A DNA stretch of 64,000 nucleotides from Burkholderiaceae bacterium (GTDB lineage: Bacteria; Pseudomonadota; Gammaproteobacteria; Burkholderiales; Burkholderiaceae_A), in NCBI GenBank assembly GCA_004214155.1, contig SGYQ01000007.1, positions 1 through 64,000 on the forward strand. The letters are read 5' to 3'. The notes below the pieces were generated by a model. That model was not told the DNA's origin. It saw only the letters and a program-made list of their open reading frames with translations, and did not search any database. Shown here piece after piece: positions 1 through 64,000 of the stretch. Position numbers and translations under genes: made by a program. Every line of letters starts with the position of its first letter. Within the stretch, counting starts at the first letter, position 1.

Positions 1-797
1 TTGTACTCGTATTCAAGATCTTTCAATTTAGTCGTATCTGCATCAAGCGTAGCTCTCAATGTTAGAACTTTACTCTTTATATCCTCTTCTTTACAATTCA
101 GGATTTCACACTCTACCTCAAGTTTTTTCCGAACTTTTTCTTGATACTTTGCTGCAGATTCGGCCTGTGCAGTAAGACCTTCAATTTGTTGGTCCAGTTC
201 TTGAATAAGATCATCAACCCGTAAAAGGTTTGCCTTACTATCTCTGAGGCGAATTTCCGTCTCTCTCCTACGTGTTCGATACTTTGAAACTCCGGCAGCC
301 TCTTCAACAAAAAATCTTAATTCCTCGGGTCGTGCCTCAATTATATTTTTTATAGAGCCTTGTCCAACAATGGCATAGGCCCTTGGGCCAAGACCTGTTC
401 CCGCAAATAAATCCTGAACATCCCTTTTTCTAACAGGTTGACCATTTATGGAAAGATTAGAAGACCCATCCGAAGTTATAGCTCGTTGCACAGAGATCTC
501 ACTAAAACCACCCCACATCCCCTTTAATGCACCATCCGAATTGTCAAATATTAATTCAACACTGGCTCGTCCAGCCGCTGCTCGCGACCCCGACCCATTG
601 AAAATAATGTCTTTTGATTGCCCGCTTCTCAATTCAGAGACTCTGGATTCTCCTAACACCCATTTAACCGCATCAACAACGTTAGACTTTCCACAACCAT
701 TAGGCCCAACAATTCCTGTCAAGCCTGTCGACAATTTTATCTCCGCAGAATCTACGAAAGATTTAAATCCAGAGAGTCTAATTTTTGTTAATAACAC
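1..797 (-). CDS. smc: Chromosome segregation ATPase SMC, N-terminal part (runs off the window)
   Basis: The reading frame is open from a GTG at 797 to the window edge, giving about 265 residues; it is missing from the ORF track because it is partial. The ABC-type ATPase head is clear: KIRLSGFKSF at the start, Walker A GPNGCGKS near residues 31-38 followed by NVVDAVKWVLGE, and the Q-loop stretch VGQGSIKNIIEARPEELR, then a coiled coil begins. SMC proteins form the DNA-entrapping dimer of bacterial condensin, and the Walker B and signature motif would lie at the missing C-terminus. GTG is chosen because an in-frame TAA lies five codons upstream and no ATG intervenes. It is divergent from queF across about 106 bp. 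Confidence 0.93.
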   Translation of the reverse strand, partial: MLLTKIRLSGFKSFVDSAEIKLSTGLTGIVGPNGCGKSNVVDAVKWVLGESRVSELRSGQSKDIIFNGSGSRAAAGRASVELIFDNSDGALKGMWGGFSEISVQRAITSDGSSNLSINGQPVRKRDVQDLFAGTGLGPRAYAIVGQGSIKNIIEARPEELRFFVEEAAGVSKYRTRRRETEIRLRDSKANLLRVDDLIQELDQQIEGLTAQAESAAKYQEKVRKKLEVECEILNCKEEDIKSKVLTLRATLDADTTKLKDLEYEY

Positions 798-903
798 GAG
801 TTTTTTTATAACTTAAGTAAAAACAGCCGAAAGGAGTGGAATCTGTATTATATTAACCGTAGTGTAACTAATTAGAAATATCCTGTCAGCGGAAAACCAT
901 TTT

Positions 904-1290
904 ATGGCCCTAAAAAAAGAAAAAAATCTTCAAACATTTCCCAACCCAAACTTAACAAGCAATTACACTGTCAAATTTGAGATCCCGGAATTTACTTGTA
1001 TTTGCCCATTAACTTCTCAACCAGATTTTGCTGTGATTCAGATAGAATATGTGCCTGACCTGGTTAACGTGGAATTGAAATCCCTGAAAAGCTATTTCTG
1101 GGCATATAGAGATGAAGCAGGGTTCCACGAATCTGTAACAAATAGAATCATGGATGATTTAGTTGTTCTTTTGAGCCCGCGTTATTTAAAAATTATTGCG
1201 AAATGGAATGTTCGCGGAGGAATTTACACCACTGTTGAAATTGAAAAATTCAACAATAAGACAAAGGAAAACAATACAAATGAATCTTGA
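904..1290 (+). CDS. queF: NADPH-dependent 7-cyano-7-deazaguanine (preQ0) reductase, short type
   Basis: The 128-residue protein matches the single-domain (YkvM-type) QueF, which reduces the nitrile of preQ0 to preQ1 in the queuosine tRNA modification pathway. Visible signatures are [13 protein letters not shown], where C34 is the expected thioimide-forming cysteine and D41 the acid residue, and the QueF block [20 protein letters not shown]. The length agrees with unimodular QueF and not with the 280-residue E. coli form. The gene overlaps the start of dapD by 11 bases, which suggests translational coupling. No preQ1 riboswitch is evident in the short leader. The other queuosine genes are not in the window. 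Confidence 0.93.
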
Positions 1291-2089
1291 TTTACAAACT
1301 AAAATTGAATATCTTTGGGATAATCAGACTGAACTGGCGAACAAAGAGTCGCAAAAAATCGTTAGGAGTGTTTTGGAGCTGCTTGATAATGGCACAGTTC
1401 GAGTTGCCGAGCCCCAAAATGGGTCCTGGAAGGTAAATGACTGGCTTAAAAAAACAGTTTTGATGAGTTTTAAAATATCAAATAACACTCACGTAAGAGC
1501 CGGTGATTTAAATTTCTATGACAAAGTACAAAGCAAGTTTGCTGGATACAATTCTGAAAATTTTAAAAACTTGAAAACAAGAGTGGTGCCAATAGCTTCG
1601 GTCCGTTTTGGTAGCTTCATAGGGGAAAATACGGTTTTAATGCCTTCGTTTGTAAATATTGGAGCCTATGTGGGCAATGGAACAATGGTAGATACATGGG
1701 CTACTGTTGGTTCTTGTGCTCAAATTGGTGAAAATGTTCACTTATCGGGCGGTGTTGGAATTGGAGGTGTATTAGAACCTCTTCAAGCTGCACCAACGAT
1801 TATCGAAGATAATTGTTTCATAGGAGCACGAAGTGAGGTTGTTGAGGGCGTTGTAGTTAAAAAAAACTCGGTCATATCTATGGGAGTTTTTATCGGAAAA
1901 TCGACAAAAATTCTCGACCGGGAAACAGGGGATATACTTTACGGCACTATCCCAGAGGGTAGCGTCGTGGTCTCAGGCTCCTTACCCGGAAAAGGCGGCG
2001 TACATCTCTATTGCGCAGTAATAGTGAAAAAAGTCGATGAGAGAACGAGAAAAAAGACAGCTATTAACGATTTATTAAGAGAGGAATGA
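1280..2089 (+). CDS. dapD: 2,3,4,5-tetrahydropyridine-2,6-dicarboxylate N-succinyltransferase
   Basis: DapD transfers succinyl from succinyl-CoA to tetrahydrodipicolinate in the lysine and meso-diaminopimelate pathway. The 269-residue product has the left-handed beta-helix hexapeptide repeats from about residue 110 ([19 protein letters not shown], then [15 protein letters not shown]) and the [13 protein letters not shown] segment typical of the family; E. coli DapD is 274 residues. The track starts at 1196, but ATG 1280 is preferred because it gives the usual N-terminus ([13 protein letters not shown]) and has an AAGGAAA ribosome site about 11 bases upstream. It follows queF with an 11-base overlap and converges on the DUF1178 gene with a 5-base gap. 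Confidence 0.95.
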
Positions 2090-2094
2090 GTTTT

Positions 2095-2556
2095 TTATTG
2101 AATGCTCTTCGGCTTTTTCTTCACGACGCCAACTGGTATTGAAAAGATATCTATTCCCTCGTCTCTAAGCTCTTTTGATTCCTCGGTTGTGACAGTCCCA
2201 TAAATGGATCGTTCTTCAGCTTCTTTCCTATGAATTTTTCTTGCCTCTTTTGCAAACCGGCTGCCAACATTTTCAGCATTTTCCAAAATGTGTTTCGCAA
2301 CTTCTAAAAGTTTTCTGTTAACCTCGCTTTGAAGAACACTGTTTTTGGCTGTATCAGAAGATCCCTTCAATCCAGAAGAAGTAGAAGTCTTTTGTGCTTG
2401 AATATGCGCTGCAGATGGTAGTCGGGTAACAACATTGTCGTCACATACTGGACATGACAAAATACCCTTATCACTTTGAACCAAAAACTCGTCATTCGAA
2501 CGAAACCAACCTTCGAAAGAGTGACCATACTGACATTTTAGATTATAAACTTTCAT
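2095..2556 (-). CDS. DUF1178 family protein
   Basis: The 153-residue protein begins MKVYNLKCQYGHSFEGWF and carries two probable zinc-ribbon halves, C8 in KCQYGH and CPVCDD about 35 residues later, followed by a helical, charged C-terminal half (RKLLEVAKHILENAENVG, FAKEARKIHRKEAEER). This is the DUF1178 family, common in proteobacteria and of unknown function. The track start at 2595 would run into mnmH and lacks the family N-terminus, so ATG 2556 is used. Its start codon is separated from the divergent mnmH start by one base. Confidence 0.85.
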   Translation of the reverse strand: MKVYNLKCQYGHSFEGWFRSNDEFLVQSDKGILSCPVCDDNVVTRLPSAAHIQAQKTSTSSGLKGSSDTAKNSVLQSEVNRKLLEVAKHILENAENVGSRFAKEARKIHRKEAEERSIYGTVTTEESKELRDEGIDIFSIPVGVVKKKPKSIQ

Positions 2557-2557
2557 T

Positions 2558-3643
2558 ATGACGATACTGTACCAACTTTTACACTCTAAAGCCACGGATA
2601 TTTACTCAGTTATAGAAAAGCCTGATCGATTTTCAGAAATTGTTGACGTAAGATCTCCTAGCGAATTTCAGGATGATCATATTCCAGGTGCGATTAATTT
2701 ACCTGTGCTTTCAGATGAAGAGCGCAACCTAGTTGGTACACTTTACAAACAAGACTCATTTGAAGGGAAAAAATTAGGTGCTGAATTAATATGCAAAAAC
2801 ATATCCAAAATGTTTGAGAGCGTACTCAAATACAAAAATAAGGATTGGCAGCCCTTGATATATTGCCAACGGGGAGGTGAAAGAAGTAAGTCACTAGCAA
2901 CAATTTTACTTAGAACAGGTTTCAAGACTAATATATTGAGTGGAGGATACAAGTCTTACCGACGATACGTGATAAACGAATTGGAAAAGTTAGGGAACAA
3001 AATTGAGTTTCAAGTTATATGCGGGTTGACCGGTTCCGGAAAAACAAAACTACTAACTGAACTACGTAAGCATGGATTACAAACGTTAGATTTAGAAGAT
3101 ATAGCGAAGCACTATGGCTCACTTTTAGGTCAATACCCATCAGTTATTCAACCAAGTCAAAAACAATTTGAGTCTAACTTGTTAATTACTATGTTAAGAC
3201 TCAATGCTGAACAACATGTTTTCGTAGAATCCGAAAGCAGAAAAATTGGAAACAGACAAATTCCTACGGCAATTATCAAAAAAATGCGGGGCTCGAAATG
3301 TTTGTGGATACAGATGACGATAGAAGAAAGAATAAATTTTCTCCTAAAAGAGTATGCTCACTTCGTAAAAAACCCGGAAAGATTTTTAAACATTATTGCA
3401 AAATTTGAAAATTATTTGGACAAAGATAAGTTTAATCAATTAGTCGAAATGTATAAAAAAAGATATTGGAAAGACTTTGTAAGAATGCTTTTACGAGAAC
3501 ACTATGACCCTTCTTATCTGAGGTCGATACGTAAAAATTTCACCAAAATCAAAGAAGCTAAAATATTAAAATCAGAGGATAACTCACAAAATCCAGAACT
3601 TCACTGTGCAATGGCTGAGTCTGTAAGTAAAACTTTTAAGTAA
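2558..3643 (+). CDS. mnmH: tRNA 2-selenouridine/geranyl-2-thiouridine synthase
   Basis: MnmH (SelU/YbbB) replaces sulfur by selenium at the wobble 2-thiouridine of certain tRNAs, using selenophosphate. The 361-residue product has an N-terminal rhodanese domain (EIVDVRSPSEFQDDHIPGA) with the active-site loop IYCQRGGERS holding the expected catalytic cysteine near residue 105, and a C-terminal P-loop domain with GLTGSGKT near residues 160-167. Length matches E. coli MnmH (364). It lies 4 kb from selA-selC-selB, so this chromosome end serves both selenium uses. selD, needed for selenophosphate, is not in the window. The 3' end overlaps the convergent ppiD-like gene by 43 bases. Confidence 0.93.
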   Translation: MTILYQLLHSKATDIYSVIEKPDRFSEIVDVRSPSEFQDDHIPGAINLPVLSDEERNLVGTLYKQDSFEGKKLGAELICKNISKMFESVLKYKNKDWQPLIYCQRGGERSKSLATILLRTGFKTNILSGGYKSYRRYVINELEKLGNKIEFQVICGLTGSGKTKLLTELRKHGLQTLDLEDIAKHYGSLLGQYPSVIQPSQKQFESNLLITMLRLNAEQHVFVESESRKIGNRQIPTAIIKKMRGSKCLWIQMTIEERINFLLKEYAHFVKNPERFLNIIAKFENYLDKDKFNQLVEMYKKRYWKDFVRMLLREHYDPSYLRSIRKNFTKIKEAKILKSEDNSQNPELHCAMAESVSKTFK

Positions 3644-5088
3644 CGATCAACCTTCATCTGCTCTTCATAATCACGAAGCCAGGCCTTGACGACAAGATCA
3701 GTCTCCGCACTATTAAATATTCCAAATATATTCTCAAGTGATTCAACTACTCTTTTACTGGAAGCTTCTTCAAGTTCCGAGGACAGAAAAAAAACTAAGG
3801 CAGCACCGCTCGGGCCCAAACTTAGAACAGTTCCTTGATTTATTTCCAATTCATGTGAAAACAGTTCTCCCTTAAATTGTCTCAGAAGCTGAGAATACTG
3901 GTCACTATTTTGATCTTGATTGCTACGAAAAGGTAACACCACCTTTCGTAAAGATTTTTTCAATTTGCTATCCGCATTAACTTCTTCGAAAAAAGTATCT
4001 GCCTCCTCTTTAGCCACCTTATTCATTTTTTGCAACAAAATTTCAGACTTAATTTGATCTTTGACCACGTCAAATTGCATAGGAACCGCTTCATGTTGTT
4101 TCACTAAGTTTGCAGCGATGTGAAGCCCCTTTGCTACTTGAATCAGCTCCGTATTATAGTTTTCTATCAAAAAATCGTCAGAAAATAATTCAGACCTGAA
4201 TTTTGCATCGTTAAGAGCTCGCAAAGCATTATTATTAAGTTTTCCACCTCCTATAGCAGGTGCGTTTAAATCTAACCTAGTAATTCTTTGAACCTTCAAA
4301 TTAAACTTCTCGGCGACAGGATCTAAACTGGAGTTCTCCTCATAAAGCAGGTTCCCTATTTCATCGACCCCATCATCTCCTTCTAAAACTATAAAATCTA
4401 TATCGTACGTGGCAGGTATCACAAACCTTGATCCGTTATCATCAAAGAAATTCTTTACTTCCGTGTCCATAACCTTTACTTTATTTTTATATGATAAAGG
4501 TGAAAAAAGCTTCACACCGAAGGTTCTTTTTTCATTTTCTGCTCGGGCTAATTTCCTGACAATAGTTCTGGGAACAAAATTTGAAGCATTTAAAATCTCA
4601 GGAATCAAAGCTAAAGATAAGTCTGCTTTAAGGCGATTTTCAAAGTCAACCGTAGACATTCCCTGGCGACCTAATACTTTCTTTGCTTGATCTAAATTAA
4701 AAACACCTTTCTCATCATGAAACTCAGGTATTCCTAAAATTATAGTTTTTACATCACTATCCGAAACCCCTATTCTGGATGTTGAAACAACCTTCTGCAG
4801 AATAAATTGGTTAATCATATTATCAAGAGTTGCTCTCTTTACCTCATCCGAGTTCAACATCTCATCAGGTATATTATTTCCAACCCTGTTTTTAAAGTTT
4901 GTAACGAATTCCTGATGAACATTCTCCCAATTTCGTTTATATATATCGACCCCATCAACACTCGCAACAACTGGTTCCCTGTTAGGACTGAACTGATCCC
5001 AAGCACCAACAACTATAAAAGGCGGTATTACCAGCGCCAACAAAACAAATAAAAGAACCTTCTTTTTTTCTCTGATAATTTCAAACAT
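3601..5088 (-). CDS. PpiD/SurA-type membrane-anchored periplasmic chaperone, apparently without a parvulin domain
   Basis: The 495-residue protein has the PpiD layout at its N-terminus: a short cytoplasmic stretch, one membrane segment (about residues 12-31, LLFVLLALVIPPFIVVGAW) and a SurA_N-like domain (VDGVDIYKRNWENV, NQFILQKVV). PpiD binds the SecYEG translocon and helps exported proteins fold. E. coli PpiD has about 620 residues and an inserted parvulin domain. Here the sequence passes from FIVLEGDDGVDEIGNLL straight into a segment resembling the C-terminal half (APAIGGGKLNNN, HEAVPMQFDVVKDQIKSEIL), and no parvulin signature (SEDPGS, GGDLG, GYHIIK) is visible. The position downstream of lon and two tRNAs in betaproteobacteria supports orthology to ppiD, although the selenium block now lies between. 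Confidence 0.8.
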   Translation of the reverse strand: MFEIIREKKKVLLFVLLALVIPPFIVVGAWDQFSPNREPVVASVDGVDIYKRNWENVHQEFVTNFKNRVGNNIPDEMLNSDEVKRATLDNMINQFILQKVVSTSRIGVSDSDVKTIILGIPEFHDEKGVFNLDQAKKVLGRQGMSTVDFENRLKADLSLALIPEILNASNFVPRTIVRKLARAENEKRTFGVKLFSPLSYKNKVKVMDTEVKNFFDDNGSRFVIPATYDIDFIVLEGDDGVDEIGNLLYEENSSLDPVAEKFNLKVQRITRLDLNAPAIGGGKLNNNALRALNDAKFRSELFSDDFLIENYNTELIQVAKGLHIAANLVKQHEAVPMQFDVVKDQIKSEILLQKMNKVAKEEADTFFEEVNADSKLKKSLRKVVLPFRSNQDQNSDQYSQLLRQFKGELFSHELEINQGTVLSLGPSGAALVFFLSSELEEASSKRVVESLENIFGIFNSAETDLVVKAWLRDYEEQMKVDRYLKVLLTDSAIAQ

Positions 5089-5557
5089 AGAGTACTCTCA
5101 AAATAAGTGCGGTTTCGGAAATAAGGATTAGAAATTAAGTCTGTACACAGTTCAGCAAATAGTATTAATTTTAAACCGTATTTTTTTCTGTGTAACTAAT
5201 TAACCCACTTTTTGTGCAGTTAGCTAAAAAAGTCTGCTTTGCTTTGCTAACAAAAGCCTAGTAACTGCATCCAATTGAGTGCAGCGTTTATATTTGGGAC
5301 GTATGGAAACCCCTAGCATCATTCCATTGGGTTGCATAATCAGCGACATCATAACAAGTACCCGCGAACTCAAATATATCCTCAGCTCCGTTGCAATACA
5401 AGCCATGTAAGCACTTAAAGTAATTTATTTATAAAATATTTACGCACTTGCTTTAACCGCAACTTAGAAAAACTTAATGCAAACAATAGACTTTCACAAA
5501 TTTTTTCTTAAAAAATAGAAATAACGCTTGGAACTGAAGGTTAGATAAATTTTTAAT
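5089..5557. other. Noncoding stretch with a possible short gene remnant
   Basis: There is no convincing gene in this 469-base gap. The 60-residue ORF of the track (5224-5406, minus) has unlikely composition. In another minus frame a TTG at 5401 opens a 37-codon stretch ending at TAA 5288-5290 that reads AEDIFEFAGTCYDVADYATQ, which looks protein-like but lacks an ATG and a ribosome site and may be a gene remnant. The part next to 5088 should hold the promoter of the ppiD-like gene; I cannot point to clear boxes. Confidence 0.3.
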
Positions 5558-6190
5558 TTAATGTAACTTTGCCAGCCCCAAATAGTTATATCCTGCAAAT
5601 TTCGGAACACCTTCAACATACCCCTGGGACAGTTGATCAATTTGGAACCCAGACTGAGAAATAATTGAAGGAATATCACGGGTCAATTGACATCCTCCAG
5701 CTATTTTTTTCCAATAAGGATTAATCATCTTTTGTAATTTCGCATCTTTATCGTTGATAGCAATTCCATGTTCGCAAAATAATAAATTGCCGTCTTTTTT
5801 CAAAACCCTCCTAATCTCAATATTAGCTTTAATAGGTTCAAGAATAGTACACATTGTGTAAGTAATTAAAACATTATCGACTGAGTCGTCAGGTAAGGGA
5901 ATATCCTCAGCGAAGCAGTTTAAAATATCTAGCGAAAAGCTAGTGTTTTTAATATTCCGTTTTGCGAGCTGCAATAGTTTTTTCGAGGGCTCAAGCGCCC
6001 ACAAATGATGGACTTTATCCTGGTTATAAAATGGTAAATTTAGACCCGAGCCAAAACCAATTTCAAGAACAGTGCCGCTAACTTTTGGCACTATAATTGA
6101 TCGCTGTACATCGAAGGCTTTATTATTACACGCGCAGTCGAGTAAGTGAGGTAAAACATTCTCATCATAAAATTTTTTTACGATTTCCAT
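5558..6190 (-). CDS. Class I SAM-dependent methyltransferase
   Basis: The 210-residue protein has motif I as VLEIGFGSGLNLPFY (about residues 40-54), the acidic motif II region LWALEPS and the post-II stretch CFAEDIPLPDDSVDNVLITYTMCTI, with a C-terminal GYNYLGLAKL typical of the METTL7/phospholipid-methyltransferase-like group of Methyltransf_11 proteins. The substrate cannot be read from the sequence. It starts 55 bases after the stop of the TlpA-like gene on the same strand and could be co-transcribed with it. Confidence 0.82.
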   Translation of the reverse strand: MEIVKKFYDENVLPHLLDCACNNKAFDVQRSIIVPKVSGTVLEIGFGSGLNLPFYNQDKVHHLWALEPSKKLLQLAKRNIKNTSFSLDILNCFAEDIPLPDDSVDNVLITYTMCTILEPIKANIEIRRVLKKDGNLLFCEHGIAINDKDAKLQKMINPYWKKIAGGCQLTRDIPSIISQSGFQIDQLSQGYVEGVPKFAGYNYLGLAKLH

Positions 6191-6245
6191 TTAATTTTAG
6201 TAAAATTTTGGGTTTGTGCTTTCCAGAATAGATACATTAGCCTTA

Positions 6246-6788
6246 TTAAATTGCTTTAATTATCGCTTCTTCCAATTTTTCCTTTGACGTTTCCCCCAAA
6301 AACTTTGCAATAAAATTATTGTCGGCATCAATAACAACCATATATGGAAGTCCTTTGCGCAAATTCCCCATTTGTTTTGAAAGATCGATGGCATCGTTGC
6401 CGCCGATGAGTATTTCGAATGTAATTCCGTTTTTTTTGACAAAATCTCTCACCTTGTCCGTGTTATCTACAGCGATACCAAGAAATGACACATTTTTATC
6501 CCTATATTGCTCCTCCAATTCTTTCAACATAGTTGTTTCTCTCACGCAAGATGCGCACCACGTGGCCCAAAAGTAGGCGATCATAACCTTACCCTCATAC
6601 TTTCTTAACGGCTGCATAGACCTATCAAATGCCTTGAAACTAGAATTAAAAAAGGCATCAACTTTTTTTCTATCAGCGACAATACGCTCCGAGTCTCTAT
6701 TATTGTTTATCGATCCATCTTCCACGCAACCAAATAGAAACACAGAAATGATGATCATATTGAACTTTAGAAGAATGTTACTCATCAT
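6246..6788 (-). CDS. TlpA/ResA-like thiol-disulfide oxidoreductase, lipoprotein
   Basis: A lipoprotein signal (hydrophobic MIIISVFLFGC with a lipobox cysteine at about residue 21) is followed by a thioredoxin fold with AYFWATWCASC, giving the redox pair C78 and C81, and the later FEILIGGNDAI and GLPYMVVIDAD, the latter containing the conserved cis-proline. Proteins of this type reduce periplasmic disulfides, often for cytochrome c maturation, and a small cytochrome c gene starts divergently only 6 bases away. A role in supplying reduced cysteines for that cytochrome is an inference. The length of 180 residues fits the family. Confidence 0.88.
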   Translation of the reverse strand: MMSNILLKFNMIIISVFLFGCVEDGSINNNRDSERIVADRKKVDAFFNSSFKAFDRSMQPLRKYEGKVMIAYFWATWCASCVRETTMLKELEEQYRDKNVSFLGIAVDNTDKVRDFVKKNGITFEILIGGNDAIDLSKQMGNLRKGLPYMVVIDADNNFIAKFLGETSKEKLEEAIIKAI

Positions 6789-6794
6789 ATACCC

Positions 6795-7256
6795 ATGGTT
6801 TTTGTAAAAATGTTTGCTACTTTATTTATAGTCTCTCCGACCGTTTTGGCCGAAGAAAAATCCCGGTTTCTTTTAAAAGATACTGAAATTTCTGTTGTTA
6901 AAGAAGGTAAAAAGGTTTACGGGACATATTGTGCCGCATGCCATGGTAAAAATCTAGAAGGTCAGCCTAATTGGGAGACATTTGGAGCGGACGGTCGTCT
7001 TCCTGCGCCACCCCACGATGAAAATGGGCACACCTGGCACCATCCTGACTCATATTTAGTTGATGTTGTATTGAACGGTTTCACGCCAGGAAAAAATAAA
7101 CCATTAGAATATGAAAGTAATATGCCTGCGTTTAAAAATATTCTAGACATAGACCAGATCATTTCGGCATTGAGCTACATCAAAAGCACGTGGTCCATTG
7201 ACTATCGAGAGTGGCAGGAAAATGCGACAAGAAATGACATGTCTACAGGCCAGTAG
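6795..7256 (+). CDS. Small exported c-type cytochrome
   Basis: The 153-residue protein has a signal peptide ending near VLA (residues 17-19), a single haem-binding CAACH at 46-50 and a downstream SNMPAFKNIL that offers the axial methionine, so it is a class I monohaem cytochrome c of the periplasm. A His-rich segment between them (GHTWHHPDSYL) is typical of small cytochromes in copper- or sulfur-related loci. The electron partner is unknown. Its 3' end overlaps the convergent selA by 14 bases. An alternative ATG five codons in would shorten the signal peptide, so the upstream ATG is kept. Confidence 0.88.
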   Translation: MVFVKMFATLFIVSPTVLAEEKSRFLLKDTEISVVKEGKKVYGTYCAACHGKNLEGQPNWETFGADGRLPAPPHDENGHTWHHPDSYLVDVVLNGFTPGKNKPLEYESNMPAFKNILDIDQIISALSYIKSTWSIDYREWQENATRNDMSTGQ

Positions 7257-8643
7257 ATTTCAATTCAATGAAAGATTTTGCAAATTCTTCTTCATCCATA
7301 AGACATCGTAAATCTAAAAATAATGAGTCTTCCTTAATTCTGCCAATGATCGGAATGCTAAGTTTTCTAAAACTTCGCTCCAGTTTTGTAATTTGACTAC
7401 TTCTTTTACTTTTTTTGCTGTTGCTGCTAATTTTATATCCAAAACTAGGTAATTTATCTTCTGGTAGAGAACCGCTACCTACTTGTCCTTTCATATTAAC
7501 CATCTCTACTCTGAATTCCGGTTCCAACGCATTTTGGACCAAAAAGCAATTGCTTTCTGTCTGAGCTTTTATAAAGTCAACGCTTTTGGTTAATAGCCGC
7601 ATTGTAGTTAATTCTGTGGTCAAAGTTTCTTCTTTTAAATACATTCTCAGAACAGAATCTAACGCACACAAAGTGAGCTTACCCACGCGCAGGCATCTTC
7701 TCAAAGGATTTCTTTTTATTCTTTTAATTAATTCTTTATTGCCTGCAATTATCCCCGCCTGCGGTCCACCAAGCAGCTTGTCGCAACTAAAAAGAACGAG
7801 ATCAGTTCCTTTTATCAGAGAGCTTTGAATTGTCGGCTCCCGAGGAAGGCCAAACTTCTCCATTTCTAATAAAGTACCGCTACCTAAATCCTCGATGAAA
7901 GGAATTTTTCTTTTTTTACACAGGTCAGCTAGAGTCTCCTGATCTACGGAGGCAGTGAAACCCGTGATTTTGAAATTACTCCAGTGAACTCTCATGACCA
8001 TAGCCGTTTTCTCGGTTATTGCATCTTCAAAATCTTCCAAATGCGTCCTATTAGTAGTGCCGACTTCCACTAGTCGACAACCGGCTTTTCGCATAATATC
8101 AGGTATTCTAAAAGACCCTCCAATTTCAACTAATTCTGATCTGGAAACTATGACTTCCCTTTTTTGAGCAAGACTATTTAATGTAAGAAATACCGCTGCC
8201 GCGTTATTATTAACTATCGTGGCATCCTCAGCGTTAGTAAGTTCCTTTATTAGGCCAACGATATGATCATCTCTATCTCCGCGTTTTCCTTTAGAAATAT
8301 CATATTCAAGGGTCACAGGATTCGCATACTTATCTGCCACCTCCTCTATAGTTTTGCTTGGCAGCAGTGCTCTTCCCAAGTTAGTGTGTAGTACTGTTCC
8401 CGTAAGGTTGATAACTTTTTTCAGGGAGGGTTGACTAGATTCCTCCAACGCTTCTTCACATTTTTTCAAAATTAATTCTGCAGTAACGGATCTTATTTCG
8501 CCCGAAACTATCTTTTTCCGAAACTCAGCAGTTGTCCTGCGCAGGGTCTTGACGACGCTTTTCCTACCGTAGTTGAAGGCTAGCCCTTTACCATCTTCGA
8601 GGGATAGCATGAAATCGATACTCGGAATTAAATTGGCGTTCAT
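7243..8643 (-). CDS. selA: L-seryl-tRNA(Sec) selenium transferase
   Basis: SelA is the PLP enzyme that converts seryl-tRNA(Sec) to selenocysteinyl-tRNA(Sec) with selenophosphate. The 466-residue product has the family signatures INLTGTVLHTNLGRALL (79-95), the NNNAAAVFL block, and the PLP lysine K289 in FSCDKLLGGPQAG. Length matches E. coli SelA (463). It is the last gene of the leftward cluster selB-selC-selA; its ATG lies 9 bases beyond the 3' end of the selC tRNA, so both probably come from one transcript. Confidence 0.96.
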   Translation of the reverse strand: MNANLIPSIDFMLSLEDGKGLAFNYGRKSVVKTLRRTTAEFRKKIVSGEIRSVTAELILKKCEEALEESSQPSLKKVINLTGTVLHTNLGRALLPSKTIEEVADKYANPVTLEYDISKGKRGDRDDHIVGLIKELTNAEDATIVNNNAAAVFLTLNSLAQKREVIVSRSELVEIGGSFRIPDIMRKAGCRLVEVGTTNRTHLEDFEDAITEKTAMVMRVHWSNFKITGFTASVDQETLADLCKKRKIPFIEDLGSGTLLEMEKFGLPREPTIQSSLIKGTDLVLFSCDKLLGGPQAGIIAGNKELIKRIKRNPLRRCLRVGKLTLCALDSVLRMYLKEETLTTELTTMRLLTKSVDFIKAQTESNCFLVQNALEPEFRVEMVNMKGQVGSGSLPEDKLPSFGYKISSNSKKSKRSSQITKLERSFRKLSIPIIGRIKEDSLFLDLRCLMDEEEFAKSFIELKSTGL

Positions 8644-8652
8644 AAGAAATTT

Positions 8653-8749
8653 TGGCGGAAGAGAATAGGAGTCGAACCTACCGAGAATGACCTAACCACC
8701 CTCCCTGGATTTGAAGTCCAGACGCCCCACCGGGAAACGTTTCTCTTCC
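8653..8749 (-). tRNA. selC: tRNA-Sec (anticodon TCA)
   Basis: The minus strand reads as a long tRNA of 97 nt including an encoded CCA. It has an 8-bp acceptor stem (GGAAGAGA with TCTCTTCC), the anticodon loop CTTCAAA giving TCA (8714-8712), a long variable arm, and GGTTCGACTCC in the T arm, all close to bacterial selC. It sits between selB (5 bases away) and selA. Confidence 0.97.
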
Positions 8750-8754
8750 TTAGA

Positions 8755-10695
8755 TTAGTAGTCATCGAAACCAAAGACAGTAGAACACGAATTTTTAATT
8801 CTTCTTCCAGTGCTAAATCTGGTTGTTAATCCGGATCTGTCAAAAAACTCTAAAAATGGAATCGTAAGGCCTCTCGAAAGCTTCGTAACGGTTCTAAATT
8901 CGGCCATTGTAAATTTCTCCTTCCCTTTTGAGTTAGCGAGCTCTTCAACCTTTTTAGCTAGCCTTTGCACAGTCTCTGCCAGAAAATATTGGTTTTTTCT
9001 GATTTTGCATACGTGGCCTAACTCTTCAAGTTTCGCCATTAGAATCTCCCCTTTTTTAGCATTTATTTGTAATTCTGGAAATAACTCTGTAATTTGTGGA
9101 GGGCTAAGTTCATCTTCATGAATAACCTTTTCAATTTTTTGAAATAATATACGGTCTTCGTCAACCAATTTTGGGCGATGCTCAGGGTGGTAATATCTCG
9201 CCATCTTAACTTTAATAATCCCCAACTCCGTGATAAATTTTAGTAAAAAATTAAATGACTCTAAAGACATATCTCCCCCAACACCTTCAAAGAATGTATT
9301 TATGTCGGGTCCGTATATATCGAAATTATTTTTATGGTAGGCTTTTAACCACTGAACAACTCTTAGTTTAAAATTATCAACAAATGTTCGCTCAAAAACT
9401 AATGAGCCTCCCGTATATGGGATCTTTACAAGTCCACTATCATCAAGCCATTCAGCGATGTTATTCCTTCTTATATTAAAAATCTTTACTAACCAATCGT
9501 AATCAAAACCATTTCTCGCAAGTTTCATTAACCGGCCTTCAAGTCTTTCGGAGTTACTTTGTATACCTTCCAACAGAGCTTTTAGCAAGACAATGTTTTT
9601 TTTCTTTCGTCTGAATTTGCATTTTGCATCGGGATTCAATATTAGACCGCCACCCAACGTTCTGGTAGAATTTTCGTCTCTTACAATAAAGTGGTCTCCA
9701 CAAGTGGAAACAAAATTTTTCGCTGAGATAAATTGAACGAAACCAGAATGTCCAGGCAAAATTTCTTCTCCATGCAAAACCGCTAATTTTATTACTGTAT
9801 TCTGAGTACCAATGTGTAAATGAATTATGGAATTATGCTTCAAAGCTTTAGGTTCTGAATCCGATAAATGTAAAAACCCATCGACTCTTCTGGTGACCAG
9901 ACTTAAACCCGTTTCGACAATCCAGTTCCCTCGGCTGATCTCATTTTTCTTTAAGTTATTTCCCGTCAAATTTAAAGCACATCTATCGCCTACCCGTCCG
10001 ATAGTAGTTTCTTTAGACTGTGCTCGAATGCCCTTTACTCGCAGCTTTTTACCTTGAGGCAGAAGTGTAACATAATCGTTCTTTTTTATTTCGCCAGAAA
10101 ATATTGTGCCTGTAACAACTGTCCCGGCTCCATCTTTCGTAAAACATCGATCAATCGGTAAGCGAAAGTTTTGACTTATTTTCTTTGATCTTTTAACGAT
10201 ATTAGTGCTTAGCAAATAGTCTTTTAACTGTCGAATACCGTCCAAATTTTTATTCGAAGCCTGAAAAAATTGACAATCCTTTAAAAAAGATTTTCTGAGA
10301 AATTTTTTTATTCTTTCTATGACTATTTCGCACTCAGCGGGCCCTACCAAGTCCGTTTTCGTTACTACTACAGCACCGTCAGTAATTCCCAAATTTTCGC
10401 ATATAAGCAAATGCTCTTTTGTTTGTGGCATAACACCATCATCTGCTGCAACAACTAATAAACAAAAATCTATTCCGCATGCCCCCGCTAACATATTAGT
10501 AATAAATTTTTCGTGTCCTGGAACGTCTACAAATCCAATCATGTTACCCATCGGTGTAGATAGATAAGCAAAACCAATGTTTATGCTTATACCTCTTTTT
10601 TTTTCCTCTTCAAGAGAATCTGTATCAACTGAGGTAAGAGATTTTATAAGCGTAGTTTTCCCGTGATCAATATGTCCAGCAGTTCCAACAATCAC
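8755..10695 (-). CDS. selB: Selenocysteine-specific elongation factor SelB
   Basis: SelB delivers Sec-tRNA to UGA codons followed by a SECIS hairpin. The 646-residue product has the translational GTPase motifs at its N-terminus (GTAGHIDHGKT, DVPGHEKF, VVTKTD), the beta-barrel domains, and a long C-terminal region of winged-helix type (from about residue 400) that in SelB binds SECIS RNA. Length compares with 614 in E. coli. The start is GTG at 10695; the GGGGGG purine tract that could act as its ribosome site belongs to the hairpin described separately. Having selB here means UGA can be decoded as selenocysteine in this organism. Confidence 0.95.
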   Translation of the reverse strand: MIVGTAGHIDHGKTTLIKSLTSVDTDSLEEEKKRGISINIGFAYLSTPMGNMIGFVDVPGHEKFITNMLAGACGIDFCLLVVAADDGVMPQTKEHLLICENLGITDGAVVVTKTDLVGPAECEIVIERIKKFLRKSFLKDCQFFQASNKNLDGIRQLKDYLLSTNIVKRSKKISQNFRLPIDRCFTKDGAGTVVTGTIFSGEIKKNDYVTLLPQGKKLRVKGIRAQSKETTIGRVGDRCALNLTGNNLKKNEISRGNWIVETGLSLVTRRVDGFLHLSDSEPKALKHNSIIHLHIGTQNTVIKLAVLHGEEILPGHSGFVQFISAKNFVSTCGDHFIVRDENSTRTLGGGLILNPDAKCKFRRKKKNIVLLKALLEGIQSNSERLEGRLMKLARNGFDYDWLVKIFNIRRNNIAEWLDDSGLVKIPYTGGSLVFERTFVDNFKLRVVQWLKAYHKNNFDIYGPDINTFFEGVGGDMSLESFNFLLKFITELGIIKVKMARYYHPEHRPKLVDEDRILFQKIEKVIHEDELSPPQITELFPELQINAKKGEILMAKLEELGHVCKIRKNQYFLAETVQRLAKKVEELANSKGKEKFTMAEFRTVTKLSRGLTIPFLEFFDRSGLTTRFSTGRRIKNSCSTVFGFDDY

Positions 10696-10736
10696 AAAAA
10701 CAAACCCCCCTTTCTAGCAGGTATAAAAGGGGGGTT
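10695..10736 (-). terminator. Terminator-like hairpin between the selenoprotein gene and selB
   Basis: On the minus strand an 11-bp stem (AACCCCCCTTT paired with AAAGGGGGGTT, arms 10736-10726 and 10713-10703) with a 12-nt loop is followed by TTTGTTTTTG, as in a rho-independent terminator. The 3' arm carries the only plausible Shine-Dalgarno sequence (AAGGGGGG) for the selB GTG at 10695, so the fold could both end the upstream transcript and hide the selB ribosome site. Confidence 0.75.
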
Positions 10737-10749
10737 GTTCGTCACGAGT

Positions 10750-12276
10750 TCACCTTACGGTTGTCTCAGCTAACTCCAAAACAGTTGTACGATAAGGGGT
10801 AAAGTTAACCCTGTTCGACACTGCATAGAGTTTTGACGGGGCGTATAAGAATAAAGCAAAAGCCTGCTCATGCACATATGCCTCAAGCTCTCTTGTCAAA
10901 CTTTCCTGATTGTCAGGACTATTTACAATTTTTTTGCCAATATCCTCAAAACCCTTATTAACAGGCATTGATCTGAATCCACCGTCTTGACCAAAAAACT
11001 CCCTATGAACAACTCCGTAAGGATGGTTGGGTGACCAATCGAAATGTTCAACAAGTTTTATGTCCCAACCATCGGACCCTGATGTATCCACTTTTGCAGA
11101 AATCCCGACAGCAGATAGATTTTTTGCTATGGAATCGGCAACCGCTTTATGACCTGCTCCCGTTGCAATAACAAAATCTTTAATTCCTGCTCCCTTCAAA
11201 ACCGCCTGAGCTTTTTTAGGCTCATAAGCATAAGGAGAAAGTGAACTGTTGTAACCAAAAGAACCACCAGTAATCATCGCGGGCATTATTGTCCCATATC
11301 CGAGATGCCCTTCTTGTAAAACAAGGTTCTTATCAACGGCATGATTTATTGCCTGGCGTAATTCTTTATTTTTCCATTTCGAACCAGACTTATTTTGATT
11401 AAAAACACCAACCAAAACAGTTTTTGCTCTGCTTTCGACAACACCGGCTTTGCTGCTCTCACTTACCTTCATTGCTTCCGCCGGAGTAAGTTCTGTGACG
11501 ATATCGATTTTACCGCCTTTGATTACCTCGTCAATTGCTTCCGCTTTTGAAATGATGTTATCGAACTTAATCCTAACTTTTGGAATTCTTGTAGGATTCC
11601 AGTAGTCGTTGTTAGGCTCCATAATCACAGTTGGTGATCTTTTATCCAAAACAGAAACTCCTTCTTTTAATACGAATGGGCCAGTCCCCCACGGACCAGC
11701 TTCATCTATGACTCACCAATGCCCTTCGGCATTTTTAGTCTTCGCATCAATAAAAGCTAACTGGTTCCAAAATTTTGTGCTGCCAACGTGCATACCCCTA
11801 AATTTCATTATTGCTGAAGCATCAGGCTCTGGAAACGTAAATCGAACAGAATATTTACCCAGAACTTCAAGTTTCGTCTTAGGATGAAAATTTAGAAAAG
11901 CACCAGGTGGATGAGGATTCTTCCATCTTTGAACCTCATCAAAGCTTTTTCTAAAAACTTTGGCTGTCAATAGTTCGCCATCATGAAATCTGATATTTGG
12001 CCTCAAAACCATTTCAAGTGTAGTTTTATTTTTCCATGTGTAACTTTCAGCAAGATCAAGGATTTCATTTCCTTCACTATCAACTCTCACAATTTCATCC
12101 ATCGTATTCCAGGTAATCCACAACCAGTTAACTGGAGAAGGGTCTACTACCGTTACCGTTGGCAAATTCTTCTTGTCAGCATGCACAGAAGTAAATCCCA
12201 AAATACCGGCGGATAAAATTAAACAACTGAGAGCTTGCTTCACGCCGTGCTTTTTGAACAAACTTAAAAGCGACAT
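10750..12276 (-). CDS. Family 5 (peptide/nickel-type) ABC transporter solute-binding protein with a probable selenocysteine
   Basis: The track splits this gene at an in-frame TGA (11715-11713): residues 1-187, the TGA, then 21 codons up to the TTG that opens the second ORF, all in one frame, for 508 residues in total. The N-terminus is a signal peptide (LSCLILSAGILGFTSVHA), followed by SBP_bac_5 features: NEILDLAESYTW, RPNIRFHDGELLTAKVF, PWGTGPF just after the TGA, NNDYWNP, and the C-terminal AINHAVDK and EQAFALFLYAPS. The family is about 500-540 residues, so the joined length is normal and each half alone is not functional. A SECIS-like hairpin follows the TGA and selB-selC-selA lie directly downstream, so residue 188 is read as selenocysteine. 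The predicted mature protein contains no cysteine at all. No permease or ATPase genes adjoin it. A GAGGAGAG ribosome site precedes ATG 12276. The alternative is a nonsense pseudogene. Confidence 0.85.
11675..11715 (-). promoter_or_regulatory. UGA codon with bacterial SECIS-like hairpin
   Basis: After UGA (11715-11713) the RNA folds into an 8-bp stem, GCUGGUCC (11700-11693) with GGACUGGC (11687-11680), closed by the 5-nt loop GUGGG. A lower stem GAUG (11706-11703) with CAUU (11678-11675) is separated by a small AA/C internal loop. The loop begins 20 nt after the UGA and starts with G. Both agree with the known bacterial SECIS pattern (short stem-loop, G at the first loop positions, roughly 16-37 nt from UGA). 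Confidence 0.82.
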
Positions 12277-12338
12277 ATATCTCTCCTCAAAAAAAATTAA
12301 AAAAATCTCAACCTGCAGAGACTATAAAAATGTAGCAC

Positions 12339-12353
12339 GCGATTAGTTATCGC
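12339..12353. promoter_or_regulatory. Inverted repeat, possible operator upstream of the selenoprotein gene
   Basis: GCGAT-N5-ATCGC lies 63-77 bases before the solute-binding protein start, within the 133-base gap after the OhrR-like gene. On the minus strand it falls between a weak -35-like TTGTGC and a -10-like TACATT 17 bases apart, where a MarR-family dimer could block RNA polymerase. It does not match the classical OhrR operator, so the link to that regulator is a guess. Confidence 0.3.
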
Positions 12354-12409
12354 ACAATATAAATAGGAAAGTTTTATGAAAAAAAGGAAAATTTACATCA
12401 GTAAGCCTT

Positions 12410-12889
12410 CTATGAGAGGCGGAGGTTTAATCTAGGGCTGTCGGTAAGTTCTAAAACTTTGTTAAGTTCGTTAATGGAATCCCTGAGGTCACAATAGTCT
12501 TGATGGATTAGACCCGTTTGGCAACTAACATCCTCCTGAATTTTTGATACAGTCTCTTTAAGTTCATTCCCTTTTTGAGTCAAATTTAAGTTAATCGTTC
12601 GCTCGTCCTTTGCAGATCTAATCTTCAGCAACAACCCATTGTTTTGCATTCTTTTCAAAACTGGAGACAAACTTCCCGAACCCAATTTGAGCTTTTCCGA
12701 AAGGTAACTTAGTGTTGTGCCGGGTGTTTCCCAAAGCACCAGTAATACTAGATATTGCGTATAAGTTAAGTTATATTTCCCAAGCTTCTTATTGTATGCC
12801 CTCATCACCGCGTTACACGCACTGTAAAGAGCAAAACAAAGCTGGTGATTTAATAATAAATTATTTTTTTTACCTGTCTCCACCCACAT
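12410..12889 (-). CDS. MarR-family regulator of the OhrR (organic peroxide sensor) type
   Basis: From ATG 12889 the product has 159 residues. LLLNHQLCFALYSACNAVMRAY followed by NLTYTQYLVLLVLWE matches OhrR closely: C18 is the expected peroxide-sensing cysteine, and the two tyrosines that hydrogen-bond it in Bacillus OhrR are present. The winged helix follows (SYLSEKLKLGSGSLSPVLKRM, then KDERTINLNLT). OhrR represses genes such as ohr until the cysteine is oxidised. No ohr gene is near; the gene downstream on the same strand is the selenoprotein, so a redox-controlled target is plausible. The track start at 12925 is a TTG that extends past the family N-terminus, so ATG is preferred. Confidence 0.85.
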   Translation of the reverse strand: MWVETGKKNNLLLNHQLCFALYSACNAVMRAYNKKLGKYNLTYTQYLVLLVLWETPGTTLSYLSEKLKLGSGSLSPVLKRMQNNGLLLKIRSAKDERTINLNLTQKGNELKETVSKIQEDVSCQTGLIHQDYCDLRDSINELNKVLELTDSPRLNLRLS

Positions 12890-13002
12890 AGTATACAGCA
12901 CCTTGCAACCTGATAGGGCCACCAATTAATTTCAGTTTTTATTGCAAAGTAAATCGTCAAACAACTTTTAGTTTGAATAAATTAGAGATTTACTTCTTGT
13001 CT

Positions 13003-13133
13003 TATAATGAAAAAAAACAATTAGACCTTTCTTTAGATAAATGTATCAATTCGAAAAATTAATTTAGTTCAATCGGAAATATCCAAAAAAGTTTTTAGAT
13101 CCTCACTTTCACGGTGAGCAACAAAAAAACTTT
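13003..13133 (+). promoter_or_regulatory. Possible promoter box and structured leader of a small transcript
   Basis: In the 625-base gap between the OhrR-like gene and tRNA-Asp, a TATAAT (13003-13008) is followed by a two-tier hairpin (13088-13133): outer arms AAAGTTTTT and AAAAACTTT, inner arms CTCAC and GTGAG. I see no good -35 hexamer. It precedes the 38-codon ORF below. Downstream of that ORF's terminator, 13318-13514 holds nothing I recognise. Confidence 0.35.
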
Positions 13134-13148
13134 AAGAGAAAGAAAAAA

Positions 13149-13265
13149 ATGTCTGCCTCTAATATTCGTGAGGACGATAAAATTTACCTTTGTGTTCTTA
13201 AACTAGAATACAGAAACCCAGATCTTCCTATTAAACAAAAAATCACAAAACACCCCAAAAACTGA
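13149..13265 (+). CDS. Possible small protein of 38 residues
   Basis: ATG 13149 opens a 38-codon ORF (MSASNIREDDKIYLCVLK at its start, basic C-terminus) preceded by the weak ribosome site AGAGAAAG and followed 18 bases later by a strong terminator. I recognise no family. The arrangement of TATAAT, hairpin, ORF and terminator is what makes it worth listing. It could equally be an untranslated RNA. Confidence 0.35.
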   Translation: MSASNIREDDKIYLCVLKLEYRNPDLPIKQKITKHPKN

Positions 13266-13283
13266 AGTGTTCGGATCCGATCT

Positions 13284-13317
13284 GTTCGTGTCCTTACACC
13301 TAGACACGAACCTTTTT
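13284..13317 (+). terminator. Rho-independent terminator
   Basis: Perfect 9-bp arms GTTCGTGTC (13284-13292) and GACACGAAC (13303-13311) with a 10-nt loop are followed by CTTTTT on the plus strand. It would end the small transcript starting near 13003-13020. Confidence 0.7.
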
Positions 13318-13514
13318 CGAGGGTTAAAAGGGGGAGCTAGCTTTTTTAGGCATGCCAGAGTAAGCATGGGTAAGCCTTCATGTGCTAAGATATGCAGTCG
13401 TACTTGAAGTGTTACAGTATCTGCAAAAAACGAGGGGTAAATGAAAGAATGGCTTAACTGTGAGGGTTTAGAGCGGATCTCTACGGAAATTGTATAGACC
13501 CTGGCTCTAAAAAG

Positions 13515-13591
13515 TGGCGGAGCGGACGGGACTCGAACCCGCGACCTCCGGCGTGACAGGCCGATATTCTAACCAGCTGAACTACCGCTCC
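13515..13591 (-). tRNA. tRNA-Asp (anticodon GTC)
   Basis: The minus strand gives GGAGCGG paired with CCGCTCC, D arm TAGTTCAGCTGG, anticodon loop CTGTCAC (GTC at 13557-13555), T arm GGTTCGAGTCCC and an encoded GCCA end, 77 nt in total. It follows tRNA-Val by 14 bases downstream of lon, the betaproteobacterial order. Confidence 0.97.
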
Positions 13592-13605
13592 GCAATACAT
13601 AATTT

Positions 13606-13681
13606 TGGTGGGTGCTGAGAGGATCGAACTCCCGACCTACGCCTTGTAAGGGCGCCGCTCTACCAGCTGAGCTAAGCACCC
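13606..13681 (-). tRNA. tRNA-Val (anticodon TAC)
   Basis: GGGTGCT pairs with AGCACCC; the anticodon loop CTTACAA gives TAC; the T arm is GAGTTCGATCC and ACCA is encoded. It is 76 nt and lies 72 bases downstream of the lon stop codon. Confidence 0.97.
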
Positions 13682-13753
13682 AGGGTACCAATCAAATACA
13701 CAAGTATATTAGGTTATCACTTCTTCGCCAATAATATTTTACTTTTATTTACT

Positions 13754-16201
13754 CTAGTGGGCCAACGGCTCACTAGATGTCCTGCTCTTTTTACTACCTC
13801 TAACTGATGAGGCCAATTTGCCCGGATCTTCTGTCAGAGAAGTAGGCAATTCAGATAACGCAAGCTCAAAGACTTGATCTATCCACCTTACAGGTATGAT
13901 GTTTAATTCTGTAATAATCTTTTCAGGGATCTCAGTAAGATCCTTTTTGTTCTCCTCCGGAATAAGAACATCTTTCAGACCTCCTCGATGAGCAGCCAAA
14001 AGCTTCTCTTTTAGCCCGCCGATCTGCAAAACTTCTCCCCTAAGAGTGATCTCTCCTGTCATAGCCACAGAATGTTTGACAGGAATACTAGTTAAAGCTG
14101 AAACTATCGCGGTTGTCATCGCGATCCCGGCACTGGGCCCATCCTTGGGGGTTGCGCCTTCAGGTGCATGCACATGGAGGTCGAGTGTCTCAAAAAAATC
14201 GTCTTTAATACCCAGCGATGCAGCTCTCGATCTCACTACAGACCTCGCCGCCTCTACTGACTCCTTCATTACATCACCTAAAGAACCGGTTCTGATAATT
14301 TTTCCTTGTCCTGGCATGGCGCTGGCCTCTATTGTCAATAACTCCCCTCCAACTTCTGTCCATGCCAGCCCCATTACCTGACCAACCTTATCTTCATTCT
14401 CAGCGACACCATAAGTATACTTTCTGACACCTAGGAAATCGCTTAATCTATCTGCAGTCACGTCAACCTTTGTAACCTTTGACTCAGTTAATATTGTTTT
14501 TGTCGCCTTACGGCATAGTTTGGAAATTTCCCGTTCCAACCCACGAACACCCGCCTCTTTGGTGTAGTACCGTATTATATCTGTAATTACGCCATCGCAT
14601 GGAGTATTCATTTCTGCCTTCCGCAATCCAGCGAACTTTATTTGCTTGGGTAAAAGATATTTCTTTGCAATGCTTATTTTTTCATCTTCTGTGTAGCCGG
14701 AAAGCCTTATAACTTCAAGCCTGTCCAACAAAGCTGGCGGAATGCTCAAACTGTTGGCCGTCGCGACAAACATTACATCAGACAAGTCATATTCAACCTC
14801 AATGTAATGATCAACAAACGAGTTGTTCTGCTCTGGGTCGAGAACCTCTAACAGTGCACTCGCCGGATCTCCTCGGAAGTCTGTTCCTATCTTATCAACC
14901 TCATCCAGCAAAAACAAAGGGTTCTTAACTCCCATTTTTGAGATATTCGTTAAAATTTTCCCAGGCATAGAGCCTATATAGGTCTTTCTATGTCCGCGAA
15001 TCTCTGCCTCATCCCTTACTCCCCCAAGAGCCATCCTAACAAACTTCCGTCCCGTAGCCCTCGCGATTGATTGTCCAAGAGATGTTTTTCCAACCCCAGG
15101 TGGACCTACTAAACACAAAATTGGTGCCTTTACTTTTTTAACCCTTTGTTGAACTGCGAGATATTCTAGAATCCTTTCTTTCACTTTCTCCAATCCATGA
15201 TGATCTTCATCAAGTATCTTTTGCGCATTTTTTAAGTTTTTACTAACCTTGCTTTTTCTTTTCCACGGCAAAGCAAGTAACGAGTCTACATAATTTCGAA
15301 CAACTGTAGCCTCGGCAGACATTGGGGACATTAGTTTAAGCTTTTTTACCTCCGATTTAGCTTTCTCGAGCGCTTCCGAACTCATTCCTGCGCTTGCAAT
15401 TTTCTTTTCAAGATCATCAAGTTCGCTATCCTCTCCCTCTCCCAACTCCTTTTGAATAGCCTTGACTTGCTCATTTAGATAATAGTCTCTTTGACTCTTT
15501 TCCATCTGCCGTTTTACTCTCCCTCGAATTCGCTTCTCAACCTGCAATATATCTAATTCAGTCTCGATATGTTCTAAGATCTTTTCCATACGCTTGACAA
15601 CTGAACTAGTTTCAAGAATTTCTTGCTTATCCTCTATTTTCAGGGGTAAGTGAGCGACTATCGTATCCGAAAGCCGACTGAACTCTTCAAGGGAAGAAAC
15701 AGAGCTAAAAAGATCAGCAGAAATCTTTTTATTCAATTTTACAAACTGTTCAAATTGTCCCAAGATTGTGCGCCGAAGAGCTTCATGTTCTGGGCCTACA
15801 ACGGTATCGTCTTTAATTAACTCACAATGAACTGAAAAATAATCATTGTTATTAGATAGGTCTAAAATAGATGCTCGCTGTATCCCCTCAACCAATACCT
15901 TTACGGTACCATCTGGCAATTTTAGCATTTGGAGTATGTTAGCGACACATCCTACTCTGTACAGATCGTTATATGAGGGCTCGTTTTGCGAAGCATTCCT
16001 CTGTGTTGCCAACAAGATATGTTGCCCCCCTTCCATAGATATTTCCATGGCCTTTATCGATTTAGCCCTCCCAACAAACAATGGAATTACCATGTGCGGG
16101 AATACAACAACATCACGCAAGGGCAATAAAGGTAATGGCGAAGTCACATCGACTACTTCGGGGTCGATCTTTTCAATTTCACTCTTGCTATCGTCTTCCA
16201 T
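13754..16201 (-). CDS. lon: ATP-dependent protease Lon
   Basis: Lon degrades damaged and regulatory proteins. The 815-residue product has the substrate-binding LON domain (LPLLPLRDVVVFPHMVIPLFVGR near residue 23), a coiled coil, the AAA+ module with GPPGVGKTS and LLDEVDKIG, and the protease domain with the Ser-Lys dyad in PKDGPSAGIAMTTA and GGLKEKLLAAHRGG. E. coli Lon is 784 residues; the extra length is mainly a Ser-rich C-terminal tail. It follows clpX on the same strand after 111 bases. Confidence 0.97.
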   Translation of the reverse strand: MEDDSKSEIEKIDPEVVDVTSPLPLLPLRDVVVFPHMVIPLFVGRAKSIKAMEISMEGGQHILLATQRNASQNEPSYNDLYRVGCVANILQMLKLPDGTVKVLVEGIQRASILDLSNNNDYFSVHCELIKDDTVVGPEHEALRRTILGQFEQFVKLNKKISADLFSSVSSLEEFSRLSDTIVAHLPLKIEDKQEILETSSVVKRMEKILEHIETELDILQVEKRIRGRVKRQMEKSQRDYYLNEQVKAIQKELGEGEDSELDDLEKKIASAGMSSEALEKAKSEVKKLKLMSPMSAEATVVRNYVDSLLALPWKRKSKVSKNLKNAQKILDEDHHGLEKVKERILEYLAVQQRVKKVKAPILCLVGPPGVGKTSLGQSIARATGRKFVRMALGGVRDEAEIRGHRKTYIGSMPGKILTNISKMGVKNPLFLLDEVDKIGTDFRGDPASALLEVLDPEQNNSFVDHYIEVEYDLSDVMFVATANSLSIPPALLDRLEVIRLSGYTEDEKISIAKKYLLPKQIKFAGLRKAEMNTPCDGVITDIIRYYTKEAGVRGLEREISKLCRKATKTILTESKVTKVDVTADRLSDFLGVRKYTYGVAENEDKVGQVMGLAWTEVGGELLTIEASAMPGQGKIIRTGSLGDVMKESVEAARSVVRSRAASLGIKDDFFETLDLHVHAPEGATPKDGPSAGIAMTTAIVSALTSIPVKHSVAMTGEITLRGEVLQIGGLKEKLLAAHRGGLKDVLIPEENKKDLTEIPEKIITELNIIPVRWIDQVFELALSELPTSLTEDPGKLASSVRGSKKSRTSSEPLAH

Positions 16202-16312
16202 AAAATCTCACAGTGTTAAGTTTAGTGGAGCACACATAATGTATCGGATTTTAAAACTATTAATTTACTAGAAAAGGTGGGGGCAATAAGCCCTTTTTCA
16301 ACCATCTTTTCC

Positions 16313-17614
16313 CTAATTTTTACTCACCTTTCTTTTCACAACCCTGCCTTTGTCTTCATATATGAGAATAGGTTCAGATTCTTCCAAAATAACGTTTTCC
16401 TCAACAACTACCTTAGCTAAATTAGGTAAGTCCGGAATTTCATACATTGTTTTCATCAAACTTGCCTCTAGAATAGACCGTAATCCTCTAGCCCCTGTTC
16501 TTCTTTTGACCGCCTTTGCCGCAATTGCTTTCAAAGCTGAGGGTCTAATTTCAAGAGTTACCCCATCTAATTGAAACAACGTCTGATACTGTTTCACCAG
16601 CGCATTTTTGGGTTCTGTTAAAATTTCGATCAAGGCAGTTTCATCTAATTCATCTAAAGTCGCAACAACAGGCAATCTGCCAACAAGCTCGGGTATTATG
16701 CCGAATTTCGTTAAATCAATTGGTTCAACCTCCCTAAAAAGAATTCCCAATCCCTTTTGATTCTTTGACCTAACGTCCGCATCGAATCCAATTGATGTTT
16801 TCTCCGTTCTACCTCTAATTACCTTTTCTAACCCATCAAAGGCACCCCCACAAATGAATAAAATATCAGTTGTATCCATTTGCACGAAATCTTGATTTGG
16901 ATGTTTTCTACCTCCTTGTGGGGGCACCGAAGCCACTGTACCCTCAATTAACTTTAGTAAGGCCTGCTGAACGCCCTCACCCGACACATCTCTGGTAATG
17001 GAGGGATTATCAGACTTTCTAGAAATTTTATCAATCTCGTCTATATAAACAATCCCATGACGCGCCGCCTCCGTATCATAATTGCATTTTTGCAACAATT
17101 TTTGGACTATGTTTTCAACATCTTCTCCTACATATCCTGCCTCTGTCAGTGTCGTTGCATCGGCTATAACGAATGGAACGTTAAGAAATCGTGCGAGGGT
17201 TTGAGCTAGAAATGTTTTTCCCGAACCGGTTGGCCCGATCAAAAGAATATTACTTTTGGAAAGTTCAACGTTGTCGCTTCCTTTACTGATACTATGCTGC
17301 TTTTTTTTTGACCCAATTCTTTTATAATGATTATAGACAGCAACCGCCAAACTAATTTTAGCCTTTGTCTGACCAATGACGTACTGGTCTAAGAAACCAG
17401 TTATTTCTCTGGGAGTTGGGAGAAAATCCTTCCTCTCTTTTTTTGACCCTTTTTCTCCAAGAACTTCATCACGCACAATTTCATTGCAAAGATCGATACA
17501 TTCATCACATATAAACACTGAAGGACCAGCAATTAATTTTTTAACTTCGTGCTGGCTTTTCCCACAAAAGGAACAGTATAGTAATTTATCAGAGGCGTTA
17601 TCTTTGTTTGTCAT
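16313..17614 (-). CDS. clpX: ClpXP protease ATPase subunit ClpX
   Basis: ClpX unfolds substrates and feeds them to ClpP. The 433-residue product has the N-terminal C4 zinc-binding domain ([16 protein letters not shown] at residues 14-42), Walker A GPTGSGKT, Walker [11 protein letters not shown], the [19 protein letters not shown] segment and the IGF-type loop (TSIGFDAD) that docks on ClpP. Length is close to E. coli ClpX (424). It begins 21 bases after clpP. Confidence 0.97.
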
Positions 17615-17635
17615 AAAATGGGTAAAAACCTTACG

Positions 17636-18253
17636 CTACTCTCTTTTTTCAATCACGTTATCAACTATCCCATATTTTAGAGCATCCTGCGCTGACATAA
17701 AATTATCTCTATCGGTATCTTTAGCAATAGTTTTAAGGGACTGTCCTGTTTGTTGGGATAAAATCTTATTTAATTGATTCTTCAACGCCAAAATTTCTTT
17801 TGCGTGTATCTCGATATCTGTTGCTTGCCCGGAGACACCTCCTAATGGCTGGTGAATCATCACCCTACTGTTCGGCAAACAAAGCCTCTTCCCTTTTGTC
17901 CCAGCAGCAAGCAAAAAAGCTCCCATACTTGCAGCCATGCCTATGCATAATGTGCTGACATCCGGCTTAATGAAATTTATCGTGTCAAATATCGCCAGGC
18001 CCGAGGAAACAGCTCCTCCGGGAGAATTAATATATAGGGAGATATCTTTATCCGGATTCTCCGACTCTAGAAACAACATTTGAGCAATGACCAAATTCGC
18101 AACATGGTCGTTTAGTGGGCCTATTAGAAAGACGACTCTTTCCTTTAACAGACGAGAATAAATATCATAAGCCCGCTCTCCCCTGCCAGACTGCTCAACT
18201 ACCATTGGGACAAGCCCTAAATTTTCCACTTGTTTATAATTATTATTATTCAT
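17636..18253 (-). CDS. clpP: ClpXP protease proteolytic subunit ClpP
   Basis: The 205-residue serine protease has catalytic S109 in GMAASMGAF and H134 in VMIHQPLGG, with the expected aspartate in the C-terminal TDRDNFMSA stretch. [19 protein letters not shown] is the classic N-terminal block, where E. coli ClpP is processed. It starts 2 bases after tig and is followed by clpX, a conserved protein-quality operon. Confidence 0.97.
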
Positions 18254-18255
18254 CC

Positions 18256-19602
18256 TTACTCGCTAACCTCCGTGCCTTTTGCAGCATCACTTAATAATTC
18301 GATCGCATCAATTTCTTCAGTTTCAATTACAGCAGAATCCATAATCCACGACGCCACGTTGCGTTCCAAAGCTATCGCTTCTGCCTGAGCTCTTCTTTTA
18401 GGATCCTGCAAAAACCACTTTTTAAAGGCTTCTGGGTCCTCGTAAACACCGCTCATCTCCTTAACAACCAAAGAAATCTGCTCTTCGTTCGGGTTTAATT
18501 CATTTGCCTCAACTACTTTATTCACAAGCAGCCCCAATTTGACTCTGCGTCTTGCCCGTTCCAGAAAAATTTCTGGGGGTAAATTTGTTTGTTCAGCAAA
18601 CATTCCCTGCTGCTTCATAGTAGCCTTGGTTCTTTCTGCCAACCTATCGCTCTCCAGCTTAACCATTACCTCTGGAATTTCGAACTCGCTTGCCTGCAAC
18701 AGTGCTTCTAAAGCAGAGTTGTTTGTCTTTGAAGAGCAACGGGACTCAACCTCCCTCTTCAAATTTTTCTCAACCTCTTTTTCCAGTTTTTCGATACTTC
18801 CATCATCTATACCAAACTGTTTAGCAAAATTCTCATCTATTTTGGGTAATCTCCCCTCTTCTACACTCCTTACTTTAATATCAAATTCAACAGCCTTACC
18901 GGAAAGCTCTTTTGCAGGATAGTCCGTTGGAAAAGTGATTGTATCTAGCTTTTGTTCACCCTTCTTCATACCAACAATCAACTTGTCAAATTCGGGAATC
19001 ATCTGACCGGATCCCAACACATAGCTTACATCCTGAGCCTGACCCCCTTTAAAGGGTTTACCATCTAATTTGCCCAAAAAGTCTATCGAGACCCTATCCT
19101 GTATCGATGCTCCTTTCTTTGATTCAGAATAAACTATCTTTTGCTTCTGCAATGTTTCTATCGTTCTTTCGACATCTTTTTCCGTGACTTTAGAAACTGC
19201 TTTTTTTACAACAAGCTCATTAAGATTTGGAAGACTAATTTCCGGAAATAACTCTATTTCTGCTCGAAAAACCAACTTATCAGATTTCTTGTCAGGGTTT
19301 TTATTGTCAACAAGAGGTTGAATATTCGGGGGACCAGCCGGTTGAAAATTTTGCTTTTCAACCGCCTCAAGATATTTTTTATTTATCACCTCATTTATAG
19401 CATCAGATTGAACCTCAAGTTCATGTGTCTGTTTGACAATGTCAATCGGCACTTTTCCTGGTCTAAATCCAGGCGCTTTCATGGTTTTTGCAATTTTTCT
19501 AATCTTACTTTCTACGATTGGCTGAGTATCTGAGGGTAGCACTTCTATGTCAAAATACTTTATCAATTCGCTAGATTCTTTTTTCTTAATATCACTCAAC
19601 AA
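18256..19602 (-). CDS. tig: Trigger factor
   Basis: Trigger factor is the ribosome-bound chaperone and prolyl isomerase. The 448-residue product has the ribosome-docking loop GFRPGKVP (about residues 40-47), an FKBP-like domain ([20 protein letters not shown] through [11 protein letters not shown]) and the long helical C-terminal domain. No ATG fits the family N-terminus, so translation most likely starts at TTG 19602 (or the adjacent TTG), which has AGGA about 7 bases upstream. Length matches the usual 430-450. It is the first gene of tig-clpP-clpX-lon. Confidence 0.95.
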
Positions 19603-19798
19603 AATATTCCTAAAAGCACTATCAATTTACCGTTTAAGCTAAATATCAACAAAGGTTCGTATATCAAACCTTCGACAGTTCATAGTATAGCATCCAACAG
19701 TACGCAACCTTAGAAGAAAAACAAAGATTTTACCTACTGTTTAAAACTGAATTTCTAACTTTTCCTGCTCGCCAAAAGTTATGTTTAAATTTTAAAAA

Positions 19799-19880
19799 TG
19801 CGAAGGGGGGGACTCGAACCCCCACACCTTGCGGCGCCAGGACCTAAACCTGGTGCGTCTACCAATTTCGCCACCTTCGC
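19799..19880 (-). tRNA. tRNA-Leu (anticodon TAG)
   Basis: GCGAAGG pairs with CCTTCGC; the anticodon loop is TTTAGGT with TAG; a long variable arm (GGCGCCGCAAGGTGT) and T arm GGGTTCGAGTCCC are present. The CCA end is not encoded, unlike the other tRNAs here. It lies between tig and the divergent hpn operon. Confidence 0.95.
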
Positions 19881-19950
19881 TGGATGCGTGTAATTATAAT
19901 ATGTTTGAATCATGCGATAATAAGATATTACTACGTTTATCCGTCTGCAA

Positions 19951-20847
19951 ATGCAACCTAGCTATCTAAATTCCGTTAATCACTACGAAAACTTTCCCGT
20001 AGCCTCAATTCTAATGCCCAAAAAAATCCGTAACGCAGTAAAACCATTTTATGCTTTCGCTAGGACTGCGGATGACATAGCTGACTGCAGTGACCTGAAT
20101 ACGGAAACAAAAATCCGCCTACTAAACATGTTTCGAAATGAAATCACTATGAGTAAAAACTGTGGCGAGGCCAGAAATTCTGTAGAAACACATATAAAAG
20201 AAATTTCAAAAAAATTAGTTGCTGTTCTTGAAGAGTATGATATCGACCCCTATTCCGTGTGTGACTTACTCAAGGCATTTGAAATAGACTCGACGTTCAG
20301 CTCATTTTCCACATGGTCTGAACTGATAAATTATTGTAGCTATTCAGCAAACCCAGTCGGTCGATTTTTGTTAGCAACTGTGGGGCTAAACACAAAAATA
20401 CATGATAAAGATAAAGCTGAATTTACAGAGCTATCCGATAAAATATGTACCGGTTTGCAACTAATAAATTTTGCTCAAGATATAAAAGAAGATGCTGAAA
20501 ACAACAGGTGTTACGTCCCTAAGTCTGAGTGGCCAAAATCGTTAGAGGAAAACAATTTGATCTCTGTTTCAAGACTCACCGGTGAAAATAAAAATAAACT
20601 TGTTATGAAATTAGTAGTGAAAGGAGAACAAAACCTTTTGACAGGGTCTCTCCTGCCCAGGAAAATTAGAAAATCTAAGGTCAGGTATGCCACTAGATTT
20701 TCTATGGAAATTGCATTAATCATTGAATGCGGAAAAAACATTGTCCAACAAATTAAAAAAGATCCGTCCATAGTCTGGACCCAACCCCCTAAATTAGAAA
20801 CAAAAAAAATTCCTATTTTTTTATATAATTCTATTTTGAATATTTGA
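19951..20847 (+). CDS. hpnC: Hydroxysqualene synthase HpnC
   Basis: This 298-residue member of the squalene/phytoene synthase fold has the first Asp-rich motif in AFARTADDIADCSD and the second in NFAQDIKEDAENNRCYVP. In the three-enzyme bacterial route HpnD makes presqualene diphosphate, HpnC converts it to hydroxysqualene and HpnE reduces that to squalene. Order and spacing (7 bases to hpnD) are those of hpnCDE operons. A squalene-hopene cyclase is not in the window, so the end product (hopanoids or other) is not shown. Confidence 0.92.
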   Translation: MQPSYLNSVNHYENFPVASILMPKKIRNAVKPFYAFARTADDIADCSDLNTETKIRLLNMFRNEITMSKNCGEARNSVETHIKEISKKLVAVLEEYDIDPYSVCDLLKAFEIDSTFSSFSTWSELINYCSYSANPVGRFLLATVGLNTKIHDKDKAEFTELSDKICTGLQLINFAQDIKEDAENNRCYVPKSEWPKSLEENNLISVSRLTGENKNKLVMKLVVKGEQNLLTGSLLPRKIRKSKVRYATRFSMEIALIIECGKNIVQQIKKDPSIVWTQPPKLETKKIPIFLYNSILNI

Positions 20848-20854
20848 GAGAACG

Positions 20855-21703
20855 ATGTCTCCCACTGAGTTTTGCAGAAATAAAGTCGTAAGAAGCAATT
20901 CAAACTTTACAGTAGCTTTTGCTCTTTTAAATAATGAAAAAAGAGAGGCTATGGAAGCACTGTACTCATATTGCAGAGAAATAGACGATATTGGGGATTC
21001 CGGATTAGAAACAGATATTGCAAGAAGAAAACTTGATTGGTGGGAAGAAGAGATTTGCAATGCATTAGATGCTCCAACACACCCGATAACTATTGCATTG
21101 CGAAAACCTATTGAAAGTTGCTCACTCCCCATAACTGATTTGCTCAAAATTATAGGCGGTGTCAGACAAGATTTGAATCACAAGCCATTCGCCAGCTTTA
21201 TTGAATTAGAAAGCTATAGCGATCATGTTGCTGGTGCTGTTGGACGTTTATCCGCTAGAATTTTCGGAGATGTTCGAAACGCAGAAGTTTTAACTTATGC
21301 TTCTGAGCTTGGTATAGCATGTCAGTTTACTAATATATTACGAGACATTGCTGAAGACAGAGAAAATCGCAGAGTATATATTCCACTAGAGTTATCACAA
21401 AAGTATGATTTGAGTTTATTACACAGTGAAGCGAATGATACAGAAACAGTTAGATCAATGTGCCAGGAATTTTACGCTATCACAGCTAAAAGATATAGAA
21501 GTGCATTTTCATCACTACCAAACGAAAATTATAAAGAACAACGACCCGGAATAATCATGGGTATGATTTATTTGAACCTATTAAAAAAAATAAAAAAAAC
21601 TAAATTTAATGTTTTCGATAAAAGAATCTCATTAAATACCATTGAAAAATTAAATGCGGTCTTAAAAGGTTTGTGGGGCAAAATTTCAGATATGAAGATA
21701 TGA
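20855..21703 (+). CDS. hpnD: Presqualene diphosphate synthase HpnD
   Basis: The 282-residue protein condenses two farnesyl diphosphates to presqualene diphosphate. It carries YSYCREIDDIGDSG (first Asp-rich motif) and FTNILRDIAEDRENRRVYIP (second), both closer to the HpnD/phytoene synthase consensus than HpnC is. Its TGA overlaps the hpnE ATG in an ATGA junction, which indicates coupled translation. Confidence 0.93.
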   Translation: MSPTEFCRNKVVRSNSNFTVAFALLNNEKREAMEALYSYCREIDDIGDSGLETDIARRKLDWWEEEICNALDAPTHPITIALRKPIESCSLPITDLLKIIGGVRQDLNHKPFASFIELESYSDHVAGAVGRLSARIFGDVRNAEVLTYASELGIACQFTNILRDIAEDRENRRVYIPLELSQKYDLSLLHSEANDTETVRSMCQEFYAITAKRYRSAFSSLPNENYKEQRPGIIMGMIYLNLLKKIKKTKFNVFDKRISLNTIEKLNAVLKGLWGKISDMKI

Positions 21704-23064
21704 AAGTAGCTATTATCGGAGCAGGGATATCAGGACTTTCCATTGCAAAAAAACTTTCGGAAAAAAACAATGGCTTCGTGATAGATATTTATGAGGCAGC
21801 TCCTAGATCAGGTGGACGAATCTCATCCTTTGATTGGCGACTCAAAAATGAAACTATCTTTTCCTGCGACAACGGTCAACATTTTACAATCGGGGCATAC
21901 ACAAACTTTATTGAACTGCTCGATAAGTGCGATGCTTTAAAATATTGGAGTAGACACACCTTCGAGTGGAATATGCTAAAACTTCAGGGGGACGAATTGC
22001 AAGAGCTTCTTCGATTTAGATTAGAAAAACTTATGCTTTTTAAAAAACCACTTGTGCCATACATTAAATTTGTCAAAACGCCAACGAATCTTTTCTTCCT
22101 AAAGTTCTATTTTTCACTTTTTCTTCTAAAGAGGAAATTTTTTAATGAGCGCTCACTCAATTACCTTTACAAAACATTTTTTTTTAGTAATGCAACCATC
22201 AATCTTTTCTGGAAATCATTTGTTGAAAACTCCATGAATACAGAATTTGATAATTCGGATCTCAGTACTCTTTCGTTTTTGGTAAATGAGTGCATAAAAG
22301 ATATACCAAATAGTCTTGAAATATTGATGCCTGAAACTGATTATTACTCATGTGCAATAAAACCAATAGAAAAGCACCTTCAGAAAAATGGAGTTAACTT
22401 TCACTTCAATTCGTTAGTCCAAAGAATCCAACCAGGCAAAAAAATTGAATGTAGAGGGATGCTTTCACAATCTTATGACACTATTTTTCTAGCTGTGCCA
22501 GGTCATATCGCAGCAAAAATATGGAAGAAGAGCGGGTATCCTAATACAAAAGAATCGATCTTATGGGAAAACCAAAAATATCGTCATATTTTAAATATGT
22601 GGGTTGTTATCCCATCATTACAGGCTGAGAATATTTATCACAAAAAAGAAGAAAGTTTCTTTTGGAATCCCATCGAATTTAAGGGTTCGTCTTATGTCGT
22701 TGTAACTCAAAAAAAAACCAGGGAATTTACCATAGTATCTATCATCAGAAGCGCCTGTAACAATGTAAACTCAAGAAAAGAAGAAGAAAAGTTATATGAA
22801 TTTGCACAAAAATTTTTATACAAACAATATTCAGTTAATCTGAAGCATCTCGATTATAAACTTATTAGGGCCAAACGGGCCACGATTGCATGTACACATG
22901 ACCAGTGTAAACGCGCAGCTATTTGGTCAGGCACAAGAACGGGCATAAAGGATATTTACAAATGTTCTGACGAAGCAAGTTTTAATTATCCATCAACAAT
23001 AGAAGGGGCAGTTAGGGCTGGCTATTCTGCTGCAGAAAACATAGAAAATTCGATTAGTAGCTAA
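21700..23064 (+). CDS. hpnE: Hydroxysqualene dehydroxylase HpnE
   Basis: This FAD-dependent amine-oxidase-fold enzyme reduces hydroxysqualene to squalene. From ATG 21700 the protein has 454 residues, beginning MKVAIIGAGISGLSIAKKL (dinucleotide-binding motif), then GGRISSFDW, and ends with the FAD-contacting region PSTIEGAVRAGYSAAENI. The track start at 21673 adds nine residues in front of the Rossmann motif and is unlikely. It is the last gene of hpnCDE and converges on alr with 7 bases between the stop codons. Confidence 0.9.
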   Translation: MKVAIIGAGISGLSIAKKLSEKNNGFVIDIYEAAPRSGGRISSFDWRLKNETIFSCDNGQHFTIGAYTNFIELLDKCDALKYWSRHTFEWNMLKLQGDELQELLRFRLEKLMLFKKPLVPYIKFVKTPTNLFFLKFYFSLFLLKRKFFNERSLNYLYKTFFFSNATINLFWKSFVENSMNTEFDNSDLSTLSFLVNECIKDIPNSLEILMPETDYYSCAIKPIEKHLQKNGVNFHFNSLVQRIQPGKKIECRGMLSQSYDTIFLAVPGHIAAKIWKKSGYPNTKESILWENQKYRHILNMWVVIPSLQAENIYHKKEESFFWNPIEFKGSSYVVVTQKKTREFTIVSIIRSACNNVNSRKEEEKLYEFAQKFLYKQYSVNLKHLDYKLIRAKRATIACTHDQCKRAAIWSGTRTGIKDIYKCSDEASFNYPSTIEGAVRAGYSAAENIENSISS

Positions 23065-23071
23065 GACGGCT

Positions 23072-24181
23072 TCACATTATTTCGCGCGTCACTCTACTGG
23101 TGATTCCAGTAAATAACTCATAGCAAAGCCTCCCGCTAAACCGGGCTACTTCTGTAATTGGCATTTGTTTTCCCCAAAATTCAACCACGCTTCCTAGACT
23201 TGCCTCTGGACATTTACTCAAGTCAATATGGATTAAATCCATCGAAACTACGCCCACGATAGGGCATCTTTTCCCTTCAACAATACAACATGTACCTTTC
23301 TTTATGCTGCGGGGGTATCCGTCGGCATAACCAATTGCAGCAATGCCAACTATCATGTCGTTTGGAGCCACAAAAGTTTTTCCGTAACCTATGGCCTCGC
23401 CAGCTTTCACGACTTGAGTTGCGATAATCTCTGATTGCAAGGATTGGCATGGTTGTAACGAATTTAAGACGGTCTTAGTGTCGAAATTAGGATTTAGTGA
23501 AGATGGGGCCCCATAGAGAAGTATTCCTGGTCTCACCCAGTCTGAACAGAATTTAGAATTGTTTATAATTGCATCCGAATTACTATAACTAATACTCTCA
23601 CCATCCTTAAAACCGAGAAGGGTAATAGTTTTTTCAAACTCTTCCCCTTGCTCAAGACAAAATTTAGTTGATTCGCCAACAGCGAAATGTGTCATCCAAC
23701 CTAACACCCCCCTGTGTGAACAAGCAGCCCTCAATTGGTTTAGAGTTTCTTTGGTACCAATAGATAAGGATAAACTACTCCCCTTGAATCCCAAACGATT
23801 CATTCCTGTATTAATCTTAACCCAAATTTTTCTGAACTTTCTCTTCGCGCTTAAGCACCACGCAATCTGCTGTGAGTTATGGACAACAATCTCCAAATCT
23901 AAGTTAGAAATACTCTGTAATTCTTGTCTGGCAAAAACACCTTCAAGCAGTAATATTGGTTTTTGCCAGCCTAATTCTCGAGCCTCCCTGGCCTCTCGTA
24001 TTTCGAGGACTGCTAGTCCATCTGCTTCTTTAAGACCTTCAACAATACTCTCCATGCCATGGCCATAAGCACCAGCTTTGACACAAGCCCAAATTTTCGC
24101 GTCTTTAGTTTTCGCTTTTAAAACATTAAGGTTGTGTTTAAAAGAATTTGTGTAAATAATAAGCTTTGCCGGACGACTCAT
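23072..24181 (-). CDS. alr: Alanine racemase
   Basis: Alr makes D-alanine for peptidoglycan. The 369-residue product has the PLP lysine in CVKAGAYGHG (about residue 35), the substrate-binding EIREAREAREL region, GMNRLGF, and the catalytic tyrosine segment GYADGYPR with VSMDLIHIDL. The residue before AYGHG is Gly where Asn or Ala is usual. ATG 24181 is preferred to the GTG one codon upstream. It is divergent from lplT. Confidence 0.95.
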   Translation of the reverse strand: MSRPAKLIIYTNSFKHNLNVLKAKTKDAKIWACVKAGAYGHGMESIVEGLKEADGLAVLEIREAREARELGWQKPILLLEGVFARQELQSISNLDLEIVVHNSQQIAWCLSAKRKFRKIWVKINTGMNRLGFKGSSLSLSIGTKETLNQLRAACSHRGVLGWMTHFAVGESTKFCLEQGEEFEKTITLLGFKDGESISYSNSDAIINNSKFCSDWVRPGILLYGAPSSLNPNFDTKTVLNSLQPCQSLQSEIIATQVVKAGEAIGYGKTFVAPNDMIVGIAAIGYADGYPRSIKKGTCCIVEGKRCPIVGVVSMDLIHIDLSKCPEASLGSVVEFWGKQMPITEVARFSGRLCYELFTGITSRVTREIM

Positions 24182-24222
24182 CACTAAATTGTAATAAGTT
24201 TCGTGATTTAATGTTAGTTAAT

Positions 24223-25497
24223 ATGAAAAAAGGTTTTTACACAATTATATTCGCCCAATTTTTTTCCTCTCTGGCGGATAATGCCCTTCTCATAGTCGCT
24301 ATATCAATTCTTGTCGATATGCTAGCACCCAGTTGGATGACACCCTTGCTAAAACTATTTTTTACAATTTCCTATGTTTTTTTGGCTCCATTTGTAGGTC
24401 CATTTGCAGACTCTATCGAAAAAGGAAAAGTTATGTTTCTTACGAATAGTATAAAAATACTAGGGTGTATTCTGTTTTTTTTTCATATCCATCCGCTTGT
24501 TGCTTACACCGTAGTTGGATTCGGCGCTGCCTCTTATGCACCAGCAAAGTATGGTATTTTGACTGAGCTACTTCCCCCGGACAAATTAGTCTTTGCGAAT
24601 GGTTGGCTAGAATCTACAACGGTAGTCTCGATTTTGCTCGGTACATTGCTTGGAGGATTCCTCATATCAAATATCTTCTCAACTTTTTTCTTATCTCTGC
24701 CCATCGCAACGATGTTGAACATCACATATACCTATGAAGCTGGGTTAATCGTTATTGTAATAATTTACATACTTGCCACTGTGTTTAACCTGTTTATCCC
24801 GAAAACGTATGCTGAGTACACAATCCTGTCAAAGAATCCAGTGTTTCTCTTACAACGATTTTTAGCGAGTAATAAGATTTTGTGGAATGACAAAGTAGGT
24901 CAAATTTCTTTAGCTGTGACTACCTTGTTTTGGGGGGCGGGGGCAACATTACAATTTATTGTCCTTTTGTGGGCACAGGTGAACCTAAATATGACTTTGG
25001 ATAAAGCTGCCATGTTACAAGGGATTGTCGCAGTTGGGATCATCCTTGGCTCTGTGATTGCGGGTAAATTGATTAGCCTAAAAAACTCAATAAAAGTACT
25101 CCCTACTGGAGTACTGATGGGCCTGGTTGTGCCTATGATGACCCTGACCTCGTCAATAATCCCTGCTAGCGTACTGCTAATAACCATTGGTGTCTTGGCG
25201 GGGTCATTCGTCGTTCCGATGAATGCTCTGCTACAGCATCGGGGGTATGTTACACTCTCCGCCGGACAGTCTATAGCAGTTCAAAATTTCAATGAAAATC
25301 TTAATGTTCTTTTTATGCTTGGTATCTATTCATTTTTGCTTTATGCAAATTTCGAGGTAAATACAATCGTCGCAATTTTCGGAGCATTTGTTGCGATTAC
25401 AATGTGGGCTGTCACAGTAAAGTGCGCTCGGAATCAAAAGAAAGTAAACTTCGACACCATGATTGGTGATAAACGAGCAGCGACACTGCAAAAATAA
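24223..25497 (+). CDS. lplT: Lysophospholipid transporter LplT
   Basis: This 424-residue major facilitator protein carries lysophospholipids across the inner membrane. It begins MKKGFYTIIFAQFFSSLADNALL, the characteristic LplT N-terminus, and has about twelve membrane segments, with FFHIHPLVAYTVVGFGAASYAPAKYGIL in the first half. The usual acyltransferase partner aas is not in the window. Start ATG 24223 replaces the track start, which overlaps alr. The pairing of alr and lplT is seen in betaproteobacteria. Confidence 0.9.
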   Translation: MKKGFYTIIFAQFFSSLADNALLIVAISILVDMLAPSWMTPLLKLFFTISYVFLAPFVGPFADSIEKGKVMFLTNSIKILGCILFFFHIHPLVAYTVVGFGAASYAPAKYGILTELLPPDKLVFANGWLESTTVVSILLGTLLGGFLISNIFSTFFLSLPIATMLNITYTYEAGLIVIVIIYILATVFNLFIPKTYAEYTILSKNPVFLLQRFLASNKILWNDKVGQISLAVTTLFWGAGATLQFIVLLWAQVNLNMTLDKAAMLQGIVAVGIILGSVIAGKLISLKNSIKVLPTGVLMGLVVPMMTLTSSIIPASVLLITIGVLAGSFVVPMNALLQHRGYVTLSAGQSIAVQNFNENLNVLFMLGIYSFLLYANFEVNTIVAIFGAFVAITMWAVTVKCARNQKKVNFDTMIGDKRAATLQK

Positions 25498-25507
25498 CAT
25501 AGAAGTG

Positions 25508-25870
25508 TTAATCAGACTTTCGTTTAAGAAACATAGACAAATCACTCCAAATTTTTTCCTTCAGGGTAGGCTCCTCTAGGATTTTCCTAAAGTATGGTAA
25601 ACCAATTACGTTTTCTGCAGATGGAACCAATCCCGCAAAATCTACAACAGTATCGTCTGTCTTAGCCCATTTAGGTAATGATTGAACAATGAACGTTTCC
25701 CTTTCACAGTAATTTAAATTTATTGAAAAACAAATGCTCTTCACTAAATACAACTCCTCTTCACTTAGCTCTCCAACTACAACAATAAGTCGTTTTTTGA
25801 AAATAGTTCTTCTCTCCCAGAATGTATCAATCCCTAGAATACGAAGTCCATATAAATTTAGTTCTTTCAT
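25508..25870 (-). CDS. holD: Probable DNA polymerase III psi subunit (HolD-like)
   Basis: The 120-residue protein aligns by eye with E. coli HolD along its length: LRILGIDTFWERR against LQQLGITQWSLRR at the N-terminus, a beta-strand region LIVVVGEL, and YFRKILEEPTLKEKIWSDLSMF against the C-terminal DLRANPTARAALWQQI. Psi links the clamp loader to chi and SSB. The position directly after rimI agrees with E. coli, where holD and rimI adjoin. The family is poorly conserved, so this rests on a visual match plus context. Its ATG shares one base with the stop codon of tsaB-rimI. Confidence 0.62.
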   Translation of the reverse strand: MKELNLYGLRILGIDTFWERRTIFKKRLIVVVGELSEEELYLVKSICFSINLNYCERETFIVQSLPKWAKTDDTVVDFAGLVPSAENVIGLPYFRKILEEPTLKEKIWSDLSMFLKRKSD

Positions 25871-27108
25871 TAAATAAGTATTGTCCTCTTCATTACGAGA
25901 GCATCTTCCCTAGACTCTTTTCCTGGGTAATAATTTTTTCTTCTTCCTATAATTGAAAAACCAAATTTTGAATACAATGATATTGCTGTGTTATTGCTAG
26001 GCCGTACCTCTAAATAGATAGCAGTGATACTTTTAGCTTTCAAGGATAGTAAAAGTTGAGATAACATCCAATTTCCTAAACCTCTGCGTTGCCTCTCACT
26101 GGCTATTGTAAAATTCAGCAGATGGCATTCGTCTAGTACTTTTTGCCAAAAGTAATAACCGACCATTACGGAATTGTTGATTAACGCTTTAGCGATATAG
26201 TTTTCATTCAATGCATCGACAAAATTTCTCTCTGACCATCCAAAATCGTACGCGTTTTCTTCAATTTGTTTCAATAGAGGCACGTCTCGTTCTGATAAAT
26301 CTCTTAGATTTAATGAGGGTTCAATTTGTCTCTCAATACTTGACTGTGCCACTTTATTTTTAACGTATAACGGATAAATTTCCTGCGGATTACTCCAATT
26401 TCTTTTCATAATGAGTTGATAAAGCATTGCTAAAACTGAAAGCGACACTCTATCAGTATTCAGGTTTAACTCTTTAAGAAGTTCCACAAAAGAAAAGTCC
26501 GATAAATCAGGACAGAACAAAACATTTTCCTGACCCCTCCAACTTGAAATCTCAGCACTTGTTTTAACATTCGGCATATCTTTAAAATCAATCTTCCATG
26601 GAAAAATTTGTCTCTCTCGATTTACTCTAGTCTCGCCCTGACATGTACATTCAATCAAACCACAAAAATACTCTCCTAAACGGGCATTCAGAACAACATT
26701 CAAAATAACTTTTTTCGATTTGATTGATTTTCCCCTTCTGTCCGAAGCTAACCATGCGAAAGCAAATAATTCGAACAAACTTACTGACGCAACGTGTCTG
26801 TTCAACCCGAACGCTATTCCATGAATTAAGCTATTTACAACACGGAGACCAGTAAAAGAACCGGGCCCATTGATTAATACAAACTTACTAATTCTTTGTA
26901 TACTTCCAACACTTGATTCTGCAATTTTTTCTATGAGAGGAAGAAGACTGTCTTTAACTCCTTCTCGCGACTCGACCTGCTCAGTTATAATCTGTAAACG
27001 ATTATTTTTTTGAAAAACAATTGCCAAAGAAGCACTTTTCCCTACTGACTCTATGCTAAGCCATGGAAGCGTTTCAAAAACGCTGTTTTTGTCATTGATT
27101 TCCACCAT
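25870..27108 (-). CDS. tsaB-rimI: Fused TsaB (t6A synthesis) and RimI (ribosomal protein acetyltransferase)
   Basis: Residues 1 to about 240 are TsaB, the partner of TsaD in making threonylcarbamoyladenosine on tRNAs: PWLSIESVGKSASLA, then the GPGSFTGLRVVNSLIHGIAFG signature, ending in EIYPLYVKNKVA. Residues from about 262 are a GNAT acetyltransferase of the RimI type: LRDLSERDVPLLKQIEENAY, the acetyl-CoA loop RQRRGLGNWML and LEVRPSNNTAISLYSKFGF. Both halves look intact. In most bacteria they are separate genes that often adjoin. The gene is flanked by holD (1-base overlap) and ispDF (TGA/ATG region overlap at 27108). Confidence 0.92.
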   Translation of the reverse strand: MVEINDKNSVFETLPWLSIESVGKSASLAIVFQKNNRLQIITEQVESREGVKDSLLPLIEKIAESSVGSIQRISKFVLINGPGSFTGLRVVNSLIHGIAFGLNRHVASVSLFELFAFAWLASDRRGKSIKSKKVILNVVLNARLGEYFCGLIECTCQGETRVNRERQIFPWKIDFKDMPNVKTSAEISSWRGQENVLFCPDLSDFSFVELLKELNLNTDRVSLSVLAMLYQLIMKRNWSNPQEIYPLYVKNKVAQSSIERQIEPSLNLRDLSERDVPLLKQIEENAYDFGWSERNFVDALNENYIAKALINNSVMVGYYFWQKVLDECHLLNFTIASERQRRGLGNWMLSQLLLSLKAKSITAIYLEVRPSNNTAISLYSKFGFSIIGRRKNYYPGKESREDALVMKRTILI

Positions 27109-28415
27109 TACTTCGATAAAAGAGACACCGAAGCCATTGCAGCTATTCCCTCTTTTCTCCCGATACTTCCCAACCTTTCCGTGGTTGTTGCCTTAATGTT
27201 GACAAAAGAACAGTTTGTTTCCATCGTCAAAATTTCCTTCATTTTTTCCTTGTGAGGCGTAATTTTTGGCTCTTCACAAATAACAGTAGCGTCAATCTGG
27301 TAGACAACTAAGCTTCTGGTCTTCAAGGCTGAAATTATTTTTTTTAACATTTTTCGACTATCTAACCCCTTATTTTTGAGTTCGTTGTTCGGGAACCATT
27401 CCCCTATATCCCCAAGTCCAGCGGCTCCTAAAATGGCATCGCAAATAGCATGTATTAAAACATCCGCATCGGAATGCCCCAACAAACCTGAAGAATGTTG
27501 TATTTTTACTCCCCCTAAAATCACAAATTTTCCTTCATCACTAAATTTATGAACATCGAAACCTTGCCCAATACGCATTATATGTCCTGTCGTAAATTCT
27601 GCTTCTTTTAATTGCCAATTTTCTGCAATTTCTAAATCATCAGGTGTTGTAATCTTAATATTTTTTTTTCCCCCAAGAACCAACCTTGGTTTTTTTCCTA
27701 AACTCTCCACTGCAGATGCTTCATCTGTAAATGAAAAAGCTTTTCCTTGAAAGACGTCTAGGAGTAATTCAAGCTTAAACATTTGGGGAGTCTGCGCAAG
27801 CCAATAGTTTTCTCTATTTTCGGTTTTATTAATGTAAACACTTGTAGAATCATGTTGCTGCTTGTCAACCAACCCTAGCTTTAAAGTATCTGATACAGGA
27901 ATAGCCAAAATCGCTCCATCTGGCTCCTCACTTCCTATATCCCACAGTCGTTCTAAAGCTTCTGGAGAAACAAAAGGCCGTACGGCATCGTGCACAACTA
28001 TCCAATCATCCATAGAAGCAATATTTTTTAAAAAACCTACTCCCGCATATACTGATTCGCATCTAGTGGTTCCACCACAACGCAATGCAATAATGGGAAC
28101 ACCCTTATTCAAATCACTAGAACTTTTTGCAAACTTTAAAAACTCACAATGTTTATCCTCTCTGGAAACGATCAAAATTATGCAAGCTAAAGATGCTCTT
28201 TCAGGAAGTTCCAGTAAAGAAGCCACGCTCCTCTCTAATAGCGTGATCCCGTTTAAATGAATATACTGTTTGGGAATGTTACTTTTAAATCTTTTCCCCG
28301 ACCCGCCGGCGGGTATAATACACCATGTTGCGTTTTTTGGCCCACCGTTATTTTCTGCGAACAATATTTTTTTTAAAAACTTTTCTGCAGATTTGTAGTC
28401 ATCGAATATATGCAT
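27108..28415 (-). CDS. ispDF: Bifunctional IspD-IspF isoprenoid enzyme
   Basis: The N-terminal part is 2-C-methyl-D-erythritol 4-phosphate cytidylyltransferase (CIIPAGGSGKRFKSNIPKQY, DDWIVVHDAVRPFV) and the C-terminal part from about residue 280 is the 2,4-cyclodiphosphate synthase (MRIGQGFDVHKF, HSDADVLIHAICDAILGA). They are two steps of the MEP pathway, which feeds the hpnCDE squalene genes and other isoprenoids. ATG 28415 gives 435 residues; the track start is an upstream TTG inside the mfd leader. There is an unusual 30-residue extension before the IspD glycine loop. Fused ispDF is common in alpha- and epsilonproteobacteria; in betaproteobacteria the two are usually separate neighbours. 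Confidence 0.92.
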   Translation of the reverse strand: MHIFDDYKSAEKFLKKILFAENNGGPKNATWCIIPAGGSGKRFKSNIPKQYIHLNGITLLERSVASLLELPERASLACIILIVSREDKHCEFLKFAKSSSDLNKGVPIIALRCGGTTRCESVYAGVGFLKNIASMDDWIVVHDAVRPFVSPEALERLWDIGSEEPDGAILAIPVSDTLKLGLVDKQQHDSTSVYINKTENRENYWLAQTPQMFKLELLLDVFQGKAFSFTDEASAVESLGKKPRLVLGGKKNIKITTPDDLEIAENWQLKEAEFTTGHIMRIGQGFDVHKFSDEGKFVILGGVKIQHSSGLLGHSDADVLIHAICDAILGAAGLGDIGEWFPNNELKNKGLDSRKMLKKIISALKTRSLVVYQIDATVICEEPKITPHKEKMKEILTMETNCSFVNIKATTTERLGSIGRKEGIAAMASVSLLSK

Positions 28416-28437
28416 AGTTTTGATAGAGTTTAACTGA

Positions 28438-31400
28438 ATGTTTACCAACCCTAATTTGCGCGACCAGAACGACAATTTACCGTTTAATCAACCAAAACAA
28501 AAACACGATCCATCAGATTCTTCTTTTCCAGACTCTTTTATTTTAGCAAAACTACTGGCTGAGGAGAAAAAAAACACTGGTAGCGGGGCGAAGGCATTAA
28601 TTATAACCGAGAATCAGGAAAATGCTGAAAAGATATCTGCCGAAATAAATTTTTTTGATAAAGATATAAATATTAAACTTTTTCCCGATTGGGAAATTCT
28701 ACCGTATGAACCCTTTTCTCCTCACGAAGATCTTGTATCTAACCGCCTACTAACACTTTACGAAGCGATTAAAGGTAACTTGGATGGAATAATCTTAAGC
28801 GCTCATACCGCATTAATGCGATTACCTCCTAAAGATTTTGTTGCGGGACATACTTTTTTCTTGAAAAAAAATCAGAAAATTAGACTTAAGGGGTTAATAG
28901 ACCAATTAAATATTGCTGGTTATACTAATAATACTCATGTGGTCTCCCCGAGGGAATACTCTACACGGGGTAATATAATTGACTTATTCCCGATGGGATC
29001 TTCGACTCCATATCGATTGGAGCTTATTGATGACGAAATTGAGACTATAAAAATTTTTGACCCTGATACACAGAGAACATTATATCCCGCAGAAGAAATT
29101 CGCATCCTTCCTAGCCGAGAATTTCCGATAGGCAAAAGCTCCGCAGATCGTTTTCGAATTAATTGGAGAAAAAATTTTGAAGGAGACCCTCTCAAGTGCA
29201 CTTTGTACAGGGATGTGGGTAAAGAAATTTTTGGATCAGGAATTGAATATTACTTACCTTTTTTACACGAAAAATTGGATACCATTTTTTCGTATCTTAA
29301 GAATGATGGAAAAATATATGAGATAGGTGAAACCGCCAGGGCTATTGAAAAACAAGCATTAGAGATAAATCAGAGGTATGATTATCTTAAACATGACATG
29401 GCGAGACCGATCTGTCCTCCAGAATCAATATCGATTCAACAGCATCAATTTACCGCTGCGAAAAAAAATTTTAAAAATATTGATATTTATGCAATAAGTA
29501 AACCTTTAAAAATTTCCCTACTGCCTAACTTAGGAATAGACGGAGGAATCAATAATGATTTAGATAAATTTAAAGTTGCTCTTGAGGATAATAAACTCGG
29601 GCACAAAGTCCTAGTAGTAACAAGTAATGCGGGTAGGGCTGAGACTATACATACGTTGATGAATAAAATTAGTATTCCTAGCCGTGTTGTAAGTACTTTT
29701 AAAGAATTTGAAACCAATTCAAAAAAAGATAATTCTTCAAAACTATGTCTTTCAATTGTTAAAGGTTTTATGGTCCATGGTTTTAAAATTCCCGAATTTT
29801 CCGTTATTACTGAGTTTGATTTATTTCGAGGACTTCACCATGTAGCAGATAAAAATGAAAAAAAGAACGAACGTAATGTTGAAAATTTCATTAAAAACCT
29901 CTCTGAACTGCAAATAGGTTCTCCGGTTGTGCATATTGATCATGGTATCGGAAGGTATAGAGGACTAAAGGAAGTAGATATTGGTGAGGAAGCAAATGAA
30001 TTTCTACACCTTGAATATGCAAACTCTGCTAGTTTATACGTCCCCGTCTCTCAATTAGCTTGTATTAATAGGTACTGCGGTAGCGATCCAGAAAATGCGC
30101 CCTTGCATGTATTAGGATCAGAACGTTGGAATAAAGAAAAAACAAAGGCAATCAAGCAGGTACGAGATACAGCAGCTAAATTATTAGGTCTTTATGCCAA
30201 ACGAGCCGCTAAAAAAGGATACTCATTTCAATTTAACCAGAGTGAATTCGAAGAATTTAGTAATGGTTTTGAATATATCGAAACGACTGATCAAAAATCA
30301 GCCATTCAAGCAGTTGTCCAAGATATGATTAGCGAAAAACCCATGGATAGACTAATCTGTGGTGATGTTGGCTTTGGGAAAACAGAAGTTGCCCTTAGGG
30401 CAAGCTTTCTAGCTGTTTCTTCAGGAAAACAGGTAGCTGTCCTTGCACCAACTACTTTGCTTGCGGAACAACATTATCAAACATTTAAAGATCGCTTTGC
30501 ATCTTTTCCCTTTGAAATATGTGAACTATCAAGATTTAGAAAAAAATCTGAAAATATCAAGAGTGTTAAGGATATCGAAAATGGACGGGTAGATATAGTT
30601 ATTGGAACGCACAAATTAATAGCCGGTAATATTAAATTCAAAGATCTTGGACTCATAATTATTGATGAAGAACATCGTTTTGGAGTCCGGCAAAAAGAAA
30701 AATTTAGAGAAATTCGATCTGAAATTGATACAATCGCGATGACTGCAACCCCAATCCCACGAACTCTTTCCATGAGTATGGAAGGAATAAGAGATTTCTC
30801 AATCATTGCAAGCGCACCTCAAAAAAGGTTAGCAATAAAGACATTTGTCAGACATGAGGATAATTTTTTTGTCAAAGAAGCACTTATTAGAGAACTCAGA
30901 AGAGGTGGCCAAGCTTATGTAATACATAACGAAGTGAGGACCATCAATCATAAGTTAGAAAAATTACAAAAGCTTGTTCCTGAAGCAAGAATTGGAATAG
31001 CACATGGTCAAATGGCTGAAAAAGAATTGGAGTTGGTCATGCGTAATTTCAATCAAAAGAAGTTTAATGTTTTATTATCCTCTACTATCATTGAAACAGG
31101 AATTGATATTCCCTCTGCGAACACCATAATTATATATAGAGCCGATAAGTTTGGATTGGCACAGTTACACCAATTGAGAGGAAGGGTTGGCAGATCGCAC
31201 CATCAAGCGTATGCATATCTTCTTACTCCTGGGCAGGAAAGTTTGAATAAAAATGCGAAAAAAAGACTAGAAGCAATTCAGTCAATGGAGGAATTGGGTT
31301 CGGGGTTTTTTCTTGCTATGCATGATTTAGAAATTAGAGGAGCCGGAGAGGTTTTGGGTGAAAATCAATCAGGTAACATAACTGAAATTGGTTTTTCTTT

Positions 31401-31932
31401 ATACGCTGAAATGTTAGAAAACGCAGTGAGATATCTCAAAGAGGGCAAGAAGGAAAATTTCGATTTGCTTGATACACCCACTGTAGAAATTAAATTGCAT
31501 GTGCCCAGTATCTTACCCAAAAACTACTGTCCAGATGTTAATGAGCGATTAATTTTATATAAAAAATTAGCAGAGTCGCATACAGAACTAGATCTCCTAA
31601 AAGTAGAAGAGGAGTTGATTGATCGGTTTGGTCTATTACCGAAGGAAGCAAAAAATTTAGTGTTATCCCACCAAATAAGAATTAAGGCGAAAGATTATGA
31701 TTTAATCAAGCTAGATGCTACTGAGAAATCTATTACCATTACACTAAATGAAAAACCCAAGATAAATGTTGAAAGGCTCCTCCAAAAGATACAGCAAAAT
31801 GATTCGATAAAACTTATTGGAGAAAATAAAATTAGATTTGTTGTGACCAGTAACAACATTGCTGATTACAAAAGGAATATAGAGGAAGTATTTTTCACAG
31901 TATCAAATAAGAAAATTATCCTGGGTATTTAG
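28438..31932 (+). CDS. mfd: Transcription-repair coupling factor Mfd
   Basis: Mfd removes RNA polymerase stalled at DNA damage and recruits UvrA. The 1164-residue product has the UvrB-like N-terminal domain ([24 protein letters not shown]), the RNA polymerase-interaction domain (GSPVVHIDHGIGRYRGL), and the RecG-like translocase with GDVGFGKTEVALRA, IIDEEHRFGVRQKE, TATPIPRTL and QLRGRVGRSHHQAYAYL, ending in the TRCF domain. Length matches E. coli Mfd (1148). It is divergent from ispDF, an mfd-isp neighbourhood typical of betaproteobacteria, and overlaps apbC by 4 bases tail to tail. Confidence 0.97.
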   Translation: MFTNPNLRDQNDNLPFNQPKQKHDPSDSSFPDSFILAKLLAEEKKNTGSGAKALIITENQENAEKISAEINFFDKDINIKLFPDWEILPYEPFSPHEDLVSNRLLTLYEAIKGNLDGIILSAHTALMRLPPKDFVAGHTFFLKKNQKIRLKGLIDQLNIAGYTNNTHVVSPREYSTRGNIIDLFPMGSSTPYRLELIDDEIETIKIFDPDTQRTLYPAEEIRILPSREFPIGKSSADRFRINWRKNFEGDPLKCTLYRDVGKEIFGSGIEYYLPFLHEKLDTIFSYLKNDGKIYEIGETARAIEKQALEINQRYDYLKHDMARPICPPESISIQQHQFTAAKKNFKNIDIYAISKPLKISLLPNLGIDGGINNDLDKFKVALEDNKLGHKVLVVTSNAGRAETIHTLMNKISIPSRVVSTFKEFETNSKKDNSSKLCLSIVKGFMVHGFKIPEFSVITEFDLFRGLHHVADKNEKKNERNVENFIKNLSELQIGSPVVHIDHGIGRYRGLKEVDIGEEANEFLHLEYANSASLYVPVSQLACINRYCGSDPENAPLHVLGSERWNKEKTKAIKQVRDTAAKLLGLYAKRAAKKGYSFQFNQSEFEEFSNGFEYIETTDQKSAIQAVVQDMISEKPMDRLICGDVGFGKTEVALRASFLAVSSGKQVAVLAPTTLLAEQHYQTFKDRFASFPFEICELSRFRKKSENIKSVKDIENGRVDIVIGTHKLIAGNIKFKDLGLIIIDEEHRFGVRQKEKFREIRSEIDTIAMTATPIPRTLSMSMEGIRDFSIIASAPQKRLAIKTFVRHEDNFFVKEALIRELRRGGQAYVIHNEVRTINHKLEKLQKLVPEARIGIAHGQMAEKELELVMRNFNQKKFNVLLSSTIIETGIDIPSANTIIIYRADKFGLAQLHQLRGRVGRSHHQAYAYLLTPGQESLNKNAKKRLEAIQSMEELGSGFFLAMHDLEIRGAGEVLGENQSGNITEIGFSLYAEMLENAVRYLKEGKKENFDLLDTPTVEIKLHVPSILPKNYCPDVNERLILYKKLAESHTELDLLKVEEELIDRFGLLPKEAKNLVLSHQIRIKAKDYDLIKLDATEKSITITLNEKPKINVERLLQKIQQNDSIKLIGENKIRFVVTSNNIADYKRNIEEVFFTVSNKKIILGI

Positions 31933-33020
31933 GTGTTTTTGATTACTATTTTCGGAAATTTTCCTGAATTACTTTTTTTGAGCGCCGATATATGTCTGGC
32001 CAGCGCGAAAGACACATCACCGTACGCTTTTGCGATACCTGGGTTGCTCTTTGATATAACGGATGGAACCCCATTGTCAGAGTCTTCTCGTATAGATACA
32101 TTTAAGGGTAACGAACCTAAAAAGTTTGTGTCATATTTTTTTGCGGTGTGGATCCCTCCTCCAGAACCAAAAATCTCCTCAACGTTGCCACATATAGGAC
32201 AAGCGTACGATGCCATATTCTCAACGATACCTAATATTGGGACTGAAACTTTTTTGAACATTTTGATACCTTTTCTAGCGTCTAAAAGAGCAATTTCCTG
32301 CGGTGTGGTGACTATAACTGCCCCCGTAAGCGGGACTTTCTGTGCCAATGTAAGATGTATATCGCCGGTTCCTGGCGGCAGATCTATAAACAAATAGTCA
32401 AGATTATTCCATGCAGTTTGCCGCAATAACTGTTCTAAGGCCTGCGTTACCATTGGTCCACGCCAAACCATAGCTTCATCCTTAGGAATTAAATAACCGA
32501 TACTGTTTGTCTGTACTCCGTGCCCAATCATCGGAACGATCGTTTTACCATCAGGAGACTCAGGCTTTCCATCGACTCCTAAAAGCGCTGGAATGCTCGG
32601 GCCGTAGATATCGCCATCTAATATTCCTACATTAGCTCCCTCGAGATGCAACGATAGGGCTAAATTTACTGTGGTGGTTGACTTACCTACACCTCCTTTC
32701 CCAGATGCTATCGCAATAATATTTTTCACACCTGGAATCAACTGAGTACCTTTCTCTATGGAATGCGCAACTATATTTGTTTCTAGCAGAACATTCACAG
32801 TTTTTAGGTTGAATAAACCTTTCAGATGGGAAACAATTTCATCTCTAATTTTTTGCTTCCTGCTCTTGACAGGATAACCAAACTTAACTTTTAAACTAAG
32901 GTCGTCACCAACTTGCTTAATGTCGGTAACCATATCTTTAAAAACATGATCTTTACTCAATTCACTCAAAAAAGCATGCTCACAAAAAGCAGCTTCAATT
33001 TTTTCCGCATTTACGTTCAA
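31929..33020 (-). CDS. apbC: Mrp/ApbC family iron-sulfur cluster carrier
   Basis: This 363-residue P-loop ATPase binds and transfers Fe-S clusters. It has an N-terminal MIP18-like domain, the deviant Walker A GKGGVGKSTTTVNLAL, DGDIYGPSIPALLG, FIDLPPGTGDIHLTL and the cluster-binding CPIC in the C-terminal half. Initiation is probably at TTG 33020, with GGAAT upstream, because no ATG fits the start of the MIP18-like domain. It is the last gene of ybbA-purL-ybiT-moeA-apbC and follows moeA by 3 bases. Complex I, encoded at the right end of the window, is an Fe-S client type. Confidence 0.92.
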   Translation of the reverse strand: MNVNAEKIEAAFCEHAFLSELSKDHVFKDMVTDIKQVGDDLSLKVKFGYPVKSRKQKIRDEIVSHLKGLFNLKTVNVLLETNIVAHSIEKGTQLIPGVKNIIAIASGKGGVGKSTTTVNLALSLHLEGANVGILDGDIYGPSIPALLGVDGKPESPDGKTIVPMIGHGVQTNSIGYLIPKDEAMVWRGPMVTQALEQLLRQTAWNNLDYLFIDLPPGTGDIHLTLAQKVPLTGAVIVTTPQEIALLDARKGIKMFKKVSVPILGIVENMASYACPICGNVEEIFGSGGGIHTAKKYDTNFLGSLPLNVSIREDSDNGVPSVISKSNPGIAKAYGDVSFALARHISALKKSNSGKFPKIVIKNT

Positions 33021-33023
33021 CTT

Positions 33024-34346
33024 TTATTCCCCACTTTCTTGCAGCCCATCAAAGATCAATACACTAACCTTATCACCAGCTTTATAGGTCTGTTCATCAT
33101 GCTCCAATATCACCAGGCAGTCTGCCTCGCTCATAGAGCTGAGTATACCCGATCCTTGATTCTCCTGAACTTTAACAAAAATATTTCCATTTACGCTAAC
33201 TAAATTACCTCTTCTGAATTCCGTGCGACCCTTCTTTTTATTAATAGAAGTGATTAACGGAAATTTTAATTTCCTATTTAAGTATCTTATGTTCCCAACC
33301 ATTCTTCGAATTGCGGGCAACACGAAGATAAAGAATGTCACCATGACAGCAACGGGATTGCCCGGAAGGCCAAAGACAATAGTGTGCTTAGAACCTACTT
33401 CGTTAGGTTTCTTTATTGTTCCAACTGCCATTGGTCTTCCTGGTCTCATGGCAATTTTCCAAAATTCAACACTTCCAAGAGACTTCATTACCTGCTTGGT
33501 AAAGTCAGACTCCCCTACGCTTACACCCCCGCTTGTAACGATAAGGTCAACCTTTGAAGCTGCATTTTTAAAAGCCGACTCCAAAATTCTGTGATTATCT
33601 ACAACAACACCGAAGTCGATAACATCAACAGGCAACCGGTTCAACATTGCTGACATCGTATATCGATTGCTATCGTAAATACAACCTTCATTCAATTCTT
33701 GACCAGGACTCTTCAGTTCATTTCCAGTAGAAAAATATCCAACACGTAATTTTTTATAAACTCCTATCTCAGGAATCCCCAGGGAAGCAACAAGACCAAC
33801 ATCTGCTGCACTTAAAAGCCTACCTCTTTGCAAAACAGGATTGCCGAATTTCAAATCTTCACCTTTCTTTCTTCTGTTATCACCCTCTTTTACAATACTA
33901 GATTCGAAACAGGCCATACCATCAGATATAGAAACAAACTCCTGAGGAACTACCGTATCGCACATGTCAGGCATTTTGGCTCCGGTCATTATCTTTACAC
34001 ACTCTCCCTGAAAAATTTCATCAGATATAATTTCACCCGCACTAATACTTCCGCGGATTTTTAATTTTGCCGTTTCGTTTTTTTTCTCTAAGGACTTGTG
34101 TGCGAATGCATAACCATCCATCGCAGCATTGTCTTGTGCGGGTACATCAAGTGTAGAAATTAAGTCATTGTATAAAATTCTACCCGGAGCATCCGTGAGA
34201 GGAACAAACTCAGAACCAAGACTTTCGCAATGATCTTGTGTTAATTCCAAAATAATATCTAACGCCCCACTAACTGACATTGAGTCTGGATCATATCCCG
34301 ATAAGCATGAAATTATATGGTCTATTGACTTATTAATTTCAATCAT
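33024..34346 (-). CDS. moeA: Molybdopterin molybdenumtransferase MoeA
   Basis: MoeA inserts molybdenum into adenylated molybdopterin. The 440-residue protein has the family blocks PAQDNAAMDGYAF, IMTGAKMPDMCDTVVPQE, the MoCF signature VTSGGVSVGESDF, and FGLPGNPVAVMVTFFIFVLP. Length is somewhat over E. coli MoeA (411). Molybdenum cofactor is needed by formate dehydrogenases, which are common selenoproteins, but none is in the window. It is part of a tight five-gene operon with 5 bases to ybiT. Confidence 0.94.
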   Translation of the reverse strand: MIEINKSIDHIISCLSGYDPDSMSVSGALDIILELTQDHCESLGSEFVPLTDAPGRILYNDLISTLDVPAQDNAAMDGYAFAHKSLEKKNETAKLKIRGSISAGEIISDEIFQGECVKIMTGAKMPDMCDTVVPQEFVSISDGMACFESSIVKEGDNRRKKGEDLKFGNPVLQRGRLLSAADVGLVASLGIPEIGVYKKLRVGYFSTGNELKSPGQELNEGCIYDSNRYTMSAMLNRLPVDVIDFGVVVDNHRILESAFKNAASKVDLIVTSGGVSVGESDFTKQVMKSLGSVEFWKIAMRPGRPMAVGTIKKPNEVGSKHTIVFGLPGNPVAVMVTFFIFVLPAIRRMVGNIRYLNRKLKFPLITSINKKKGRTEFRRGNLVSVNGNIFVKVQENQGSGILSSMSEADCLVILEHDEQTYKAGDKVSVLIFDGLQESGE

Positions 34347-34351
34347 AGTGA

Positions 34352-35971
34352 CTAACGTTCCTTCATTGAAAGATATTCATCATAAGTACCGCTAAAATCA
34401 TGGATTTTATTCTGCTTAATATCAATAACCCATATCCTTTTCGCAATCGAATTGACAAACTCTCTGTCATGGGACACTAGCAAAACGGTCCCATCAAATT
34501 TTTCTAACGCTAACTGCAGCGATTCAATGGATTCCATGTCAAGATGATTAGTGGGCTCATCCAAAAGCAAAATATTTGCCTTTAAAAGCATCAATTTTCC
34601 AAAATACATTCGGTGTTTTTCTCCACCCGATATAACGGACGCTGGTTTGCTTACACTACTTCCTGAAAACAACAATTTACCAAGGGTTGACCGAATACTT
34701 TGATCATTATCCTCATCTCCACCATATTGCAATAGCCAATCATTCAAAGATTTATTTGTTTCAAACTCGGGGTAGACGTCCTGCATCATATAACCTAACT
34801 CCGCATTTTCTGCCCATTTACAAACACCTGAGTCTACATCAAAACCACCGTTGTCAGGACCAACAATCAAATTTAAAAGTGTGGATTTGCCCGCCCCATT
34901 CGGACCAATAATTGCAATTTTCTCTCCAGATTCAACTATGGCTGAAAAAGATTCTATAACGTTCCCCTTCTCACTATCAAAACCTTTACTTAAACTTTGC
35001 AAATGCACCGCCTGTCGAAATAATTTCTTTTTTTGGGTAAATCTAATATAAGGATTTTGACGGGAAGAAGGACGAACGGAAACTGCATCCGACTGAAGCT
35101 TGTCAATCAGTTTTCTCCTTGAAGTCGCTTGCTTTGCTTTTGACTTGTTCGCTGCAAACCTCCTGATAAATTCTTGCAACTCAGAAATCTTTTCTTTGCT
35201 TCTAGTACTCTCAGCCATCAACCTAGCTCTAGCTTCTGATGACGCAAGCATGTAATCATCGTAATTTCCGGGATATATCTTTATTTCCCCGTAATCAAGG
35301 TCTGCCATGTGTGTACAAACAGAATTCAGAAAATGTCGGTCGTGGGAAATTATAATCATCGTACAAGTTTTCTCATCCAACACCCCTTCTAGCCATCGAA
35401 TTGTATCGATATCTAGGTTATTGGTTGGCTCATCCAGAAGTAATATATCTGGATCTGAAAATAAAGCTTGTGCTAACAAAACTCTAACTTTCCAACCAGG
35501 CGGGACATTTTTCATGGGTCCCTTATGGAGATCTAAGTCTATTCCCGCGCCGATCAGTAATTCACCAGCCCTTGCTTCAGAGGAATAACCACCAAATTCT
35601 GCATACTTACTTTCTAGCTCTGCAGCTTTAATATAGTCTTCATCAGTCGCATCTATGTTAGCGTAAATGGAGTCTCTTTCTGTCATCGCAGACCACATTT
35701 CTTCATGGCCCATCATAACTACATCCAGTACATTTACCTCCTCGTATGCGAACTGATCTTGTCCAAGTTTACCTAATCTAGTGTTGGTGTCGATAACAAC
35801 CTCACCGGAAGATGCTTCCTGCTCCCCACTTAAAATTTTCATAAACGTTGATTTTCCACAACCATTAGCACCAATTAGACCGTATCTGTTCCCACTAGAA
35901 AATTTAATAGAAACATTTTCAAACAATGGTTTTTCTCCGAACTGAACGGATAAATTTACTGTTGAAATCAT
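34352..35971 (-). CDS. ybiT: ABC-F family ribosome-associated ATPase YbiT
   Basis: The 539-residue protein has two ABC domains without membrane segments: [17 protein letters not shown] and [19 protein letters not shown] in the first, [16 protein letters not shown] and [18 protein letters not shown] in the second, joined by a charged linker ([19 protein letters not shown]). The close match to E. coli YbiT in [22 protein letters not shown] and YPGNYDDYM separates it from EttA and Uup. ABC-F proteins act at the ribosomal E site to relieve stalls. Its start overlaps the purL stop in an ATGA junction. Confidence 0.9.
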
Positions 35972-38900
35972 TGATCCTTAATCCATTTGTAAACATTTTC
36001 AAAAATAAGTGCCCACGGAGAAAAGTCGCCCGCACCACTCCAACTTTTAGGTTTCCATGAAAACAAGTTCCCCCGGAAATTTCTTTCAGGATGAGGCATC
36101 ATCATCAATATCCTACCATCGGTGGACGAGAAACCCGTCAGCCCTGATGAAGAACCGTTTGGATTATAAGGATAAGATTCAGTTGGCCTACCTTGCAGGT
36201 CAACAAATCTCAACACTGACTTAACACTTTCATTCTCGTTCCTAAATCCTTCAACTTTACCATACCCATGCGCAACACTTATTGGAAGAATAAGATTTTC
36301 CATACCCTTAAAATAAACTGAATTACTCGGAAGAATTTCAACTAACGACTGACGAGCTTCAAAGCGTCCTGAAATATTGCCCGAAAAATTAGGCCAATCA
36401 TCTTTTTTTCCTGGCATTATCGGGGCTAATTCACTCAAAAATTGACAACCATTACACACACCAAAGATAAATTTTTCTGGATTGCAAAAGAAAGAAAAGA
36501 ATGCTTCCCTCAAAAAATTATTTGCTAGAACGACCTGTGCCCATCCTCTTCCCGCTCCAAGTACATCTCCGTAAGAAAAGCCTCCGCTAATAGCTAATCC
36601 ATCAAAACGAGATAGGTCAAAAGTTTTTGAAATCAGGTCTTGCATATGCACATCAACACAATTAAACCCAACTTGATGAAATGCCGCCGCCATCTCTCGA
36701 TGACCATTCACTCCTTGCTCCCTCAAAATCGCAATTTTCGGAACTTTTTTGATAATTGCACGATTACTGGCAGTTTTCTCTCTAACTGCATCAAGTTGCT
36801 GGAAACGCTCAACAAAACCGGTAAATCTTTCTTTGAATTGTTCTTTAATTATATGATCGGGTGATATTACATCAGCTACACTATCAAACTCATCCTGAGC
36901 ACATTTTTCGTTATCTCTAATTTTAGCTATTTCAAAAGAATTTTGAGACCAGACCTTTTGAAGATACTCTCTCTTTTTTCTAAAAATACACTTCGCATCT
37001 CTATAAAATACAACCTCGTCAGTTTTATTTAGGTTACCTACTTCAAAAATATTTTTACCTAATCCAACTGATCGAAATATATCAAATAAAGCAGAGCGCT
37101 TTTGCTTTGTTGTCTGCAACACTACACCGAGTTCCTCATTAAACAAAGTTGCTATTGTCAAACTATCTCTTCGCTCAGAAACCTGGTCAGTTCTGATTTT
37201 AAAGTCCCCCCAATCCTTAGCTACACTATCAATTGTCAAAAGATCTAAATTAAGTGTTATCCCCACTCTACCCGCAAATGCCATTTCACATACAGTAGCA
37301 AGCAATCCTCCATCCGATCGGTCGTGATAAGCATGGACCAGCTCTGTGCTGTGCATTTTTTCATAGAGCCTAATCTTATGACAAGCCTCCGAAAACGCTT
37401 TTATTATTTCGACGCTATCAACATCTGGACACTTTCCCGATGAGATTGAAAAAACTGACTGAAAGATAGAGCCTCTCATCCTCTTCTTCCCTTCAGCAAG
37501 GTCAAGAAAAATCAAACAAGAGTCTTGTATATCACGGTCTAAGCAGGGGGTCCATGTTCTCTCTGTATCGTAAAGTTTAGATACTCCGGATAAATTAAGT
37601 GATATCGGAGAACGTACTTTCTTGGAAGTATTATTTTCAATTCTTGTTGCACTCATTGAAAGTGAATCTTTGCCGACTGGAATACTAATGTCACAGTCAA
37701 TACAAATATTACTTAGTGCCGAAACAGCTGAGTACAAGTCGTAATTACTACATTCGTCATCCACTGCTCCCATCCAGTTAGCACTCAATTTGATATCAGA
37801 AATATTATGGACTGGTGCAGCTAAGATATTTGTAATCAATTCACCCAAACACATTCTAACTGAAGCATTAACGTCAAAAACAGCTATCGGAGGTCTTTCA
37901 CCTAAGGCTAACGCAACTCCTTGTTTTCCCCAAAAAGAGGTAAGCGTTACAGCACAATCAGCTACTGGAGTTTGCCAAGGCCCTACCATCTGATCACGAC
38001 TAGTACAGCCCCCTACAGTTCGATCACCTATCGTTATCAAAAAACTCTTGGAAGAGACAGTTGGATGCTTCAAGACTTCAACAATACTCTGCTCTAGGTT
38101 GATGTTTGAATATTCCTCTTCACAAATCACATATTCACGTTTACTACAGTTTCTTATTAAATTGTTTTCCACATTCAAAAGAAAATCTAAAGATACGTCA
38201 ATTGGAAAAATGTTTGTACTCAAATATTTTCGAGATTCAATAATGAGTTCAGGTTTTTCTATAAACTTTCCAATCACTGCATAGGGCGCCTTTTCTCTTA
38301 CGCACAATGCATTGAATTCAGCTAGACTTTTTTCTTCGATCGCTAAAACATAACGTTCCTGTGATTCATTTGTCCAAATTTCTAAAGGATTCATAGAATT
38401 ATCGGAGACTGGTATTGAGTCAAGGTCCACTCGAACACCCAAACCCGACTCATGGGCTAATTCTGGAATGGCATTTGACAAACCTCCTGCACCTACGTCA
38501 TGAATCGATTTAATTATATTTTCCTTTTCGCCGGACATGGCACAGAAATTTATAACTTCTTGTGCCCTTCTCTGCATCTCTGGATTTCCTCTTTGAACCG
38601 ATTCAAAATCCAATTCATAGTTATTAAGCCCCGAGGAAACCGATGAGGCAGCTCCTCCGCCAATTCCAATTTTAAATCCTGGGCCTCCGAGAACAATAAG
38701 TAAGTCTCCATGGTCAACTTTCCATTTTTCTACGTTATTCGAAGAAATCAAGCCAACCCCCCCGGCTAACATAATTGGTTTTCTAAAACCCCACGTTTGG
38801 CCATGATGATTTTCTTCAAACACTCTAAAATAACCAGCGACGGTTGGTCTACCAAATTCATTATTAAACTCTGAACTGCCTAAAGGACCACTTAACATGA

Positions 38901-40008
38901 TACCCAAACCTGTGGCACGGCCAAACTTAGTAAGATCATCTGTAAACTTTAGATCTGAGATAGCAAAACCTACAAAACCTCCTAGGGGAAGCCCTCCTCT
39001 CCCAGTTGCAGACTCATCACGTATCTCCCCACCTGCTCCTGTTGCAGCCCCTGGAAATGGAGAAATGCCCGTCGGATGGTTATGAGTCTCAGCTTTAAAT
39101 GTTAGATCTAAACTCACATCTAGTGATGTGTAATTCCAGTTTTTTGATTTTGAAGCTATAAATATTTTTTGTTGAAACCCTGAGATAACTGCCGCATTGT
39201 CATTGTATGCTTTTTCGACGCCGCCCGGATTATTTCTAAAGGTTTCCTTAATTAGTTCAAACGGGGTTTTCTTTAGCTTTCCATTAACGACAAAATTGGA
39301 GTTAAATATCTTGTGTCTACAATGCTCTGAATTTACCTGAGCGAACATCATTAACTCAAGATCACTTATTTTCCTACCCTTACCGGTATAGTAGTCTACT
39401 ATGTAATTTACCTCCGCCTTTGTTAGACCAAGACCATTATTCTTACTATGCTTTGTGATTGCTTCGCCATTACTATCAATTACACATGTTTCACGATAAG
39501 TTCTTTCGATAAAAATATCTATTGGTAGTCTGTTAGAAACAAGATCTTCAATGAGAGGATCAAAAGCCTTGTTTTGTACCAAAAACTCTTTTAAATTATG
39601 AACATCTTGTGATGAAAAATTTTTATTTTGTTCGTTTAAATCAAAAAGAAATAATTGGCACCGTTCAACCCTATCAATTACACCTTGAAAAGTATTGTCT
39701 AAAATATTTTGGGCCTTACTTGCCCAAGGTGAAATTGTTCCTAATCTAGGAAAGACAAATAAAAATGCACTATTAACCGTTTTCTCGGAAAATAAAGTCT
39801 CAGAAATATCACTGGGCTCAACATCAAATAATTCAAAGAATGTTTTACTACCTTTAACGTAAAAATTTTCGTAATCTAGAGAAGTGTAAAATGCGATAAC
39901 CTCAAAAGCACCGACAAATTCATTTGAAATACCCTTTTTATTTTTCCCATCTAGCGTGACGCTTGTCTGGAGAGTAAGATTACGTCCTTTTAAAAAAAAG
40001 GTATTCAT
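35968..40008 (-). CDS. purL: Phosphoribosylformylglycinamidine synthase, single-chain type
   Basis: PurL makes FGAM from FGAR, glutamine and ATP in purine synthesis. The 1346-residue product is the large fused form of beta- and gammaproteobacteria: an N-terminal PurS-like domain, the linker [13 protein letters not shown], the ATP-binding [26 protein letters not shown], and a C-terminal glutaminase with the nucleophile in [12 protein letters not shown] and HPERNFRG. E. coli PurL is 1295 residues. It starts directly after the ybbA stop with no spacer and runs into ybiT. Confidence 0.97.
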
Positions 40009-40698
40009 TTAAGAATACATCCTTCCTGCCCTCAACTTAAGTATGCTATCGCAACGACTTGCAAGATCTTTATCATGCGTTACAATAACTAGCGTTGTTT
40101 TATTAGTTGCATTTAATTTGAATAATAATTCTTCAATTACATCACCATTAGCACTATCCAAACTCCCTGTTGGTTCGTCCGCGAATATAAATTGAGGTTC
40201 AGTAGAAAAAGCCCTAGCGAGAGCTACGCGTTGCTTTTCGCCACCAGAAAGTGTCTTGGGCATATGATTGATCCTATCCATCAACCCCACGGTTTCTAAT
40301 TGTTTTTCCGCAGTTTTTCTTACTCCCCGCCCGAATGTAATTTCTAACGGTAACATCACATTTTCTAACACAGTTAAATGATCAATCAGGTGGAAATCTT
40401 GAAACACGAAGCCTAACCTACCATTTCGTAAGTTAGCTCTCTTTTCCTCGTCTAATTCAGAGATGTTTTCACCGTTCCAAAAAACATCCCCGTCGGTTGG
40501 AACATCCAAACCCGCGATAATGTTGAGCAAAGTCGATTTGCCACAACCAGAAGGCCCTACAACTGCCATGGACTTACCGCGTTCCAACTTAAACGATATA
40601 TCGTGTAGAATCTCTAATTTCTGCTGTCCGCTTTGAACTACTTTTGAAATTGAATCAACCGAAAGAGCCGTATATTTTATTATTTCTTTTCTTTCCAC
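40009..40698 (-). CDS. ybbA: ABC transporter ATPase, YbbA/LolD type
   Basis: The 229-residue ATPase has GPSGCGKSTLLNIIAGLD, TLSGGEKQRVALARAF and FIFADEPTGSLD, and belongs to the MacB/LolD group that powers lipoprotein release or lipid export. Its position divergent from tesA is the same as E. coli ybbA, which partners the permease YbbP. No permease gene is adjacent here; purL follows at once. The start is GTG 40698, 5 bases from the tesA ATG. Confidence 0.85.
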   Translation of the reverse strand: MERKEIIKYTALSVDSISKVVQSGQQKLEILHDISFKLERGKSMAVVGPSGCGKSTLLNIIAGLDVPTDGDVFWNGENISELDEEKRANLRNGRLGFVFQDFHLIDHLTVLENVMLPLEITFGRGVRKTAEKQLETVGLMDRINHMPKTLSGGEKQRVALARAFSTEPQFIFADEPTGSLDSANGDVIEELLFKLNATNKTTLVIVTHDKDLASRCDSILKLRAGRMYS

Positions 40699-40703
40699 AA
40701 TTT

Positions 40704-41345
40704 ATGCTAAAACCCCTAAAACCCCTAAAACCAAAGATTATCAAACTTTTTATTAGTGTCTCTTTCCTGCTCTTTTGTTCAATAATCTTTGCCGAGCATA
40801 GAATTTTGGTATTTGGCGATAGCCTTTCCAATGCTTACGGAATTGAGAAAAAGGCGAGTTGGGTCGCATTACTTAAAAACAGGATTAAGTCACAAAATAT
40901 TAATGCACTTGTCATTAATAAGAGTATATCAGGAGAAACTACTGCCGGTGGATTGAGAAGAATTGAAGGAATACTCAAGTCTGATAAGCCAACTATAGTA
41001 ATTTTAGAACTAGGGGCGAACGATGGATTACGAGGACTTCCTCTAGAAAAAATGTCCTCAAATATTGAACAAATGATCGATCTATCAAAAACTTACGACG
41101 CAAAATGCCTTGTAATCGGAATGCATATTCCACCGAATTATGGACTAGAGTATACGAAACGCTTTCATGAGGTTTTTATTAACTTATCAGCGAAAACGAA
41201 TTCAGAATTGGTACCTTTCATGCTTGAGGGTTTTGAACTAAATGAAGACTTTTTTCTGTCAGATCTGATTCATCCTAATGAAAGTGCTCAACCAATCATA
41301 CTGGAGACTATTTGGAAAAAACTAAGAATAATGATTACTTCTTGA
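40704..41345 (+). CDS. tesA: TesA-type periplasmic acyl-CoA thioesterase / lysophospholipase
   Basis: This SGNH hydrolase of 213 residues has a signal peptide (LFISVSFLLFCSIIFA), block I ILVFGDSLSNAYGI with the catalytic serine, block III LGANDGLRG, and block V DLIHPNE with the Asp-His pair. TesA hydrolyses thioesters and lysophospholipids in the periplasm. The track start adds 20 residues ahead of the signal; ATG 40704 fits better. The N-terminus carries three LKP repeats from a 9-bp tandem repeat. It is divergent from ybbA as in E. coli. Confidence 0.92.
   Translation: MLKPLKPLKPKIIKLFISVSFLLFCSIIFAEHRILVFGDSLSNAYGIEKKASWVALLKNRIKSQNINALVINKSISGETTAGGLRRIEGILKSDKPTIVILELGANDGLRGLPLEKMSSNIEQMIDLSKTYDAKCLVIGMHIPPNYGLEYTKRFHEVFINLSAKTNSELVPFMLEGFELNEDFFLSDLIHPNESAQPIILETIWKKLRIMITS
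40707..40733 (+). repeat. 9-bp tandem repeat, nearly three copies, in the tesA signal peptide
   Basis: CTAAAACCC is repeated at 40707, 40716 and (last base changed) 40725, coding for LKPLKPLKP directly after the start codon. Copy-number change would keep the frame and alter the positive N-region of the signal peptide. Confidence 0.85.
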
Positions 41346-41368
41346 TACTGCAAACTTTTTCTTGTTGA

Positions 41369-42643
41369 ATGACAGAACGAAAAGCCTCCTTTCTTGACAC
41401 CTGGAAATTTTTTGCGGTCGCAGCTCTTCCTGGTTTCCTATCAAATTTTTGGGTAATTCTTCGTTCACCAAATTTTCTTAATACGAATGATTTTATTGAA
41501 TGGGCAGTGCTAGCATCATCACTTGTATTGTTATGTTGTTTAAGTCAGCTGGGTATCAAACCTGGTTACATGCAAGAGGTTACTGACAAAGGAGTCAACA
41601 AAAGGTACTCAGCGTTGATTTCTTCTGTATGTGTTCTTTCAGCAACAGGATTATTAGCAGGGATTTCTCTTGTTTGTCTTTTCAAAGTGCTGAATTATTT
41701 TCAACTTTGGAAAAATACGAACGTGCTTTTTAGTTTACCGATATTTTGCCTTACAACGAACCTTTACGTTATTTTCCAAACGGACATGCGAATACGACAA
41801 AAAGCGCGAGAATTGGCGAAATTATCTATCATTCAAACAATGCTTTCGCTAATAATCTTTGAAGCTATGTTAGCAACCGGATTTGACTTTTTGCTTGCGG
41901 TCTTTCTATCCAGCGGGATTAGCAATGGAATTATTTGCATCTTACTTTTTCGCAGTATAAAAATACCTACAAAGTGGAACATTGACTCAATATTCCTAAC
42001 GAAAGCCTTAAAAATTGGTAGCTTTTTTTTATTTGCTCTTTTGTGCCGATATGCGTCTGATTCTATCGTCTTCAGTAGCTTCAAATGGATTGCTTCTGAA
42101 ACAGTAGGGGGATATCTGGGCGTTAGCATAAAATTGTGCGAACCCATATCCATTCTGTACGTGTCTGCGATACAGATGGCATGGGGAAGCCACGTTTACG
42201 GATGGATAAAATATTCAATCCATGACCTTCCTAAGTTATCAACATGGGCATCAAAAATATTGCTTTATGGATTTTTACTAGGAAATATAGTCGCTATTCT
42301 AATGTGGTTTTTTTTATTTAGAGATCTATCGTTTACTTATCTACTGCCATTTGTAGTAATGACTCTATCGCGAGTAATAGCCTTTGGAGTTTTAACCACA
42401 ACCGGCTATGGTCAGACAATCCAGCGCAGTTATGTCAACGGATTTAAAATTAATTTTATGGAACTTATTATAACAATTGTCCTAGTCCCCCTTTCTTTAG
42501 CCTACATACATTGGTCAGTTTGCCTACTAATTTGCGGGTTACTACCGTGGACAAGCGTATTGCGAGTTTATTTACATTCAAGGGCTGTAATCAATCTTCG
42601 AAAATTCGAAAGCAAGTCAAATCCAACGACGAACACTTTTTAA
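41369..42643 (+). CDS. Multi-pass membrane protein, possibly a polysaccharide flippase
   Basis: The 424-residue protein is hydrophobic throughout with about ten or more membrane segments (for example LLAGISLVCLFKVL, IGSFFLFALLCRYASDSIVF, VAILMWFFLFRDL) and resembles the MATE/Wzx (PST) flippase fold in the pattern of paired segments and in DSIVFSSFKWIASETVGGYLGVSIKL. No clear family motif can be named. It follows tesA by 23 bases and overlaps the convergent methyltransferase gene by 27 bases. Without neighbouring glycan genes the substrate is unknown. Confidence 0.5.
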   Translation: MTERKASFLDTWKFFAVAALPGFLSNFWVILRSPNFLNTNDFIEWAVLASSLVLLCCLSQLGIKPGYMQEVTDKGVNKRYSALISSVCVLSATGLLAGISLVCLFKVLNYFQLWKNTNVLFSLPIFCLTTNLYVIFQTDMRIRQKARELAKLSIIQTMLSLIIFEAMLATGFDFLLAVFLSSGISNGIICILLFRSIKIPTKWNIDSIFLTKALKIGSFFLFALLCRYASDSIVFSSFKWIASETVGGYLGVSIKLCEPISILYVSAIQMAWGSHVYGWIKYSIHDLPKLSTWASKILLYGFLLGNIVAILMWFFLFRDLSFTYLLPFVVMTLSRVIAFGVLTTTGYGQTIQRSYVNGFKINFMELIITIVLVPLSLAYIHWSVCLLICGLLPWTSVLRVYLHSRAVINLRKFESKSNPTTNTF

Positions 42644-43060
42644 ATAATTAATGTATTCATCTCCAAATTCTTTTTTCAAAATCTCTTCTTCATAAATTAT
42701 TTGCTTATGAGTAATGTAAATAATAAAAGCAGGAATTAAAAAAATAGAAATATGAGACCCTAAGTAAACTCCAAAAGCCACTTGAATGGAAGAGAGGCCG
42801 AGATACATTGGGTTTCGCGTAAAGGAATATATTCCAGATGTTATCAGTCTAGAAGTCTCATGTGCTTTAAAGGGATTAATAGTGGTTTGGTTTTTTCTAA
42901 ACAGGCGTATTGATACAAAAATTATAATTACTCCTTCCAGTCCAATCAAAATTCCGAGTATTGATTGCCCGGTAAATTCAAATGATGGTATTAAAAGAGT
43001 AGAGAGATATAACAAAAAAATATTGCCGGCAGCAATAAATGGTGGTGGTATCTTGTTCAT
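42617..43060 (-). CDS. Membrane methyltransferase of the ICMT/PEMT-like family
   Basis: The 147-residue protein has about four membrane segments and the family signature TSGIYSFTRNPMYLG, followed by the C-terminal EEEILKKEFGDEYINYLKSVRRWI, both typical of bacterial isoprenylcysteine-carboxyl-methyltransferase-like proteins that bind SAM at the membrane. The natural substrate of such bacterial members is generally not known. It is alone on its strand, 118 bases from the phosphodiesterase gene. Confidence 0.85.
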   Translation of the reverse strand: MNKIPPPFIAAGNIFLLYLSTLLIPSFEFTGQSILGILIGLEGVIIIFVSIRLFRKNQTTINPFKAHETSRLITSGIYSFTRNPMYLGLSSIQVAFGVYLGSHISIFLIPAFIIYITHKQIIYEEEILKKEFGDEYINYLKSVRRWI

Positions 43061-43178
43061 ATGCTCACAATTTTACTGCCAAAACGCAGTAATTTGGACT
43101 TTCGAAATACCGTTGTGATTTGGACAGCATAATCAAACTTAAACATGAAATTCTTTATTACTAACGAAATAAAAAACT

Positions 43179-43997
43179 TCATGTTATTAACCTCAAGTGC
43201 GTACTCCAGCCTAATTTTTTCTTAAATATATGCACGTGAAAACCTGGTTGCTCACCCGTCGGAACACTGTTACCTCTCTTCATAAAAATGGGATATTGAA
43301 ATACAGCGCTAGGACAAAAAACAATTTGGCTTCCCGCGAATGATGTAAAAATTGACCTATGTACGTGGCCACATATAATTAATTGAACATTCTTATGAAA
43401 AAGAAGTAGTTCTTCCAACTCATCTGGATTTTTTAAGGAAATATTATCCATAACTTCACTAAAACAACGAACCGGCGGGTGATGTAATGCAAGAATGTTT
43501 GTATCTGACACAGAGTTACTCAATATCTTTTCTAACCAATCCAGGGCATCACTCGAGATTTTCCCCCATGCCTCATCTTTGACGGAACTATTCAGTACAA
43601 TTAATTTGGATATCTGAAAGTCAATGCAGTAACTCAATTCAGCCTTTGTATCGAGAGAATTTATATCCACTATTGACGATTTATTTAGTGTCTGGGGAAA
43701 ACGGTCAAGAAAAACTCTGGAGAACGCATCGATATCATCGTGATTTCCAAGACAAAACAGTACAGGAATCTTCCGATTAAGATGATTTAGGATTTGTTTT
43801 AAGTGAACATACTCATCCTCTATGCCCTCTTCTACCAAATCTCCCGTAATAAGCAAACAATCAATTGTATAATTCTCAGCATTTATAATCTCAATTGCCC
43901 TTTTGAGCGCGTAATTGCTATCAAAATTGTTCTTGAGCAATCGATCGGGCATACGGACGTGGGTATCTGATATTTGCACGATACATATCTCATCCAT
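43179..43997 (-). CDS. Metallophosphoesterase, CpdA-like
   Basis: All five calcineurin-like metal-site motifs are present in 272 residues: QISDTHV, LLITGDLVEEG, CLGNHDD, LALHHPPV and ICGHVHRS. The order and length match the CpdA group (cyclic AMP phosphodiesterases), but the substrate cannot be deduced. It is followed by no other gene on the same strand for 118 bases, and a 94-base gap separates it from the gene to its right. Confidence 0.85.
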   Translation of the reverse strand: MDEICIVQISDTHVRMPDRLLKNNFDSNYALKRAIEIINAENYTIDCLLITGDLVEEGIEDEYVHLKQILNHLNRKIPVLFCLGNHDDIDAFSRVFLDRFPQTLNKSSIVDINSLDTKAELSYCIDFQISKLIVLNSSVKDEAWGKISSDALDWLEKILSNSVSDTNILALHHPPVRCFSEVMDNISLKNPDELEELLLFHKNVQLIICGHVHRSIFTSFAGSQIVFCPSAVFQYPIFMKRGNSVPTGEQPGFHVHIFKKKLGWSTHLRLIT

Positions 43998-44091
43998 CGC
44001 AGAAACAAACCAATAAAGTTTTCATAGTCTATTAAACAAAGAAAAGGATGCCAACTCCTATCAACACCAGCAAAAGTGCAAACCTCATAAG

Positions 44092-45036
44092 TTATTTGAT
44101 GGGTATAAAGTTTACCCTTCCTCCATCCGCTGTAGCTTTCATCATCTCGGGAACGACTAAAAATTTACCATCTGAAGTTACGTCAATATCTGCGGGATTT
44201 GTAAACCCTTTCTTAAAAAGCTTAGGATTTTGACCAGGCGCAGTAAGATCGATACTCCAAATTTTCCCGCCTCTCCAATCCGAGATGTATAACTTCGTTC
44301 CAGAAAAGGCTAATCCGTCACCTCCTCCAAAACCTTCTGCCATTTTTTTCACAGAAAAATTACGAAGACGAATTCGCGATAATACTCCAGTTGTAAAATC
44401 TGCCACCATCAAAAACCCCCTTTGAAAAGCTAACAGACCATTAGGCGCCTGAATATTTGGATCATTTGCACTGTCAACGAGAAGGGATATCTTACCAGTG
44501 GATGATATACGATAAACTGCTCCACCACGGCGCTCGCCATTAACAACTGCCCCGCTATCGGATACATAGATAATAGTGTTACGGTCGATAGTTAGATCAT
44601 TCAAAAATGAAATTTTTCTAGGGAAATCCTTAGGGCCAATCCATGGGCTAACATTCCCGTCAAATGAGACTTTCTTTATTTCGTCCACATCTGTCACATA
44701 GATTGTGTTTCCTTCCACCAATAATCCCTTAGGGTCATTTAAACCAGAGGCGATAACTTTCTTGTCCCCATTTGTGAAAATTTCTAAAATTCTTCCGTCA
44801 CCCTTTTTCCCAACCCCACCAATTTCGCTTATAAAAATCCTACCATCGCGAGTAGTACATGCAGACTCGGGATGCACAATTCCATCAATTGTAATAACTT
44901 CTGCTGATACAGAAAAACAGAGGAGGTTCGTGACTAGTCCAATCAAAATTAAGCTGCCTTGCACAAGTATCCTCGATGAAAAATTTCGAGACTTCAAAAA
45001 ATTCAAAGCATGAAAACTTGAAAAAAATCGTTGCAT
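44092..45036 (-). CDS. Exported SMP-30/NHL-like beta-propeller protein
   Basis: From ATG 45036, which has GGGGTGA 6 bases upstream, the product has 314 residues: an export signal with a long basic N-region (SSRILVQGSLILIGLVTNLLCFSVSAEV), then repeated propeller blades (DGRIFISEIGGVG, LVEGNTIYVTDVDEIKKV, FLNDLTIDRNTIIYVSDSG, LAFSGTKLYISDWRGG, DIDVTSDGKFLVV). SMP-30 and gluconolactonase relatives bind a metal and hydrolyse lactones, but I cannot confirm the metal ligands here. It may be only a binding protein. Confidence 0.7.
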   Translation of the reverse strand: MQRFFSSFHALNFLKSRNFSSRILVQGSLILIGLVTNLLCFSVSAEVITIDGIVHPESACTTRDGRIFISEIGGVGKKGDGRILEIFTNGDKKVIASGLNDPKGLLVEGNTIYVTDVDEIKKVSFDGNVSPWIGPKDFPRKISFLNDLTIDRNTIIYVSDSGAVVNGERRGGAVYRISSTGKISLLVDSANDPNIQAPNGLLAFQRGFLMVADFTTGVLSRIRLRNFSVKKMAEGFGGGDGLAFSGTKLYISDWRGGKIWSIDLTAPGQNPKLFKKGFTNPADIDVTSDGKFLVVPEMMKATADGGRVNFIPIK

Positions 45037-45249
45037 AATAATCACCCCAATTAAATAACTGTCACAAAACAATCCAACTTATTATAAACAGACCGCTTTT
45101 CTCTAACAACGTTCAACACCTTGAAAAACAATTTGTAAACTACTGCACTATTCTCACTAGATTATAGTTTTTTCAAGATTTACCTGTTCCACATCTATTA
45201 TAGGTTTCTGTAAAACTATCCCATAAAAAGGTTAATTTATTTCCATAAG

Positions 45250-45825
45250 CTAACGCAAAGTCTTAAATTTATTGAAAAAGGCTAATTTCCTAAGATAATT
45301 TCCTGGAAAGGGCTTTTCGCCTGTACCTGAACCAAAATCTGCCGCTAAATTAAATATGTTTGCTTGATATATGGATGTAATATCTTTTACTTGAAAATAT
45401 GGCTTTAGTATTAGTTCATAATCCACCTTTTCAGTCCAGTTCTCACAATGATTTCTATCAACCTGATGCATCTCAAATATATTGTCTATTTTTTCATCGT
45501 CGCCCATGCTATAGTCTTTCCAGTTTTTTTTATCATTACTATATTGATAGTGTGACCCTTTGGTTTCCTGCGTTTCCCAGCGGTTGAAATATGAATCAAG
45601 TACCTTAAAACCACAACAATGAAAAATCCATAAATCTTTTGGCTTTGCTAATAGCTTTTTTAGTTTTTCTTTTGAGTGTTTACTTGATACCAGTGTGGAA
45701 ACATCCCCTTTTTGGAATCTCGCATAACGAAGATATAAGTTGTGTTTTAAATCCGAGTAATAAAAGGATACCCCTTCCTGTCCCTGTTTCACTTCATTAT
45801 GATATAGCAAGAAATAATTTTTCAT
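45250..45825 (-). CDS. Uncharacterised protein
   Basis: I do not recognise this 191-residue protein. It starts MKNYFLLYHNEVKQGQEG, has no signal peptide or membrane segment, and is rich in aromatic and charged residues (YYSDLKHNLYLRYARFQKGD, IFHCCGFKVLDSYFNRWE, DIFEMHQVDRNHCE-like stretches). The coding frame is clean and the length uninterrupted, so it is probably real. It starts 44 bases after the DUF4214 gene on the same strand. Being next to likely secreted proteins, it may belong to the accessory block. Confidence 0.6.
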   Translation of the reverse strand: MKNYFLLYHNEVKQGQEGVSFYYSDLKHNLYLRYARFQKGDVSTLVSSKHSKEKLKKLLAKPKDLWIFHCCGFKVLDSYFNRWETQETKGSHYQYSNDKKNWKDYSMGDDEKIDNIFEMHQVDRNHCENWTEKVDYELILKPYFQVKDITSIYQANIFNLAADFGSGTGEKPFPGNYLRKLAFFNKFKTLR

Positions 45826-45869
45826 AATCAATATCCAATTTGCGAACAAACTGTTAAGCAAAGAGTTCT

Positions 45870-47075
45870 TTAAACCTGCTGCACACCAATGAGTTGCTCA
45901 TCAATACTTGTGTCAGCATCACTAGCACCTCTGCCTAATACATTTTGATATAAAGCGTTTATATATTCATCGTCCGTTGGATTTTCTCCGTACATATTTT
46001 TAAACTCGGGAGAGGCCATAAAGTTAGAGGCGATTTGCAGTATTGATAGTCCATTACTTTCCATGTCGTTCATATGATAGGCCACACCAGGCATATCAGG
46101 TGTTCTTGCAAACGCAGCTTGGTACAGTCTATAAGCTTGACCTGCTGTTTCTCCTGCATCGATGTCTAATGCTAATGTGCCATCAGAAAACTCTAATCTC
46201 TTAAAATTCTGTAGTGTATCGTTTCCAATATTTGACGCAGACATTGTCCATGAATCACCGTCTGAATTTCTTGAAATACTATAATCGCCTCTACTTCCTG
46301 TGATTTGTAATTTTGTAACAGTTGACGATCCGGAAAATATTTCATTAGCCTGATTAATTAAAAAGGCTACAACATCATTTGTAGATAGATTATCATTCGT
46401 AGATACATTACTGTCCGTAGATTCCGAGCTGTCTGTAGATTCCGAGCTAACTGACTGCGCATTTACATAGTCTTGAAGTAACTGGGAATAAGATCTCGTA
46501 GTTCCATCTCCAAACGAGAAAATCTCAACATTTGAAACAAAAAGTGATTCATCCGCATGTGGAGCATCTACCTGGACAACATTTCTGTTTCCGTCAAATC
46601 CAGAAAATGTATAGACATCTTGGCTTCGACTAAGCGACAAAGTGTCAGTCCCACCCTGACCATTCAGTGATATGTCGTTTTGCGACGAAAACCAAGCTAA
46701 TTGATCATCACTACTCCCACCATAAATTGTAGAGTTCGGTTCAGTATTTAGTGCAGCCATTGCATGATTCCACCAGCCAAGTTGAACTGCTTGCACACCT
46801 GGATCGTCTTCTCTGTAATAAGCTACTGTTTCAGCAACTGTGACCGAGGCATTATCGAGAATCCATTGCTTGACGCCATTATACTCGTAATCAGCAAACG
46901 TGATAGTGCCTGAGATAGGTTGCGCGCCATTATATCTTAGATCCCGTCCACCCCATTGATATTGCTCATCAGAAGTCCGCCAATGGCCATTAGTAGTTCC
47001 AAGGTAGTAATCAAATGACAATTGGCCTGGAACAACTAAATCTAAGTAGTCACCGTATACGAATAATCGCGCCAT
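45870..47075 (-). CDS. DUF4214-domain protein, probably secreted without a signal peptide
   Basis: The 401-residue protein is acidic, Ser/Asp/Asn-rich and free of cysteine, with no signal peptide, like substrates of type I secretion. An N-terminal unique part (about 1-120) is followed by a region reminiscent of RTX repeats (TIYGGSSDDQLAWF, SLNGQGGTDTLSLS), a Ser/Thr-rich linker with repeated SESTDS units, and a C-terminal DUF4214 segment. The last shares a 44-residue identical run with the protease at 55.9-58.0 kb. After YQNVLGR the usual second half of DUF4214 is missing and the protein ends within 20 residues. It may bind surfaces or calcium. Confidence 0.75.
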   Translation of the reverse strand: MARLFVYGDYLDLVVPGQLSFDYYLGTTNGHWRTSDEQYQWGGRDLRYNGAQPISGTITFADYEYNGVKQWILDNASVTVAETVAYYREDDPGVQAVQLGWWNHAMAALNTEPNSTIYGGSSDDQLAWFSSQNDISLNGQGGTDTLSLSRSQDVYTFSGFDGNRNVVQVDAPHADESLFVSNVEIFSFGDGTTRSYSQLLQDYVNAQSVSSESTDSSESTDSNVSTNDNLSTNDVVAFLINQANEIFSGSSTVTKLQITGSRGDYSISRNSDGDSWTMSASNIGNDTLQNFKRLEFSDGTLALDIDAGETAGQAYRLYQAAFARTPDMPGVAYHMNDMESNGLSILQIASNFMASPEFKNMYGENPTDDEYINALYQNVLGRGASDADTSIDEQLIGVQQV

Positions 47076-47250
47076 ATTTTTAACCTAGCCATAAAAAGAA
47101 TCTGACACCTAAATTTTACGAAAATCTAAACTTTTTTCAATTAATTAATTAAAAAAATTTGTAGAATTACTAGAAATAATTTATTTTTGTGCTGTCTTAT
47201 CATACCTTCGTCTATCCTTTATAATGCGACAAATACTAGTAGCTTGTTAC

Positions 47251-48198
47251 CTAAATCGATAAAAACGTACCATTATTTTGCTCTGTAACAGCTCGCATTA
47301 GAATTGGAAAACGGTTGGTAGATCTTGGTGAGCTAAATTCAATTGCATGAATTCTAGCAATCTTGGACTTAGTTATCTTGTTAAAATTAAGAGCATTGAT
47401 TTCGTTTAATGCTTGATCAAAATTCCCTCCTGAAAAATCATCACCAAAGACATAAATAGATAACTTTTGATTTGCTTTCCCATACGTTTTCAGTGCTTCC
47501 TTAATGCCTTCTACAGGACTACTATTTGACATAGCAGTCCATATTTTAAAAAGATCTATGGAATTTTTACGCATCTTCTTTGTGTCTGTAATCCATTTTC
47601 CTTTGTAAGCAGTTATTAAATATTCGCCATTATCATTTAGGATCTGAAACCCTTTCACCGTGGGGTGGATGTTAATTATATTTTCGATATGTCTTGTAAC
47701 CTTATTCCATATATCTTTCATAGAGCCAGATGTATCAACAATGAAAACTACATATTCACTATCTACAGGAATTCCTCCAACTTCTTCTACTCTTCTTTTT
47801 GCAGTAGTACTTCGAATACTTGCTCTTTTTTTTGTTGCAATATCATCAACCAATGAATCTAACATGACCTGCATACTTGCTAACTCAGAGAGTTGATTCT
47901 CTAAAATTGTTTCTTTTGAAGACAACCTCTCTGCTAGCATCTCATTTACTTCTGATGTATCTGCAACACCGGAACTCTTCTTTTTTTGTCCCTCAGAAAT
48001 ACTCATTAGGTCCGACTTCAAATTTGCCAATTTTGAGATTTGTACACTTAATTCATCGTACTTCGTTTCCATTGCCTCTTCATTGACAGCAAAATCAGAA
48101 ATTAATACTAGCAATACAACTGCACCGAATCCGCACGATATGATATCTAAAAACGACAACCCAAAAACATCACTATCACTCCTTCGTTTTTTCATCAT
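47251..48198 (-). CDS. MotB/ExbD-like membrane-anchored von Willebrand A protein (second)
   Basis: The 315-residue protein starts with a short basic tail and one membrane segment, GLSFLDIISCGFGAVVLLVLI, in which the aspartate takes the place of the proton-binding Asp of MotB (AYADFMTAMMAFF). A coiled coil of about 80 residues follows, then a vWA domain with MIDAS motif IVDTSGSMKD and a later FGDD. ExbD/MotB-like subunits couple proton flow through an ExbB/MotA pentamer to motion. Its ATG overlaps the stop codon of the first vWA gene (ATGATGA), and the ExbB-like gene is two genes upstream. Confidence 0.75.
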   Translation of the reverse strand: MMKKRRSDSDVFGLSFLDIISCGFGAVVLLVLISDFAVNEEAMETKYDELSVQISKLANLKSDLMSISEGQKKKSSGVADTSEVNEMLAERLSSKETILENQLSELASMQVMLDSLVDDIATKKRASIRSTTAKRRVEEVGGIPVDSEYVVFIVDTSGSMKDIWNKVTRHIENIINIHPTVKGFQILNDNGEYLITAYKGKWITDTKKMRKNSIDLFKIWTAMSNSSPVEGIKEALKTYGKANQKLSIYVFGDDFSGGNFDQALNEINALNFNKITKSKIARIHAIEFSSPRSTNRFPILMRAVTEQNNGTFLSI

Positions 48199-49256
48199 GG
48201 CCACGTACCTGCAGGGCTGATTAACATTCCTCTAGTAGAACGAGCCCAATTAACATATGCGGGAGCTGCGATAGGGTCTCCCTCAAGAGGTAATAAAATT
48301 ACATTGACCCTGGTTCCCGGCAAGGAATGCTTCCGTACCGCATGACTAAAAAGCTCCACTCTACACTGACCTGAGATAATATTTTTATTTTTGTAAAAGG
48401 AATTGCAACCACTTATACTACCCAAAAGCTTTTCGTTCATTTCACCTTGCGTAGGTAATCCATCTGTAATGACATAAATATCCGTTGGTTTTTGTTTAGC
48501 AGCAACTTTTAACGCTTTCTCGAAATTTGTTGGCCCAAGAGGAACTAGCTTTTTTAACTCTAATTGTGTCATTCTCAACGCGGCAGAATCCGCTGCACTA
48601 CTCCAAAATCCAGGTTGCAATACCTTCGCTTTATCATTGTAGGATATGACCTGATATTGAGATGCTTTCGGAAGCCTAGCTAAAAGCCATAAAACAATTC
48701 TTTGAGTCCTTCTCCACTTAGCAGCAGAGACCTTTGCTCTATTTGAGGAACTTTTCGTTTTTAAAATATCGATAAGTTTTTCATTGGTCATCGAGGAACT
48801 GGTATCCAATAAAATTGCAATCTTTTTTCCTTCAACCTTTAATCCTATTAAATATTCCTCTTCTCCTGTGCCAGATAATTTTACTTTGTCTGTCTTCACC
48901 TTGTTAGATACGCTATCTGCTATTCTGCTCTTTGCTTCAATTCTTTTCTGGATAGATATTAGTTCACGCTCGTTGCGAGCAATTTGTTGGTCAAGCGACT
49001 GGATCTCTTTCGCAATTTCGTTAGTTCGATTCTTCTGACTAGTTTCTTGATTCAGCATGTCTTGACCGCGAGAAGTTAAACTCCTTTTTTTTTCTTCTAA
49101 CTCAGTAATTTCTTCCATTAAGTCAGAATCTGTTGGGCTATTTTCCAAACCCTTCGGAGCGTCTTTTATTAAAATAAATAAAAATACTAACGCTCCCAGT
49201 CCACAACACATAATGTCAATGAAAGCTATGCTGAATCCGGAAACTTGTCTTCTCAT
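48195..49256 (-). CDS. MotB/ExbD-like membrane-anchored von Willebrand A protein (first)
   Basis: This 353-residue protein has the same plan as its neighbour: a basic tail, GFSIAFIDIMCCGLGALVFLFILI with the membrane aspartate, a coiled coil (about residues 45-110), and a vWA domain with the complete MIDAS set, LLDTSSSMTNE, GPTNFEKAL and VITDGLPTQG. The two proteins are clearly not recent duplicates; outside the anchor they differ. The likely topology is an N-terminal tail inside and the vWA domain in the periplasm. It begins 48 bases after the ExbB-like gene. Confidence 0.75.
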   Translation of the reverse strand: MRRQVSGFSIAFIDIMCCGLGALVFLFILIKDAPKGLENSPTDSDLMEEITELEEKKRSLTSRGQDMLNQETSQKNRTNEIAKEIQSLDQQIARNERELISIQKRIEAKSRIADSVSNKVKTDKVKLSGTGEEEYLIGLKVEGKKIAILLDTSSSMTNEKLIDILKTKSSSNRAKVSAAKWRRTQRIVLWLLARLPKASQYQVISYNDKAKVLQPGFWSSAADSAALRMTQLELKKLVPLGPTNFEKALKVAAKQKPTDIYVITDGLPTQGEMNEKLLGSISGCNSFYKNKNIISGQCRVELFSHAVRKHSLPGTRVNVILLPLEGDPIAAPAYVNWARSTRGMLISPAGTWP

Positions 49257-49304
49257 ATTCCTTTGCCAACAATATTTACAAAAGAATTAATTGATTTAAT
49301 CCCA

Positions 49305-50063
49305 CTAAGTTTTGCTAATCCTAGACAATAACTTAGCTTCACAATACTCTCTTATCTCAACCACCTCTCCATCTTGTAACCTTTGTAGTTGATGTAAAAA
49401 AAACATAAGGATGATACTGATAATCAAGGCGACAAATGTAGAGTTAAACGCAACGCCTAAGCTATTGGTCATACCCGTAATATCACCCTGGACCGCCTGG
49501 TCCGCCTTAGCTAGCGCCTCTCCAATCCCACGCACAGTTCCAATAAATCCGATAGAGGGTATTGCCCAAATTAAATACCGTATCATAGAGTTTTCAGCAT
49601 CTTGTTTCGAAGCAAGTGCTTCTAAAGAAGAATCAATCGATTCAGAAGTATTCTGAATATTATTCGTGGTTTTGAATCTTCTCAAGCTTGTAAGCGCTAT
49701 CTCAATCAGAGGTTTTTTTTGCTCCTTAAAGCCCAAACTTAAAAGTTTTTCTAAAATTTTATTAACCTGGCTAAGATTAGCAGACAAGTCCCCCAAAAAA
49801 TCAACATCATAGAGATATCTTGATTTCATAATGGATGACATCTTCGAAAGGATTAAAAATAAAGTCCACAAAAAAAGAATTATGCAAACTTCCTGTTCAA
49901 GATCTTTTAAAATCACTGCAAATGTTCTCGGGACCGCGAGTCCCGCTTCGGCTGCGGTCTGGATTGCGAGATCAGAAACAGGCCAGATATACCCAACGTA
50001 TATAAGATGAACAAGCAATATAGCAATTACTAGAACAGAAATATTTATTGTTGTATCTTTCAT
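49305..50063 (-). CDS. MotA/TolQ/ExbB-type proton channel subunit
   Basis: The 252-residue protein has four likely membrane segments: near 7-28, 52-72 (VCIILFLWTLFLILSKM), then the conserved channel block IRYLIWAIPSIGFIGTVRGIGEAL at about 163-186 and GVAFNSTFVALIISIILMFF at about 204-223. These two blocks match the MotA/TolQ/ExbB Pfam consensus, including the small-residue and Thr pattern that lines the channel. With the two D-containing anchors downstream it should form a proton-driven motor. It starts 2 bases after the 42-residue peptide gene. Confidence 0.88.
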   Translation of the reverse strand: MKDTTINISVLVIAILLVHLIYVGYIWPVSDLAIQTAAEAGLAVPRTFAVILKDLEQEVCIILFLWTLFLILSKMSSIMKSRYLYDVDFLGDLSANLSQVNKILEKLLSLGFKEQKKPLIEIALTSLRRFKTTNNIQNTSESIDSSLEALASKQDAENSMIRYLIWAIPSIGFIGTVRGIGEALAKADQAVQGDITGMTNSLGVAFNSTFVALIISIILMFFLHQLQRLQDGEVVEIREYCEAKLLSRISKT

Positions 50064-50065
50064 AT

Positions 50066-50194
50066 TTAAATCCCAACAGGAAAAGTTACAGGAGCATTCA
50101 AACTTATAGTCCCCTGGTTACCAGAAAAACCATACTTGTAGGAAACAAATAACAAACCAAAAATACACAGGAACATCACTAGTTTTTTATTCAT
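50066..50194 (-). CDS. Small membrane or exported peptide of 42 residues
   Basis: This ORF is too short for the track. It starts ATG 50194 behind GGAGTAAGGC, encodes MNKKLVMFLCIFGLLFVSYK (one hydrophobic segment after a Lys pair) and ends GTISLNAPVTFPVGI. It fills the gap between the PEGA-SUMF1 gene and the ExbB-like gene with spacings of 3 and 2 bases, so it fits the operon like a coding gene. Function unknown; small single-pass subunits occur in other proton-motor complexes. Confidence 0.6.
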   Translation of the reverse strand: MNKKLVMFLCIFGLLFVSYKYGFSGNQGTISLNAPVTFPVGI

Positions 50195-50197
50195 GCC

Positions 50198-52198
50198 TTA
50201 CTCCGCATTTCTTGCAATCCTAAACCCAACATCTTCCCTCTTTCCTATCAATCCCTCACGGTAAGATGCCCGTAATTCAGTAACACTACTAGACTTCCAA
50301 CTAGATCCTTTTATAACATTTGACTTTGAAGGACGGCTATTTACTAAATCTTCATATATTTTTTTACTATCGTAAGGGTTCAGTGAATAATAGTCACCCA
50401 CCCACTCACTCACATTTCCAAACATGTCAAAAAGCCCATTTTTTTCTGCAGCAAAACTCTTTACAGGAGCAATTTCCGCATGACTATCAGTATACCGTGC
50501 AACATAACCCTTCGTAATTCCCTTTGCTGATTCGTCAGCGATATTGCCTGCCCCAGAAGGGATTTTATTTCTATTTCCCCAAGAATAGATAGTAGGTGCT
50601 CTTTTCTTAAACTTTCGACTTACCCACTCCCATTCAGATTCACTTGGCAAACGGTACCCATCAGAATTCTTTGAAAAAACCACACCGTTTCCTCGAATTG
50701 TGTAATACGGTTTCAATCCTTCTCTCTTACTTAACTCGTTACAGAATCTTACCGCCTCAATCCATGTCACATTGGTAACTGGTAGGTTTGAGGATTTACC
50801 TTTTCCAACAATTTGCTGGTACTGCTTTTCCGTCACCTCGTGCTCAGCGACATAAAACGCTCTACTCATTTTCACACTTCGCAAAAACTCATTAGCTCTT
50901 TGACCAACTTCATTTCTAGGCGCCCCAAGAATAGCAACATCTCCCCGTGGTTTAAACAAACGCATTGCCATTGCAATTGATGACACACTATACCTTTTTT
51001 TCTGTTGCGCTCTTTTCTGCTCTATAACACTAACCAATGTTTTTTCAATATATACCTTTTGATCTTTTTCCGGTTTCACAGAAAATTTTTCATCTACGTA
51101 CCCATTCTTTCTTAGTACTACCTCGTGGGAAATTACAGGGAGCTCTATGGTTAAAGGAGTATTCCCCATATTTTTTTTATTAATGTAAACATTAGAACCT
51201 GGTTTGGAATTCAAAACTACTGTACCTTGAGCACCCTCTAAGTTGACTGCAACTTTTTTCCCGACATAATCTCTAGGATAAAATCGCACACTTTTTCTAG
51301 CGAACCCTTTTTTTTCATACGATACTACGTACTCTTTATCAGGGGAGAGAGAAAACGATTTACCGGGATCGCTCTTTTTCCCACCAAAGATAAAAACTCC
51401 TCCCTTAGGAAAAACATCAAATTGTACTGTTACGTTATCCTTACTTAGTCGGATAGTCTTTACAAGAGAATTTTTTCCATATGGCAAATTAATTTTCTCT
51501 TGATAACTTTTATAACTTTTTTTATTTACTAACACCTCATACTGACCAGAGAAAAGAGTTGTTTTCGCTACTTCAGTGTCTTTGTATGATTTTCCATTAA
51601 TCATAATTTCACCGGGACCATTTTCGAGCTGAACAATTAGTTCGGACATTGACCTCTCTACCTCAAAAGTTTTCTCTACAACTTTGCCAACACCTAAAGA
51701 GAAATCAAATTGAATTGGTTTAAAAAACTTTGATTCGATTGTTAACTGATATTCTCCCGATTCGAGATCCGACTGAAACTTATTTCCAACGGCTACCACA
51801 TCGTCAGACAATATCCATTTAACGTCAGGAAAATTAGAAGATACGTTCAAATTAACACCCGATGGTTGTGGCAATAAAGTTACACTAAAAACCCTATTAT
51901 TTTCATTTTCTCCTAAATCAATTATTTTCTTTTGATAACCTGGAGCCTCAACCTGTACAGAAATTGCATCTGATAATTTTATAATTTTCGAGCCAAGTGA
52001 AAAACCAGTCCCAGATTTTATGGATAAGGTGGAGAGACTACTTATCTCAGAAGGAAGGACCTTTATTGAAATAGCACTAGTATAGAGAAAGAACCCCGCT
52101 AAAATAATCCCTATAACCCCAGCAAATAATGATAATTTGCTATATAAAGAAAGTTGCTTATCTCTTGCCTGTTTTAACTCTTCTTCAAATCCGCTCAT
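50198..52198 (-). CDS. Membrane-anchored PEGA-repeat protein with C-terminal SUMF1-like domain
   Basis: From ATG 52198 the protein has 666 residues: a cytoplasmic helix (GFEEELKQARDKQLSLY), one membrane segment (LFAGVIGIILAGFFLYTSA), several PEGA-type beta modules (GEYQLTIESKFFKPI, GQYEVLVNKKSYKSY, GTVVLNSKPGSNVYINKKNMGNTPL) and a SUMF1/FGE-like domain (about 430-665: YVAEHEVTEKQYQQIVG, GYRLPSESEWEWVSR, LFDMFGNVSEWVGDYY, DVGFRIARN). The catalytic cysteines of formylglycine-generating enzymes are absent (GSSWKSSSVTELRASYR), so it is probably a binding module. It overlaps the upstream gene by 14 bases. Confidence 0.85.
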   Translation of the reverse strand: MSGFEEELKQARDKQLSLYSKLSLFAGVIGIILAGFFLYTSAISIKVLPSEISSLSTLSIKSGTGFSLGSKIIKLSDAISVQVEAPGYQKKIIDLGENENNRVFSVTLLPQPSGVNLNVSSNFPDVKWILSDDVVAVGNKFQSDLESGEYQLTIESKFFKPIQFDFSLGVGKVVEKTFEVERSMSELIVQLENGPGEIMINGKSYKDTEVAKTTLFSGQYEVLVNKKSYKSYQEKINLPYGKNSLVKTIRLSKDNVTVQFDVFPKGGVFIFGGKKSDPGKSFSLSPDKEYVVSYEKKGFARKSVRFYPRDYVGKKVAVNLEGAQGTVVLNSKPGSNVYINKKNMGNTPLTIELPVISHEVVLRKNGYVDEKFSVKPEKDQKVYIEKTLVSVIEQKRAQQKKRYSVSSIAMAMRLFKPRGDVAILGAPRNEVGQRANEFLRSVKMSRAFYVAEHEVTEKQYQQIVGKGKSSNLPVTNVTWIEAVRFCNELSKREGLKPYYTIRGNGVVFSKNSDGYRLPSESEWEWVSRKFKKRAPTIYSWGNRNKIPSGAGNIADESAKGITKGYVARYTDSHAEIAPVKSFAAEKNGLFDMFGNVSEWVGDYYSLNPYDSKKIYEDLVNSRPSKSNVIKGSSWKSSSVTELRASYREGLIGKREDVGFRIARNAE

Positions 52199-53666
52199 CT
52201 GTTCTGATATCAAAGGAAAGGTTATTTTTGTTTTTTGGGTCAATCGATATGGACACACTCTTCGATTTATAACCCTCTCTAGAGGCTTCTAAAACATAAT
52301 TTCCAGCAGACAATTTAATAGTTTTTTCCTTAAACGTACCCACTACACCTACCCTTCTGACAATAACTTTTGATTTTCCGTCAGACACCAACATCACATC
52401 AAGCTTTTTAGAATATTCCTCTAAAACCTTTTGTAATTGAATAAGTCTAGTATTCAATGAAGGACTTAGCTCTTCGACTCTATCAGATGCAGAAACAAAT
52501 TGATTCATACGCTTTCGGCTCTTCTGCTTCAAGAGTATATCCTTGTTAGCAAGCACTTTTTCCACCTCATCTTGAATAAGCACTATTTCCTTAGCAATTT
52601 TCAATTCACCCTTTAAATAATCATTATCTTTATCCATAAGACTCGCCTTTTGTAAGGCATCCAGTCTTGGCTTCCATTGATCATCCGCTTTATGCTTATT
52701 AGCAATATCTACTAGCTTTTCAATTTTTATACGTAATTCAGCTGTTTGTATTTTTTGATCTAGATTTTTAATATCTATATTTTGAGGATCAATTCGTCTT
52801 GCTTTGCCCAAAATCTCTTTTGCCTCTGCGTATCTCCCATCCTCAAATGCTTTATGTGTTTTTTCGAGTAAATTGTTTAACCTTCCCGTTCTCATCTGAG
52901 AATTTAAGTAACTTAATCTATTTTTATATTCCGAATTCTTCGGCAAAATCTGTAGAATTTTTTCTAACTCTTTAATCTCATCTTTGTACCTTCCGGCATT
53001 TTTTAATGTTGCTATGGAATTCTCGATATCAATAATTTCCGGCAGTTTTAAAATTTGCTTTTGTAGTCTTTCTGCTTCATCAGTCTTTTTAACCTCAATT
53101 GTTTTAGTAATAGAATCAGATGCATTTTGTAAGTCCCGAGCTACGAAATAGGCATTTGCCTTTTTGAAATATTTTGTATATTCTTCTTCCCGCTCCTTGA
53201 AATACGTTTTAGCAAGAGAACTAGCACCATTTATTTTTTCCAGCGCTACTAGGTAATTTTTCTGCGAATAGTCATTTAACGATTTGTTTTTTTTCTCAAC
53301 TATTTTGACCAACTCATTGCTTTTCCATTTCGTGTTTCCAGCATCTTCTATCTTGTCTGCGTAAGTAGCTTCGAATTCTTCTAGTTTAGACTCATATTTA
53401 TTTTTTACTTTTTCATCATCTCCGTTAGAGGGAGACTTAGTGATGATACTATCAGGGACTGCTTTTTCTGGATTTTTTAAACTCTCCGGATTTTTTTTAT
53501 CGGAGATTTGTTCGGTCTGAGATAGACTCGCGACGATATCATCAATGAAAAATAAATAAGCAGTAACTAAAACTAAACCCGCAAGAAAAAATCCAATGAT
53601 CAATACAAAGTTTTGTTTATTTTGATTTTTAGCGGATTCTAGTTGAGAGCCTAACTCTTCTTTCAC
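52185..53666 (-). CDS. Membrane-anchored helical protein with C-terminal PEGA domain
   Basis: The 493-residue protein has a cytoplasmic N-terminus, one membrane segment (VLIIGFFLAGLVLVTAYLFF, about 22-42), a Lys/Glu-rich linker, a long helical region with TPR-like repeats (GRYKDEIKELEKILQILPKN, GRYAEAKEILGKARRIDPQN), and a final PEGA module (GTFKEKTIKLSAGNYVLEASREGYKSKSV). PEGA domains are beta-rich surface modules named after that motif. It starts directly after the lipoprotein gene stop and is coupled to the PEGA-SUMF1 gene. Function unknown; the repeats suggest a scaffold. Confidence 0.8.
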   Translation of the reverse strand: MKEELGSQLESAKNQNKQNFVLIIGFFLAGLVLVTAYLFFIDDIVASLSQTEQISDKKNPESLKNPEKAVPDSIITKSPSNGDDEKVKNKYESKLEEFEATYADKIEDAGNTKWKSNELVKIVEKKNKSLNDYSQKNYLVALEKINGASSLAKTYFKEREEEYTKYFKKANAYFVARDLQNASDSITKTIEVKKTDEAERLQKQILKLPEIIDIENSIATLKNAGRYKDEIKELEKILQILPKNSEYKNRLSYLNSQMRTGRLNNLLEKTHKAFEDGRYAEAKEILGKARRIDPQNIDIKNLDQKIQTAELRIKIEKLVDIANKHKADDQWKPRLDALQKASLMDKDNDYLKGELKIAKEIVLIQDEVEKVLANKDILLKQKSRKRMNQFVSASDRVEELSPSLNTRLIQLQKVLEEYSKKLDVMLVSDGKSKVIVRRVGVVGTFKEKTIKLSAGNYVLEASREGYKSKSVSISIDPKNKNNLSFDIRTDERI

Positions 53667-54932
53667 CTACAACTGGACCTCTGGAGTTTTTTCAACTGCA
53701 TAAATTTCTTTTAGGAAAACCCTCCACTTAGTAAACTGCTCCTTCGCATCACCCGTTAATTCTTGTGTTTTTTCTTCAAACTCCACAACTTGAGGAGACA
53801 ATGCAATATCAACAGATTGTCCTAATTCTTCTAATGCTTCTGCATGTATTTTTGCCTCTTTATTTTTTTTAAAACTGTTCCCTATCATTGCCGCACCTGC
53901 AACACCTGCAGCAACTGCTCCAATAGCTCCAGCCGCATCCTTTGTCGCGTTGTAATCTTTGTCATTTGGATTCCCGCCAGCTCCTGCAGCTGCTACTGCA
54001 AGTCCCAGTAAAAGAGCTCCAACGATAGCATCTCCTGTAGCTTTTGATTTTGCTTTTTCAATTGCAAGCGCTTCAAGATGACTTTGCTCCTGCCACTCTA
54101 AATAAGAAACATTCATTTGCTCACTGAATTCACTGTAATGAGACTGAAGATTATCAATAAAAAGTTGGTCTCTAACTTTAATAGCTTGCACTCTTTTGTA
54201 CATTGGATCCGAATCACTCGGAAGCATTGTGAGTTTATATGCCTTTCCACCTATACCCAACATTCCAGCATCTTCATACGCAAGATACTGTTGAAACTTT
54301 TCATCTAAATAACTAGCTGCAAACCGAAGATCGGTAACCTTTTTAATTTCAGCCAGCTTTGAATCATCTTTTTTCATTAAAAGCTTTACAACATAACTAC
54401 TAATTTTCTTAAAAACAGGCTCATATGCATCTATGTTTTCGTTACGCGCGATTTCGTGAAATTTATCCGGCACTTCATAACTGAAAGACTTACTGCCCCA
54501 CTTGCGACCCGTGCTATCAGTGACAAGTACTTTTAATTTTAAATCTCTTCCATCAGATTGCTCTATCGTGCCTTGAACATAAATATCCGAACTAGCCCTC
54601 AAATCAGGAACTACTCTAACAGCGCCAAAACGGGATTCCTTTTCAAGCGTTTCTTTTAACATCCATGCAAATCGATTTGCTTCAGCATTTCGTAGCTCAG
54701 GCCAAACACCAAGCTCTTCCCATTTTGACTGATCTGCCGGTATACCAGGATCAAATGATGGTATTGCAACATCAATGAATTGCTTTCCTACCCCTTTAAA
54801 TGCAGGGTTCTCTTCCTCTAAAATTGTGGAGGATAATTTAGGGCCTACAAGAGGAATCTCCTTCATTGTGGCAACACAACCTGAAAGTAAAAATGAAACT
54901 AAAGTGATGTAAACCGTAATATTTCGAAACAT
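53667..54932 (-). CDS. Lipoprotein with glycine-zipper segments
   Basis: The 421-residue protein has a lipoprotein signal with lipobox LLSGC (cysteine at residue 19). The next 180 residues resemble the fold of outer-membrane-associated lipoproteins that bind nucleotides or peptidoglycan (FAWMLKETLEKESRFGAVRV, DIYVQGTIEQSDG). Near residue 300 come two glycine/alanine-rich stretches (AIVGALLLGLAVAAAGAGG, AAGAIGAVAAGVAGAAMIG) like glycine zippers that insert in membranes. It would place part of the complex at the outer membrane. It ends exactly where the PEGA gene starts. Confidence 0.72.
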   Translation of the reverse strand: MFRNITVYITLVSFLLSGCVATMKEIPLVGPKLSSTILEEENPAFKGVGKQFIDVAIPSFDPGIPADQSKWEELGVWPELRNAEANRFAWMLKETLEKESRFGAVRVVPDLRASSDIYVQGTIEQSDGRDLKLKVLVTDSTGRKWGSKSFSYEVPDKFHEIARNENIDAYEPVFKKISSYVVKLLMKKDDSKLAEIKKVTDLRFAASYLDEKFQQYLAYEDAGMLGIGGKAYKLTMLPSDSDPMYKRVQAIKVRDQLFIDNLQSHYSEFSEQMNVSYLEWQEQSHLEALAIEKAKSKATGDAIVGALLLGLAVAAAGAGGNPNDKDYNATKDAAGAIGAVAAGVAGAAMIGNSFKKNKEAKIHAEALEELGQSVDIALSPQVVEFEEKTQELTGDAKEQFTKWRVFLKEIYAVEKTPEVQL

Positions 54933-54961
54933 TCCCTTACCCTCTCTTTAATCCAAAAATG

Positions 54962-55633
54962 CTATTTTTCCGATAAACCCTTATATCTTCGATACTCATT
55001 CCACAACTTCTTTTTCTTTTGAGGATCTTTTTCTGCTATCGCAGCTTGCCTTAACTGCGCCTCCACTACAGAATCATTATCTGCAGGAGGTATATCTTCT
55101 GGAAGCTTCCCATTGTCGCTAAATTTGTCATTTTTTTCAACATTTCCACTTGTCAAGCTATCTGTTTGTGTAGCAGATTCCTCTGCGCTTTCCTGATTAC
55201 CAGATGCACTCTGATTTGACTCACTAGCTTTTTCGGTGCCCGATATACCCTTACTCGGACTTGACGCGTCAGATTGAGACGAGCCTTGCATTTGAGACCC
55301 ATTTCCGTCCACGCCACCTGATGAACTGCTCGCGGAATCTGCAGAAGAACCACCACCACCTCCTCCAGCTGAACCTCCCCCACCCCCGCTACTACTACTA
55401 GAACTACTGGAACTTTCAGAACAATGTTCAAACTCGCTCAGTGAGTCGTAAAATGCATCGTCCATTTCCTGAAGTTTTTCATTTATATCTGTAGTATCTG
55501 AATCTAATTCAATAGTGATATCTGAGCAATCCACTTCTTCAGTAATGCTTTTTTCCAGGGCATAAGAGTTCGACATCGTTAACGAAGTAAAAGAAAAAAA
55601 GACAAAAATTATTCCAAGTTGCTTCTTTCTCAT
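54962..55633 (-). CDS. Exported Ser/Gly-rich low-complexity protein
   Basis: Starting at ATG 55633 the product has 223 residues: a signal peptide (KKQLGIIFVFFSFTSLTMSNSYA), an acidic helix with two cysteines (EEVDCSDITIELDSD, EFEHCSESSS), a long Ser and Gly tract, an Asn/Ser/Glu-rich stretch and a basic tail (KDPQKKKKLWNEYRRYKGL). The track start lies inside the YHYH gene and gives no signal peptide. The tail could be a docking helix and the Ser/Gly tract a flexible tether. I know no family. Confidence 0.65.
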   Translation of the reverse strand: MRKKQLGIIFVFFSFTSLTMSNSYALEKSITEEVDCSDITIELDSDTTDINEKLQEMDDAFYDSLSEFEHCSESSSSSSSSSGGGGGSAGGGGGGSSADSASSSSGGVDGNGSQMQGSSQSDASSPSKGISGTEKASESNQSASGNQESAEESATQTDSLTSGNVEKNDKFSDNGKLPEDIPPADNDSVVEAQLRQAAIAEKDPQKKKKLWNEYRRYKGLSEK

Positions 55634-55643
55634 TTTGCCTGCC

Positions 55644-55847
55644 TTATGGAGGACAGTCTCCTCCACGTTGTTTTCTATTGTGACAATGGTACTCACCAGT
55701 TTTTCTATTAAAGTGACAACCACATTTGTCGGTACCACCACTATGCTGAACTACTTGCTTTGAACAATTTTTAAGGTGGGTTTCTTCATGGCTATAAACC
55801 GAAAAAGGAGATACTACAATAAGAAATAGAAATAAGCCTTTTTTCAT
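55644..55847 (-). CDS. Small exported YHYH-type Cys/His protein
   Basis: The 67-residue protein has a signal peptide (KKGLFLFLIVVSPFSVYS) and a compact metal-site-like core, TDKCGCHFNRKTGEYHCHN, which matches the YHYH motif found in many small exported proteins of unknown function. Four cysteines and several histidines suggest zinc or copper binding. It is the first gene of the run that leads to the proton channel, 10 bases before the Ser/Gly-rich gene. Confidence 0.75.
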   Translation of the reverse strand: MKKGLFLFLIVVSPFSVYSHEETHLKNCSKQVVQHSGGTDKCGCHFNRKTGEYHCHNRKQRGGDCPP

Positions 55848-55883
55848 ATTTTGAAATCCATAAAATGTACAAAAACTACCCAG

Positions 55884-58016
55884 TTAAACTGGCATCCAAA
55901 TCCCTGATTCAATTTGTGGTGCAACCAACGATATATTTTCTGGAGACTCTGCAAAAAATACTAAAGTCGTTTCCCAGTCAGTTGTTCCTTGCTCAAATCT
56001 ATCTTTATAATAATCGACTTCAAATTCTTGTGGGGTTCTTCCTAGAACATTCTGGTACAGAAGGTTAATATATTCTTCTTCTGTAGGGTTTTCTCCGTAC
56101 TGAGTTTTAAACTCAGGCGATGCAATAAAGTTAGCTGCTACCTGCGTGATTGATAGTCCATTACTTTCCATATCATTCATATGATATGCAACACCCGGCA
56201 TGTCTGGTGTACGCGCAAAAGCTGCTTGATATAGTCTGTAGGCCTGGCCTGCAGTCTCACCAGCATCAATATCTAGTGCGATGTTCATCGTAATATTACC
56301 ATTTATACCAAATTCAATTCTTTCTACGTCATGCAAAATATCAGTCCCTCTTGAATTACCACCAGCATTAATATGACTCAGACGGAAAACCCCGGGCTCA
56401 ATGTTTTCAATATCCCATGTACCATACTTGTCATGCCACCAATCTATAAAATAGACATCTAATCCATTTCCAGCATAAATCAAATCATCGCCCTGCGAGT
56501 TGTGTATCCTATCATCACCATTTAAGCCTCGAACAATATCGTCTCCCCCTTGAGGATGAAAGATGTCATTACCTACTCCTCCATATAAAATATTCGTGTC
56601 TTCATCCCCATTTACTTCTAATCTATCCTCATTAGTCGTATCTAATAGGACTCCACTAATTTCTTTATTCCCGATACGGATAGAAAATGTCTCGTCTCCC
56701 TCCGTAATATTATCTCCCGCAAAATGAAGTGTAACTGTATGTTCGATCTCAGAACCCATTTTTTCTAAGTAGTGCCCTTCATCCGAATAAAACGACCCTT
56801 CCTCTCCCGGGAATGAGCTTGCACTGTATAACTTGAGATTCCCAGTCAACTCCGTGATGTCGTGGTCGTCGAAATACCATTTCCTTTCTTGAAAATCTTG
56901 TGGACTCAATCCAGAAATTGAGTAGTCCACGACGGTATCAGATTCACCAGAGTAATATATACTGCAAAAATACCATCTCCCTTCAGGAGAATTTTGAGTT
57001 TGTCCCGGGGTAAGCTCAAATCTAATGTTTTCGTAATTTATCGCATAAGAGGTATCATTTACTAAAATACTAGACGTTACGTTATTCACTGTTAAATTTA
57101 ATTGTTCCGTACCCTCAGTCTTATTATCATTCAAAAGGCTGATATTAATTGTAGATGTACCATCACTTCCAACTACAGATTGTCCAACCAGCGAATTAGA
57201 CAGTATGTCGTCTACTTGCAACCCCGATATCGAATAATCAAATATTGAACCTGCTGGTAAATTTGTTGACACTTGAAATGATGCGGTTTCCCCTTCGTTA
57301 ACACTGTTTTGTAATGCCCTGACGCTGTGACTAGGTACATTGGTCTGATTCAAATCGTTAGAACTTAAAGCATTTTCCAACCAATATCTGTGGCCTTCCA
57401 TGGCAGTTAACCATGATCCAGTAGAGACTATGCCAACAGCATATACGCCTGTTGAATCTTGATAAAAAACTGGACCTCCAGAATTTCCCGGATTAATCTC
57501 GAGATTTGAAATGCTAATAAAATTATCAACAATGTTTTTTGACGCAAACCCGGAATCATACATCGGTTGAGTCCCGTAACCACCTGGATGTCCTATAACC
57601 TCAACTGCTCCTGATGAAAAATTCCAATCTATACCAAAAGACCCATAGGTATCTGCCAGGTTTGTATCCATGCTAAGCAAAGCAATATCGAGTTCAGAGC
57701 CTGCTTGCGAAAGAAAACGAAAATCCCCTGCAAGTAGGTATCCGTCGTTGTTGGGGTCAAAATTCGGAAAATACTCTACTTTATTTGGTCTATAAAAAAC
57801 ATTATTAAAATCATCAGGGTCATAGGAAGGATAAACTTTTATTGAATCTGCTACTCGGCCAAAATGACCATCGTAAATTACATGCGCAGCGGTAAGAACA
57901 TCATTATTTTGACCGACTATAAATCCGGTACCTATGTATGTTTGGTTCCCCCAAGTGCTCTCAATAAAACAAACAGCAGTGGCAGGGTATAAATCATCAT
58001 TAATTTCATAACTCAT
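55884..58016 (-). CDS. Trypsin-like serine protease with RTX repeats and DUF4214 domain
   Basis: The 710-residue protein has a V8/trypsin-like domain with an intact triad, H45 in LTAAHVI, D110 in ELDIALL and S179 in NPGNSGGPV. Two Calx-beta-like modules follow (VNEGETASFQVSTNLPAGS, then GDNITEGDETFSIRIGN), then RTX-type calcium repeats (GGVGNDIFHPQGGDDIVRGLNGDDRI) and a C-terminal DUF4214 domain. There is no signal peptide, and RTX repeats near the C-terminus point to type I secretion; no secretion genes are in the window. It shares its DUF4214 module with the protein at 45.9-47.1 kb. Confidence 0.88.
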   Translation of the reverse strand: MSYEINDDLYPATAVCFIESTWGNQTYIGTGFIVGQNNDVLTAAHVIYDGHFGRVADSIKVYPSYDPDDFNNVFYRPNKVEYFPNFDPNNDGYLLAGDFRFLSQAGSELDIALLSMDTNLADTYGSFGIDWNFSSGAVEVIGHPGGYGTQPMYDSGFASKNIVDNFISISNLEINPGNSGGPVFYQDSTGVYAVGIVSTGSWLTAMEGHRYWLENALSSNDLNQTNVPSHSVRALQNSVNEGETASFQVSTNLPAGSIFDYSISGLQVDDILSNSLVGQSVVGSDGTSTINISLLNDNKTEGTEQLNLTVNNVTSSILVNDTSYAINYENIRFELTPGQTQNSPEGRWYFCSIYYSGESDTVVDYSISGLSPQDFQERKWYFDDHDITELTGNLKLYSASSFPGEEGSFYSDEGHYLEKMGSEIEHTVTLHFAGDNITEGDETFSIRIGNKEISGVLLDTTNEDRLEVNGDEDTNILYGGVGNDIFHPQGGDDIVRGLNGDDRIHNSQGDDLIYAGNGLDVYFIDWWHDKYGTWDIENIEPGVFRLSHINAGGNSRGTDILHDVERIEFGINGNITMNIALDIDAGETAGQAYRLYQAAFARTPDMPGVAYHMNDMESNGLSITQVAANFIASPEFKTQYGENPTEEEYINLLYQNVLGRTPQEFEVDYYKDRFEQGTTDWETTLVFFAESPENISLVAPQIESGIWMPV

Positions 58017-58366
58017 TCATCTACTTTCCGTACTCATACAAATTTAATATATTGAACCAAACAATTTTAATTATCACAAACTCACTACGATTACTCTTCA
58101 ACTTAATTGCATTGAGTTTAGAAAAAACTGTATTAACTTTTATCGTAGTAAAAAAAATTATGTTACCCAATTGTTTGAGCATTTCCGAGTGTATATAGGT
58201 AGCGGGACTCCTAAACAGATTTAGGGGGTACCCCATGGGTGGGGGTCTGGTATCAAGAATTTGTGATGGGGGTGGGGTCTTGCAAAGGAATTGTGTGGGT
58301 CAAAGTGTGGGTCAAAATGTTGCTTATTTAAAACAATGGCTTAATAAAGCCAAAAAAAGACTTGCG
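58017..58366. other. Repeat-bearing spacer next to tRNA-Ser, possible island junction
   Basis: No gene is supported here; the 71-residue ORF at 58021-58236 has no ribosome site or family. The half next to the tRNA is G-rich and contrasts with its AT-rich surroundings: GGGGGTACCCC at 58223, GTGGGGGTCTGG, then GGGGGTGGGGTC and a 12-bp tandem duplication. Such direct repeats next to a tRNA 3' end resemble arm sites of tyrosine integrases. No integrase gene is present. Confidence 0.4.
58293..58316 (+). repeat. Tandem 12-bp repeat
   Basis: GTGTGGGTCAAA occurs twice in direct tandem (58293-58304 and 58305-58316), 50 bases from the 3' end of tRNA-Ser. Confidence 0.9.
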
Positions 58367-58456
58367 TGGCGGAGGGTGTGAGATTCGAACTCACGGAGAG
58401 GTTGCCCCCTCGCTGGTTTTCAAGACCAGTGCAATCGACCACTCTGCCAACCCTCC
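58367..58456 (-). tRNA. tRNA-Ser (anticodon TGA)
   Basis: GGAGGGT pairs with ACCCTCC; the anticodon loop CTTGAAA gives TGA; a long variable arm (GCGAGGGGGCAACCTCTC) and T arm GAGTTCGAATCTC are present, with GCCA encoded; 90 nt. The track ORF at 58341-58565 is a shadow of this gene. Confidence 0.96.
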
Positions 58457-58512
58457 AACGCCTTTGATTATACATTAGCAATTTTAATGAAGCGCATCTG
58501 TGATAATAACTA

Positions 58513-58728
58513 CTAACGCCTTTCACCGGATAATTCGTGAAAGTCTTTAATACCTTTAGCTCCAAAAACTTTGTACAACTGAACTAAAAACAATCCTTGT
58601 TTTCGAATCGAATCTCTAGAATCTTGTATCACAGGACAATGAAATATTAGAAAAAACGCTACTATTGCGCTTAATAAAAACATACTAAGGGCAAACATAT
58701 TCAATTCTTTTTTTAAACTTTTTTTCAT
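58513..58728 (-). CDS. Small single-pass membrane protein
   Basis: The 71-residue product has a basic start (MKKSLKKELNMF), one membrane segment (ALSMFLLSAIVAFFLIFHC) and a charged tail ending HELSGERR. It follows the 95-residue gene by 11 bases on the strand of the nuo operon and is probably co-transcribed. I recognise no family. Confidence 0.5.
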   Translation of the reverse strand: MKKSLKKELNMFALSMFLLSAIVAFFLIFHCPVIQDSRDSIRKQGLFLVQLYKVFGAKGIKDFHELSGERR

Positions 58729-58739
58729 CTGTAAACTAC

Positions 58740-59027
58740 TTATTTTTCAGTTGCTTTTGTTTCGGATGCTTTTTCTTCCGCTATTTTGGTATTTTTACTC
58801 TCGACACTTTTTGCCATTTGCTCGCTTTCTTTCGCCTCTGGGGTCTTCAGTTTTTCCTTCTGTGTTGTTTCTTTTGTTTCGTCTTTCAGGGACTTAGGTT
58901 TGTTTAAGTCAAATTTCGTAACTAAATATTCATCTAAGCGCTTAGTTGCTTCCCGCACCTCTTCTTCTCTCTTTAAATTATGCCTGGTCAAATCCGAAAT
59001 AGGCTCTTTTTTATCCTCCCTACCCAT
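58740..59027 (-). CDS. Small highly charged protein
   Basis: The 95-residue product is almost entirely Lys, Glu, Thr and Ser (TKRLDEYLVTKFDLNKPKSL, then repeated Lys-Glu-Thr units) and is probably disordered. Its ATG overlaps the Nudix stop by 8 bases, suggesting coupled translation. No family recognised; the low-complexity frame on the complementary strand is its shadow. Confidence 0.5.
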   Translation of the reverse strand: MGREDKKEPISDLTRHNLKREEEVREATKRLDEYLVTKFDLNKPKSLKDETKETTQKEKLKTPEAKESEQMAKSVESKNTKIAEEKASETKATEK

Positions 59028-59628
59028 TATCTATTTCCCATTTCATTTTGATGGTTTTATCCCTTATACGCAAAAGCCAAAATGCTAATGCAATGGTTTT
59101 TGCGTCTATTATTTCCAAATTTTGCACTTTTGCAAGGAACTCTTCAACAGTAATATCCACTAGATTAATACATTCTCCGGGTTCGGTGGTTTGCTCGCAC
59201 TCCCTGACTAAATCTTTTGCGCAAAATAAAAATATCTTTTCATCGGAATAGGCCGGAACCGGAAATAACTCTCCAAGTTTACACCAACTCTTTGCAATAT
59301 AACCGGTTTCCTCTAAAAGCTCTCTTTTAGCTGTTGTTAAAGGGCTTTCCCCTCTATCGATTTTTCCTGCAGGAAATTCAAAAATTTCTTGTTTAATTGG
59401 GAATCTCCATTGTTTCTCAATCAAGAGTTTTTCTGTGCTCAAAAACGGTAATATCGCAACAGCACCTGGATGCTTGAAATACTCTCTAACGCTTTTTTGG
59501 TTATCAGCAGTAAGAACCTCATCCTTATACAAATTTAGAAAGATCCCCTCAAAAATTTTAGTGCTACTAATACTCCTTTCTTCTAATAAAATATTCTTGA
59601 GCTTGCTATTTTTCTCGTATTTGTGCAT
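59020..59628 (-). CDS. Nudix hydrolase, ADP-ribose pyrophosphatase-like
   Basis: The 202-residue protein has the Nudix box GKIDRGESPLTTAKRELLEETGY, preceded by EKQWRFPIKQEIFEFPAG, which is the ADP-ribose pyrophosphatase (NudF-like) pattern including the EFPAG strand. Such enzymes split ADP-ribose into AMP and ribose 5-phosphate. A Nudix gene directly after nuoN (10 bases) is a recurring betaproteobacterial arrangement. Confidence 0.88.
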   Translation of the reverse strand: MHKYEKNSKLKNILLEERSISSTKIFEGIFLNLYKDEVLTADNQKSVREYFKHPGAVAILPFLSTEKLLIEKQWRFPIKQEIFEFPAGKIDRGESPLTTAKRELLEETGYIAKSWCKLGELFPVPAYSDEKIFLFCAKDLVRECEQTTEPGECINLVDITVEEFLAKVQNLEIIDAKTIALAFWLLRIRDKTIKMKWEIDNG

Positions 59629-59638
59629 CCAACCTACC

Positions 59639-61144
59639 CTAATTCGAAAAAAAAGAAAATTCCACTAATCTAGTTACTGGTTCAAACATTATGTCGGGAA
59701 AAAGCCCGAGAATTAATATAATCGAACCATTGATAATTAGGAATGCAGAGGACATAAAACTTAGCTGAACTTTTTTTACTGATTCGTTTATATACATGCC
59801 GTCAAATAATATTACCTTGACAATGCGCAAATAATAAAAAGCCCCGACTACTGAAAATAGAACAGCGAATACAGCCAACCATACTAAATCTGCAGCTACC
59901 ATTGACTCAAGAATTACAAACTTAGTATAAAACCCAATTGTAGGAGGAATTCCTGCCATCGATAACATAAATAGCACCATACACCACGCTACTACTGGGT
60001 TAGCTTTGACCATAAATCTCAAGTCAGAAATCAAATCACTAGAAATTTTCTCTTCTTTTGCGAGTAACAAAACACACCCTAGTGCACCTAAAAAAGATAA
60101 CAAATAAATAAAAATATAAGCAAATAGTCCCATAATTACTGAAATCTCTAACACCAGATTTTCAGTTAACTCATAATTCATAGAAGCTATTGCCCCAACT
60201 AAAAATCCCACGTGACCAATGGTAGAGTATCCCATTAGTCGCTTGAAACTTTTTTGCAATATTGCGACTAAATTACCCAGTCCAAGTGATAAGAATGCCA
60301 AAATAATAAACATTCCCTTCCAATCTTCTAACAAGGGATAAAAACCATCAAATAATATTCGATATATCATTAAAACCGCAGCAACTTTGGGGGTGGAGCC
60401 AATCAGTAAAGTTGACGGCAATGCAGCACCCTGATATATATCAGGGACCCACATATGGAACGGCACTGCTCCTAATTTGAATGCAAGCCCACAAACCACA
60501 AAAACAAGCCCAAAAACTACTATGATGGGGTTTGCTCCATCGGACAAAATTTGATCAGCTATTTCATTTAATTGTAAGGTACCGGTTGCCCCGTAAATCA
60601 TTGAAATGCCATAAAGAAGAAAGCCGGATGCCAACGCAGCCAAAACAAAAAATTTAATAGCCGCTTCAATAGAAGCGCTACTCTCTCTATTGAGAGCGAT
60701 TAAAGATATCAGCGACAGGGAGACCAATTCAATTCCTAAGTAAATTATAAGAAGATGACTAGCAGACATCATTAGGAACTGGCCTAAAAGACCAAAACTC
60801 GATAAGAGAAAAAACTCTGATTGAGAAATTTTCATCAAATTCAAAAATTGTTCGCAATAAAGGAGAGCTAGCGCAAATACTATACAAATAAAGCCTTTCG
60901 AAAACACAGAGATTGGATCAATTACATACATGCCATTAAACCCGTATTCAATGGTTGGATTTGAAAACGAGTCAATAACCATATAAAACCCAAAAACAAA
61001 CAAAGAAACTAAAAATGCTCTAGACAAAAAGAGTTCTTTACTTTTTCCGACAAGCAAAGAAAGCAAAAGAAAGAGAATTATTAAGCCGAATAATATGATC
61101 TCTGTGCTAGCAAGTAATATGTTTAGGCTATTGAATGTGTGCAT
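59639..61144 (-). CDS. nuoN: NADH-quinone oxidoreductase subunit N
   Basis: The 501-residue antiporter-like membrane subunit of complex I has about fourteen helices. Family residues are visible in ELVSLSLISLIALNR (the conserved glutamate of the first half), LAFKLGAVPFHMWVPDIYQGAALPST (broken-helix lysine region) and KRLMGYSTIGHVGF. It follows nuoM by 24 bases and ends the nuo operon. Confidence 0.96.
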   Translation of the reverse strand: MHTFNSLNILLASTEIILFGLIILFLLLSLLVGKSKELFLSRAFLVSLFVFGFYMVIDSFSNPTIEYGFNGMYVIDPISVFSKGFICIVFALALLYCEQFLNLMKISQSEFFLLSSFGLLGQFLMMSASHLLIIYLGIELVSLSLISLIALNRESSASIEAAIKFFVLAALASGFLLYGISMIYGATGTLQLNEIADQILSDGANPIIVVFGLVFVVCGLAFKLGAVPFHMWVPDIYQGAALPSTLLIGSTPKVAAVLMIYRILFDGFYPLLEDWKGMFIILAFLSLGLGNLVAILQKSFKRLMGYSTIGHVGFLVGAIASMNYELTENLVLEISVIMGLFAYIFIYLLSFLGALGCVLLLAKEEKISSDLISDLRFMVKANPVVAWCMVLFMLSMAGIPPTIGFYTKFVILESMVAADLVWLAVFAVLFSVVGAFYYLRIVKVILFDGMYINESVKKVQLSFMSSAFLIINGSIILILGLFPDIMFEPVTRLVEFSFFSN

Positions 61145-61168
61145 ATCTCTTAATTCGTATAAATAAAT

Positions 61169-62659
61169 TTAATATGCCTTACCACGTCCAACATGGTCGA
61201 CAAGGTTAGTTATACTCGCTTCAGTTACGCTAGTAATTAGATCTGGCTTTACCCCTAACAAAAGGATAAATCCGGAAAAAATTACAAGTAATATGAGCTC
61301 TCTTTTGTTAACATCAACAAGGTTCATTACGTTATTGTTTGAAACTTCCCCGTAAAAAACTTTTTTAACTAGTAATAGTGAATAACCAGCACCGAGTATT
61401 AAAGTCAATGCAGCAAACAGACCGATTACAATGTCTTGCTTAACAGCGGCCAGTATCACAAAAAATTCCCCTACAAATCCGCTTGTTGCCGGTAATCCAC
61501 AGTTCGCTAACGCAAAAAAAACGAAAAATGCGGAAAAAATTGGCATTTTATTACAAACACCTCCGTAATCGTCAATTTTTCTGCTGTGCATGCGATCATA
61601 TAAAACTCCTATTGAAAAAAACATCGCCCCAGAAATAAATCCGTGAGAAATCATCTGAAAAATTGCTCCCTGTATTCCAAGGGACGAAAACAGAAATGTT
61701 CCTAGAGTAACAAAGCCCATATGAGCTATTGAAGAGTATGCGATTAACTTTTTCATATCTTCCTGAACCAAAGCAACCAACGCAATATAGCTAATCGCTA
61801 CAAGTGACAACACTATGATTGCCTGGGCCAAAAATACAGAGGCGTCTGGTAATATTGGCAATGTGAGCCTTAAAAATCCATACCCTCCAAGCTTCAACAT
61901 GATCGCAGCTAAAATAATTGAGCCACCAGTGGGCGCTTCAACATGGGCATCAGGCAACCATGTATGCACAGGCCACATTGGAATTTTTACCGCGAATGCT
62001 AGAAAGAGTGCAGCAAATAGATATAGCTGCACTGGTAAATCAAGTGCAAATTTATGCCACTCTAAAATCGAAAAAGAATTCGTCGTTATATAAAGGTAAA
62101 TTAATGCTACAAGTGCAAGCAATGAACCTAGCAAAGTATATAGAAAGAATTTAACGGCAGCGTAAATCCTGTTTTGTCCTCCCCAAATACCGATGATAAA
62201 ATACATTGGAATCAAGGTTGCCTCGAAAAAAACATAGAATAACACACCGTCCAAAGCACAAAACACTCCGATGAGCAGACCAGACATAATCAAGAAATTC
62301 CCGAGATAAAGGGGAACATTTTCCTTTATCACATCCCATGCTGAGATGATCACAATTAAAGTAATTAACGATGTTAGTGGCAGAAAAAATATAGATATGC
62401 CATCAACACCTAGAAAATAGTTAATGCCAAAATCTTTTATCCATACTACCTTCTCCATAAACTGCATTTTAGAATATGCTGGCTCAAAAAAAATCAACGG
62501 AATTAAACTCAAAATGAGGGAAACAAAAGAAATACCTAATGCAACAAACTTTAATGTACTACTTTGGATTTTTTCAAATAAGGAGCCACATAGCAAAACC
62601 ATGAGACCACCTATGATAGGAAACCATAAGGCAAAAGAAAGAATCGGAGAGTTAATCAT
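61169..62659 (-). CDS. nuoM: NADH-quinone oxidoreductase subunit M
   Basis: This 496-residue proton-pumping subunit has the NuoM signatures FYVFFEATLIPMYFIIGIWGG (catalytic Glu in the membrane), PMWPVHTWLPDAHVEAPTGGSIILA and KKLIAYSSIAHMGFVTLG. Length agrees with the family (about 490-510). nuoL precedes it by 9 bases. Confidence 0.96.
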   Translation of the reverse strand: MINSPILSFALWFPIIGGLMVLLCGSLFEKIQSSTLKFVALGISFVSLILSLIPLIFFEPAYSKMQFMEKVVWIKDFGINYFLGVDGISIFFLPLTSLITLIVIISAWDVIKENVPLYLGNFLIMSGLLIGVFCALDGVLFYVFFEATLIPMYFIIGIWGGQNRIYAAVKFFLYTLLGSLLALVALIYLYITTNSFSILEWHKFALDLPVQLYLFAALFLAFAVKIPMWPVHTWLPDAHVEAPTGGSIILAAIMLKLGGYGFLRLTLPILPDASVFLAQAIIVLSLVAISYIALVALVQEDMKKLIAYSSIAHMGFVTLGTFLFSSLGIQGAIFQMISHGFISGAMFFSIGVLYDRMHSRKIDDYGGVCNKMPIFSAFFVFFALANCGLPATSGFVGEFFVILAAVKQDIVIGLFAALTLILGAGYSLLLVKKVFYGEVSNNNVMNLVDVNKRELILLVIFSGFILLLGVKPDLITSVTEASITNLVDHVGRGKAY

Positions 62660-62668
62660 CTACAGTTC

Positions 62669-64000
62669 CTAATTTATTTCTGCAGCAGGAATAAACCACC
62701 ACAAAAATGTTGCAATTCCTAAAATCATCCCCATGGCGTAGTGGAAAACAAAACCAGTTTGGGAAATCTTCATGGTGCCAGCAAGCCTTTTTGTAAGATT
62801 TACCGTTCCATGAACCATCCACTTATCTATCACTATTTTTTCCGAAATGGCGTACAACTTTTCACCAATCTTAATGACATTCTTGACCAGTATTTTTAAA
62901 TAAAATAGATCGAAGAAATATTTTTCCCGAAATAATCGGAAAAAATAATTGTCACTGTCAGAACAATCATTTGAAAATGACGGATAAAACTTATAAACAC
63001 TAACTGCTAAAACTATGCCAACACCGACCAACACAATTGGCATAGAATAAAATCCATGAATGGCGAAATCAATGGCTGATGAGAAATTCTCGATTATGTT
63101 CGATACGATATTATTTCCTTCCATTACAAAAATTTCCTGTTGCAGAAAGTTGTTTATAACAAAAGGTTGAACAAGCAAGCCCCCGAGAAATATTGAGGGA
63201 ATGGCAAGCAACAAGAGAGGAAACCATACAACTGCCGGTGACTCTTTTGGTATAAGTTCTTTGGTGTTGAAGCGAGGTTTTCCGTGAAATACAAGGAGCA
63301 TAAGTCTCGTACTGTAAAAAGCTGTGACAATTACTCCAATATTTAAAAACCAATAAATCAATTCAGATAAGTTACCAACTCTTTCATTCACCGCTAACAA
63401 TATAAGATCTTTTGAATAGAAACCGGATAAAAAAGGTATGCCCATAAGTGACAAAGAGCCAATAAGCATCAACGAATAAGTTAATGGCATGTACCTAAAT
63501 AATCCGCCCATTTTTCTTATATCTTGCTCGTGATGCATTCCAATAATCACCGACCCAGCGCCAAGAAAAAGAAGTGCCTTGAAAAAGGCGTGCGTTACGA
63601 GATGAAAGATTGCAAGGCTGTAAGCTGAACAACCTAGAGCTACGGTCATATACCCCAACTGCGACAATGTAGAATAAGCAACGATCCTTTTTATATCATT
63701 TTGGAACATGCCTAAAATTCCAGTAAAAAAAGCCGTGAAACCACCGATTATAAAGATAATTGATAGAGCGTTTTGAGAAAGCTCGAAGATTGGTGATAGT
63801 CTAACAACCATAAATATCCCAGCCGTAACCATTGTTGCTGCATGTATTAAAGCCGAAATTGGAGTAGGACCCTCCATCGAATCAGGTAACCATACATGCA
63901 GAGGAATCTGTGCAGACTTACCCATCGCTCCGATAAACAGACAACAACACATCAAAAATAACAAATCAAATTCAAAACCAAAAAAGCCTATAGTTGTATC
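62669..64000 (-). CDS. nuoL: NADH-quinone oxidoreductase subunit L, C-terminal part (runs off the window)
   Basis: The frame is open from the stop at 62669 to the window edge, about 443 residues; the track start at 63964 is an internal TTG. The conserved LIHAATMVTAGIFMVVRLSP, GKSAQIPLHVWLPDSMEGPTPISA and KRIVAYSTLSQLGYM place it in NuoL, and the long lateral helix region with the C-terminal membrane anchor (FHYAMGMILGIATFLWWF) is complete. The first 200 or so residues are missing. Confidence 0.95.
   Translation of the reverse strand, partial: DTTIGFFGFEFDLLFLMCCCLFIGAMGKSAQIPLHVWLPDSMEGPTPISALIHAATMVTAGIFMVVRLSPIFELSQNALSIIFIIGGFTAFFTGILGMFQNDIKRIVAYSTLSQLGYMTVALGCSAYSLAIFHLVTHAFFKALLFLGAGSVIIGMHHEQDIRKMGGLFRYMPLTYSLMLIGSLSLMGIPFLSGFYSKDLILLAVNERVGNLSELIYWFLNIGVIVTAFYSTRLMLLVFHGKPRFNTKELIPKESPAVVWFPLLLLAIPSIFLGGLLVQPFVINNFLQQEIFVMEGNNIVSNIIENFSSAIDFAIHGFYSMPIVLVGVGIVLAVSVYKFYPSFSNDCSDSDNYFFRLFREKYFFDLFYLKILVKNVIKIGEKLYAISEKIVIDKWMVHGTVNLTKRLAGTMKISQTGFVFHYAMGMILGIATFLWWFIPAAEIN

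Follow-up and report, generated by a model that had tools for sequence, protein, structure and literature searches.

A predicted OhrR-class peroxide sensor encoded directly upstream of a selenocysteine operon in a marine Burkholderiaceae bacterium

Introduction

OhrR normally controls ohr, and the OhrR of X. campestris (2pex, 2pfb) is paired with that gene. A target other than ohr is represented by OspR of P. aeruginosa, an OhrR homologue that controls gpx, encoding a glutathione peroxidase (PMC4999210). The operators of the OhrR family share an AATT-N-AATT core (PMC4999210). On the side of selenoproteins, selenocysteine (Sec) in an ABC-type substrate-binding fold has been predicted for SaoX, SaoB and BtuF (PMC13188914), and PF00496 does not figure among the 119 selenoprotein families inventoried in 2026 (PMC13188914). 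In our literature search, no paper had OhrR and selenocysteine as its joint subject.

The locus described here lies within the first 64,000 nucleotides of contig SGYQ01000007.1 (assembly GCA_004214155.1; this whole stretch is called the window) from a marine bacterium of the Burkholderiaceae, in which the gene for a repressor of predicted peroxide-sensor class is situated directly 5' of a Sec operon. With OspR-gpx it shares a 2-Cys regulator of the OhrR family, a putative antioxidant-type target other than ohr, plausible autoregulation and similar promoter elements (TTGTGTG/TACTTT in OspR-gpx; PMC4999210). Unlike OspR-gpx, it comprises a predicted selenoprotein of substrate-binding protein (SBP) fold together with Sec machinery, and the promoter of the putative target lacks an AATT-N-AATT box. 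Both sensing cysteines, both tyrosines and, judged by sequence, the MarR fold are as in X. campestris OhrR, but the ohr gene that accompanies the latter is absent from the genome assembly of our bacterium. Sec in an ABC-type substrate-binding fold links the window protein to SaoX, SaoB and BtuF; these, however, belong to other families (NF040735, NF040727 and cd01144) with other Sec motifs (PMC13188914), whereas the window protein falls into PF00496, carries an HWU motif, has no Cys in its mature form and is encoded in an operon without transporter genes.

Results

Gene order at the locus

On the minus strand, tRNA-Asp is followed in order by ohrR, the SBP gene with its in-frame UGA, selB, selC, selA, a TlpA/ResA-like redoxin gene and a methyltransferase gene. 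The gap between ohrR and the SBP gene is 133-137 nt, varying with how the ends are counted. The features are as follows.

13515..13591, minus strand: tRNA-Asp; the cassette begins at its 3' end here (at tRNA-Ser in L052)
12410..12889, minus strand: ohrR, OhrR-family (MarR) regulator of 2-Cys type (ORF from ATG)
10750..12276, minus strand (ORF also given as 10753-12276): predicted selenoprotein, SBP_bac_5 fold, apparent signal peptide (from sequence)
11713..11715, minus strand: in-frame UGA (Sec188), motif HWU[VI][IL]D-x-[AP]GPWGTGPF, at a position common to homologues
11680..11700, minus strand: SECIS-like stem-loop just 3' of the UGA, with GGTCCGTGGGGGACTGG (synonymous-site conservation, folding)
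8755..10695, minus strand: selB (profile matches)
8653..8749, minus strand: selC, tRNA-Sec (tRNA search)
7243..8643, minus strand: selA (profile matches)
6246..6788, minus strand: TlpA/ResA-like thiol-disulfide redoxin (WATWCASC), the conserved proteobacterial partner of the selenoprotein
5558..6190, minus strand: class I SAM methyltransferase at the cassette end, membership uncertain

What the slot between tRNA-Asp and ppiD (window 5100-13591; L105:6069-7987) carries varies among congeners; in G003, which is Sec-less, the lon-tRNA-Val-tRNA-Asp-ppiD slot is occupied by a PAPS-reductase-like gene and a rhodanese. Beside ppiD, the window also contains mnmH/selU (2558-3643(+)), with selD located elsewhere in the genome (G000:C11:6600-7523). 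As selD is likewise present in the Sec-less congeners G001 and G003, the 2-selenouridine trait is probably older than the Sec cassette. A c-type cytochrome gene was observed on the opposite strand of the window.

The OhrR-family regulator

The regulator matches the Pfam MarR profile, and its best solved relative is X. campestris OhrR (2pfb, E=6e-27). Its residues Cys18, Tyr32, Tyr43 and Cys123 (ATG numbering) align with X. campestris Cys22, Tyr36, Tyr47 and Cys127; we take Cys18 to be the peroxidatic cysteine, Cys123 the resolving one, and the two tyrosines to have the same roles as their counterparts. The initial annotation had pointed to the sensing cysteine and both tyrosines, and to a selenium-containing binding protein as the next gene on the same strand; both observations are borne out, by this alignment and by the UGA-containing SBP gene, respectively. 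The second, resolving cysteine had gone unmentioned there. The MarR domain, both cysteines and both tyrosines argue that the regulator is a real peroxide sensor of the OhrR class and 2-Cys type. Against NF052638, the NCBIfam equivalog for Vibrio-type OhrR, it reached 135.7 bits, under the 200-bit cut-off, and is not a member of that equivalog, the OhrR subfamily being wider; the OhrR of a congener also scores under this cut-off. Values of dN/dS between 0.06 and 0.27 indicate purifying selection on OhrR, and the SBP gene is under purifying selection as well. The ATG of ohrR is not kept in two relatives, while an in-frame GTG (12883) and an upstream TTG (12925) are kept; either of these could be the start instead.

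A candidate operator was found at the 5' end of ohrR.

12922..12933, minus strand: candidate OhrR box GAAATTAATTGG, 10/12 to GCAATTAATTGC, with an AATT-AATT core

Three genomes retain this box, L052 with a spacer of 1 nt, and a match as good occurs in approximately 2% of 126-nt windows. A second AATT-N5-AATT near 13060 was considered as an operator and discarded, as it is not conserved in L060.

Absence of ohr

With TIGR03561, no ohr was detected in the bacterium's own genome, seven congeners and the genome of L060 (nine genus genomes), an absence that is strong only jointly, the own genome being 87% complete and completeness in the genus ranging from 70 to 92%. The earlier remark that no ohr is nearby can thus be extended to all of these assemblies. 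The same model detects ohr in three selenoprotein carriers that are more distantly related. The only OsmC-domain protein of the own genome (hit at L001) was rejected as a hidden ohr, being YhfA-like and well under the cut-off.

Linkage of OhrR and the selenoprotein

Among 61 relatives, the UGA-containing SBP gene was present in two out of eight members of the genus that were searched (the own genome and G006) and in two distant Burkholderiales-type genomes; L060 represents a third close relative with this gene. In all three genus genomes with the operon (window, L052/G006 and L060) OhrR directly precedes SBP; these genomes are close relatives, which makes conservation weak evidence. The carriers and the redoxin loci are listed below.

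Selenoprotein carriers: window 10750-12276(-); L052, L053, L054, L060, L062-L066, L094, L095, L136, L138
TlpA-like/DsbD loci beside the selenoprotein: window 6246-6788(-); L053:8731-9273; L065:5191-5829; L062:6384-8132

No OhrR was found beside homologous selenoproteins outside the genus, in the Burkholderiales, other gammaproteobacterial and Bacillaceae loci examined. At seven non-genus proteobacterial loci (L053, L054, L062-L065 and L136) TlpA is directly upstream and OhrR is absent; in L062 and L065, selA is moreover followed by dsbD. An eighth such locus, L137 (homologue at 4133-5708(-)), has a frame break near the UGA, L136 being its better-kept close relative. The Bacillaceae loci have neither OhrR nor TlpA. 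One candidate OhrR near the selenoprotein in L063 was dismissed, as it is a partial MarR-like match at the locus end, 5.8 kb past SBP. Co-occurrence of regulator and selenoprotein, proposed earlier as a check in relatives, was thus seen in the operon-carrying genomes of the genus but not in the other lineages examined, and peroxide control would not be a general property of the selenoprotein.

The main rival to peroxide control is that the two units are neighbours only: OhrR would regulate itself and unlinked genes, the operon would be independent, and both would have been inserted in the same tRNA-adjacent slot. We consider this quite possible, if somewhat improbable. The OhrR tree groups the window regulator with those of congeners without the cassette (support 100/97), so that OhrR was probably recruited within the genus. 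It is native there, occurs in three congeners (G001, G004 and G007) in other contexts without SBP or selB, and stands at the locus in no lineage outside the genus; moreover, the canonical-looking box is at ohrR and not at the SBP promoter. Coincidental proximity, however, sits less well with the missing usual target ohr, with an invariant promoter block upstream of SBP, and with a pair that keeps its spacer of 133-137 nt although it has been relocated to a different tRNA gene; the common spacer and the retention of the pair at both tRNA-Asp (window) and tRNA-Ser (L052) indicate that it moved as a unit. Peroxide control of the operon is, on these grounds, plausible, and the linkage holds in every operon-carrying genus genome found and nowhere else.

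The inverted repeat and the SBP promoter region

Three elements were noted between ohrR and the SBP gene.

12339..12353, no strand assigned: inverted repeat GCGAT-N5-ATCGC in the SBP promoter region (exact match)
12352..12357, minus strand: possible -35 TTGTGC, 17 nt from the -10 (read from sequence, invariant in three genomes)
12329..12334, minus strand: possible extended -10 (TGC)TACATT (read from sequence, invariant in three genomes)

The repeat, already reported in the initial annotation and found exactly as described, belongs to a 51-nt block (12325-12375) without variation among three genomes, and it sits between TTGTGC and the extended -10 TGCTACATT, which are spaced by 17 nt. This promoter reading is under the promoter-scan threshold and is based on position and conservation only; the SBP gene may have its own promoter. 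Repeats with 5-bp arms are common in the intergenic region (mean 1.9 per shuffle), and one with GC-rich arms appears in about 5% of shuffles. A genome search gave two copies of the repeat versus 0 for a reversed-pattern control. The second copy is located inside an O-acetylhomoserine-sulfhydrylase-type ORF, so that this regulon search gave no second regulatory copy. Neither the repeat nor the remainder of the SBP promoter contains an AATT-N-AATT core. The known OhrR boxes were also tried at this promoter and rejected, as no AATT pair is present and the best matches have 3-5 mismatches and are not conserved. As a candidate OhrR box, GAAATTAATTGG at ohrR appears better than the GCGAT repeat.

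Two other roles for the repeat were considered. It may be a weak terminator or attenuator hairpin that ends ohrR and separates it from the SBP gene, blocking read-through, since a scan marks a stem of 8 pairs, three of them wobble pairs, with CTACATTTTT after it, 57-74 nt past the ohrR stop. We regard this as unlikely: no more than the 5-bp core pairs on folding (-5.6 kcal/mol, z = -1.0), stem and T run are set apart, the conserved block reaches well past the stem, and the repeat fits exactly into the 17-nt spacer of a plausible promoter. Alternatively, the repeat could be the operator of another regulator, responsive to a metal, selenium or a peptide, with OhrR being irrelevant to it. The arms GCGAT/ATCGC without the AATT core of the OhrR family, and their differing spacing of 5, speak for such an operator. 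On the other hand, GCGAT is similar to GCAAT, one half of the GCAATT-N-AATTGC box, and no other promoter copy exists in the genome and hence no evidence of a separate regulon, which makes this explanation distinctly improbable.

The selenoprotein

The SBP gene product matches PF00496 with 160.8 bits (cut-off 32.4), and Sec188 is the only Cys or Sec of the mature window protein. That the UGA is a real stop in a broken gene, leaving no selenoprotein for OhrR to control, could be argued from the single in-frame TGA and the calling of the two halves as separate ORFs, but is hardly credible, because UGA is found at this very codon in Burkholderiales, in a further gammaproteobacterial family and in Bacillaceae (at identities as low as 35%), the downstream coding sequence is conserved and under purifying selection, the SECIS-like sequence shows synonymous-site conservation, selA, selB and selC are adjacent, and selB exceeds its family cut-off within the genus only together with SBP. 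The bases 3' of the UGA (GGTCCGTGGGGGACTGG) show conservation at synonymous sites when AT-rich genomes are compared with GC-rich ones; single-sequence folding of the stem-loop was not significant (z = -0.9).

No Cys-containing homologue was found in approximately 1,400 genome searches (Burkholderiales-type order, class and Bacillota samples). Methods based on Cys homologues would miss such selenoproteins, as the deep-Sep authors note (PMC12013277). One Bacillaceae homologue (L093:5414-7012(-)) has Ser in place of Sec, which is an unusual substitution. NCBIfam has no fitting model, and with its SBP_bac_5 domain, its HWU motif and no Cys homologue found, the protein apparently represents an undescribed selenoprotein family.

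The adjoining ORFs in the window and at homologous loci include no permease or ATPase genes, and the Bacillaceae forms begin without an apparent signal peptide, both of which make a role as importer unlikely. As the mature window protein has no Cys, a redox cycle would need a thiol from elsewhere, most obviously that of TlpA. The presence of TlpA, and in two genomes DsbD, next to the selenoprotein elsewhere points to redox chemistry and suggests an electron route DsbD-TlpA-selenoprotein. The AlphaFold model of the SBP (pLDDT 75 overall, 47-65 around Sec188) is too weak to place Sec in a ligand site.

Discussion

We tentatively propose, with confidence that falls a little short of even, that a genus-native 2-Cys OhrR was joined to a mobile Sec cassette, acts as repressor of its own gene and of the operon, and comes off the DNA in response to organic hydroperoxide. 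The initial suggestion of peroxide-dependent control of the selenoprotein agrees with the class of the regulator, the missing ohr and the linkage in the genus; it is weakened by the lack of wider linkage and by a repeat unlike an OhrR operator.

In this proposal, an OhrR without an ohr partner would have become attached to a cassette of SBP-Sec, selB, selC, selA, TlpA and the methyltransferase. We infer DNA binding, peroxide response and redox function as its steps. Reduced OhrR would repress its own promoter via the AATTAATT box. Its repression of the operon would take one of two routes: it would curb the read-through that comes from ohrR, or it would act at a further site within the SBP promoter, for which the GCGAT repeat is a possible candidate. 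Organic hydroperoxide would oxidise Cys18, which would then pair with Cys123 of the other subunit; the oxidised OhrR would leave the DNA, and both the selenoprotein and its UGA-decoding machinery would be induced. The selenoprotein itself would be a Sec redox protein of the periplasm, with the TlpA-like redoxin as its reductant.

A bolder version, which we consider unlikely as a whole, would have the peroxide sensor control the selenoprotein with selB, selC and selA in one operon, and the selenoprotein found a new family, in which an SBP scaffold has become a periplasmic peroxide or repair enzyme that depends on Sec and is supplied by DsbD and the TlpA-like redoxin, with no cysteine version found.

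What sets this locus apart is an OhrR without ohr ahead of an operon that would make both a selenoprotein and the tools for its decoding. Should this control be real, organic peroxide would be the switch that turns on the use of selenocysteine itself.
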